From Sediminibacterium sp. (GTDB lineage: Bacteria > Bacteroidota > Bacteroidia > Chitinophagales > Chitinophagaceae): DNA of 42,306 nucleotides. The notes beneath the pieces are model-generated. The model saw only the letters and a list, made by a program, of their open reading frames with translations, was not told the DNA's origin and made no database searches. Position 1 is the stretch's first letter. Each line of letters starts with the position of its first letter. This document shows, in pieces, positions 1-42,306 of the stretch. Where the stretch lies: the NCBI GenBank assembly GCA_030158535.1, contig JAOASV010000203.1, positions 1 to 42,306 on the forward strand. Reading direction: 5' to 3'. A program made the position numbers and the translations under genes.

Positions 1-537
1 AGGCGTTAACGATTTTGCTGATTTATTAAAATAATGTCTGGCTGCAGCTTCCATGCCAAAACAGCCTGGGCCGGTTTCAATCACATTCAAGTAAACTTCT
101 AAAATTCTTTTTTTACCCCAAATAAGCTCTATCAAAAACGTGAAATAGATTTCTGGAATTTTTCGAATGTATTTATCATAAGAACCTCCCTGCCATAAAA
201 ATACATTTTTTGCAACCTGTTGTGTTATCGTGCTGGCGCCTCCTCCTAACGGAATTTTACTTTTCTTCTTTTTCTTTTTTGGACGTAGGCTTTTTTCGAT
301 GGCGTCGAAATCAAATCCAATATGCTCTGCAAATAGTTGATCTTCGCTAGCAATAGCTGCTAGTTTACTCTGGTAGCCCAGTTCATCCCAACTTACATAA
401 TCTCTTTTTAAACCAAGCCCAAATGCATTTGTGAGCTGTGTGATGGTGATGGGAGGATCCACAAACTTTGTTATCAGCACATATAAAAAGGAGCTAACAA
501 ATAAATACAATAAAACCCGCTTAATTTTCCCAATCAC
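1..537 (-). CDS. mtgA: Monofunctional biosynthetic peptidoglycan transglycosylase (GT51), C-terminus cut by window edge; GTG start
   Basis: My reverse-strand translation reads VIGKIKRVLLYLFVSSFLYVLITKFVDPPITITQL...DYVSWDELGYQSKLAAIASEDQLFAEHIGFDFDAIEKS...PLGGGASTITQQVAKNVFLWQGGSYDKYIRKIPEIYFTFLIELIWGKKRILEVYLNVIETGPGCFGMEAAA; typical GT51 motifs (EDQ.F..H.GFD, GASTITQQ, K..ILE.YLN). Missing from the ORF track because it has no stop in the window. Confidence 0.9.
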   Translation of the reverse strand, partial: MIGKIKRVLLYLFVSSFLYVLITKFVDPPITITQLTNAFGLGLKRDYVSWDELGYQSKLAAIASEDQLFAEHIGFDFDAIEKSLRPKKKKKKSKIPLGGGASTITQQVAKNVFLWQGGSYDKYIRKIPEIYFTFLIELIWGKKRILEVYLNVIETGPGCFGMEAAARHYFNKSAKSLTP

Positions 538-587
538 GATTAAAGTTTTTCTAAATTACAAATCTTTTGAACGCAAACTTCTTTTAT

Positions 588-1586
588 TTGAAAAAGCTCA
601 TTTTCTTTTTGTTATTTTTTGTGCAGGTATGTATATCGGCAGCACAAGAAAATAGATATGCGTATAGTATGCAAAAGATGGGCTCACCATTTAATTTGGT
701 ACTCTATGCAAAAACAAAACAGATAGCAGACAGCGCAGCGTATCAAAGTTTTAAACTTATTGATTCTATTAATTTAATTTGTAGTGATTATGATAGCAGT
801 GCCGAATTATTTAAACTTAGGTACGCGGCAGTTGGAAAACCCACTAAAGTTTCATCTATTTTAATGGAACTGCTTTCTACTGCACGCCAGGCTTACAACA
901 ATTCTTATGGCAGTTTTGATATTACCGTTGGTCCACTTTCCCGTTTATGGCGAAACGCACGTAAGTCTCAACAATTTCCTAACGCCACTGCAATCAAAGA
1001 AGCCCGTAAATCTGTTGGATTTAATAAAGTTCTATTAGATAGCAGTGCACAAACGATTACGTTTTTACAACCCAACATGCAACTAGATATGGGTGGAATT
1101 GCTAAAGGATATGCTGCTGATAAAGTACTCGCTTTATTACAATCATTTGGAATTACAAATGCGCTAGTAGATGCAGGTGGTGATATGGCTGCTTTTGGTA
1201 CGCCGTTAGATAAAAAGGGATGGCGCGTAGGAATAAACATACCTGGGCAGCAGGAAGCATTATGGAAGCGAAAGCTCATCTTATCCAATAAGGCAGTTGC
1301 AACGTCTGGTGATGCATATCAATATATGTTACATAAGGGTAAAAAGTATGCGCATATCATTGATGCTAGAACCGGCTATGGCGTTACTTTTCAGCGGAAT
1401 GTAACCGTGGTTGCCCCGTCTGCAACAACTGCAGATTGGTTAGCAACGGCTTGTAGCATCCTAACACTTAATCAGGTTAAAATATTGGCAAAAAAGTACA
1501 AATCTGAAGTACTCATTACTACATTACAAAATGGAAGGATTCATAAAGTTAGTTTTGGAAAATTTGATAGCTACCTAGAACAATAA
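588..1586 (+). CDS. apbE: FAD:protein FMN transferase (ApbE family), secreted; start uncertain (TTG at 588, or TTG at 567 as in ORF track)
   Basis: ORF 567..1586; signal peptide KKLIFFLLFFVQVCISAAQ; ApbE motifs SYGSFDITVGPLSRLW, LDMGGIAKGYAADK, DAGGDMAAFG, HIIDARTGYG, ATTADWLATACSIL. Confidence 0.88.
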   Translation: MKKLIFFLLFFVQVCISAAQENRYAYSMQKMGSPFNLVLYAKTKQIADSAAYQSFKLIDSINLICSDYDSSAELFKLRYAAVGKPTKVSSILMELLSTARQAYNNSYGSFDITVGPLSRLWRNARKSQQFPNATAIKEARKSVGFNKVLLDSSAQTITFLQPNMQLDMGGIAKGYAADKVLALLQSFGITNALVDAGGDMAAFGTPLDKKGWRVGINIPGQQEALWKRKLILSNKAVATSGDAYQYMLHKGKKYAHIIDARTGYGVTFQRNVTVVAPSATTADWLATACSILTLNQVKILAKKYKSEVLITTLQNGRIHKVSFGKFDSYLEQ

Positions 1587-1638
1587 TTGTTGTAGCTATT
1601 ATAAAAAATTCATAACTTCCTAATTCTAAATTTTAATT

Positions 1639-2595
1639 GTGTTCAAGAATTTTTTTGCAGTCATATTTTGTTTTATTGCTTTTGGTGCATCTGCCCAACA
1701 AACGAGTGTAAATTTTGAAAAGTATGAGCAAAAATTACCTGTAAGTAATTTGCGTTTTGCAATGGTGCCTATTCCTGCCGGACAATTTAAGATGGGTTCC
1801 ACAATAACATCTCCAAAAATCAATACCGACGAAACGCCTCAAAAAGAAATTACACTAGATGCATTTTGGATGAGTGCGACAGAAGTAACCCGTGATGTAT
1901 TTGATGTTTTTTTAAAAGACGAAACAACTTCTCAAAATTCTGATGTAGATGCTATCACTAGACCTAGTCCTCAATATGTAGATTTAACCTGGGGTATGGG
2001 TAAAGAGGGAGGCTACCCTGCCAATAGTATGTCGCAGTATGCAGCACTTATGTTTTGCAAATGGCTATATAAACAAACAGGTATTTTTTATAGACTACCT
2101 ACAGAAGCCGAATGGGAATATGCAAGCAGAGCGGGAGCAACTACCCCATACTATTTTGGAACAGACCCTAACCTGCTCACTAAATATGCATGGTTTCAAA
2201 AAAACAGTACTAACAAATACCAAAAAGTGGCTCAAAAATTACCCAATGCTTGGGGACTTTACGATATGCTTGGTAATTTAATGGAGTGGACCACGGATCA
2301 TTATTTACCGGGTAGATATGCTAGCATCGAATTAAACAACCCCATGGTTCCGCCTACGCAAGGCGTGTATCCAAAAGTGTTACGCGGCGGATCGTATTTA
2401 TCGGATGCCAATACTTGCAGAAATGGCAAACGCATTAAATCAGATCCTATTTGGAATAGGCGTGATCCACAAATCCCAAAAAGTAAATGGTGGCTCACAG
2501 AAGCTACAGATGTAGGCATTAGACTCGTGCGACCATTACAACAACCAACTCCTGAACAAGCGCAACAATTTTATACCACCTATTTAATAAAATAA
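1639..2595 (+). CDS. Formylglycine-generating-enzyme (SUMF1/FGE-sulfatase) domain protein, secreted; GTG start
   Basis: Signal MFKNFFAVIFCFIAFGASAQQ; IPAGQFKMGST, YRLPTEAEWEYASRAGATTPYYFG, NAWGLYDMLGNLMEWTTD, VLRGGSY. Confidence 0.88.
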   Translation: MFKNFFAVIFCFIAFGASAQQTSVNFEKYEQKLPVSNLRFAMVPIPAGQFKMGSTITSPKINTDETPQKEITLDAFWMSATEVTRDVFDVFLKDETTSQNSDVDAITRPSPQYVDLTWGMGKEGGYPANSMSQYAALMFCKWLYKQTGIFYRLPTEAEWEYASRAGATTPYYFGTDPNLLTKYAWFQKNSTNKYQKVAQKLPNAWGLYDMLGNLMEWTTDHYLPGRYASIELNNPMVPPTQGVYPKVLRGGSYLSDANTCRNGKRIKSDPIWNRRDPQIPKSKWWLTEATDVGIRLVRPLQQPTPEQAQQFYTTYLIK

Positions 2596-2608
2596 AAACA
2601 ACAGCCAT

Positions 2609-3934
2609 ATGTCAAATTCATCTTTTCATGACAAACGCAGAGACTTTGTAAAACAAGGTTCGATGCTAGCAGGTGCTATTGCAGCTGCACCCCTAATTTC
2701 CAACGCTAACTTTTTTTCTGGTTCTGATGACGTTATCAAAGTAGCCGTTATTGGTTGCGGCGGACGTGGAACAGGCGCTGCCGTTCAAGCATTGATGAGC
2801 AAACAAAATGTAAAAATTGTTGCGATGGCGGATGCTTTTAGAGACCGATTAGATGAATGTTACAAAAATGTAAGTGGAGAACTTGCTAGTGCTGGCGCTG
2901 GTACAAAAGGCACACTTGATGTTCCAGAAGAAAGAAAATTTGTAGGCTTTGATGGTTATTTAAAAGCCATACCACTTGCAGATGTTGTTATACTTGCAAC
3001 CCCTCCAGGTTTTAGACCCATTCATTTTGAAGAAGCCGTAAAGCAAGGCAAACATATATTTATGGAAAAGCCGGTAGCTACAGATCCTGCAGGCGTGCAA
3101 AGGGTTTTAGCAGCTGCTAAAATTGCAAAACAAAAGAAATTAAATGTGGTAGTAGGTCTTCAAAGACATTACCAAGATTCATACCGCGCGCTTTTTGCAA
3201 AAAAAGATATGATTGGAGATATTACATCGATGCAAGCTTGGTGGAATAATGATGGCGTATGGACAAGACCACGTAAAGCAGGTCAAACAGAAATGGAATA
3301 CCAAATGCGTAACTGGTATTATTTTGTATGGCTTTGCGGTGATCATATTACAGAGCAGCATATTCACAATTTAGATGTGATCAACTGGTTTAAAGGCGGG
3401 TATCCTGTTAAAGCGCAAGGCTTTGGTGGACGACAAGTAAGAAAATCAAAAGAGCATGGTGAAATATTTGACCATCACTATGTAGAGTTTCATTACGCCG
3501 ATGGATCTATTTTAAATTCTCAGTGTAGACATATGCCAGGGACTTCAAGTAAAGTAGATGAACTACTTGTAGGTACTAAGGGAAAAATATATTGCGATGC
3601 AGCGCGTATCACAGATTTACGCGGCAAAACAATATTTCAATTTGATAAATCTAAAGAGCGTAATCCATATCAAACTGAGCATGACGAACTTTTTGCAGCG
3701 ATTGCAAAAGGTGAGTATAAATATGCCGATGCAGAAAATGGCGCATACTCAACTATGACATCTATTTTAGGCCGAATGGCTACGTATAGTGGACAAATTA
3801 TAGATTGGGATAAAGCGATTAACTCTGGTCTTAATTTACACCCTTCGGTGTATGCATTTGATGCTGCAGCGCCTGTTAATCCTGGGCCTGACGGATTCTA
3901 TCCAGTGCCGGTGCCTGGTGTTACAAAATACTAA
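2609..3934 (+). CDS. Gfo/Idh/MocA family oxidoreductase with N-terminal export signal
   Basis: N-terminus DKRRDFVKQGSMLAGAIAAAPLI; Rossmann IKVAVIGCGGRGTGA; HIFMEKPVATDPAG. Confidence 0.88.
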   Translation: MSNSSFHDKRRDFVKQGSMLAGAIAAAPLISNANFFSGSDDVIKVAVIGCGGRGTGAAVQALMSKQNVKIVAMADAFRDRLDECYKNVSGELASAGAGTKGTLDVPEERKFVGFDGYLKAIPLADVVILATPPGFRPIHFEEAVKQGKHIFMEKPVATDPAGVQRVLAAAKIAKQKKLNVVVGLQRHYQDSYRALFAKKDMIGDITSMQAWWNNDGVWTRPRKAGQTEMEYQMRNWYYFVWLCGDHITEQHIHNLDVINWFKGGYPVKAQGFGGRQVRKSKEHGEIFDHHYVEFHYADGSILNSQCRHMPGTSSKVDELLVGTKGKIYCDAARITDLRGKTIFQFDKSKERNPYQTEHDELFAAIAKGEYKYADAENGAYSTMTSILGRMATYSGQIIDWDKAINSGLNLHPSVYAFDAAAPVNPGPDGFYPVPVPGVTKY

Positions 3935-3947
3935 TGAGTAAAAAAGT

Positions 3948-3984
3948 AAAGCGGCTCCCTTTTCTAGTAATTGGGAGCCGCTTT
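3948..3984. terminator. Bidirectional rho-independent terminator between convergent genes
   Basis: Perfect 12-bp stem AAAGCGGCTCCC / GGGAGCCGCTTT with a 13-nt loop, T-run on the right and A-run on the left; located exactly between the convergent 2609..3934(+) and 3986..6193(-). Confidence 0.85.
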
Positions 3985-3985
3985 T

Positions 3986-6193
3986 TTATTCTACAATAAT
4001 TTCATCGATAAATTGAAAGCCGCTTTGAAGTTTCGATATAAACTTAATATAGCGCGTGGCTGTTGGTTTCATTTGTATTTTAAAATCTTTAAAGAGTAAA
4101 CTACTTTCTGTAGGAGATATCGTATTGTTGTCTCTACCCTGATTGGTATAATTGATACCATCTACGGATGTTTGTACTTCAATATATTTAGGCATATAAA
4201 CACCAGGTCCAATAATTTGCATAAAATTTGCTTGCACCAAACTTATTGTATCAATTTTTTGTAAATCAATTACAACGTCCATATTGGTGATAAAACCCTG
4301 CCACTGCCCATCTTGGTAGGTTAAAGTTCCTCGGTATCCGTTCACAAGTGTGCGCGCACCATCAGCAGGATAACCTTTACTATAAGGTATATTGTAGGTT
4401 ACGGGTTTATTAAATGCTTTATGAAAATTAATGAGCACCGAATCCGGGGCTGATTTTTTTGCATTAATAATGGCAGCTTTAATTGTTGCTTTTGAATCAA
4501 TTAAAAATGGCGTTGAATATATATTGGAAGCAGTGGTGGGTGCTGTTCCATTGGTGGTATAATAGATGGTTGGTTTAAACTGCTCACTATTAAAACTAAC
4601 GCGCGCAGCGCGAGACGCAGTATCAATGGTTGTGGTAATATCCACTCTATTAGATGGTCTACAATAATTGATATTAAATGCTTGTAGTAATTTGTAATGA
4701 GCGGTTAATTTTTCTTGAAACTGTGCCCAATTTTTAGCAGACGGATTACTCCACACCACTTCGCTTAACGCAATGATGCGTGGGAAAATCATATATGCCG
4801 CATGCTCCTGCGTAGGTACGTATTCGGTCCATAAATTGGCCTGCGCACCTTTTACATACTGCTGTTTTTCTTTTTCAAGTACTGTGGGCATCGGCTCATA
4901 TTCATACACTTTTTGAAGTGGTAAAAATCCACCAATGGCTTCTGGTTCTCCAGCTGGATTTTGTTGGTATTTATCAAAGTAGCAAGTGCCACCAGGGGTC
5001 ATAATAACATCATGGTTTTGTCTTGCTGCATCAATACCACCTTGTTCCCCTCTCCAGCTCATCACGCGGGCACCTGGGGCAAGGCCACCTTCTAATATTT
5101 CATCCCAGCCTAGTAGGTAACGCCCTTTACTAGAGATAAATTTTTCCATTCTTTTGATGGCATAGCTTTGGAGTTCATCCTCATCTTTTAGGTTATTATC
5201 ACGAATGCGCTTTTGACATTTTGTACATTTTTTCCAGTGCCCTTTTGCGGCTTCATCACCTCCAATATGAATATATTTTGAAGGAAATAACCCCATCACT
5301 TCTGTAATTACGTCCTGCATAAAAGTGAATGTCGAATCGTTTCCAATACAAAATTCGCCGCTTCTACCTTTAACACTATCACAAGCTAGATTTGGATAGG
5401 CTGCTAGCACTTCATCGGAGTGCCCTGGCATTTCAATTTCTGGAATAACGTTGATGGCTTTTGCTGCAGCGTATGCCACAATGTCTTTTGCATCATTTTG
5501 TGTGTAATAACCTCCGTATGCTAACGGATCTCCTTCTTGTAAATAACCCATTCCATTTTTCCACCACTCCTTCCATGTTTTGTGTGTTCTAAATGCAGCC
5601 TGCTTTGTTAAGAGTGGGTATTTTTTTATTTCAAGTCTCCAACCTGCACCATCGGTTAAGTGTAAATGCAGGTTATTAATTTTATAAATACTTAAAACAT
5701 CCATTAAGCTTTTGATAAAAGATACCGGATAAAAATTTCGAGATACATCTAACATAAGACCCCTGTATTCGAATCTGGGCTTGTCTTTTACCGTTATACA
5801 GGCAATACGACTTGGGGTAGAACTGGTATACCAAAGCTGAACAATGGTTTGTGCACCATAGAGCGCGCCAGCATAATCTTTTGCAGAAATCGTAATGGTA
5901 CTTGCAGAAACTGTTAAAGTGTATTCGCTACTTGCTAAATTTTTATTCTCTTTAAATACTATGCGCGTATTTCCTTTTGGAAGCGTGCTAATAGATGTAC
6001 TTGTAATTTGCTGTACATATTTTGCAATCGGTTTCCAACTAGCTGGTGCTATAAACTGCGTGTTTTTATAAAAAGTAAAATTTCCATTATTTACTTTCAA
6101 AAATTGCGGCTCTGGAATGATACTAACTTGCTTTTGTGCTACAGCAATAAATCCTACGAGTATTAACGAAATAGCAAATACTATTTTTTTCAT
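3986..6193 (-). CDS. Beta-N-acetylhexosaminidase (GH20) with C-terminal F5/8-type-like module
   Basis: FEYRGLMLDVSRNFYPV, NLHLHLTDGAGWRLEIKKYP, EIEMPGHSDEVLAAYP, YIHIGGDEAAKGHW (catalytic DE pair); C-terminal module ending FQFIDEIIVE. Confidence 0.93.
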   Translation of the reverse strand: MKKIVFAISLILVGFIAVAQKQVSIIPEPQFLKVNNGNFTFYKNTQFIAPASWKPIAKYVQQITSTSISTLPKGNTRIVFKENKNLASSEYTLTVSASTITISAKDYAGALYGAQTIVQLWYTSSTPSRIACITVKDKPRFEYRGLMLDVSRNFYPVSFIKSLMDVLSIYKINNLHLHLTDGAGWRLEIKKYPLLTKQAAFRTHKTWKEWWKNGMGYLQEGDPLAYGGYYTQNDAKDIVAYAAAKAINVIPEIEMPGHSDEVLAAYPNLACDSVKGRSGEFCIGNDSTFTFMQDVITEVMGLFPSKYIHIGGDEAAKGHWKKCTKCQKRIRDNNLKDEDELQSYAIKRMEKFISSKGRYLLGWDEILEGGLAPGARVMSWRGEQGGIDAARQNHDVIMTPGGTCYFDKYQQNPAGEPEAIGGFLPLQKVYEYEPMPTVLEKEKQQYVKGAQANLWTEYVPTQEHAAYMIFPRIIALSEVVWSNPSAKNWAQFQEKLTAHYKLLQAFNINYCRPSNRVDITTTIDTASRAARVSFNSEQFKPTIYYTTNGTAPTTASNIYSTPFLIDSKATIKAAIINAKKSAPDSVLINFHKAFNKPVTYNIPYSKGYPADGARTLVNGYRGTLTYQDGQWQGFITNMDVVIDLQKIDTISLVQANFMQIIGPGVYMPKYIEVQTSVDGINYTNQGRDNNTISPTESSLLFKDFKIQMKPTATRYIKFISKLQSGFQFIDEIIVE

Positions 6194-6199
6194 CCTTCT

Positions 6200-8629
6200 T
6201 TACTTTTTAATATAAAAATCCTTACCTAAACTCCAGTCATTGTTAAAATAGCCCACTGCTTTAATACCGTCTTCGCCTTTAATAAGCATATCAAGTGAAA
6301 AAACCATAAAGTCAGGGAAGCCACTTCCACCACTAAAATATTGGTTGGCATCTGCGGCTTGCATGCCTTGTACACCAGTGCCACCAATGAGTGCAACGCT
6401 TGTAATACCATTGTTTTGTGCTGGGTACATAAAGTAAGCACCTAAGTCTTGACCTTCAAAAACGGTGTTTCCCATTACAATTTTTCCGGTAGTTACTTTA
6501 ATTGGACAATTGGTAAGGAGTGCCGCTGCTGCGGTATTGGTTGTTTCGTTACCATATAAAATAACACCTTGATTTTGATAAGCAGCAGTCGTAAAATCTT
6601 TATCTGCAATTAAACTTACAGAACCGTTGCCTCTATAGTACCATGTTTCAGCGTCATATTTTGCTTTTTGTAGTGCCCAATTATTTTCTGCTTCTGTTCC
6701 ATGTGTGGCGTATACAAAAACCATGTTATGGTTGAATGCTTCTTTTAATCCACCATTTCTTTGTATGCCTTTATTGGTGAGAGATGGTGAGGTTCCTTTA
6801 TTCCAAGTTGTATTTTTTTCCAAAACTAGCGCAGTACCATTAACAATATGTGTTAACTGATTACCGTCTAATACAACAGTAACCGTATCACCAACAGTAA
6901 AATCTTTGGTATCAATAGCAACAGCATTAATATTGGTAGTGGTACCTGTAATGTTTTTTGTTTTCATATTGCGCGTAAGTTGCACGCGGCTATAGTCAAA
7001 ACTTTTTGTTTGTTGTAACACTTGTAACCAATGATAGGTATTGGTAATAGCAGTAGAAGGAAGCGTGAAATCAATCACATTTACTTTACTGCTAACTGGA
7101 ATGGTATGTCTTTTGAAATAATCAAAAATAGGAGCCCAGTCTACACTCTCGTCACTAAACCAATGTGAACCTCCTGGGTATTCGTAGTAACTAAAATCAG
7201 GATGAAACTCGGCCAATACTTTTTTCATTTGTCTAGCATAGTTTACCGAAACGGTTTCGTCTGCATCACCATGAAAAATGTAAACACCATTCGCTTTGTA
7301 GTTATTGACCATGCCTAAAACATTGCTTGGTGTACTTGCTCTGGTTAATATTTTTTTAACAGGCGTACTTGTATCGTTGGGAACCAGACCATCGTGTGAA
7401 CCATACGCAGCAAGGGTTGGATAGCCAGCCGAAGGCGCAATAGCAGCCCACTTTCCAGGGTAGGTAGCACCTAAATACCAAGTGCCATGACCGCCCATCG
7501 AGTGTCCTGTTAAATAAATATTTTGTGGGTTTGGCTGGTATGTTTTTTTAGCAATTTCAAAAACTTCTAGTGCATCGAGTCTACCCCAATCTTCCCAGTT
7601 AAAACCTCTAGGTCTTCTATTGGTAGGTGCTACGATGGGTCCTTCTTGTTTAGGCTTGTAGGCTCTTGCTTGAGAAATGGCTTCTACCTCTGCGCCATGC
7701 ACCGATAAAAATAAACTTGGATTATTTTTATTGTCGTTGGCCTGAGGCGCTACTGCATAATACTGAACAGATCCGTCTATTGTACTAATAAATGTATGCG
7801 AAGCATGTTCATTACTTTTTACTGCAGTTACTACAACAGATGTAGTGTCAATGATTTGGTTGTTGACCATTAAAGTAAGTGAAACCCGGTAGCTTCCTTT
7901 TGTTGTATTTTTTGGAACTGGAATTTCTACGGCTACTTTTCTTGCTATTTGTGGAGCGATATTTGCAATACTGGTTTCTATTTTTTGATCGTCGACCGCT
8001 GCTGTAATCCGCATGCCTGCCGTATTATTTTTAGAACTATTGACTACAACAAGGCCTGCCCATTTTTTAGAAACATTTTCTCCTTCAATAAAAAATGGAA
8101 GTGTAGCATCTTTGGTACTTAATTGTACGGGCTTAAATGAAAAATCTAACATGGCTTTTACAGAAGCAAACCTGCCTGCCCCAGCAGCGCGGATATAAAA
8201 TTCATTGATCCCTTTTTTTAACTGAATAGGAATGTACATCCAACCATAACGGTACATATCACCCGCATGCGGCGCGCCATTGATAAACACCATAGAATGC
8301 CCTGTGCCAATAAACACAGCTGTTCCAGCCTTTGCTGCATTGTATTGTAGGTATAAATAACCATTGGCAAGTGCTTGGCTTCTAAAGTTGTGCGCACTGT
8401 CTGCTTTAATACTTGTCCAGTTGGTATTTGCGCCACTCGAAACAGGTAATCCTTCCTGTGGTTTACTTTCTCCCTTGTACAAGCTATAAGCGAGGGCGTC
8501 GGAATACATAGCTTCTCTACCATATTGGTGTGTTTTTCCGGAAGCTAATCCGCTAGTAAAGTAAAATACATCTTGCGCAAGTAAAACACTTGAACATAGC
8601 ACTGCAAATACGAACAATATTTTTTTCAT
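6200..8629 (-). CDS. Large secreted alpha/beta-hydrolase (prolyl-oligopeptidase/esterase-like)
   Basis: Signal MKKILFVFAVLCSSVLLAQ; nucleophile elbow NIYLTGHSMGGHGTWYLG, VYIFHGDADETVSVNYARQM (Asp region), YPGGSHWF (His region). Confidence 0.78.
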   Translation of the reverse strand: MKKILFVFAVLCSSVLLAQDVFYFTSGLASGKTHQYGREAMYSDALAYSLYKGESKPQEGLPVSSGANTNWTSIKADSAHNFRSQALANGYLYLQYNAAKAGTAVFIGTGHSMVFINGAPHAGDMYRYGWMYIPIQLKKGINEFYIRAAGAGRFASVKAMLDFSFKPVQLSTKDATLPFFIEGENVSKKWAGLVVVNSSKNNTAGMRITAAVDDQKIETSIANIAPQIARKVAVEIPVPKNTTKGSYRVSLTLMVNNQIIDTTSVVVTAVKSNEHASHTFISTIDGSVQYYAVAPQANDNKNNPSLFLSVHGAEVEAISQARAYKPKQEGPIVAPTNRRPRGFNWEDWGRLDALEVFEIAKKTYQPNPQNIYLTGHSMGGHGTWYLGATYPGKWAAIAPSAGYPTLAAYGSHDGLVPNDTSTPVKKILTRASTPSNVLGMVNNYKANGVYIFHGDADETVSVNYARQMKKVLAEFHPDFSYYEYPGGSHWFSDESVDWAPIFDYFKRHTIPVSSKVNVIDFTLPSTAITNTYHWLQVLQQTKSFDYSRVQLTRNMKTKNITGTTTNINAVAIDTKDFTVGDTVTVVLDGNQLTHIVNGTALVLEKNTTWNKGTSPSLTNKGIQRNGGLKEAFNHNMVFVYATHGTEAENNWALQKAKYDAETWYYRGNGSVSLIADKDFTTAAYQNQGVILYGNETTNTAAAALLTNCPIKVTTGKIVMGNTVFEGQDLGAYFMYPAQNNGITSVALIGGTGVQGMQAADANQYFSGGSGFPDFMVFSLDMLIKGEDGIKAVGYFNNDWSLGKDFYIKK

Positions 8630-8720
8630 GAATTTTTATTTGCAGTTAATTTACGCCACTATTAAATGAGCCCATTAATTATTTTTTAACCGGTTCAAAT
8701 AGGCTTAAAAAAGGTTAGAA

Positions 8721-8747
8721 TTGAGTTATTGAAATAATTTAAATTTA
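8721..8747 (+). promoter_or_regulatory. Candidate Bacteroidota-type promoter for the DUF4838 gene
   Basis: TTG (8721-8723), 16-nt spacer, TAAATTTA (8740-8747), compared with the TTTG / TAnnTTTG consensus; upstream of the start at 8768. Confidence 0.4.
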
Positions 8748-8767
8748 GGGTATCTAAAATCATACAC

Positions 8768-10999
8768 ATGCAGTTATTCGTTCGAGCTACATTTTCATTT
8801 TTATTCGTGCTTTTACTTTCTTTTAATGGCATTCAAGCAAATGCTCAAAAAGCCCCTAGTGCTAGTTTTACATTGGTGCAACAAGGAAGTTCAAAATCGG
8901 TTATTCAAATTGCTGAAAATGCAGATAGCGACGAGCGTTTAGCCGCTACTGAGTTAAGTGATTATATTTTTAAAATCGCAGGTGCGCGAATTCCAGTTGT
9001 GTCAAAAAAAAGCACTTCAAATCCGGTGATTTATATTGGTCGTGCTTGTCCAAATTACGCTGCACTTATTAAAAAAGAATATTCTATTACAAGCACAAAT
9101 AATACGCTACAAATAACAGGCGCTACACCCTATCAAACACTCGAAACAGTATACGTTTTATTAGAAGAATTTTTAGGCTGTCAATTTTTATCACCAACAG
9201 TCGAAAAAATACCAACAACAAAAAACATAATTGTTACAGCAGATTATCATTATACGCCAGCTGTTTTAACAAGAACGGTGCATTCAAAATTATTTTATGA
9301 TAATCCTTCTTTTGCTGCAAAAAGAAGAGTAACCCTCGAAGGGTTTCCAAAATTTGTACCGGAAGCACGCGTGCATACCTTTAATAAGTTTTTGCCAGAA
9401 AAAAACTTTTTTGAAAACCATCCTACTTTTTATGCGCTCGTAAAAAATAAAAGACAGCCCACACAACTTTGTTTATCCAACGACACGGTGTATCAAATTA
9501 TCAAAGATTCTGTAGCTGCATTTTTTAATCGAAGACCTTCGGCTTCTGTTTTATCGGTGAGCCAAGATGACAACACACAATACTGTACTTGTGATAAATG
9601 TGCAGCCATAGATGCTTACGAAGGTTCTCCTTCTGGAACCATGATAACCCTTGTAAACCGCATTGCCAAAGACTTTCCAAATAAAACGATTGCAACACTG
9701 GCGTATCAGTACACCAGAAAAGCACCACTACATATAAAGCCAGAAAAAAATGTTTTAGTTACACTTTGTTCTATTGAGTGTGATAGAAGTGGCCCTATTG
9801 CAGATAAATGCAAAGATTTTGAGTCAGACTTAAAAGCATGGGGTGCCATTGGTGCAACCATTCAAATTTGGGATTACACCACGCAGTTCACAAATTTTTT
9901 AGCACCATTTCCAAATTTAGAAACGCTTCAGCCTAATATTAATTTATTTGTAGACAACAATGCCAATTGGATTTTTGAACAGCACAGTCATAATCCTTCC
10001 GAATTTTTTGAGCTACGCAGTTGGTTGCTTTCAAAATTTTTATGGAACCCTAAATTAAATTATGCAAACCTGCTTCAGGAGTTTTCAAACAATTATTACG
10101 GAGTAGCATCTCCTTTTATTGTTAAGTATTTAAATGATTTACATGCCGCGATAAAAGAAACACCAAAATTTTATTTGTTCTTATATGGTGATCCTGCACA
10201 GGGCTTTGAAACCTGGTTAAGCGAGCAAAAATTAAAGCAGTATAACGCACTTTTTGATAGTGCTACAAATATTACTTCAGGTAATGCAGCATTACAAGCG
10301 CGTGTAAATGAAGCGCGCATTGGACTTGATTTTGCAACCCTCGAATTTTACCGATTAAATAAAGCATCTTTTCCACTCTCTGACGTTACATCAATTCAAC
10401 AACGTGTGGATCGTTTTACAACCGCTACAGGCGCTCAGGGTATAAAAATTATCAATGAAATGGGTTTACCCTTAACCGATTATTTACAAGGGTATCAAAA
10501 ATTAATAGCTAGTGCCAAAGAGGTAAATAAGGCCAAAAATAGCAAGGTAACCCTAGCCATAAAGCCGGTTAAATATGCCAAAGAAGACCCACAAGCCCTT
10601 ACAGATGGCGCTTTTGGTGGCTGGAGCTTTTATGCCAATTGGCTGGGTTTTTTAGATGATATGAAAGCTACCATTGACCTGGGTACAGTTACCAATTTCT
10701 CCGAAGTTTCCGTGTCTTTTTTACAGGTGACCAATCATGTGGTGTTTTTTCCTACAGCGGTTACATTTGAAGCTTCGGAGGACGGAATTAACTATACACC
10801 GATCCAAACTGTCGATAATGTATTTCCTTTAGTAAAAACCAGCAAAGTGAATGACATACAAGTTTTTGCTACCAGTTCAAAAAGCCAAAAGGCAAGGTTT
10901 ATTAGAGTTACCGGAAAAAATATGAAGTCGCCACCCTATTGGCATCATGCGGCGGGTACGGGTGCTTGGATTTTTGCAGATGAGATAGTGGTGAAATAA
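8768..10999 (+). CDS. DUF4838 domain glycoside-hydrolase-like protein with alpha-glucuronidase-like N-terminus and C-terminal F5/8-type-like module
   Basis: ADSDERLAATELSDYIFKIAGARIPVV, LEEFLGCQFLSPTVEKIP, LSVSQDDNTQYCTCDKCAAIDAYEGSPSGTMITLVNRIA, SIECDRSGPIADKC; C-terminal module ending WIFADEIVVK. Confidence 0.8.
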   Translation: MQLFVRATFSFLFVLLLSFNGIQANAQKAPSASFTLVQQGSSKSVIQIAENADSDERLAATELSDYIFKIAGARIPVVSKKSTSNPVIYIGRACPNYAALIKKEYSITSTNNTLQITGATPYQTLETVYVLLEEFLGCQFLSPTVEKIPTTKNIIVTADYHYTPAVLTRTVHSKLFYDNPSFAAKRRVTLEGFPKFVPEARVHTFNKFLPEKNFFENHPTFYALVKNKRQPTQLCLSNDTVYQIIKDSVAAFFNRRPSASVLSVSQDDNTQYCTCDKCAAIDAYEGSPSGTMITLVNRIAKDFPNKTIATLAYQYTRKAPLHIKPEKNVLVTLCSIECDRSGPIADKCKDFESDLKAWGAIGATIQIWDYTTQFTNFLAPFPNLETLQPNINLFVDNNANWIFEQHSHNPSEFFELRSWLLSKFLWNPKLNYANLLQEFSNNYYGVASPFIVKYLNDLHAAIKETPKFYLFLYGDPAQGFETWLSEQKLKQYNALFDSATNITSGNAALQARVNEARIGLDFATLEFYRLNKASFPLSDVTSIQQRVDRFTTATGAQGIKIINEMGLPLTDYLQGYQKLIASAKEVNKAKNSKVTLAIKPVKYAKEDPQALTDGAFGGWSFYANWLGFLDDMKATIDLGTVTNFSEVSVSFLQVTNHVVFFPTAVTFEASEDGINYTPIQTVDNVFPLVKTSKVNDIQVFATSSKSQKARFIRVTGKNMKSPPYWHHAAGTGAWIFADEIVVK

Positions 11000-11046
11000 A
11001 CGATTGTGCCGGAATATTTATAACTTGAAGGCCTAAATTTATCGCT

Positions 11047-11382
11047 ATGAAAAAATTTGGCTTACTCATTTTTCTATTCGCATTTGTAGGTACTTTAAAA
11101 GCGCAAAAAATATTTGCAGTAGACTACGCGTCACAAGCAGATGTAAAGGTTTTTGTTGTTAAATACGAAAGTCAGGCAGATCTTAAAGTATACAAGGTCA
11201 AATATGAGAGCCAGGCTGGTGACAATAACGGCAAATGGTTTTTTACCTCCTATGCTTCACAATCAAAAAAGAAAATCTTTTTTGTAGATTACGAAAGTCA
11301 AGCAGACGTTAAAATATATTTTGTTGATTACGAAAGTCAGGCTGGCTGGCGTAATAGTGCCAAGCGTTATTTATTTTATTAA
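11047..11382 (+). CDS. Small secreted YxSQA-repeat protein (DUF6150-like)
   Basis: Signal [20 protein letters not shown], then six tandem ~13-aa repeats K-[IVW]-[FY]-x-x-x-Y-[AE]-S-Q-[AS]. Family name is from memory. Confidence 0.75.
11107..11349 (+). repeat. Six in-frame tandem repeats (13 aa, one of 16 aa) inside the DUF6150-like gene
   Basis: [13 protein letters not shown] / [13 protein letters not shown] / [16 protein letters not shown] / [13 protein letters not shown] / [13 protein letters not shown] / [13 protein letters not shown]; recurrent nucleotide core TACGAAAGTCA[A/G]GC. Confidence 0.9.
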
Positions 11383-11402
11383 TTTCTCATCAAATATCTC
11401 CT

Positions 11403-14400
11403 ATGTTTTCAAAGTATTTAATGGGTGCAGTTGCATCTATCATTGCATGTACCTCTTTCGTTCAAGCACAAAAAAAAGCGGTTTCAAAAACGCAAGCCGC
11501 AACTGTAGTAGAAGAAAATTTAGTGCCTTCGCATTTTAATAATTTGTTGTGGCGAAATATTGGACCACTTCGTGGAGGTAGATCTGTTACTGCAACAGGC
11601 GTCGTGCAAAATCAACTAACCTATTATATGGGTACCACAGGTGGTGGTGTTTGGAAAACAGAAGATGCAGGACAAACATGGAATAATATATCTGATGGAT
11701 TTTTTAAAACAGGAAGTGTAGGTGCAGTAGCTGTTGCAGAGTCTGATCCAAATGTAGTATATGTAGGTATGGGAGAACATGCGCCTAGAGGTGTGATGAG
11801 TTCTTATGGTGATGGTGTTTACAAATCTACAGATGCGGGAAAAACATGGAAGCATATGGGACTCGAATTAACGCGTCAAATATCTTGGATACGTATTGAT
11901 CCTTCAAATCCCGATATCGTTTATGTAGCCGCACAAGGTGCAACACATGGCCCTTCTGCAGATCGTGGTGTTTATAAATCTGTGGATGGCGGTGCACACT
12001 GGAATAAAGTTTTATTTGTTGATAATAACACGGGGTGTGCTGATTTAGCGATGGACATGACCAACCCGCGCATCCTATATGCTGCTATGTGGGAATACCA
12101 AAGATTGCCATGGGAGATTAAAAGTGGAGGTCCAGGAAGTGGTTTGTATAAATCTACCGATGCTGGGCTTACCTGGAATAAAATTGAAAATGGATTACCA
12201 AATGCACTCGGTAAAATGAGCGTGTCAGTTTCTAGGGCTAATCCTGAAAAAGTATATGCTTTAGTTGAAAGTGATACCGAAAAAGAATTGGGTGGACTTT
12301 TTGTTTCTAACGATGCGGGAAAAAATTGGAATAGAATTAGTAAAGATCACCGCTTAACACAGCGCGCTTGGTATTATATCGAAGTGTTTGCAGATCCACA
12401 AAATGAAAATGTGGTGTATGTATTAAACTCGCCAGGATTACGCTCTGCTGATGGCGGGAAAACATGGAGCAATATGGGTGGAACCCATGGCGATTATCAC
12501 CAACTTTGGATTCATCCAAAAAATAGCAGCAATATGATTGTGGCCAATGATGGTGGTGCTGCTGTAACATTTAATACTGGTAAAGTTTGGTCTACCCAGG
12601 CTAACCAACCTACTTCGCAAATTTATCGTGTCAATGCCGACCATTTATTCCCGTATAATTTATACGGTGGTCAACAAGATAATAGTTCAATTAAAATGGC
12701 AAGCCGCGTAACCAATGGTTACCGTATTTCAGATAAAGATTGGACAAGTACCGCGGGTGGTGAATCTGCGTTTGTAGCATTCGACCCTAACAATCCGGTA
12801 ATTACCATGGGAGGGTCTTATCAGGGAACTATTGAAGCGTATAATAATGTTACCAAAGAGGGCGTCAATATTATGGAGCATCCGGTGCAATACCAAGCAC
12901 TTCAGCCAAAAGATATGAAGTACAGGTTCAATTGGAATGCCCCTATTGTGTATGATCCTTTAGAACTGGGTGCTTATTACCATGCTGGAAATATTTTATT
13001 TAAAACAACCGATTTAGGAAAAACCTGGAAAGCAGTTTCACCAGATTTAACAAAACACGATACCACTAAAATGGGCATTAGTGGCGTTCCTTATACCAAT
13101 GAAGGTGCAGGTGGTGAAAACTATTGTACCATTAGTTATGTAGCATTATCAGAAAATGAAAAAGGGATAATTTATACTGGTAGTGATGATGGATTAGTAT
13201 ACCTAACAAAAGATGGTGGAAACAACTGGACAAACATTACGCCAAAAAATTTAGATGAATCGTTGATAAATGCCATCGAAGTTTCTAGTGTTAACAAGGG
13301 TACTGCTTATATCGCCGTAAATAAATATAAGGTGAATGATTTCACGCCCATCATTTATAAAACAAATGATTATGGTGTAAGCTGGAAGCAAATTTCAAAT
13401 GGCATACCTTATGGTGCTTTTGTAAGAGTTGTGAGAGAAGACCCTTCGAATCCTAAAATTTTATATGCAGGCACAGAAACAGGATTTTATATTTCATATA
13501 ACGGAGGAGAAAATTGGAAGCAACTTCAATTGAATTTACCGGTGGTTCCAATTACTGATTTAAAAGTGCATGAAAATCATTTGTTGGCTTCTACACAAGG
13601 CAGAGCTTTTTGGATATTAGATGATCTTGAACCCATTAGAAAGTACAATAAAGACACGGCAGCAAACCATTTATTTGCTGTAAGTAATGTACACCGTATT
13701 TCAGGTGGTAGTGTTTTGGATTACAGTAATTTAATGGATAAAAACGGTAAAGCTATTAGCACCCTTGGCGCAAATCAAGCAAGTGGTGCCGTTGTTTATT
13801 ACACAGTACATGCAGCAGATAGTGCAACCAAAAAAGCTAAACTTGTTTTTTCTGATCCTAACGGAAAAGTGGTTAGAACGTTTTATGCAAATGCGCCAAG
13901 CAATAAAACCAGCAACAATAAAAACGAAAACGATCCTGAACTAACTGTACATGCTGGCTTAAACCGTTTTGTTTGGGATTTACGCGGGGAATCTATCGCA
14001 TCTATTCCTGGTGTATTTATAGAAGGAAGCTATGATGGTGCACGCGTTGTTCCGGGTACTTATAAAGTAGCACTTCACATAGATACGTTGGTTTTTGAAC
14101 AGACCTTCCAAGTGCTTGCAGATCCTCGTATTAAGGCTACTGCTGCAGATTACGAGGAGCAGGCTAGTTTATTACAAAATATTGCTACAGATGTAAACGA
14201 TATTCATGTAGCAGTAGTGCGCATGCGTGATATGCAAAATCAGTTAAATGGTATTATCGACCGTATTGAAAATAAGGATCTGTATAAAAGTATTGTAGCG
14301 CTTGCGGATTCAATCAATACTAAAATAAACGACTGGGAAGAAAAGCTTATACAAACAAAGTCTGAGTCTAACGATGATGTAATCAATTTTGTAAACAAGT

Positions 14401-14606
14401 TAAGTGCTAATTACATTTTTTTAAGAGGCGAATTGGACACCAACACCCCTCATGTTACATCAGGACATGTAAATAGGTTTAAGGAACTACGTGATGAGTG
14501 GTATATATACAAAGCGCAATTCAATAAATTTATTGAAGTGGATATTAAAAACTTTAATGAAAAGTGTAAAGCTTTACAATTGCCGCACGCTTCGCTTATT
14601 GATTAA
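11403..14606 (+). CDS. Sortilin/VPS10-type BNR-repeat (beta-propeller) secreted protein
   Basis: Repeated Asp-box motifs ([71 protein letters not shown]); N-terminal [21 protein letters not shown]. Confidence 0.85.
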
Positions 14607-15981
14607 TGGTGCCACTAGCCCATTTAAGTCCGTAATAAGATTTCACAATTTTGAACTGCAGGGAAATGAGTTTCTCTGCAGTTTCAATTACCTTGTTTTC
14701 GCGGGCATTAACAACAAATAAATTGCTGTCTCCATTGTAAAACTTTATGAGTTCACCCTTCAGAAGTGCACCTGTATTGTTGTTGATGGTGAAAAGTGTT
14801 TCCAATTGATTTTTTAGGAAAAAGTTTTCGTTGCTGTAGGTTTTTACTTTGTTTTGAACCTCAATTTTTTTGGCAGCAAAAGCTAAGTTCGTTTCTTCTA
14901 TTTTTAGTTTTGCTTTTCGGTATTCTCCGCGTCCTTCTCTTAAAAACAACGGCATTTTAAAATCTACACCAAACTTATAGTTGTTCTGGTAAAACTGTGA
15001 ACCTGCATCTTTAAATACGTTGTAGTTTTGGTTTAAAATGTTGGTTTTTACATTTAACATGGGAAGCAGTGACTGAAATTTCAATTTCTTATCAATGAGT
15101 AAATTATTGATTTTATACTCGTAGGCGCGCACTTCAGGATTTTGTAGAATGGATAAACTAATTAAGTCGGCAATACTGCTTTCGATAGAAATTTGTTTAC
15201 TATCTAATGTATCAGGTATCATGGTAGGACTTAACTGTAGGGCACTGTCCTGATTGTCCCATAAAAAATAGGATAGTTCTATGCCTGCGTTGGTAAAAAG
15301 TAAATCAGCGTCGTTTTCTAAAATTTTTAATTGCTGTAATTGTGTAAGTGCTTCTAGTGTGTCAAGTGAAGCCCTTTCTCCATTATTGAATGCAATTTTG
15401 GTAATGTTAAATCTATTACTTGAAGTGACTACGTATTGTTTATATAGTTTAAGAAGTTGGTATTGAGCAGCCCATTTCCAGTATTGTAAACTAGCATCTA
15501 ATAAGAGGTTGTTGACGATCGATTGTTTTTCCTGCTCGCTGGCTAGTATTAAGTTTTTGGCTTGTAACACAGCAGCTCTTCTTTTGTCAATCACTAAATT
15601 TTTAATGACTGGCACGCTTATGCCCAAGTAGCTACTTTGTCCTTTAGATACTTCACTATTTAAAAATTGTCCTTTATTACTTTCAATCCCTGTACTGATG
15701 TCTATTCCAGCCCATGTAGGAATTTTTAATTCCGTGTTTTGGTAATTGAAATAATTTTTACCATCAAAGGTTTTCATGTCAGATTGAAAGCCAACAGTGG
15801 GATCAAAGTTTGACCGAGCAGTCATAGCATCGGCACTTGCTTTCTCAACAACAATCTTTGCCTGTTTACTAAGGGGATGGTTTTTTTTAACTTGATCTAT
15901 AAATTCAGTATAGGTAAGCCTTTGACCAAATCCCTTTGTACATATCAATAGGAGCAGTAATATTTGCTTTAGATACCTCAT
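14596..15981 (-). CDS. TolC family outer-membrane efflux protein
   Basis: Signal [20 protein letters not shown]; long coiled-coil; [30 protein letters not shown] typical of OEP family; last gene of an HlyD/ABC operon. Confidence 0.85.
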
Positions 15982-17270
15982 TTTTTCGTCGTTTCAACTT
16001 TTGCTTGATAATATTCTGGTGGGAAACCGTTTATATTTCTCCAAAGTTCATAGCCAATGCTAACATCATTTAAGAGTGCAATGCCATTGGCGCCTCCACC
16101 AAATTTTAATTGTTTAGGCCATGGGCTATCGGAATAGTCTTCAGAAACTAAAACTCTAAATTTTCCATTGTCACTGATACCGTTTTCAATTACAGTGATA
16201 ACACCACCAAAGGTACCATATGAACTATTGGGCCATCCGCTAAATACGATAGCAGGGAAGCCATCAAAAATAAACCTCACTTTTTGACCCTTGCTAATGA
16301 GGGGTAAGTCCATTGGGTCTATAAATAGTTCTACGGCGTATTTAATATCTTTAGGGACAATTTCCACAATCATTTCTCCTTCTTTAACGTATTCCCCAAT
16401 ACCCGCTTTTTTTGCTTTAGTAATTTGTCCGGTTTGAGGTGCAATGATGTAGTAGAGTTTGTTTCTCACATCATAATTGGCGTAGTTATTTTCAAGTTTT
16501 GCAAGATCGCCCATGCCAACTGCCTGGTCTGCACTTGCTGTGAATTTATCGCCATTTACTTTTGCAATTTTATCATTGTAGTCCTGTAAAATACTGCTTT
16601 GTTCAAATAATAATGCCAGGGTTTCTTGTTTTGATTGTGCATACTTGTTTTCTGCCGCTGTTTTTTTAGCAAATGCATTTTGATAATTCACTTTTCTTCT
16701 TTCAAAGTCTACGAGTGAAATTACGCCACTATCTAACATGTTTTTAGCTGCATCAATTTGTCTTTTGGTAACCTGTAATTCATTGATTTGCGCAACCAAT
16801 TCAATACTATCTGAAATTAGTTTTAACTGAAGTTGCTGTTGTTTAATTTTAAGTTGATCTAATTTAATGAGCTGAAGTTCTGCGAGTGCCCGCTCTTGTT
16901 TGCTAGCCATTTCACCTTTTCTGGTGTAACCCTCTATAGCAGCAGCTTTAGCTTGAATTTGAGCCCTCGTTTTTTCTAATAACTGAGGGTCTAAATATTC
17001 TACCTTTACCTCACTTAATTGCATGATGGTATCGCCTGCCTTAATTGCATCTCCCTCTTTAACCCACCATTTTACTACCTTACCCGCAATAATGGTATTG
17101 ACTTCTTGTCTTCTTTGTTCCTGTTGTAGCGTGGTGATACTTCCTTTCGCTCTAATGTTTTGGGTCCATGGCAAAAACAAAATTATAACCATGACAATTA
17201 ATAGAATAACAAATACTCTAGTAATTCTGTTCTCTTTCTCTATTTGATAAATATTGTTATAAGCTTTCAT
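15978..17270 (-). CDS. HlyD-family periplasmic adaptor (membrane fusion) protein
   Basis: Single N-terminal TM, VNTIIAGKVVKWWVKEGDAIKAGDTIMQL (lipoyl-like), coiled-coil, IIAPQTGQITKAKKAGIGEYVKEGEMIVEIVP. Confidence 0.88.
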   Translation of the reverse strand: MKAYNNIYQIEKENRITRVFVILLIVMVIILFLPWTQNIRAKGSITTLQQEQRRQEVNTIIAGKVVKWWVKEGDAIKAGDTIMQLSEVKVEYLDPQLLEKTRAQIQAKAAAIEGYTRKGEMASKQERALAELQLIKLDQLKIKQQQLQLKLISDSIELVAQINELQVTKRQIDAAKNMLDSGVISLVDFERRKVNYQNAFAKKTAAENKYAQSKQETLALLFEQSSILQDYNDKIAKVNGDKFTASADQAVGMGDLAKLENNYANYDVRNKLYYIIAPQTGQITKAKKAGIGEYVKEGEMIVEIVPKDIKYAVELFIDPMDLPLISKGQKVRFIFDGFPAIVFSGWPNSSYGTFGGVITVIENGISDNGKFRVLVSEDYSDSPWPKQLKFGGGANGIALLNDVSIGYELWRNINGFPPEYYQAKVETTKK

Positions 17271-17272
17271 TC

Positions 17273-18955
17273 TTATTTATTTTTACTTTGAAATGAAACC
17301 ACTGATCCATTTTCTAGATAAATAATTTTATCAAAAATTTCTTGATGTGCATTATTTCCAGCAGTAACTAGCATTGTCACATTTTCTAATTTCGCCATCA
17401 TTTCTTTTACGGATTCTATGGTGTTTAATTCTAAACCATCAAACGGATTTTCTAACAGCAACAATGTTTTTCTACAAAACAGTGCTCTTGCTAATAGAAT
17501 CCCTTGTTTGATTTTTTCTGGAAGTTTTTTGCCGGCTGGATCAATGTCAGTGTCAAAACCAATTTCCAGTTCTCCAATAAATGATTCGAGTCCAGTAGAT
17601 TTTGTAAGTTGGTATAATTCTTCATTGGTAATACTAGTATCACCCATGGTGATATTATCTCGTATAGTGCCTTGGAAAATGTCTTGTTGACTTATTAGTA
17701 CCCCGGTACTAGACCTTAGAGAGTCAATGGAATAACTACCTAAGGCTATATTATTAATTCTTATAGCGCCAGCAAAATTTGTGTAGGTTCCAGTAAGTAA
17801 GCGTAATAAGGTTGATTTTCCTGATCCAGAGTTGCCCACAATCAATACTTTTTCGCCAGACTGTATTTCTACATTAATATCGGTTAATACGTTTTTGCCA
17901 TTTGGATAATTGAAAGAAACATTTTTAAAATCTATTTTCATTCCATTTGATCCAGCAATTATATCAGTACCTGCACTTTCTAATTCGGCACTTTTAATTT
18001 TATCTAATTTTTCAATGGCAGTTAATGTGTCATATGCTTTGTCTAGAGTTAAAATTAATTTTTCTACCGAACTAATAACTGCTAGAATTACGATATCTGC
18101 TGCAATGAATTGTCCAATATTGATTTGCTGATTGAGTAACAAATAAACACCTACAATTAACATGGCTGCCGTTATGATAATTTTAAACGCAACAAGACTC
18201 CAAAACTGTGTCAATAAAATTTTAAAATAACTTGTGCGTGCAATTAAATAATTACTTACTAAATCATCTGTTTTATCGATATGTAAAGATGTTTTTTTAG
18301 CGTACTTAAAGGTTTTTACAACCCTTGCTAGTTCTTGTAACCATGCTGCCGTTTTGTATTTATAGTCACTAGCTAGTAGGTTTTTGGTAAAACCTTTAGG
18401 CAGCGTTGTCGCAAGTATAACATACAAAAGCACCACAAGTACAATACCAAATGCAATAAACACTGGGTGGTAAAGAGATAGTAGAATGATACCAAATAAA
18501 ATCTGAATAAAAGCTGCAGGTATTTCTAGTAAAATCTTTTCGATACCTTTTTGTAAAGTAATGGTATCAAAAAACCTATTGACAAGTTCTGGTAAATAAT
18601 AGTTGTCTAGCTTTTCAATATTCAAATGCGGAATTTTGTGCGCAAAGCTTAAGGCATCCCTGGTATAAATTTTTTGTTTGATTTTTTCAATAATCTGGAG
18701 TTGCCTGATTTGAAAAAGGCCGTTTAAAAAAACGCCTAATACAACTACTGTAATGAGCACCACAATAGATGTAGACAGTGCTCCAGCCATTACAAATCCA
18801 ATAATACTTTGGATACCGAGGGGCGTAACAAGTTGTACTAAGCCGGCAAGAATGGCATAAATATAAATTGCTGACACTTCTTTTTTGTCGAGCTGTAAAA
18901 CGGCCACTAATTTCCTAGCAGCTGCAATTGGTGAAATTTTCTTATAAGTCATCAT
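17273..18955 (-). CDS. T1SS-like ABC transporter (TMD-NBD fusion) with degenerate C-terminal half of the NBD
   Basis: Exporter TMD; Walker A GNSGSGKS and Q-loop LISQQDIF intact; signature replaced by LPEKIKQ, Walker B/catalytic pair by ENP, H-loop His by Ala. Confidence 0.85.
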   Translation of the reverse strand: MMTYKKISPIAAARKLVAVLQLDKKEVSAIYIYAILAGLVQLVTPLGIQSIIGFVMAGALSTSIVVLITVVVLGVFLNGLFQIRQLQIIEKIKQKIYTRDALSFAHKIPHLNIEKLDNYYLPELVNRFFDTITLQKGIEKILLEIPAAFIQILFGIILLSLYHPVFIAFGIVLVVLLYVILATTLPKGFTKNLLASDYKYKTAAWLQELARVVKTFKYAKKTSLHIDKTDDLVSNYLIARTSYFKILLTQFWSLVAFKIIITAAMLIVGVYLLLNQQINIGQFIAADIVILAVISSVEKLILTLDKAYDTLTAIEKLDKIKSAELESAGTDIIAGSNGMKIDFKNVSFNYPNGKNVLTDINVEIQSGEKVLIVGNSGSGKSTLLRLLTGTYTNFAGAIRINNIALGSYSIDSLRSSTGVLISQQDIFQGTIRDNITMGDTSITNEELYQLTKSTGLESFIGELEIGFDTDIDPAGKKLPEKIKQGILLARALFCRKTLLLLENPFDGLELNTIESVKEMMAKLENVTMLVTAGNNAHQEIFDKIIYLENGSVVSFQSKNK

Positions 18956-19577
18956 ATTTATATAAAGGGTCTATTTCTGAACAAGCTTCCATTTCAAATA
19001 CTGGCTTGATGATACCATCTTTTAAGCCGTACACCCAACCATGTAAGTGTGGCCTTTGTTCATTTTGCCATGCTTTTTGAATAATAGATGTTTTAGATAA
19101 TTGTAAAACCTGTTCTTGTACATTTAATTCTACAAGGCGGTCAAACTTACTTTCTTCGGTAGTATGCGTATCAAGTTCTGTTTTATGAAACCTGTATACA
19201 TCTTTAATATTTTTAAGCCACATGTTTAATATTTTATTGTAGCTATGATTAGACATGGCTGCCTTAACACCACCACAACCATAGTGTCCGCATACAATTA
19301 CATGCTTAACTTTTAAATAGGTAACTGCATAATCTAACACACTTAATAAATTAACATCGGTATGTACTACCATGTTGGCAATATTTCTGTGTACAAATAT
19401 TTCGCCAGGCTGGGTATTTGTGATTTCGTTGGCTGGCACACGACTATCGCTACAACCAATCCATAAAAAATCAGGTGTTTGAATTTCAGAAAGCCTGGAA
19501 AAAAATCCAGGGTCATCAATTTTACGCTCCTCTGCCCAAGCCTTATTTTCTAAAAGTAATTTTTCGTAAATTTTCAT
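18942..19577 (-). CDS. can: Beta-class carbonic anhydrase
   Basis: Zinc-site motifs WIGCSDSRVPANEI and VCGHYGCGGVKAAM; FVHRNIANMV. Confidence 0.95.
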   Translation of the reverse strand: MKIYEKLLLENKAWAEERKIDDPGFFSRLSEIQTPDFLWIGCSDSRVPANEITNTQPGEIFVHRNIANMVVHTDVNLLSVLDYAVTYLKVKHVIVCGHYGCGGVKAAMSNHSYNKILNMWLKNIKDVYRFHKTELDTHTTEESKFDRLVELNVQEQVLQLSKTSIIQKAWQNEQRPHLHGWVYGLKDGIIKPVFEMEACSEIDPLYKYDDL

Positions 19578-21130
19578 TTTTTTGTATAATTAATGAGCAA
19601 ATGATTGGGATTGTATTCGTGTAAGCTAAACGAAACAGAAATATTTTTTAAATGAACGTGACATAAAAAGTCATTTATTTCATCAATTACATCTTTGTCA
19701 ATAAAGTCTGCTTTTTTAATATCAATTAACACATAAGAGTTGTCGGGTAGCGACTCTAGTTTTTGCTTAATGATGGCTTTGTTTAAAAACGTAATATCTT
19801 TTCTAAATCTGATTAGGTATTGGTTGTTGTCTTGTATCATTAATATGGCAGATTTAAAATTCCCACGAATAATAAAAATGACACTTACAATAATTCCAAC
19901 TGCAATGCCAAACAATAAATTACTAAATAAGATAGCTATGATGGTAACAAAAAAAGGAATAAACTGATTGAAACCTTTTTTATACATCTCTTTAAATAAA
20001 TTAATTCTTGCTATTTTGTAACCCGTAATAATAAGTATAGCTGCGATAGCACTTAATGGTATTTTGTTAAGTACAAATGGAATGAATGCTGCACAAACAA
20101 ATATTAGCACACCATGAAATATAGCCGACTGTTTTGTTTTGCCGCCTGCACTAACATTAGCAGAGCTTCTTACAATTACCGATGTGATAGGAAGTCCACC
20201 AATTAGGCCTGATAAAATATTACCTATTCCTTGCGCCTTTAATTCTTGATTAGAGGGCGTTACTCTTTTTAATGGATCTAATTTATCAATAGCCTCAATC
20301 CCTAAAATTGTCTCTAGTGAAGCAATCACAGCTAGCATAAATCCAGCAAGCCAAACCTCACGGTTGCCAATTTCATGAAAGTTAGGAAATGTAAAAAATG
20401 ATAAAAATTCTTGCATATTATTTGCAACAGGTAACGATACCAAATGTTTTTGTTCAAGAGCTGTCAATTGAAATAGATCTGCACCATTGGTATTTAGAGC
20501 AATCGATACAAATACTACAACAAGTGGCCCTGGCACATATTGAATCCATTTGCTACGCTTGTAATGGAACTGTTCCCAAAGAATTAATAGAATCAGAGAC
20601 ACTATGCCAATGAGCACTGACATAGGAGTTAAAAATTTTACAGCCGTTAAAATGGTCGTAATGGTATTGTTGTGGTCATCTTGTAAAAAAGATTCGTCTC
20701 CTTCAAAATCTGCATCATAGCCAAGTAGATGCGGAATTTGTTTCATCATTAATATGATGCCTATAGCTGCTACCATTCCTTTAATCACTGCATTTGGAAT
20801 ATAATCTCCCACAATACCACCTTTTAAAAAGGCAAATAAAATCTGAAAGGCTCCGGCAATTAAAACAGCCAGTAAAAATGTTTCAAAGCTTCCTAATTTA
20901 ATAAGCATGGCAGACACCACAAAAGTTAAACTAGCTGCGGGTCCAGAAACACTTAATTGTGATCCACTTAATTGTCCTACTACAACACCTCCAATAATAC
21001 CTGCAATAATACCTGAAAAAATAGGTGTCCCAGATGCCAACGCAATGCCAACACATAGTGGTAGTGCTACAAGTAGAACTACAATGGATGCAGAAAGGTT
21101 ATCACCTAGGTGCGTATATAATTTTTTCAT
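19574..21130 (-). CDS. SulP family inorganic anion transporter with C-terminal STAS domain
   Basis: VALPLCVGIALASGTPIFSGIIAGIIGGVVVGQLSGSQLSVSGPAA; STAS-like YVLIDIKKADFIDKDVIDEINDF; 4-nt overlap with the carbonic anhydrase gene. Confidence 0.93.
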   Translation of the reverse strand: MKKLYTHLGDNLSASIVVLLVALPLCVGIALASGTPIFSGIIAGIIGGVVVGQLSGSQLSVSGPAASLTFVVSAMLIKLGSFETFLLAVLIAGAFQILFAFLKGGIVGDYIPNAVIKGMVAAIGIILMMKQIPHLLGYDADFEGDESFLQDDHNNTITTILTAVKFLTPMSVLIGIVSLILLILWEQFHYKRSKWIQYVPGPLVVVFVSIALNTNGADLFQLTALEQKHLVSLPVANNMQEFLSFFTFPNFHEIGNREVWLAGFMLAVIASLETILGIEAIDKLDPLKRVTPSNQELKAQGIGNILSGLIGGLPITSVIVRSSANVSAGGKTKQSAIFHGVLIFVCAAFIPFVLNKIPLSAIAAILIITGYKIARINLFKEMYKKGFNQFIPFFVTIIAILFSNLLFGIAVGIIVSVIFIIRGNFKSAILMIQDNNQYLIRFRKDITFLNKAIIKQKLESLPDNSYVLIDIKKADFIDKDVIDEINDFLCHVHLKNISVSFSLHEYNPNHLLINYTKK

Positions 21131-21189
21131 TTATTGTTTTTGATAAAACCCAAATTAATCTAGTTGAACTAGTAGATATGTTGATTTGC

Positions 21190-21495
21190 TTAAGCAAATA
21201 ATTTATTGGGAGGAGGAACGGGTACATCACTAATATGATGTATGGGTAAGCTGGTTTGAAATGCGGTGTAGGCAGTTGTTAAACTGTTGTGTAAATTAAC
21301 TTCGTAATGAACCTCACCGTCTTGATTATAAACGAATGAATCGTTGCATTTACTCAATTCTTTAATACTCGCACCTGAACAATTTATTTCTTCATTTAGC
21401 TGGTTGTCAAATAGGATTTCACCTATTTCACGAACGGGTAACACCTGTATCAGGAGCACCCCCAGCAAAATGATATTTATAAAAGTTCTTTTCAT
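21190..21495 (-). CDS. Small exported protein of unknown function heading the SulP/CA/ABC operon
   Basis: Start trimmed from ORF track 21516 to the internal Met giving signal MKRTFINIILLGVLLIQVLPV; two Cys (NCSGASIKELSKCNDS), Pro-rich tail SDVPVPPPNKLFA; preceded by a good promoter match. Confidence 0.65.
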   Translation of the reverse strand: MKRTFINIILLGVLLIQVLPVREIGEILFDNQLNEEINCSGASIKELSKCNDSFVYNQDGEVHYEVNLHNSLTTAYTAFQTSLPIHHISDVPVPPPNKLFA

Positions 21496-21504
21496 GATGA
21501 TGCA

Positions 21505-21532
21505 CAAATATAACACCCGGGTATTACAACAA
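21505..21532 (-). promoter_or_regulatory. Candidate Bacteroidota-type promoter of the minus-strand operon
   Basis: On the minus strand: TTG, N17, TATATTTG (exact TAnnTTTG), about 9 nt upstream of the 21495 start; spacer contains near-palindrome TAACACCCGGGTATTA. Confidence 0.6.
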
Positions 21533-21600
21533 TTAGAGTGTTAAATAGTTTAACATGTTTATAGGCTTTATTTGACAACGATATGACAATCAATATTTTA

Positions 21601-22356
21601 TTAAATGTTCAACCCACCGCAGGCGCTAATTACCTGACCCGTAACATATGAACTCATATCACTCGCTAAAAAAAGTGTGGTATTGGCAATTTCTTCAGCC
21701 TTTCCAAACCTGCCTAATGGTATTTTGCTTAAAAAGGCAGTAGCCGCTTCTCCTTCTTTTAAATAATGGGTCATATCGGTTTCAACAAAACCTGGGGCAA
21801 TGGCATTGCATCTAATATTTCTGCTACCAAGCTCAAGTGCCACAGATTTAGTAAATCCAATGATACCCGCTTTACTAGCCGCATAGCTGCTTTGACCTGC
21901 ATTGCCTCTAATACCAATGATTGAGCTCATATTAATAATGCTTCCAGACTTTGCTTTCATCATGGGTCTGATCACCTGCTTGGTCATGTTAAAAACACTC
22001 TTTAAGTTGGTGTCCATCACTTCATCCCACTGTTCTGCGTTCATACGAAGCAGTAAGTTATCTTTTGAAATACCTGCATTGTTTACGCAGATATCAACGG
22101 TTCCAAAACTTGCTACTACATCGTTTACAAAGGCTTCACACTCCTCAAAAACGCCCGCATTGCTTTGATATGCCTTGGCTTTAACGCCAAGTGCCTCAAT
22201 TTGGCTTACTAGCGCATTTGCTTTTTCGGCACTTCCGCTGCTTACATAGGTGAATGCGATATGGCTTCCTTGTTCTGCTAATTTTAATGCGATTGCTGCT
22301 CCAATTCCACGGGCTGCACCTGTTACGATAGAGACTTTCCCTGCTAGTAATTTCAT
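21601..22356 (-). CDS. fabG: 3-oxoacyl-ACP reductase (SDR)
   Basis: VSIVTGAARGIGAAIALKLAEQG, NNAGISKDNLLLRM, SSYAASKAGIIGFTKSVALELGSRNIRCNAIAPGFVETDMT. Confidence 0.92.
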   Translation of the reverse strand: MKLLAGKVSIVTGAARGIGAAIALKLAEQGSHIAFTYVSSGSAEKANALVSQIEALGVKAKAYQSNAGVFEECEAFVNDVVASFGTVDICVNNAGISKDNLLLRMNAEQWDEVMDTNLKSVFNMTKQVIRPMMKAKSGSIINMSSIIGIRGNAGQSSYAASKAGIIGFTKSVALELGSRNIRCNAIAPGFVETDMTHYLKEGEAATAFLSKIPLGRFGKAEEIANTTLFLASDMSSYVTGQVISACGGLNI

Positions 22357-22391
22357 ATCTAGTATTTGTAGATATGTAAAACGAATTTTAG

Positions 22392-23909
22392 CTATGCATA
22401 TTGTTGTAAAAGCAACAATAATTCATCGATGTATCTGCGGTCGTTACTGAGTCTTGGCACTTTATGCTGTCCCCCTAATTTTCCTTTGTTTTTAAGCCAG
22501 GTATGAAACAATCCAACCGGAAGAGCGGTAATTTTTGGAAGCCCAAGTGCGATGTCTTTGTAGCGCTTGGCTTCATAGTCGCTATTTAAGGATTTTAAGT
22601 GTTGGTCAAGCGCTAAAGTAAATGCAGCAAGGTTTTCCGGGGCATTTTCAAACTCAATAAGCCATTCGTGCGCCCCTTGGTTCTGGTCTCCAAAATAAAT
22701 GGGCGCCGCTGTATAATCTTTTACCACCAGTCCTGTGCTCGCGGCTGCTGCTGCAATGGCTTTGTCGGTATTATCCACCATCACTTCTTCACCAAAAGCA
22801 TTGATAAACTGTTTGAGCCTACCCGTCACCACAATCCTATATGGAGAAAGGCTCGTAAATTTAACCGTGTCACCCACTAAATAACGCCATAGGCCACCGT
22901 TGGTGCTAATCACTAGTGCATAATTTTTGTCAAGTTCTACTTTGTCAAGTCCAATCGTGCGGGGTTTTTCTTTACCGTATTCTTCGGTGGGCATGAACTC
23001 ATAAAAAATACCATGGTCTAAAAACAGAAGCATGCCTTCAGCGCTTGGGTCGTCTTGTGCTGCAAAAAATCCTTCGGATGCGTTGTACATTTCTAAGTAA
23101 GTACAACCGGGCCCAATTAATTTTTGAAACTGCTCTTTGTAAGGTGTAAATGAAACGCCACCATGAATGTATAATTCTAAACTTGGCCACACTTCTTTTA
23201 AAGTTTGCTTGCCTGTAATTTCTAAAATTCTTTTGATGAGTAAAAGTGTCCAAGTAGGAACGCCAGAAATAGAAGTTACATTTTCTAGAATGGTAGATTG
23301 TGCTAGTTGTTCAATTTTTGTTTCCCATTCATCCATCAGTGCAATGGATAATTCTGGTGTGCGAATCCAGTTTGCCCACATGGGTGTATTTTGAAGTAGT
23401 ACGGCGCTTAAATCGCCCACACTAATTTCATCGTTGATCTTACTTATTTGATGACTTCCACCAATCACAAGTCCTTTACCCGTTAGTAAATCACTATCAT
23501 TATTAAATTTATAATAGAGCGCTAGTACATCTTTTGCTGCTTGGTAATGACAATCCTCTAAACTTTCTTCGGTGATGGGAATGAATTTACTTTTGTCTGA
23601 AGTGGTGCCGCTACTTTTTGCAAACCATTGTACAGGTGTATTCCATAGCACTTGTTCTTCTCCCTCAAAAAGCCTGTCAATAAAGGGTTTCAGGTCTTCG
23701 TATTCACTTATAGGAACAGCTTCTTTAAACTTTCGAATATTAAATATTTCGTTGAAACCATATTTTCTACCAAAGGATGTGTACTGTCCATGTGTTACTA
23801 AATCTTGTAACACTTCTCTTTGAGTTGCAACAGGGTTTGCTACCCATCTTTCAATATGTGCAATTCTTAATAGAGCAAGTCGTGATATGGCAGGACTTAA
23901 AAGTTTCAT
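22392..23909 (-). CDS. GH3 auxin-responsive-promoter family (acyl-adenylating) protein
   Basis: VLQDLVTHGQYTSFGRKYGF, WFAKSSGTTSDKSKFIPITEESLE, YNASEGFFAAQDDPSAEGMLLFLDHGIFYEFMP, LWRYLVGDTVKFTSLSPYRIVVTGRLKQFINAFGEEV. Confidence 0.9.
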   Translation of the reverse strand: MKLLSPAISRLALLRIAHIERWVANPVATQREVLQDLVTHGQYTSFGRKYGFNEIFNIRKFKEAVPISEYEDLKPFIDRLFEGEEQVLWNTPVQWFAKSSGTTSDKSKFIPITEESLEDCHYQAAKDVLALYYKFNNDSDLLTGKGLVIGGSHQISKINDEISVGDLSAVLLQNTPMWANWIRTPELSIALMDEWETKIEQLAQSTILENVTSISGVPTWTLLLIKRILEITGKQTLKEVWPSLELYIHGGVSFTPYKEQFQKLIGPGCTYLEMYNASEGFFAAQDDPSAEGMLLFLDHGIFYEFMPTEEYGKEKPRTIGLDKVELDKNYALVISTNGGLWRYLVGDTVKFTSLSPYRIVVTGRLKQFINAFGEEVMVDNTDKAIAAAAASTGLVVKDYTAAPIYFGDQNQGAHEWLIEFENAPENLAAFTLALDQHLKSLNSDYEAKRYKDIALGLPKITALPVGLFHTWLKNKGKLGGQHKVPRLSNDRRYIDELLLLLQQYA

Positions 23910-23914
23910 GTGAA

Positions 23915-24685
23915 TTAAAGACTAGCTTCTTTTCCCATGTCAATAATCCAATCTTTTCTACGAAGTGTAAAATTGGTTCCTAAATACAAACGTCTAACGT
24001 CTTCATCGTCTGCTAATTCTTCGGCTGTTCCGTGCTTAAATATTTTTCCTTCAATTAAAAGGTAGGCTCTATCACAAATGGATAAGGTTTCATTTACATT
24101 ATGGTCTGTAATTAAAATCCCAATATTTTTTGTTTTCAATTTCGCCACTACGGTTTGAATATCCTCTACTGCTATTGGGTCAACGCCAGCAAATGGTTCA
24201 TCTAGTAAAATAAATTTTGGATCTACAGCAAGCGCTCTCGCGATTTCTGTTCTTCTTCTTTCACCACCGCTTAAACTATCGCCATTATTTTTTCGAACCA
24301 ATTGTAAATTAAATTCGTCGAGTAAAGATTCTAATTTTAATAAGCGCTCTTCTTTTGAAAGTGATGTCATTTCAAGTACCGCCAAAATATTATCTTCTAC
24401 ACTTAAACTTCTAAAAACGCTGGCCTCTTGCGGCAAATAGCCAATACCCATTTGGGCCCTTTTGTACATCGGTAGCTTTGTGATGTCTTCTTCATTTAAA
24501 TACACCGTTCCTTCGTCCGGTTTAATTAGACCCACTACCATGTAAAAAGTAGTTGTTTTACCAGCACCATTGGGCCCGAGTAAACCTACAATTTCACCTT
24601 GTTTAACCGTAACGCTTACATTGTTTACAACGGTTCTACCCTTGTAACTTTTTTGAAGCGCAGTTGTATGTATAATTCCGTTCAA
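23915..24685 (-). CDS. lptB: LPS export ABC transporter ATP-binding protein LptB
   Basis: [102 protein letters not shown]. Confidence 0.95.
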
Positions 24686-24768
24686 AATAGTTGCTTTCTA
24701 CAAAAATAGGGCTTCTAACCCTCTTCTGTATCAGGTTGTGAGGCCCATAGTCCTTTTTATAAAGCCAT

Positions 24769-24801
24769 TTTGGCTGTATATTGCAACAATTTTAATATTT
24801 G
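24769..24801 (+). promoter_or_regulatory. Candidate promoter for metF
   Basis: TTTG (24769-24772), N20, TAATATTTG (24793-24801); start codon 24822. Confidence 0.5.
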
Positions 24802-24821
24802 CCCCCCACAAAGCAGCAATC

Positions 24822-25775
24822 ATGAAAGTAACGGATCATTTACAGCAGGCAAAAGACACCCTTATTTCTTTTGAAGTATTACCTCCGCTAAAAGGTAAGA
24901 CCATCAATACTTTATACGAGCATTTAGACCCTTTAATGGAGTTTAAACCTTCTTGGATTAATGTGACCTACCACCGTAGCGAAACCATGTTCAAGAAAAA
25001 AATTGATGGCACTTTTGAAAAAGTGGAAGTACGTAAGCGCCCGGGTACTGTGGGTATTTGTGCGGCTATTATGAACCACTATCAAGTGGACGCGATTCCA
25101 CACATTATTTGTGGTGGATTTACTAAAAGAGAAACCGAGGACGCTTTAATTGATTTAGACTTTTTAGGCATTGATAATGCACTTGTGTTAAGAGGGGATG
25201 CTGCAAAAAATGAATCTTCATTTGAGCCTGAAAAAGATGGTAATCATTTTGCTATCGATTTAATTAAGCAGGTAAACAATATGAACAATGGTGTTTATTT
25301 AGATGAGGATATTAAAAACGGCGGCCAAACAAAATTTTGTGTGGGTGTTGCAGGATATCCAGAAAAACATTTTGAAGCACCCAATTTAGAAATTGATTTA
25401 AAGCATTTAAAAAACAAAGTAGATGAAGGCGCAAGCTACATCATGACACAGATGTTTTTTGACAATCAAAAATTTTATGATTTCGTGAAAGCCTGTAGGG
25501 ATATGGGTATTAACGTTCCTATCATACCCGGACTTAAACCCATTACCAATAAAAAACAACTCTCTGTTTTACCCCGAATATTCCATGTAGACATTCCTAC
25601 CGATTTGTCTAATGCAATAAATAAATGTAAAACAGATGCGGATTGCGAACAAGTTGGAACCGAATGGTTGATACAGCAAAGTAGGGAGCTTAAAGCATTT
25701 GGCGTTCCTGTACTACATTATTACACTTTGGGAAAACCAAAAGTCATCTTTAACGCAGTTAAAGAATTGGTGTAA
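24822..25775 (+). CDS. metF: 5,10-methylenetetrahydrofolate reductase
   Basis: ISFEVLPPLKGKTINTLYEHLDPLMEFKPSWINVTYHR, DNALVLRGDAAKNE, ASYIMTQMFFDNQKFYDFV, IPIIPGLKPIT. ORF-track start 24738 trimmed to the internal ATG at 24822, which lies downstream of the promoter match. Confidence 0.93.
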   Translation: MKVTDHLQQAKDTLISFEVLPPLKGKTINTLYEHLDPLMEFKPSWINVTYHRSETMFKKKIDGTFEKVEVRKRPGTVGICAAIMNHYQVDAIPHIICGGFTKRETEDALIDLDFLGIDNALVLRGDAAKNESSFEPEKDGNHFAIDLIKQVNNMNNGVYLDEDIKNGGQTKFCVGVAGYPEKHFEAPNLEIDLKHLKNKVDEGASYIMTQMFFDNQKFYDFVKACRDMGINVPIIPGLKPITNKKQLSVLPRIFHVDIPTDLSNAINKCKTDADCEQVGTEWLIQQSRELKAFGVPVLHYYTLGKPKVIFNAVKELV

Positions 25776-27236
25776 TTATTTGGTAGGCGCTTTTTTACTT
25801 TTTACCTGAATAATATCGTCAAACTGTTCGATTGTTAATTGTTTGGCAATGATGCGTTTGTCTTTGTCTAACAAATAAACAGTAGGTGTTTTATAGATAT
25901 CGTAAAGCTGTCTATAATTGGCCCTACCTGCTTTTTCATCCGCCTCTTTTGCAGCTTTTGTTTGGTAGGCGTGAATCCAATTTTTCAAGTTTTTTTCTGT
26001 CACAAATTTTTTCCAGGCAGCTTGTTCGGCATCGTAAATATTTACACCTAGCATGGTCATACCAACAGCCTTCCATTTGGCTCTATAAAACGAATCCAGT
26101 CTTGGAAGTTCTTCTTTACAATGTCCACAATTAGGATCGTAAAATACCACCATGGTATAAGTAGAAGGGATATTATAGAGGGAAACGGGTTTACCAAGAG
26201 AATCCACCAAATCCAGTGCTGGCGCGGGTAAGCCAATTTGGTTGGCCATTAAACTATAAGCTCTTTCCGTGACTGTTTTTCTGGACGCAGGGTTTAAAAT
26301 AACCGTATCACCTTTGGCATAAAAATTTTCAAATAAATACACAAATACTTTGTCTTGCCCCATAAATTCGGGCGCCATATACTTATTGGTAAACTTGGTA
26401 AGTAGGTATGGATAAATTTCTTTTCCAGTTTTTGCCATGAGTAACATGTACTTTACTTCTTCAATAACAGAGTCTGGTTCGGCAGAAACATAGTACTTAA
26501 AATATTCGTCTAGTTTTGCTTCAAAAAACGGTGTTCTTAAAAGCCTGTCATCATTAAAAAGTACGTCATCCCAAAAATGATTTTTGACAAAACGGTACGG
26601 CGCCAAAGAATCTGGTTTTCCGTTAACTACAGGCACAGCAGGCGCTACAGGGCGTTTCATGGCACTAAATAGCATCGCCAATAATGATCCAGGATATTTT
26701 TTTACGATATCGTTTCTGTAGCCTTCTACGAGCTTATCTACCTTTCCATACTCGTCTGCTAAACGGGTAGAATCGGCTTTGGTTTTAGCCGCATTAAATT
26801 CGTTTCGGATGTTTTGAAGTTGTTGTCCTTTTTCAGACGAAAAGCTTATATAGGCTTTAAATAAATCGTTGTCTTGTGAACCAGTAATGGTTGCTTTTTC
26901 TTTAACAGTTGTATCACCTTCGATACTAAAATGTTGGTTATCGTCCATTAAAAATTCAAACTGCTTGGTAATTTGTGGCGTAACCACAAAATATACGCCA
27001 CTCGTTAATTTACTATCGCCTTTAAAAACGCCTTGACCACTCGCATCTAGCATGGTAGAGTCTACAAGCACCAGACTTTTACCATAATAACTCCCTATAT
27101 AGATTTTACAATTTGTTAGGGGCTTTAATTTGATATTTATACGCCTTCCAGCAGGTTTTGTTTGTGCACTAATAGCGCTATTCAAACATAACAATGTTAA
27201 AATGGTGATACAAGATTTTGCTAAAAAGTTCTTCAT
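25776..27236 (-). CDS. TlpA-like thiol:disulfide oxidoreductase with N-terminal DUF4369-like region
   Basis: Signal peptide; thioredoxin-fold TMVVFYDPNCGHCKEELPRLDSFY (CGHC), YDIYKTPTVYLLDKDKRIIAKQ. Confidence 0.85.
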   Translation of the reverse strand: MKNFLAKSCITILTLLCLNSAISAQTKPAGRRINIKLKPLTNCKIYIGSYYGKSLVLVDSTMLDASGQGVFKGDSKLTSGVYFVVTPQITKQFEFLMDDNQHFSIEGDTTVKEKATITGSQDNDLFKAYISFSSEKGQQLQNIRNEFNAAKTKADSTRLADEYGKVDKLVEGYRNDIVKKYPGSLLAMLFSAMKRPVAPAVPVVNGKPDSLAPYRFVKNHFWDDVLFNDDRLLRTPFFEAKLDEYFKYYVSAEPDSVIEEVKYMLLMAKTGKEIYPYLLTKFTNKYMAPEFMGQDKVFVYLFENFYAKGDTVILNPASRKTVTERAYSLMANQIGLPAPALDLVDSLGKPVSLYNIPSTYTMVVFYDPNCGHCKEELPRLDSFYRAKWKAVGMTMLGVNIYDAEQAAWKKFVTEKNLKNWIHAYQTKAAKEADEKAGRANYRQLYDIYKTPTVYLLDKDKRIIAKQLTIEQFDDIIQVKSKKAPTK

Positions 27237-27307
27237 AGAATTAAATTCTATGCAAATTTAGGTAATTAGATCATGCAGCCTCTCAAAGCATCTTATATTT
27301 GCATGCA

Positions 27308-28732
27308 GTGAGAAAACAAAAAAAACAGCCCATTTTAGAACAGGTATTGGTGCAAGACTATGCAGCCGAGGGCAAGGCATTAGCACGCGTAGACGGCAAA
27401 GTGGTATTTATTGAAGGGGCGGTACCAGGCGACGTTGTGGATGTACAACTCAAAAAAAATAAAGCCGATTGGGCAGAAGGCTTTGTGGTGTCCTTTAGAT
27501 CTTATTCTGAAGACCGGGTGCAACCCTTTTGTGCGCATTTTGGTATTTGTGGCGGTTGTCAGTGGCAAATGCTTCCTTATGCAAAACAGCTAGTGTATAA
27601 ACAACAACAAGTAACCGACAATTTAACCAGAATTGGACGCATACAGCTGCCGGAAATTCAGCCCATTATTGGCGCTGGTCAAACGGAGTTGTACCGCAAT
27701 AAAATGGAATACACGTTTGCTACAAAAAAATATATTCCTTCGGAACTATTTAGGGAAATGAAAGCAGCGGGCGCCGATTTTTCCAATCAACCCGGTGCTG
27801 CAGGTTTTCATGTGCGTGGATTTTTTGATAAAGTGGTAGAGATAGATACTTGTCATTTACAAGAAGAGCCTACCAACCTCATTCGTAAAATGGTGGCACA
27901 GTATGCACTCGATCATGACCTTCCCTACTACGATGTAAAACAGCATACAGGCTGGTTGCGAAATATGTTTGTGCGTAACACCACCACTGGTGAACTCATG
28001 ATTAATGTTGTGTTTGGTTACGAAGATGAGCCACACCGCCTTGCATTACTAGATCAACTCTTAGCAATATTTCCAGCGATCACAACATTATTATATACTA
28101 TCAATACAAAACGAAATGATAGTTTGTATGACTTAGATCCAATAACCTATTTTGGAAATGGTAGTATCACCGAAAAACTGGAAAAATTTTCGTTTAAAAT
28201 AAGTCCTAAATCATTTTTTCAAACCAATACCAAGCAGGCCGAAAAATTATATCAAGTAACGCGCGAATTTGCTGAACTAGATGGTTCGCAAGTGGTGTAT
28301 GATTTGTATTGTGGCACTGGAAGTATTGGTATTTTTTTAAGCGAAGGTGCTAAAAAAGTTGTGGGCGTGGAAGTAGTAGCGGACGCCATCGAAGATGCAA
28401 AAATAAATGCAGCACTCAACAATTTAAACCATACTGCATTTTTTGCTGGTGACGTTATTGACATTGTAGATGACGCTTTTTTTACCACGCATGGCAAGCC
28501 AGACGTGGTTATCACAGATCCACCAAGAGCAGGCATGCATGATAAGCTCGTAAAAAAATTATTGGAAATAGCGGCACCTACCATTGTATACGTGAGTTGT
28601 AACCCTGCTACACAGGCTAGAGATTTAGCCCTTCTTGATGAAAAATATGAGGTTACTAAAATACAACCTGTAGATATGTTTCCGCACACACTTCATATCG
28701 AAAATGTAGTGCAGTTAAAATTAAAAAAATAG
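27308..28732 (+). CDS. rlmD: 23S rRNA (uracil(1939)-C(5))-methyltransferase (RumA/TrmA family); probable GTG start (ORF track starts at TTG 27299)
   Basis: TRAM-like N-terminus, Fe-S motif CAHFGICGGCQW, VYDLYCGTGSIGIFLS, VITDPPRAGMH, YVSCNPATQARDL. Confidence 0.92.
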   Translation: MRKQKKQPILEQVLVQDYAAEGKALARVDGKVVFIEGAVPGDVVDVQLKKNKADWAEGFVVSFRSYSEDRVQPFCAHFGICGGCQWQMLPYAKQLVYKQQQVTDNLTRIGRIQLPEIQPIIGAGQTELYRNKMEYTFATKKYIPSELFREMKAAGADFSNQPGAAGFHVRGFFDKVVEIDTCHLQEEPTNLIRKMVAQYALDHDLPYYDVKQHTGWLRNMFVRNTTTGELMINVVFGYEDEPHRLALLDQLLAIFPAITTLLYTINTKRNDSLYDLDPITYFGNGSITEKLEKFSFKISPKSFFQTNTKQAEKLYQVTREFAELDGSQVVYDLYCGTGSIGIFLSEGAKKVVGVEVVADAIEDAKINAALNNLNHTAFFAGDVIDIVDDAFFTTHGKPDVVITDPPRAGMHDKLVKKLLEIAAPTIVYVSCNPATQARDLALLDEKYEVTKIQPVDMFPHTLHIENVVQLKLKK

Positions 28733-28733
28733 T

Positions 28734-29450
28734 ATGACAGAGTTTAGACCCGGCCGATTTGAAATTTTGCCTGTTATCATTAAAAATCTTTTAATCATTA
28801 ATGGGTTATTTTATTTGGCGCAAATCACATTTCCAGAATCACCGACTGCAAATTTTAGTCTCGAAGATTTGTTTGCATTACATGCATGGCAAAGTGAATT
28901 GTTTAAGCCATGGCAACTAGTAACGCACTTATTCATGCACGGCGACTTCTATCATATTTTAGGTAATATGTTTGCACTTTGGATGTTTGGATCGGTGTTA
29001 GAAAACTTATGGGGTTCTGCTCGTTTTATTACTTTCTATTTGGTTTGTGGCTTAGGCGCAGCGCTGATTCATTTGTTATTTTTAAATTATGAATTAACGC
29101 CACTCATTGAAGAATTTCAAACCAGAGAAAAGTTAGGACTAATCAATGAAGCAGTAGCTTTCAAGTACAATCAAATTATTAATACCGCAACGCTTGGCGC
29201 TAGTGGCGCTGTGTTTGGTATATTGGCGGCCTTTGTGTACCTCTTTCCTAACACCTATATCTATTTATACTTTTTTGTACCCGTTAAAGCAAAGTGGGTA
29301 GGTCTAATTTATTTTGGCTTCGAAGTTTTTAGTGCGGTGCAAAATGCAGCTGGCGACAATGTTGCAAGATGGGCGCACGTGGGTGGCGCACTTGTAGGAC
29401 TTATAATTGTCATTACTTGGAACAAAACAAACAAAAAAACGTTTTACTAG
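28734..29450 (+). CDS. Rhomboid family intramembrane serine protease
   Basis: FMHGDFYHILGNMFALWMFG, catalytic Ser motif LGASGAVFGILAAF, catalytic His WAHVGGALVG. Confidence 0.92.
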   Translation: MTEFRPGRFEILPVIIKNLLIINGLFYLAQITFPESPTANFSLEDLFALHAWQSELFKPWQLVTHLFMHGDFYHILGNMFALWMFGSVLENLWGSARFITFYLVCGLGAALIHLLFLNYELTPLIEEFQTREKLGLINEAVAFKYNQIINTATLGASGAVFGILAAFVYLFPNTYIYLYFFVPVKAKWVGLIYFGFEVFSAVQNAAGDNVARWAHVGGALVGLIIVITWNKTNKKTFY

Positions 29451-29464
29451 AATAAAGCCATTCC

Positions 29465-30331
29465 ATGCCACAACAACGTTTTATGTCAAATAGAAAAATG
29501 CTGCTCGGAGAAGACAGCAATGCGCTTGTTTTTTTATTTGCAGTAAACATGACCATTTTTGTACTCATCAGTTTCTTAAAGACTGTGTACTATTTAACGG
29601 ACACACCGCTGGAGCTTTTTGAGCGTCAAATTGTGGACTTTTTTAGAATGCCTGGCAGTTTTGCAGCTGTACTATATAAGCCATGGACTTTTTTGATTCA
29701 CTTTTTTAGCCAGTATCATTTTTGGCAGCTCGTGAGTAGTATGTTATGGCTTTGGAGTTTTGGCTATATTTTTCAGGACTTATCTGGTAATAAACATGTA
29801 ATTCCTGTTTATATCTATTCGGGAGTGCTTGGTGCAATTGGGTTTTTAACGGTGAATGCCCTGCTACCTGGGCACGCAAATGGGGTACAACCCATTATGG
29901 GCGCTGGTGCTAGTGTAGTGGGTATTGCTGTTGCAACCACGGTATTGGCCCCAAAGTACAAGCTGTTTCCACTCGTTAACGGCGGCATTCCACTTTGGGT
30001 ATTGACCCTTGTATTTTTAGTATTGGATTTTTCAACATCTGCCGTAGTTCCTGCTATACTTATTTCACACATCATCGCTGCGCTGGTAGGTTTTGGTTAC
30101 GTGAAGCTTTTACAAAATGGCACCAATACAGGCGAATGGATGATTCGATTTTACCACTGGGGTAATAATTTATTAGCTCCAAAAAGTACACGTATTGTAA
30201 AAGCTGATACAAGAGGTTTTGATTCGACAGAAAATAAGTTAAATGCAATTCTAGATAAAATGAATATCGTAGGCTATGACAATTTAACTGAAAGCGAAAA
30301 AGCATTTTTGAAATCTGCGAGTCAGGAATAA
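29465..30331 (+). CDS. Divergent rhomboid-family protein (second of a tandem pair)
   Basis: Multi-TM; MGAGASVVGIAVATT in place of GASGAVFG; SHIIAALVGFGYV in place of AHVGGALVG; FSQYHFWQLVSSMLWLWSFG in place of HxxxNM motif; directly downstream of a canonical rhomboid. Confidence 0.8.
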   Translation: MPQQRFMSNRKMLLGEDSNALVFLFAVNMTIFVLISFLKTVYYLTDTPLELFERQIVDFFRMPGSFAAVLYKPWTFLIHFFSQYHFWQLVSSMLWLWSFGYIFQDLSGNKHVIPVYIYSGVLGAIGFLTVNALLPGHANGVQPIMGAGASVVGIAVATTVLAPKYKLFPLVNGGIPLWVLTLVFLVLDFSTSAVVPAILISHIIAALVGFGYVKLLQNGTNTGEWMIRFYHWGNNLLAPKSTRIVKADTRGFDSTENKLNAILDKMNIVGYDNLTESEKAFLKSASQE

Positions 30332-30367
30332 TTTTTTGTTCCCGTCATTAATTCTTATTTTTAATGT

Positions 30368-31483
30368 ATGGCGGGAAGTTTTATTAGGCGGGCAACCAAA
30401 ACGGTTTTTTTATGTATCAACTTGCTAGTTGCCGTTATTTTTTTGTTAGCCTGTTTAACGCCTTTTGCACCTACTAGTACTTGGTGGATTTTAGGATTTA
30501 CAGGATTGGTAGTACCCTATGCAATTGTCATTTTATTTTTCTTTGCTATTTTTTGGCTCATTGCTAAACCCAAGCTATCACTCATTTCTATCGTAGTGCT
30601 TTGTATCGGATGGCAACAAATTGGTGTTATTGCAGCCGTAAAACCAGGGCCTATGTTGTCCGACCGAAAAAGAGAAAATCATATACGAATTATCGATTGG
30701 AATATTCAAAGTTTTAACGGATTATCTAAAAAACCACTAGTTAAAAAGCAAATACGTAAAGATATTGCTGCTAGTATTTTGCAACTAGAACCTGATGTTG
30801 TTTGCTTGCAAGAATTTAATAGTTCTGAATTAGGTGGCGCACAAACCAATAATATTGCGTTATTTAAAAAGCGGTATAAATATTTTTATTTTTCTCGAGA
30901 CTACACTAGAAATGATGGGGCGTATCAATCAGGTTGCATCATCTTTTCTAAATATCAAATCATTGATTCTGGAAAAATTAAATTTCCTGTAGCAGAGAGT
31001 TTAATTTATGTTGATATTTTAAAAGGCGAGGATACCATTCGAATATTTAATACCCACCTTCAGTCATTTAAATTCAAGCAAAACGATTATTCTGATATAG
31101 AAAAAATTAAAGAGCAGGACGCTAAAACCATTGACGCTTCTATGAACCTATTTAATAAAATGGGTCAGGCGTTTAAAAGAAGGGGTCCTCAATCTGAGCT
31201 TGTAAAAAAATCCCTGGAATCCTCGCCGCATCCTTCCATCATTTGTGGCGATTTTAATGATGTTCCTAATTCCTATACCTATTTTACCATCCGAAACAAT
31301 TGGAAGGATGCATTTTTGCAAAAAGGGTTTGGTATTGGCAGTAGTTTTACAACCCTTGCTCCAACACTTCGTATCGACTATATTTTAGCAAGCCCTCCCT
31401 TTGACATCATTACATTTGATATGATCGATGAAGGGCTTAGTGACCATGTGATGCTGGTTTCTGACGTACAATTAAAAAAATAA
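30368..31483 (+). CDS. Endonuclease/exonuclease/phosphatase family membrane protein
   Basis: N-terminal TM helices; IRIIDWNIQSFNGL, DVVCLQEFNS, IRIFNTHLQSFKF, SIICGDFNDVPNSYTYF, LRIDYILASP, LSDHVML. Confidence 0.92.
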   Translation: MAGSFIRRATKTVFLCINLLVAVIFLLACLTPFAPTSTWWILGFTGLVVPYAIVILFFFAIFWLIAKPKLSLISIVVLCIGWQQIGVIAAVKPGPMLSDRKRENHIRIIDWNIQSFNGLSKKPLVKKQIRKDIAASILQLEPDVVCLQEFNSSELGGAQTNNIALFKKRYKYFYFSRDYTRNDGAYQSGCIIFSKYQIIDSGKIKFPVAESLIYVDILKGEDTIRIFNTHLQSFKFKQNDYSDIEKIKEQDAKTIDASMNLFNKMGQAFKRRGPQSELVKKSLESSPHPSIICGDFNDVPNSYTYFTIRNNWKDAFLQKGFGIGSSFTTLAPTLRIDYILASPPFDIITFDMIDEGLSDHVMLVSDVQLKK

Positions 31484-31500
31484 AATACCTTCGTGACCTC

Positions 31501-33015
31501 ATGGCACCTTTAAAAGTATACAACTCGTTAACGCGTCAAAAAGAAGTATTTACGCCCATCAATGCGCCTTATGTGGGCATGTATGTGTGTGGTCCTACTG
31601 TTTCTGGCGAAAGCCATTTAGGTCATGCTAGGCCCTTTATTACTTTTGATGTGGTATTTCGTTACTTACAGCACCTTGGATACAAGGTTCGGTACGTTCG
31701 TAACATTACCGACGCTGGACACTTTGAAGAAGAAGGTAGAGAAGCAGAAGATAAAATTGCAACTAAAGCAATTCTTGAAAAATTAGAACCGATGGAGCTG
31801 GTGCAGAAATACACCAATATGTTTCATTGGGCTATGCAGCAGTTTAATAATTTACCACCAAGTATTGAGCCTACTGCAACGGGTCATATTGTGGAGCAAA
31901 TAGAAATGATTAAACAAATTATTGCAGATGGTTATGCGTATGAAGCCAACGGATCTGTGTATTTTAATGTCGAAAAATACAACACTGACTTTTCTAAAAA
32001 AGGTCAACCATATGGCATATTAAGTGGACGTAATTTAGAAGATCAAATAGATACAACAAGAGAGCTTGATAACCAAGATGAAAAGCAAAACAAATCTGAT
32101 TTTGCGTTATGGAAAAAAGCACCACCAGAACATATCATGCGCTGGCAAAGCCCATGGGGAGAAGGTTTCCCGGGTTGGCATATTGAGTGTTCTGCCATGA
32201 GTTCAAAATATTTAGGTAAAAAATTTGATATACATGGTGGCGGAATGGATTTACAATTCCCGCACCACGAATGTGAAATCGCACAGAGCACTGTATGTAA
32301 TCATGTGGCACCTGCCAATTATTGGTTGCATAATAATATGATTACCATCAACGGAAAAAAGATGGGCAAGAGTTATAACAACGTTATTAAACTCTCTGAA
32401 CTTTTTGCCGGAACACATCCAATATTAGAGCAAGCATACGCGCCTAATACCGTGCGCTTTTTTATTTTACAAAGCCATTACAGAGGCACACTTGATTTTA
32501 GCAATGAAGCGCTTATTGCTGCCGATAAAGCGGCAAAACGTTTGTGGGAAGCCTATGAGTGGTTGTCTAAACTACAGGTTTCAGATGTAGCATCTACCCC
32601 TAGTGATATTGAATTGGATAAAAAAGTAAATGTACTTGTTGATGATTTTGCCGTATTTATGAGTGATGATTTTAGTACGCCTAAAGTATTAGCAAATATG
32701 TTTGAACTAGTGCCAATCATAAATGGTATTAAAGATAAACACACAGCATCGACAGCGTTATCTAATAGCACTTTACTACATCTACAGCGTTCTTTAAAAA
32801 TTTACCTCGAAGATATTTTTGGACTGGTTGCGCCTTCTGCCGCAAATACTGCTGTACTAGATGGCGTATTACAATTACTAATTGAAGTGCGCAGTCAGGC
32901 CAAGGCAAGTAAAGATTTTGTTACTTCTGATAAAATCCGAAACCAACTAATGGCGCTAGGCATTCAATTAAAAGACGAGAAAGACGGAAGCGTTAGTTAT
33001 TCTGTATCCAATTAA
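31501..33015 (+). CDS. cysS: Cysteinyl-tRNA synthetase
   Basis: MYVCGPTVSGESHLGHARPFITFDVVFRYL, VRNITDAGH, GWHIECSAMSSKYLG, DIHGGGMDLQFPHHECEIAQS, KMGKSYNN. Confidence 0.97.
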   Translation: MAPLKVYNSLTRQKEVFTPINAPYVGMYVCGPTVSGESHLGHARPFITFDVVFRYLQHLGYKVRYVRNITDAGHFEEEGREAEDKIATKAILEKLEPMELVQKYTNMFHWAMQQFNNLPPSIEPTATGHIVEQIEMIKQIIADGYAYEANGSVYFNVEKYNTDFSKKGQPYGILSGRNLEDQIDTTRELDNQDEKQNKSDFALWKKAPPEHIMRWQSPWGEGFPGWHIECSAMSSKYLGKKFDIHGGGMDLQFPHHECEIAQSTVCNHVAPANYWLHNNMITINGKKMGKSYNNVIKLSELFAGTHPILEQAYAPNTVRFFILQSHYRGTLDFSNEALIAADKAAKRLWEAYEWLSKLQVSDVASTPSDIELDKKVNVLVDDFAVFMSDDFSTPKVLANMFELVPIINGIKDKHTASTALSNSTLLHLQRSLKIYLEDIFGLVAPSAANTAVLDGVLQLLIEVRSQAKASKDFVTSDKIRNQLMALGIQLKDEKDGSVSYSVSN

Positions 33016-33404
33016 TGATTGCAATCGTCGGCGTGTGCGTGGTTATGTACCCTGCACAATTTATAATTTAAATAATGGGCTATTACGACCAGTGCTACTG
33101 CTGGAAGTAACAGCATAAGGCTATGCGAGTGCAGCATCGATTTTATAAATAGTAAACTGATGCCCGCTGCAAATAACAACATTGGATAATAACTGTGATG
33201 GTGTTTTTTACGACCATGGTACAAAGAGTAAACACCGACAACAAACGCAAGGGCAATCATGATAAATTCAAAGCCTTGGTTTTCGATAATATTGACCCCA
33301 AAAAGAGGCAAACTGCTCAAAATAAGTGGGAGCACCGCGCAATGTATGGCGCATGCAACCGATGCAGCAATACCAAAAGCGTCCCAGTTGATTTTGAATT
33401 TCAT
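33012..33404 (-). CDS. MerC domain-containing membrane protein
   Basis: ASVACAIHCAVLPLILSSLPLFG, four-TM profile, His/Cys-rich C-terminus (CRVHNHAHADDCNH). Confidence 0.85.
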   Translation of the reverse strand: MKFKINWDAFGIAASVACAIHCAVLPLILSSLPLFGVNIIENQGFEFIMIALAFVVGVYSLYHGRKKHHHSYYPMLLFAAGISLLFIKSMLHSHSLMLLLPAVALVVIAHYLNYKLCRVHNHAHADDCNH

Positions 33405-33409
33405 GATTG

Positions 33410-33440
33410 TAAAGGTACACTATTGCAACTATGTTGCAAA
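33410..33440 (-). promoter_or_regulatory. Candidate merC promoter
   Basis: Minus strand: TTTG (33440-33437), N19, TACCTTTA (33417-33410); start codon 33404. Overlaps the inverted repeat at 33423-33439. Confidence 0.55.
33423..33439. promoter_or_regulatory. Perfect 7-3-7 inverted repeat TTGCAAC-TAT-GTTGCAA, putative Fur-family (Zur/Fur/PerR-type) operator
   Basis: Read directly from sequence; lies in the merC/SCO divergent intergenic region and overlaps the candidate merC -33 box; Fur-family gene at 34164. Confidence 0.6.
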
Positions 33441-33453
33441 ATGTTAAAATGCC

Positions 33454-33482
33454 CTTGTGGAGCGCCAATAACCGTAACTTTG
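33454..33482 (+). promoter_or_regulatory. Candidate promoter for the SCO gene
   Basis: TTG (33455-33457), N17, TAACTTTG (33475-33482, exact TAnnTTTG); start codon 33500. Confidence 0.5.
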
Positions 33483-33499
33483 AAGCCAATTCGAAATAT

Positions 33500-34156
33500 A
33501 TGAGCAAGAAATTGGCAATTTATCTAGTGTTTTTTACCCTTCTTCTAGCAGGGTTCTATTACTTCTTGTTTCGTGGCACCGATAACTGGAGGCCTAAACT
33601 AACCACCCTTGGTTATGTCAAGCCTTTTATGTTTACCAATCAAAATGGTAAATCTTTTACCAACGAAGATTTAAAAGGAAAGGTAACCGTGGTGCAATAT
33701 TTTTTTACAACCTGCAAAGGCATTTGCCCACGTATGCACGAAAGCATGCGCACCATTTACGAAGCCAACAAATCAAATCCTGATTTCTTAATTGTGGCAC
33801 ACACTTGTAATCCAGAAACCGATTCGGTGGCACGCCTTAAAAAATATGCCGACTCTTTACAAATTGACACTAAAAAATGGGTGTTACTTACCGGAAGAAA
33901 AGATAGTTTGTATCAAATGGCGCGTAGCTCTTATTTATTAGATGATCCAAAAAATAATGTAGAAAAAATTGAAGATCAATTTATTCATACCCAGTTTTTT
34001 GCACTCGTAGACCGTAATGGAAAAGTACGCGGACAAGTATATGATGCGCTCAAGCAAACCGATTTACAACAGCTGCAAATAGACATTAAAAAATTATTGG
34101 CAGAAAGTGTTTCGGGTACATTTGCCAATGGAATATTTACCAACAACCCGCAATAA
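33500..34156 (+). CDS. SCO family protein (SCO1/SenC/PrrC-type thioredoxin fold)
   Basis: N-terminal TM, VTVVQYFFTTCKGICPRMHESM (CxxxC), DFLIVAHTCNPETDS, FFALVDRNGKVRGQVYD. ORF-track start 33431 trimmed to ATG at 33500. Confidence 0.9.
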   Translation: MSKKLAIYLVFFTLLLAGFYYFLFRGTDNWRPKLTTLGYVKPFMFTNQNGKSFTNEDLKGKVTVVQYFFTTCKGICPRMHESMRTIYEANKSNPDFLIVAHTCNPETDSVARLKKYADSLQIDTKKWVLLTGRKDSLYQMARSSYLLDDPKNNVEKIEDQFIHTQFFALVDRNGKVRGQVYDALKQTDLQQLQIDIKKLLAESVSGTFANGIFTNNPQ

Positions 34157-34163
34157 ATACTAG

Positions 34164-34589
34164 GTGGAGCAAAAAATTATTGATCTATTAAAAAGAAGTA
34201 ATTTAAGTATTACGGATAGCAGAAAAAAAATTCTCGAAAGTTTTTTTCAGGAAGATTCTGCGCTCGCACACGCAGATATAGAAAATCATGTAGGTCAAGA
34301 TTTTGACCGCGTTACGATTTATAGAACCCTTCAAACCTTTGTAGACAAAGGGATTATCCATACCATACCCACACCAGACAATGCTGTTTTATATGCACTT
34401 TGCAAAGACAGTTGCAGTGCAGGGCATCACCACGACAATCATGTTCATTTTATTTGTGACAATTGTAATAAAACTTTTTGTTTAGAGCATGTAGTGGTTC
34501 CTGCCGTTCACATGCCGGTTGGTTTTGCTGCTTCACAAATTGATATGGTGGTAAGTGGTATTTGTAATTATTGTAATGCTACAACTTAA
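34164..34589 (+). CDS. Fur-family transcriptional regulator (Zur-like?), GTG start
   Basis: SITDSRKKILESFF, DFDRVTIYRTLQTFVDKGIIHTI, HHHDNHVHFICDNCNKTFCL, GICNYCN (CxxC structural zinc sites). Confidence 0.9.
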   Translation: MEQKIIDLLKRSNLSITDSRKKILESFFQEDSALAHADIENHVGQDFDRVTIYRTLQTFVDKGIIHTIPTPDNAVLYALCKDSCSAGHHHDNHVHFICDNCNKTFCLEHVVVPAVHMPVGFAASQIDMVVSGICNYCNATT

Positions 34590-34597
34590 ATTTTCCT

Positions 34598-35593
34598 ATG
34601 ATATTTATTACAGGCGCAAGCGGGTTACTCGGATCTTCATTGATAGAAACATTGTTTGAAAAACATACAGGCACCACGCCACTTCAAATTCGTGCACTAT
34701 ACCGAAAGCAAATTCCTGCTATACAATTTGCAGAAAAAGTTGAATGGATCGAAGGAGATGTTCTAGATGTTGTGGTGTTGGAAGAGGCTATGAAAGGTGT
34801 AGAACAAGTATACCACTGCGCGGCTATTGTGTCCTTTCATCCGAAGCTAAAACAGAAGATGCACGCCACCAATATTGATGGCACTGCAAATGTTGTCAAT
34901 GCTTGTATTGATGCCGGCATTAAAAAGTTGTTATTTGTAAGTTCGGTAGCTGCACTGGGTAGAATAAGAGAAGATGGTCCTATCAATGAAACGATGAATT
35001 GGTCTGCAGAAACGAGCAACAGTGAATACGGAAAAACAAAATATTTAGCAGAAATGGAAGTGTGGAGGGGGATTGGAGAAGGCCTAGACGCGGTGATCGT
35101 AAATCCGGTTATTATTTTGGGAAGCGGCAGCTGGCATACCGGGTCAACTAGTATATTTAAATCGGCGTATAACCGTTTTCCTTGGTATACAACAGGTGTG
35201 AGTGGGTTTGTAGACGTAAAAGACGTTTCAAATGCCATGACTCTACTTATGAACAGTGATATTAAGGCACAGCGCTTTATTATTAGTGGCCATAATACCC
35301 CTTACCGCACCATTTTTAATTTAATTGCCGACGCATTTCAAGTACCTCGTCCATCTAAAAAGGTAACGCCCCTCTTAGCTGCCATTGTGTGGAGGATCGA
35401 AGCGGTAAAAACCTTTTTTACAGGTAGTTCCCCACTATTAACCAAAGAAACGACGTTAACGGCTCAGGCTGCTGTTTATTTTGACAATAGTAAACTACTA
35501 AAAGCCTTACCAGATTTTTCGTATACACCACTAGAACAAACCATTACTAGAGTGGCAGAAGAGTTAAGGGTAAAATATAATTTAAAGGGATAG
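34598..35593 (+). CDS. NAD-dependent epimerase/dehydratase (extended SDR)
   Basis: IFITGASGLLGSSLIETL, VYHCAAIVSF, LFVSSVAALG, SEYGKTKYLAE. Confidence 0.9.
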   Translation: MIFITGASGLLGSSLIETLFEKHTGTTPLQIRALYRKQIPAIQFAEKVEWIEGDVLDVVVLEEAMKGVEQVYHCAAIVSFHPKLKQKMHATNIDGTANVVNACIDAGIKKLLFVSSVAALGRIREDGPINETMNWSAETSNSEYGKTKYLAEMEVWRGIGEGLDAVIVNPVIILGSGSWHTGSTSIFKSAYNRFPWYTTGVSGFVDVKDVSNAMTLLMNSDIKAQRFIISGHNTPYRTIFNLIADAFQVPRPSKKVTPLLAAIVWRIEAVKTFFTGSSPLLTKETTLTAQAAVYFDNSKLLKALPDFSYTPLEQTITRVAEELRVKYNLKG

Positions 35594-35603
35594 TGAGGAA
35601 GCA

Positions 35604-36548
35604 CTAATCCATTACTTTTTTCCAGAGTTCAGGAATTCTTTTGATCCACACCAGTTCGCGTCTTTTTGCTGATGCTTCTGTGGCAGGAAAGCCCATATAG
35701 GTTTTGCCGCCTTCTAAATTATTGGTAACACCAGCCTGACCTAAAACCACAGCGCCGGCTCCAATTCGAATTGTTTTATTAACACCAACCTGTCCCCACA
35801 GGGTAACGCCGTCTTCCAAAATAGTACCACCTGCAATTCCTACCTGCGCTGCCAGCAAACAATTTTTTCCAATAATGGTATCGTGTCCAATATGTACCTG
35901 GTTATCAATTTTTGTGCCTGCTCCAATTTTTGTGATGGCAGTAACGCCTCTATCAATGGTACAGTTGGCACCAATTTCTACCCCATCTTCAAGTACTACA
36001 GATCCACAACTTTCCATTTTTTTAAACCACTGGTCTCTATTTTTTTTGGTGTTATAATAGAATGCATCGCTACCAATGATGGTGCCTGCTTGTACAATAA
36101 CGTTGTCTCCAATAACGGTGTTATCTAATATGCAAACACCCGGATATATGCTGCAATTTTTTCCAATGCGAACATGGTTACCAATAAAAACCTGCGGCAT
36201 AATATAAGTGCCTTCTCCTATGGAAGCGCTTGCTGCTATAGGTTCTGTCGCTTTTAGCACCGGATTAAAATGATTGACAATGGTTAGATAAGATTCAAAT
36301 GGATCCTTGGTAACGAGTATTGTTTTTCCTTCCGGAACGGTAACTTCTGATGTATTGATGATGATAAAACTAGCTGCGCTATTAAGGCAGGTATCATAAT
36401 ATTTTGGGTGGTCTACAAAGACCAAATCTCCTGGTTCTACTACATGAATTTCATTGATACCATATACGTTTGCATCTGCGTCACCAACAACGCTAGCACC
36501 AATTAATTCCGCTATACGACTCACTAAAACAGGACTTGGAAACTTCAT
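35604..36548 (-). CDS. lpxD: UDP-3-O-(3-hydroxyacyl)glucosamine N-acyltransferase (LpxD-like, left-handed beta-helix)
   Basis: Hexapeptide repeats (IGKNCSIYPGVCILDNTVIGDNVIVQAGTIIGSDAFYY), GANCTIDRGVTAITKIGAGTKIDNQVHIGHDTIIGKNCLLAAQVGIAGG. Confidence 0.85.
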   Translation of the reverse strand: MKFPSPVLVSRIAELIGASVVGDADANVYGINEIHVVEPGDLVFVDHPKYYDTCLNSAASFIIINTSEVTVPEGKTILVTKDPFESYLTIVNHFNPVLKATEPIAASASIGEGTYIMPQVFIGNHVRIGKNCSIYPGVCILDNTVIGDNVIVQAGTIIGSDAFYYNTKKNRDQWFKKMESCGSVVLEDGVEIGANCTIDRGVTAITKIGAGTKIDNQVHIGHDTIIGKNCLLAAQVGIAGGTILEDGVTLWGQVGVNKTIRIGAGAVVLGQAGVTNNLEGGKTYMGFPATEASAKRRELVWIKRIPELWKKVMD

Positions 36549-36720
36549 ACTAAACCGTTTGATTGATGTAAAGGTAATACTCCATGCGCATAAGCATTAA
36601 GTGCTCATCTTCATTTTACGAGTGGTGATTTGATGTAGTATACCCATTTGATTCTAAAATGTTAATAAAATTGTTTACAAATAATATTGAATCATCTAAA
36701 AGTATTTTTAATATTGTGGT

Positions 36721-36738
36721 AGGGAAATTTATTTCCCT
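36721..36738. repeat. Perfect inverted repeat AGGGAAAT-TT-ATTTCCCT
   Basis: 8-bp arms, 2-nt loop, read from sequence; upstream of the pseudouridine synthase gene. Confidence 0.75.
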
Positions 36739-36762
36739 GTACTTACTAACCCATCCATATAT

Positions 36763-36786
36763 AAAGTCTCGCTTCTGCGAGACTTT
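36763..36786 (+). promoter_or_regulatory. Hairpin AAAGTCTCGC-TTCT-GCGAGACTTT followed by T-rich tract, immediately 5' of the pseudouridine synthase start
   Basis: Perfect 10-bp stem with a 4-nt loop, ending 10 nt before the ATG at 36797; terminator- or attenuator-like. Confidence 0.7.
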
Positions 36787-36796
36787 TGTTTTCTAC

Positions 36797-37378
36797 ATGA
36801 ATCAGTACTTTATTATCTACAAACCCTACCTTGTTGCTTCTCAGTTTTCGCCCATCGAAAACAAAGAAACCCTGGCTAATTACTTTGACGTACCAAAGGA
36901 TGTATACCCTGTTGGTAGGCTTGATGCAGATAGTGAAGGCTTACTTATTTTAACAAACGACACTTCTTTAAACCATAAATTATTGCATCCCAGTTTTGCG
37001 CATCAGCGTACCTATTATGCGCAAGTGGATGGCGCCATTACCAAAGAAGCGGTTCAAAAGTTAGAGGCAGGTGTAACCATTCAGGTAGATGGAAAACCGT
37101 ATCTCACGAAACCTGCAAGAGCTGCTATTTTTGAAATTGATCCGGTGGTTCCTCCCAGAAATCCACCTATCAGATTTAGAAAAGAAATTCCGGCGCCATG
37201 GATTCATTTGTCTTTAACGGAAGGAAAAAACAGACAAGTACGTAAAATGACGGCTGCCGTTGGCTTTCCTACCCTAAGGCTGATACGCTATAGCATTGGA
37301 AAGCTTTCTATTGCGGGCATGCAGCCTGGCGATATGATTGAAATGGGTCAGAAAGAAATGATGTATCAGATACTATAA
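36797..37378 (+). CDS. rRNA large-subunit pseudouridine synthase (RluE/RsuA family)
   Basis: YFIIYKPYLVASQFSP, VYPVGRLDADSEGLLILTNDTSLNHKLLHP, HLSLTEGKNRQVRKMTAAVGFPTLRLIRYSIG. ORF-track N-terminal extension (from 36659) rejected. Confidence 0.92.
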   Translation: MNQYFIIYKPYLVASQFSPIENKETLANYFDVPKDVYPVGRLDADSEGLLILTNDTSLNHKLLHPSFAHQRTYYAQVDGAITKEAVQKLEAGVTIQVDGKPYLTKPARAAIFEIDPVVPPRNPPIRFRKEIPAPWIHLSLTEGKNRQVRKMTAAVGFPTLRLIRYSIGKLSIAGMQPGDMIEMGQKEMMYQIL

Positions 37379-37399
37379 TAAAGCTGCGCTTTAGTTCTT

Positions 37400-37430
37400 T
37401 TTGGGAAACGAGCCGCATGTCTTAATTTCG
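37400..37430 (+). promoter_or_regulatory. Candidate promoter for lysS
   Basis: TTTG (37400-37403), N19, TAATTTCG (37423-37430); start codon 37492. Confidence 0.45.
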
Positions 37431-37491
37431 CAGCGCGCATGAATAGATTTGATAGTAAGGAATCTACTGCGCCATTAAATTCTTATAAAAT

Positions 37492-39018
37492 ATGAGTCAG
37501 CCACATTTAAGTGAACAAGAAATCATTCGTAGAGAAAAATTACAAGCGATGCAAAGCGCAGGTGTGGATGCATTTCCTGCAGCGCTATATCCAGTAACGC
37601 ATTACTCTACAGATATTAAAGAAGGATTTACCGAAGAAACGGCAGCTAATTATGCAGCTGTTTGTTTGGCTGGACGTATCATGAGTATCAATGATAAGGG
37701 TAAAGTATTTTTTATAAAAATTCAGGATACCAAAGGCATAATTCAACTTTATGTAAAAAGAGACAATATTTGCCCAGGCGAAGACTTTAGTTTTTGGGAC
37801 AATGTTGTAAAGCATGGCCTAGACTTAGGCGATATTATTGGCGTAACTGGTTATGCATTTATTACCAAAACAGGCGAGACCTCTATTCACGCAGATAGCC
37901 TAACCCTTCTTACAAAATCATTAAAACCATTACCTGTTGTTAAACGTGATGATGAGGGTAATGTATTTGATGCAGTAACAGATCCGGAGTTTAGATACCG
38001 TCAACGTTACGCCGATTTAATTATCAATCCGGATGTAAAAGATACGTTTGTAAAAAGAACAAAACTAATCAATACCATTCGTGAATTTTTAAATGCACAA
38101 GGTGCGTTAGAGGTTGATACGCCTGTGTTACAGGCTATTCCGGGTGGTGCGGCAGCGCGTCCATTTGCAACACACCACAATGCACTAGACGTTCCTTTTT
38201 ATTTGCGTATTGCCAATGAGCTGTATTTAAAAAGACTCATTGTTGGTGGATTTGATTGGGTATATGAGTTTAGTAGAAATTTTAGAAACGAGGGAATGGA
38301 TAGAACCCATAATCCAGAATTTACGGTGCTAGAATGGTACACCGCTTACAAAGATTATTTCTGGATGATGGAAACCACCGAGCAATTATTTGAAAAAATT
38401 GCTTTGGCTTTACATGGTACTACTGTTGTTACAGTAGGCGACAAAACCATTGATTTTAAAGCACCCTTTAAGCGCATTAGTATTCATGATGCCATTAAAG
38501 AAAATACAGGTATCGATGTAAGCGGCCTAGACGAAGAAGGATTAAGAGGCGTGTGCAAACAATTACATATTGATGTACCTACCAATATTGGAAAAGGTAA
38601 GCTTATTGATGAGCTTTTTGGTGCGACATCGGAACACACTTTTATTCAGCCTACATTTATAATTGACTATCCGGTAGAAATGAGTCCTTTAACCAAAAAG
38701 CACCGTTCTAAGCCCGGACTTGTAGAGCGTTTTGAGCTCATGGTGAATGGTAAGGAAATTGCCAACGCGTATTCTGAATTAAATGACCCTATCGATCAGC
38801 GCGAACGTTTTGAAGAACAAATGAAATTGATGGAGCGTGGTGATGATGAAGCGATGTTTATAGACCACGACTTTTTACGTGCACTAGAGTATGGAATGCC
38901 ACCTACTGCAGGTATTGGTATTGGGATAGACCGTTTGTGTATGATGATGACCAACCAGCCTTCTATTCAGGATGTGTTGTTGTTCCCTCAAATGCGCCCC
39001 GAAAATCCAGCCAACTAA
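37492..39018 (+). CDS. lysS: Lysyl-tRNA synthetase (class II)
   Basis: FRYRQRYADLIINPDVKDTFVKRTKLINTIREFL, GGAAARPFATHHNALD, LYLKRLIVGGFDWVYEFSRNFRNEGMDRTHNPEFTVLEWY, GIGIGIDRLCMMMTNQPSIQDVLLFPQMRPE. Confidence 0.97.
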   Translation: MSQPHLSEQEIIRREKLQAMQSAGVDAFPAALYPVTHYSTDIKEGFTEETAANYAAVCLAGRIMSINDKGKVFFIKIQDTKGIIQLYVKRDNICPGEDFSFWDNVVKHGLDLGDIIGVTGYAFITKTGETSIHADSLTLLTKSLKPLPVVKRDDEGNVFDAVTDPEFRYRQRYADLIINPDVKDTFVKRTKLINTIREFLNAQGALEVDTPVLQAIPGGAAARPFATHHNALDVPFYLRIANELYLKRLIVGGFDWVYEFSRNFRNEGMDRTHNPEFTVLEWYTAYKDYFWMMETTEQLFEKIALALHGTTVVTVGDKTIDFKAPFKRISIHDAIKENTGIDVSGLDEEGLRGVCKQLHIDVPTNIGKGKLIDELFGATSEHTFIQPTFIIDYPVEMSPLTKKHRSKPGLVERFELMVNGKEIANAYSELNDPIDQRERFEEQMKLMERGDDEAMFIDHDFLRALEYGMPPTAGIGIGIDRLCMMMTNQPSIQDVLLFPQMRPENPAN

Positions 39019-39031
39019 AAACAGCTAAGCT

Positions 39032-39850
39032 TTATACAAAGAGGTCGTTGAATAATTGCCCTCCAGGCACTACGGCGTAGTGGTCTAAATTTGTGATGCC
39101 TTCTTTGGCAAGCACTTCTTCGTCGGTAAAAGTATTGCCTGTGCAATCACTTGCTTTTTGCTTTAAAATATAGTACGCCGCGTCGGCTATAATGTCTGTG
39201 GTTCGGCTCATGTTGGCAAGCGCCTGACCACCTAGTAAATTGCGAACGGCAGCAGTATCAATGGTTGTTTTTGGCCAAATGGCATTGGATGCAATACCAT
39301 CAGCTTTAAACTCTTGTGACCAACCTAATGCAAGCATACTCATGTTATACTTGCTAATGGTATAGGCTACGTGTGGCCCCAGCCATCTTGGATCCATGTT
39401 AATAGGTGGCGAAAGAGTAAGTATATGTGGGTTGTTTCCTTTTTTTAAATAAGGCAACGCATGTTTCACTACTAAAAAAGTACCGCGCACATTAATGCTG
39501 TGTATAAGATCAAACTTCTTGCTTTCTGTTTGTTCGGTTCCTGTTAATTGAATAGCAGAAGCGTTGTTAATCACTACATCGATGCCACCAAATGTTTCTA
39601 CCGCTTTTGCAATCGCGGCCTGTATTTGATCTTCAAATCTAATATCTACTTGTACTGCCAAACACTTACCACCAGCAGCTTCTACCTCGGCAGCAGCGGT
39701 ATAAATAGTACCACCAAGACGTGGATCTTCGGTAACACTTTTTGCAGCAATAATAATATTTGCGCCTTCTTTAGCAAGCTTAATGGCAATGGCTTTTCCA
39801 ATACCTCTAGTGGCACCAGTAATGAGTACCGTTCTATTTTTAAATGGCAT
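39032..39850 (-). CDS. SDR family oxidoreductase (HSDL2-like)
   Basis: RTVLITGATRGIGKAIAIKLAKEGANIIIAAKS, DVVINNASAIQLTGTEQTESKKFDLIHSINVRGTF, YTISKYNMSMLALGWSQEF. Confidence 0.88.
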   Translation of the reverse strand: MPFKNRTVLITGATRGIGKAIAIKLAKEGANIIIAAKSVTEDPRLGGTIYTAAAEVEAAGGKCLAVQVDIRFEDQIQAAIAKAVETFGGIDVVINNASAIQLTGTEQTESKKFDLIHSINVRGTFLVVKHALPYLKKGNNPHILTLSPPINMDPRWLGPHVAYTISKYNMSMLALGWSQEFKADGIASNAIWPKTTIDTAAVRNLLGGQALANMSRTTDIIADAAYYILKQKASDCTGNTFTDEEVLAKEGITNLDHYAVVPGGQLFNDLFV

Positions 39851-39860
39851 ACGTACTGTT

Positions 39861-40439
39861 TTATTTCCAGCCTAAAAACTGGGTAATTAAATTTTCTGTT
39901 TCGGCACAAGCTGTTGCTAAATCATCATTAACAACACAGTGGTTAAACTGATGGCTAAATGAAATTTCGTAACTCGCTTTGTTAAGTCTAGTGGCTAAAC
40001 TCTCAGGCGTTTCTGTGCCTCTTAAAGATAATCTTTTTTGAAGGGCTTCGATACTTGGCGGTAAAATAAAAAGCGACAAACTATTATGCGCAAACTCTTG
40101 CTGCACGTGCACTGCGCCTTGTACGTCAATATCGAGCATCGGAATTTTTCCTAAACTCCAAATGCGGTCAAGCTCCGATTTTAAAGTGCCATAATAACTT
40201 CCCTCATACACCATTTCCCATTCTATAAATGCGTCTTCATCAATTTTTTGTTTGAATTCATCAACACTCATAAAATGATAGTCGATACCATTTACTTCCT
40301 GTCCGCGTGGTGCTCTGGTAGCCGCCGATATAGAAAAAGAAAGTGCCGGATATTTATCTAGTAAATACCTTGTAATGGATGTCTTACCCGCGCCGGAAGG
40401 CGCGGTAAGGATAATTAATTTTTGCAAACCTTTTTCCAT
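39861..40439 (-). CDS. gmk: Guanylate kinase
   Basis: LIILTAPSGAGKTSITRYLL, SISAATRAPRGQEVNGIDYHFMS, AFIEWEMVYEGSYYGTLKSELDRIW, PMLDIDVQGAVHV. Confidence 0.96.
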   Translation of the reverse strand: MEKGLQKLIILTAPSGAGKTSITRYLLDKYPALSFSISAATRAPRGQEVNGIDYHFMSVDEFKQKIDEDAFIEWEMVYEGSYYGTLKSELDRIWSLGKIPMLDIDVQGAVHVQQEFAHNSLSLFILPPSIEALQKRLSLRGTETPESLATRLNKASYEISFSHQFNHCVVNDDLATACAETENLITQFLGWK

Positions 40440-40498
40440 GATTACAAAGAAACGCTTTTTAGTAATAATGCTATCTGATCCCGGCTAATTAATAGGCT

Positions 40499-41083
40499 CT
40501 ATCTGATCCAACTGGTCTTTTCTGCGGCGGCCCCATTTCTTTTGCCTTCCGCTTTTGGCGCATCCGAATAGCCTAGATATAATAGCCCCATCACCACATC
40601 ATCTTCTGCAAGGCCCCAAAAACTTTTGAGTGCTGGATGGTGTGTCATACCGCCTGTGCTCCAAAGAGCACTGATACCAAGGGCTTCGGCGCCAAGTAGT
40701 ATGTTTTGCATGGCCGCGGCGGTAGCCGCGATTTCCTCTACCAATGGTATTTTTGCAGGGACCTGCCTTTGCATATACACGCCTATAATATGGGAAGTTT
40801 GGCTCCCCAATTGTTGCAGGTTTTCGAATTTAGCAGTGGTAAACAGTTCGGGATCTGTGTTTGTTTTATAGAGCGCCGCGTGGGCTTCACAAAATGTTGC
40901 TACGCCATTACCCGCGTATACTTTAAATCGCCATGGTTCAGTCCTGCCATGTGTAGGCGCCCAGTGTGCGAGGTTTAATAAATTCGTGATGATTTCGTCT
41001 TCAATTTTTGCGCCATTAAATGAAGCAGGCTTACTTGATCTTCTCGATAAAATAATTTCAGAAAGGGTATTGATTTTTTCCAT
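40499..41083 (-). CDS. Nitroreductase family protein
   Basis: ILSRRSSKPASFNG, LNLAHWAPTHGRTEPWRFKVYAG, NILLGAEALGISALWSTGGMTHHPALKSFWGL. Confidence 0.9.
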   Translation of the reverse strand: MEKINTLSEIILSRRSSKPASFNGAKIEDEIITNLLNLAHWAPTHGRTEPWRFKVYAGNGVATFCEAHAALYKTNTDPELFTTAKFENLQQLGSQTSHIIGVYMQRQVPAKIPLVEEIAATAAAMQNILLGAEALGISALWSTGGMTHHPALKSFWGLAEDDVVMGLLYLGYSDAPKAEGKRNGAAAEKTSWIR

Positions 41084-41135
41084 GCTGTAAATGTAAGTGC
41101 GTTATCTTATATTTATAACACCATAAATTATAGTT

Positions 41136-42306
41136 ATGTTTTCTAAACGCGCTTCTCTTCTTTTTGTTTTATTTGCTTCTGTTCAGTTTGTAATGGCGCA
41201 AACCACTGGTACCACAGTGTTTGAGTCGGGTACAGAAGGGCATAAAATTTACCGTATTCCAGCTATTGTAAAGCTTCCAAATAAAAATTTGTTGGCATTT
41301 TGTGAAGGGCGTGTAAACGGTGGTGGTGATTTTGGTGATATCAATATTGTGCTTAAAAAAAGTACCGATGGTGGCGTTACCTGGTCTGCGCTTTCGACCG
41401 TTATTGATTATGATAAATTACAAGCAGGTAATCCAGCACCCGTAGTAGACGTTACGGACCCACGTTACCCTAAGGGTAGAGTTTTTTTATTTTACAATAC
41501 AGGTAATAATGATGAATATTCGATGCGGATGGGAAAGGGTATTCGTGAAGTTTGGTATGTAACATCAGAAGATGGTGGTGATACCTGGTCAACACCTATA
41601 AATATTACAGCGCAGGTGCACCGTCCAAATCAGCCGGCTATCAATGCCGCCTACCGCTTTACCGAAGATTGGCGCAGTTATGCCAACACACCTGGCCACG
41701 CCACACAGTTTACTGCTGGCACTTATAAGGGACGAATGTATGTAGCCGCAAATCACTCTTCAGGTACTCCACAAAAAAACTTTGAAGACTACAATGCGCA
41801 TGGTTTTTATACTGACGATCACGGCCAAACCTTTTCGCTTGCAAACATAGTTTCATTACCTGGCAGTAATGAAGCAACTGCTGCTACTTTAACGAATGGG
41901 AGGCTCATTTTAAATGTACGCAATCAAGCGGGTAATATTAAACTCAGACATATTTCTTATAGTAATGATGGTGGGGTAAGTTGGCAAGAAAATTATTTTG
42001 ATTCTAGTTTAGTAGATCCAGTATGTGAGGGATCGATACTCGAAGTTGGCCATAAAAAAGGGAAAACCATACTAGCATTTTCAAATGCCGCCGATGCAAA
42101 AAAAAGAGACAACCTCACGCTTCGCATTAGTTACGACGAAGGAAAAACTTGGACGAGCAACACTACAAAAAATAAAGCGATTGTAATTGCAAAAGCGCCA
42201 GAAAATTACAAAGGAGATTACGCTGCTTATTCGGATCTTGTTGCTTTAGATGCAAAACGAATAGGTGTTCTTTATGAAAAAGAAAACTACAGTAAAATTG
42301 TGTTCA
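41136..42306 (+). CDS. Sialidase / exo-alpha-sialidase (GH33-like), partial at right edge
   Basis: My translation from ATG 41136 reads MFSKRASLLFVLFASVQFVMAQ (signal), HKIYRIPAIVKL (YRIP), LLAFCEGRVNGGGDFGDINIVLKKSTDGGVTWS, SEDGGDTWS, SNDGGVSWQ (Asp boxes). Open to the window edge, hence missing from the ORF track. Confidence 0.9.
   Translation, partial: MFSKRASLLFVLFASVQFVMAQTTGTTVFESGTEGHKIYRIPAIVKLPNKNLLAFCEGRVNGGGDFGDINIVLKKSTDGGVTWSALSTVIDYDKLQAGNPAPVVDVTDPRYPKGRVFLFYNTGNNDEYSMRMGKGIREVWYVTSEDGGDTWSTPINITAQVHRPNQPAINAAYRFTEDWRSYANTPGHATQFTAGTYKGRMYVAANHSSGTPQKNFEDYNAHGFYTDDHGQTFSLANIVSLPGSNEATAATLTNGRLILNVRNQAGNIKLRHISYSNDGGVSWQENYFDSSLVDPVCEGSILEVGHKKGKTILAFSNAADAKKRDNLTLRISYDEGKTWTSNTTKNKAIVIAKAPENYKGDYAAYSDLVALDAKRIGVLYEKENYSKIVF

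Follow-up and report, generated by a model that had tools for sequence, protein, structure and literature searches.

The closest structural matches of the protein considered here are to Q9PR55 of Ureaplasma urealyticum (PDB 8iwa, 8iwb, and 8jrm), a small protein of similar length that was predicted to form a 7_1 knot, with the homologous pair P73136/Q9PR55 predicted as 5_1/7_1 (PMC9278004), and whose 7_1 torus knot is reported to have been confirmed by crystallography (PMC13352647, PMC11223836). The Knotted Solenoid fold of Brevundimonas is also a reported knotted repeat protein, described in the available part of its report as a 3_1 knot in homodimeric β-solenoids (PMC13123833), and is absent from the PDB matches of our protein. 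The latter belongs to DUF6150, a known family with no assigned function, which our literature search found named in no paper, and our predicted model suggests that the DUF6150 fold may resemble that of the protein with the most complex knot so far known.

The DUF6150 gene lies at 11047–11382 on the forward strand of the window, the 42,306-nucleotide stretch of Sediminibacterium sp. DNA analysed here, and encodes 111 residues plus a stop: a signal peptide, an array of six YxSQ[A/S] repeats, and a short C-terminal cap. The reading frame, its strand, its signal peptide, and the six repeats with a C-terminal tail were all correctly called in the original prediction, which gave the mature protein as 91 residues; the likely cut at A19|Q20 leaves 92, with 91 requiring cleavage one residue later. 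The 19-residue signal peptide (11047–11103), followed by a Gln20 that is invariant in our 81-row alignment, predicts that the protein is exported. Unit 1 (13 residues, 11107–11145) carries the loop YASQA at 11125–11139, and is followed by unit 2 (13 residues, 11146–11184, loop at 11164–11178), unit 3 (16 residues, 11185–11232, loop at 11203–11217), unit 4 (13 residues, 11233–11271, loop at 11251–11265, with the invariant Trp64 of the alignment), unit 5 (13 residues, 11272–11310, loop at 11290–11304), and unit 6 (12 residues, 11311–11346, loop at 11329–11343). The C-terminal cap (11 residues, 11347–11379) contains the likewise invariant Trp101 and, in the model, a short helix (H104–110). The loop tyrosines fall at residues 27, 40, 53, 69, 82, and 95, a spacing of 13, 13, 16, 13, and 13 that divides the array into two triplets, with a three-residue insertion (the GDNNG region, counted within unit 3) sitting between units 3 and 4.

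The suggested assignment to DUF6150 was borne out by a Pfam search, in which the protein matched PF19647 with 80.8 bits (gathering cut-off 27, E = 7.6e-23) over profile positions 6–97 of 98, as a full-length member. All 81 aligned members match the same family, and the window protein shows no departure from it, being an ordinary, regular representative of its commonest class, YxSQ. The E value, together with the 230 related stretches found in a scan of GTDB contigs (80 fetched, most titled Bacteroidota), places the repeat far beyond chance. Occurrence is patchy, with DUF6150 matches in 20 of 396 sampled genomes of the phylum, 49 of 295 of the class, and 19 of 101 of the genus, and with a single match in the window genome. 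Searches with PADLOC and NCBIfam gave no match, nor did phage and plasmid records; weak matches to CBM and dipeptidyl-aminopeptidase families were set aside as chance level, the carbohydrate-binding Pfam scores falling below cut-off. A made-up repeat probe was also scored against Pfam and for Q9PR55, and carries no weight for the window protein. In one homologue (L100:985-1701, reverse strand) the DUF6150 units are N-terminal in a longer protein that also has a Ser-rich region and a hydrophobic segment and weakly matches SH3_3, and another DUF6150 gene (L082:4974-5279, forward strand) lies on a putatively viral IMG/VR contig of 266 kb, where few of the neighbouring genes have PHROG matches.

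Our family set comprises 161 distinct proteins, 149 of them with regular loops, and among these 149 the loop tetrapeptide is near-constant across the six units of one protein and different between proteins, with motifs including YESQ, YENQ, YxHQ, YESR, YDYQ, NQAY, SKYD, AEYK, WKSE, YKSE, and FKSE. At loop offsets 0–3, unit-to-unit agreement inside one protein is 0.89/0.68/0.92/0.87, compared with 0.66/0.36/0.48/0.52 between proteins at the matching unit. The strands show the reverse, with agreement at offsets −7, −5, −3, +5, and +6 of 0.06–0.32 within a protein and 0.56–0.74 between proteins, such that each strand is specific to its unit and conserved between proteins, and the two patterns change over abruptly where loop meets strand. 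Shuffling units among proteins lowers loop tetrapeptide uniformity from 0.839 to 0.503 ± 0.006, and 99 of the 149 proteins have the same residues at loop positions 0, 2, and 3 of every unit, against a shuffle mean of 2.2 (largest 8); the strand columns are the better control, since shuffling ignores phylogeny, whereas the strands have the phylogeny of the loops but lack the effect. Of the proteins in the 81-row set, 48 have Ser in all six units, 29 have Asn in all six, and four are mixed. Identical residues also recur at equivalent turns in the side-chain ladders of parallel β-helices, of which asparagine ladders are an example. What is new here is that uniformity inside each protein, and joint variation between proteins, extends to entire tetrapeptides with many different chemistries, on strands that remain unit-specific and conserved. 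Exceptions exist, with 15 of the 149 proteins lacking a loop pattern common to four units, and with non-uniform loops in degenerate relatives (L097, L102, and L168–L170), which occur as tandem pairs of DUF6150 proteins in one genus. In L153 the loop is a shorter SFPD in units 1, 2, 4, and 5 and SKSEA/SKSLA in units 3 and 6, a 3+3 arrangement consistent with the two-triplet anatomy.

When the loop columns are left out of tree building, 17 Ser/Asn changes are counted on a tree of 81 proteins and 22 on one of 108 genes compared by DNA, and the twelve uniform motif classes require 34 changes on a quick tree and at least 11 by class number alone. The number of independent switches is nevertheless uncertain because the trees are poorly resolved: no more than two Ser/Asn changes are needed to satisfy the well-supported branches, and a single Asn clade is not rejected by the AU test (p = 0.117). 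The clearest case of a switch comes from gene position, in the syntenic orthologues lying between PorZ and PnuC genes, where a single Ser/Asn difference spans all six loops, with Ser in all six units at L011 and L014, and Asn in all six at L035, L040, and L070. These loci are mostly titled Crocinitomicaceae, and their PorZ proteins are 72–78% identical between the Ser and Asn groups. Adjacent paralogues at L020 carry YESQA six times and AEYKA six times, and uniformity therefore belongs to each protein and not to the genome. Disjoint pairs differing at the Ser/Asn position number 37, 32 of them in all six units, counts that are illustrative only as the pairs are not phylogenetically independent.

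The best AlphaFold2 model, built from 81 sequences, has a mean pLDDT of 87.6, reaching 92–98 in most ten-residue blocks of the mature protein, and is the one confident model of five, the remaining four having pLDDT values of 42–46; a single-sequence model (pLDDT 43.5) was discarded. The best four Foldseek matches of this predicted model in the PDB are all structures of Q9PR55, namely 8iwa_D (E 8.2e-4, probability 0.95), 8iwa_A (E 1.2e-3, probability 0.99), a chain of 8iwb (E 5e-3), and 8jrm, a solution structure titled 7_1 knotted (E 0.018). They are the sole credible ones, with all other matches at a probability of 0.05 or less (34 matches up to E 10), and a viral structure library gave no significant match. 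The matches to 8iwa_D and 8iwa_A indicate local fold similarity between the predicted model and Q9PR55; however, superposition is poor (TM 0.28–0.42, rmsd 9.9–11.2 Å), with TM values of at most 0.42 falling short of the 0.5 above which the global arrangement would be the same. Furthermore, among PDB sequences, where Q9PR55 is assumed to be present, neither family profile (A1 or A3) nor any of four single queries found sequence homology to that protein up to E 10. The proposed link to a 7_1-knotted family thus survives at the level of fold but not of global superposition or sequence profile, whilst the description of that knot as trefoil-like was wrong, 7_1 being a seven-crossing torus knot, and our literature search did not turn up the name ‘Septknot’. 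We see roughly even chances that DUF6150 proteins form a deep torus knot of type 7_1 or 5_1, which would serve mainly for extreme extracellular stability and would be compatible with either function discussed below. The restriction of credible matches to Q9PR55 and the predicted 5_1/7_1 topologies of its homologous pair point this way, and a chain circling a torus twice would be compatible with the 3+3 spacing; the low TM values and the lone confident model count against it, as does the tendency of AlphaFold2, according to the available part of one report (PMC11795689), to yield confident yet unrealistic solenoids from repeat sequences. An ordinary unknotted β-solenoid is an unlikely alternative, agreeing with the tandem strand-turn units of the model but not with the PDB search, in which no chain described as a β-solenoid appears among the 34 matches up to E 10. 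Between-strand covariation, aimed at separating a solenoid from an interleaved torus, gave highest-scoring pairs that probably track subfamilies.

The original prediction also held that the repeats persist at the DNA level through recent duplication or gene conversion, by which one loop would be spread to six units. Loop uniformity itself is what such copying would produce, and the proposed motif TACGAAAGTCA[AG]GC is exact in units 2, 5, and 6 (11164, 11290, and 11329; chance expectation 0.41 with up to two mismatches), leaving 14 nucleotides common to three of the six units, but units 1, 3, and 4 use other codons. Synonymous codon agreement at matching loop residues across the family (0.53) is hardly above that expected from local codon use (0.49), the strands being at 0.53 against 0.52, and in the window gene loop agreement is below expectation (0.39 against 0.46). 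Both TCN and AGY codons are used in 49 of the 94 proteins whose third loop position is Ser in five or more units, and the intervening strand residues show no homogenisation. Loop uniformity is therefore not the result of recent DNA copying, and homogenisation at the DNA level is a highly improbable explanation, with older conversion events followed by codon drift being possible. We instead read the lockstep of the loops, from sequence comparison, as the product of selection, acting either on homotypic contacts between the loops or on six equivalent binding sites. The best explanation, held with about as much belief as doubt, is that DUF6150 is an exported mini-protein presenting its six loops in one homotypic array on a conserved scaffold. 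Six β-strands, each with its own conserved sequence, would form a compact two-by-three scaffold with a fold related to that of Q9PR55, each strand running into a short helical loop, and the six loops would meet in a ladder or ring in which each packs on copies of itself, such that mixed arrays would be disfavoured and the six would tend to change together. The resulting rigid array may offer a stable periplasmic or extracellular surface. Motif uniformity alone would also fit six equal ligand sites, and the 15 intermediates, the poorly resolved trees, and the degenerate relatives weigh against homotypic packing. Its main rival is multivalent binding, with the loops as putative sites for a repetitive target such as a polysaccharide, a mineral, or an oligomer; the uniform motif would set specificity, and a change of target would therefore drive all six loops to change. 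The export signal, the aromatic residue at offset 0, 2, or 3 of the main uniform motifs, the side-by-side paralogues with different motifs, and the wide variation in motif chemistry on a retained scaffold would all suit binding, which we nonetheless consider somewhat doubtful given sub-threshold carbohydrate-binding matches, motifs that differ among organisms of one genus, and the lack of a conserved gene neighbourhood. Homotypic packing remains the favoured reading. A bolder one, which we consider somewhat less likely than not, is that DUF6150 proteins are small, exported, and probably torus-knotted, with a loop motif that would be free provided that all six match, and with loops switching all-or-none by selection and not by DNA copying.

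If this loop rule is true, the family is a natural experiment in which many uniform loop sets have been placed on one conserved scaffold, allowing one to ask how six sites co-change when gene conversion is not at work, and whether homotypic arrays go together with knotted topology. Additionally, DUF6150 proteins, many of which come from Bacteroidota, are small natural test cases for asking whether a 7_1-like fold is widespread.

In the window, the DUF6150 gene is preceded by a gene for a protein with DUF4838 and F5/8 type C domains and followed by one for a Sortilin/BNR protein, with DUF4838 also upstream in a close relative (L005). The glycan-degradation setting noted in the original prediction is therefore local and not a feature of the family, as no neighbour family is widely common to DUF6150 loci among 137 flanking proteins, the commonest families, NMN_transporter (8) and PorZ (5), coming from a few related loci. 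A PnuC-type NMN_transporter gene begins a few bases downstream of DUF6150 at L011, L012, L014, L033, L035, L040, L050, and L070, and in the four loci checked it is followed by a gene for an AAA_28 protein, an arrangement resembling a nicotinamide riboside salvage operon.
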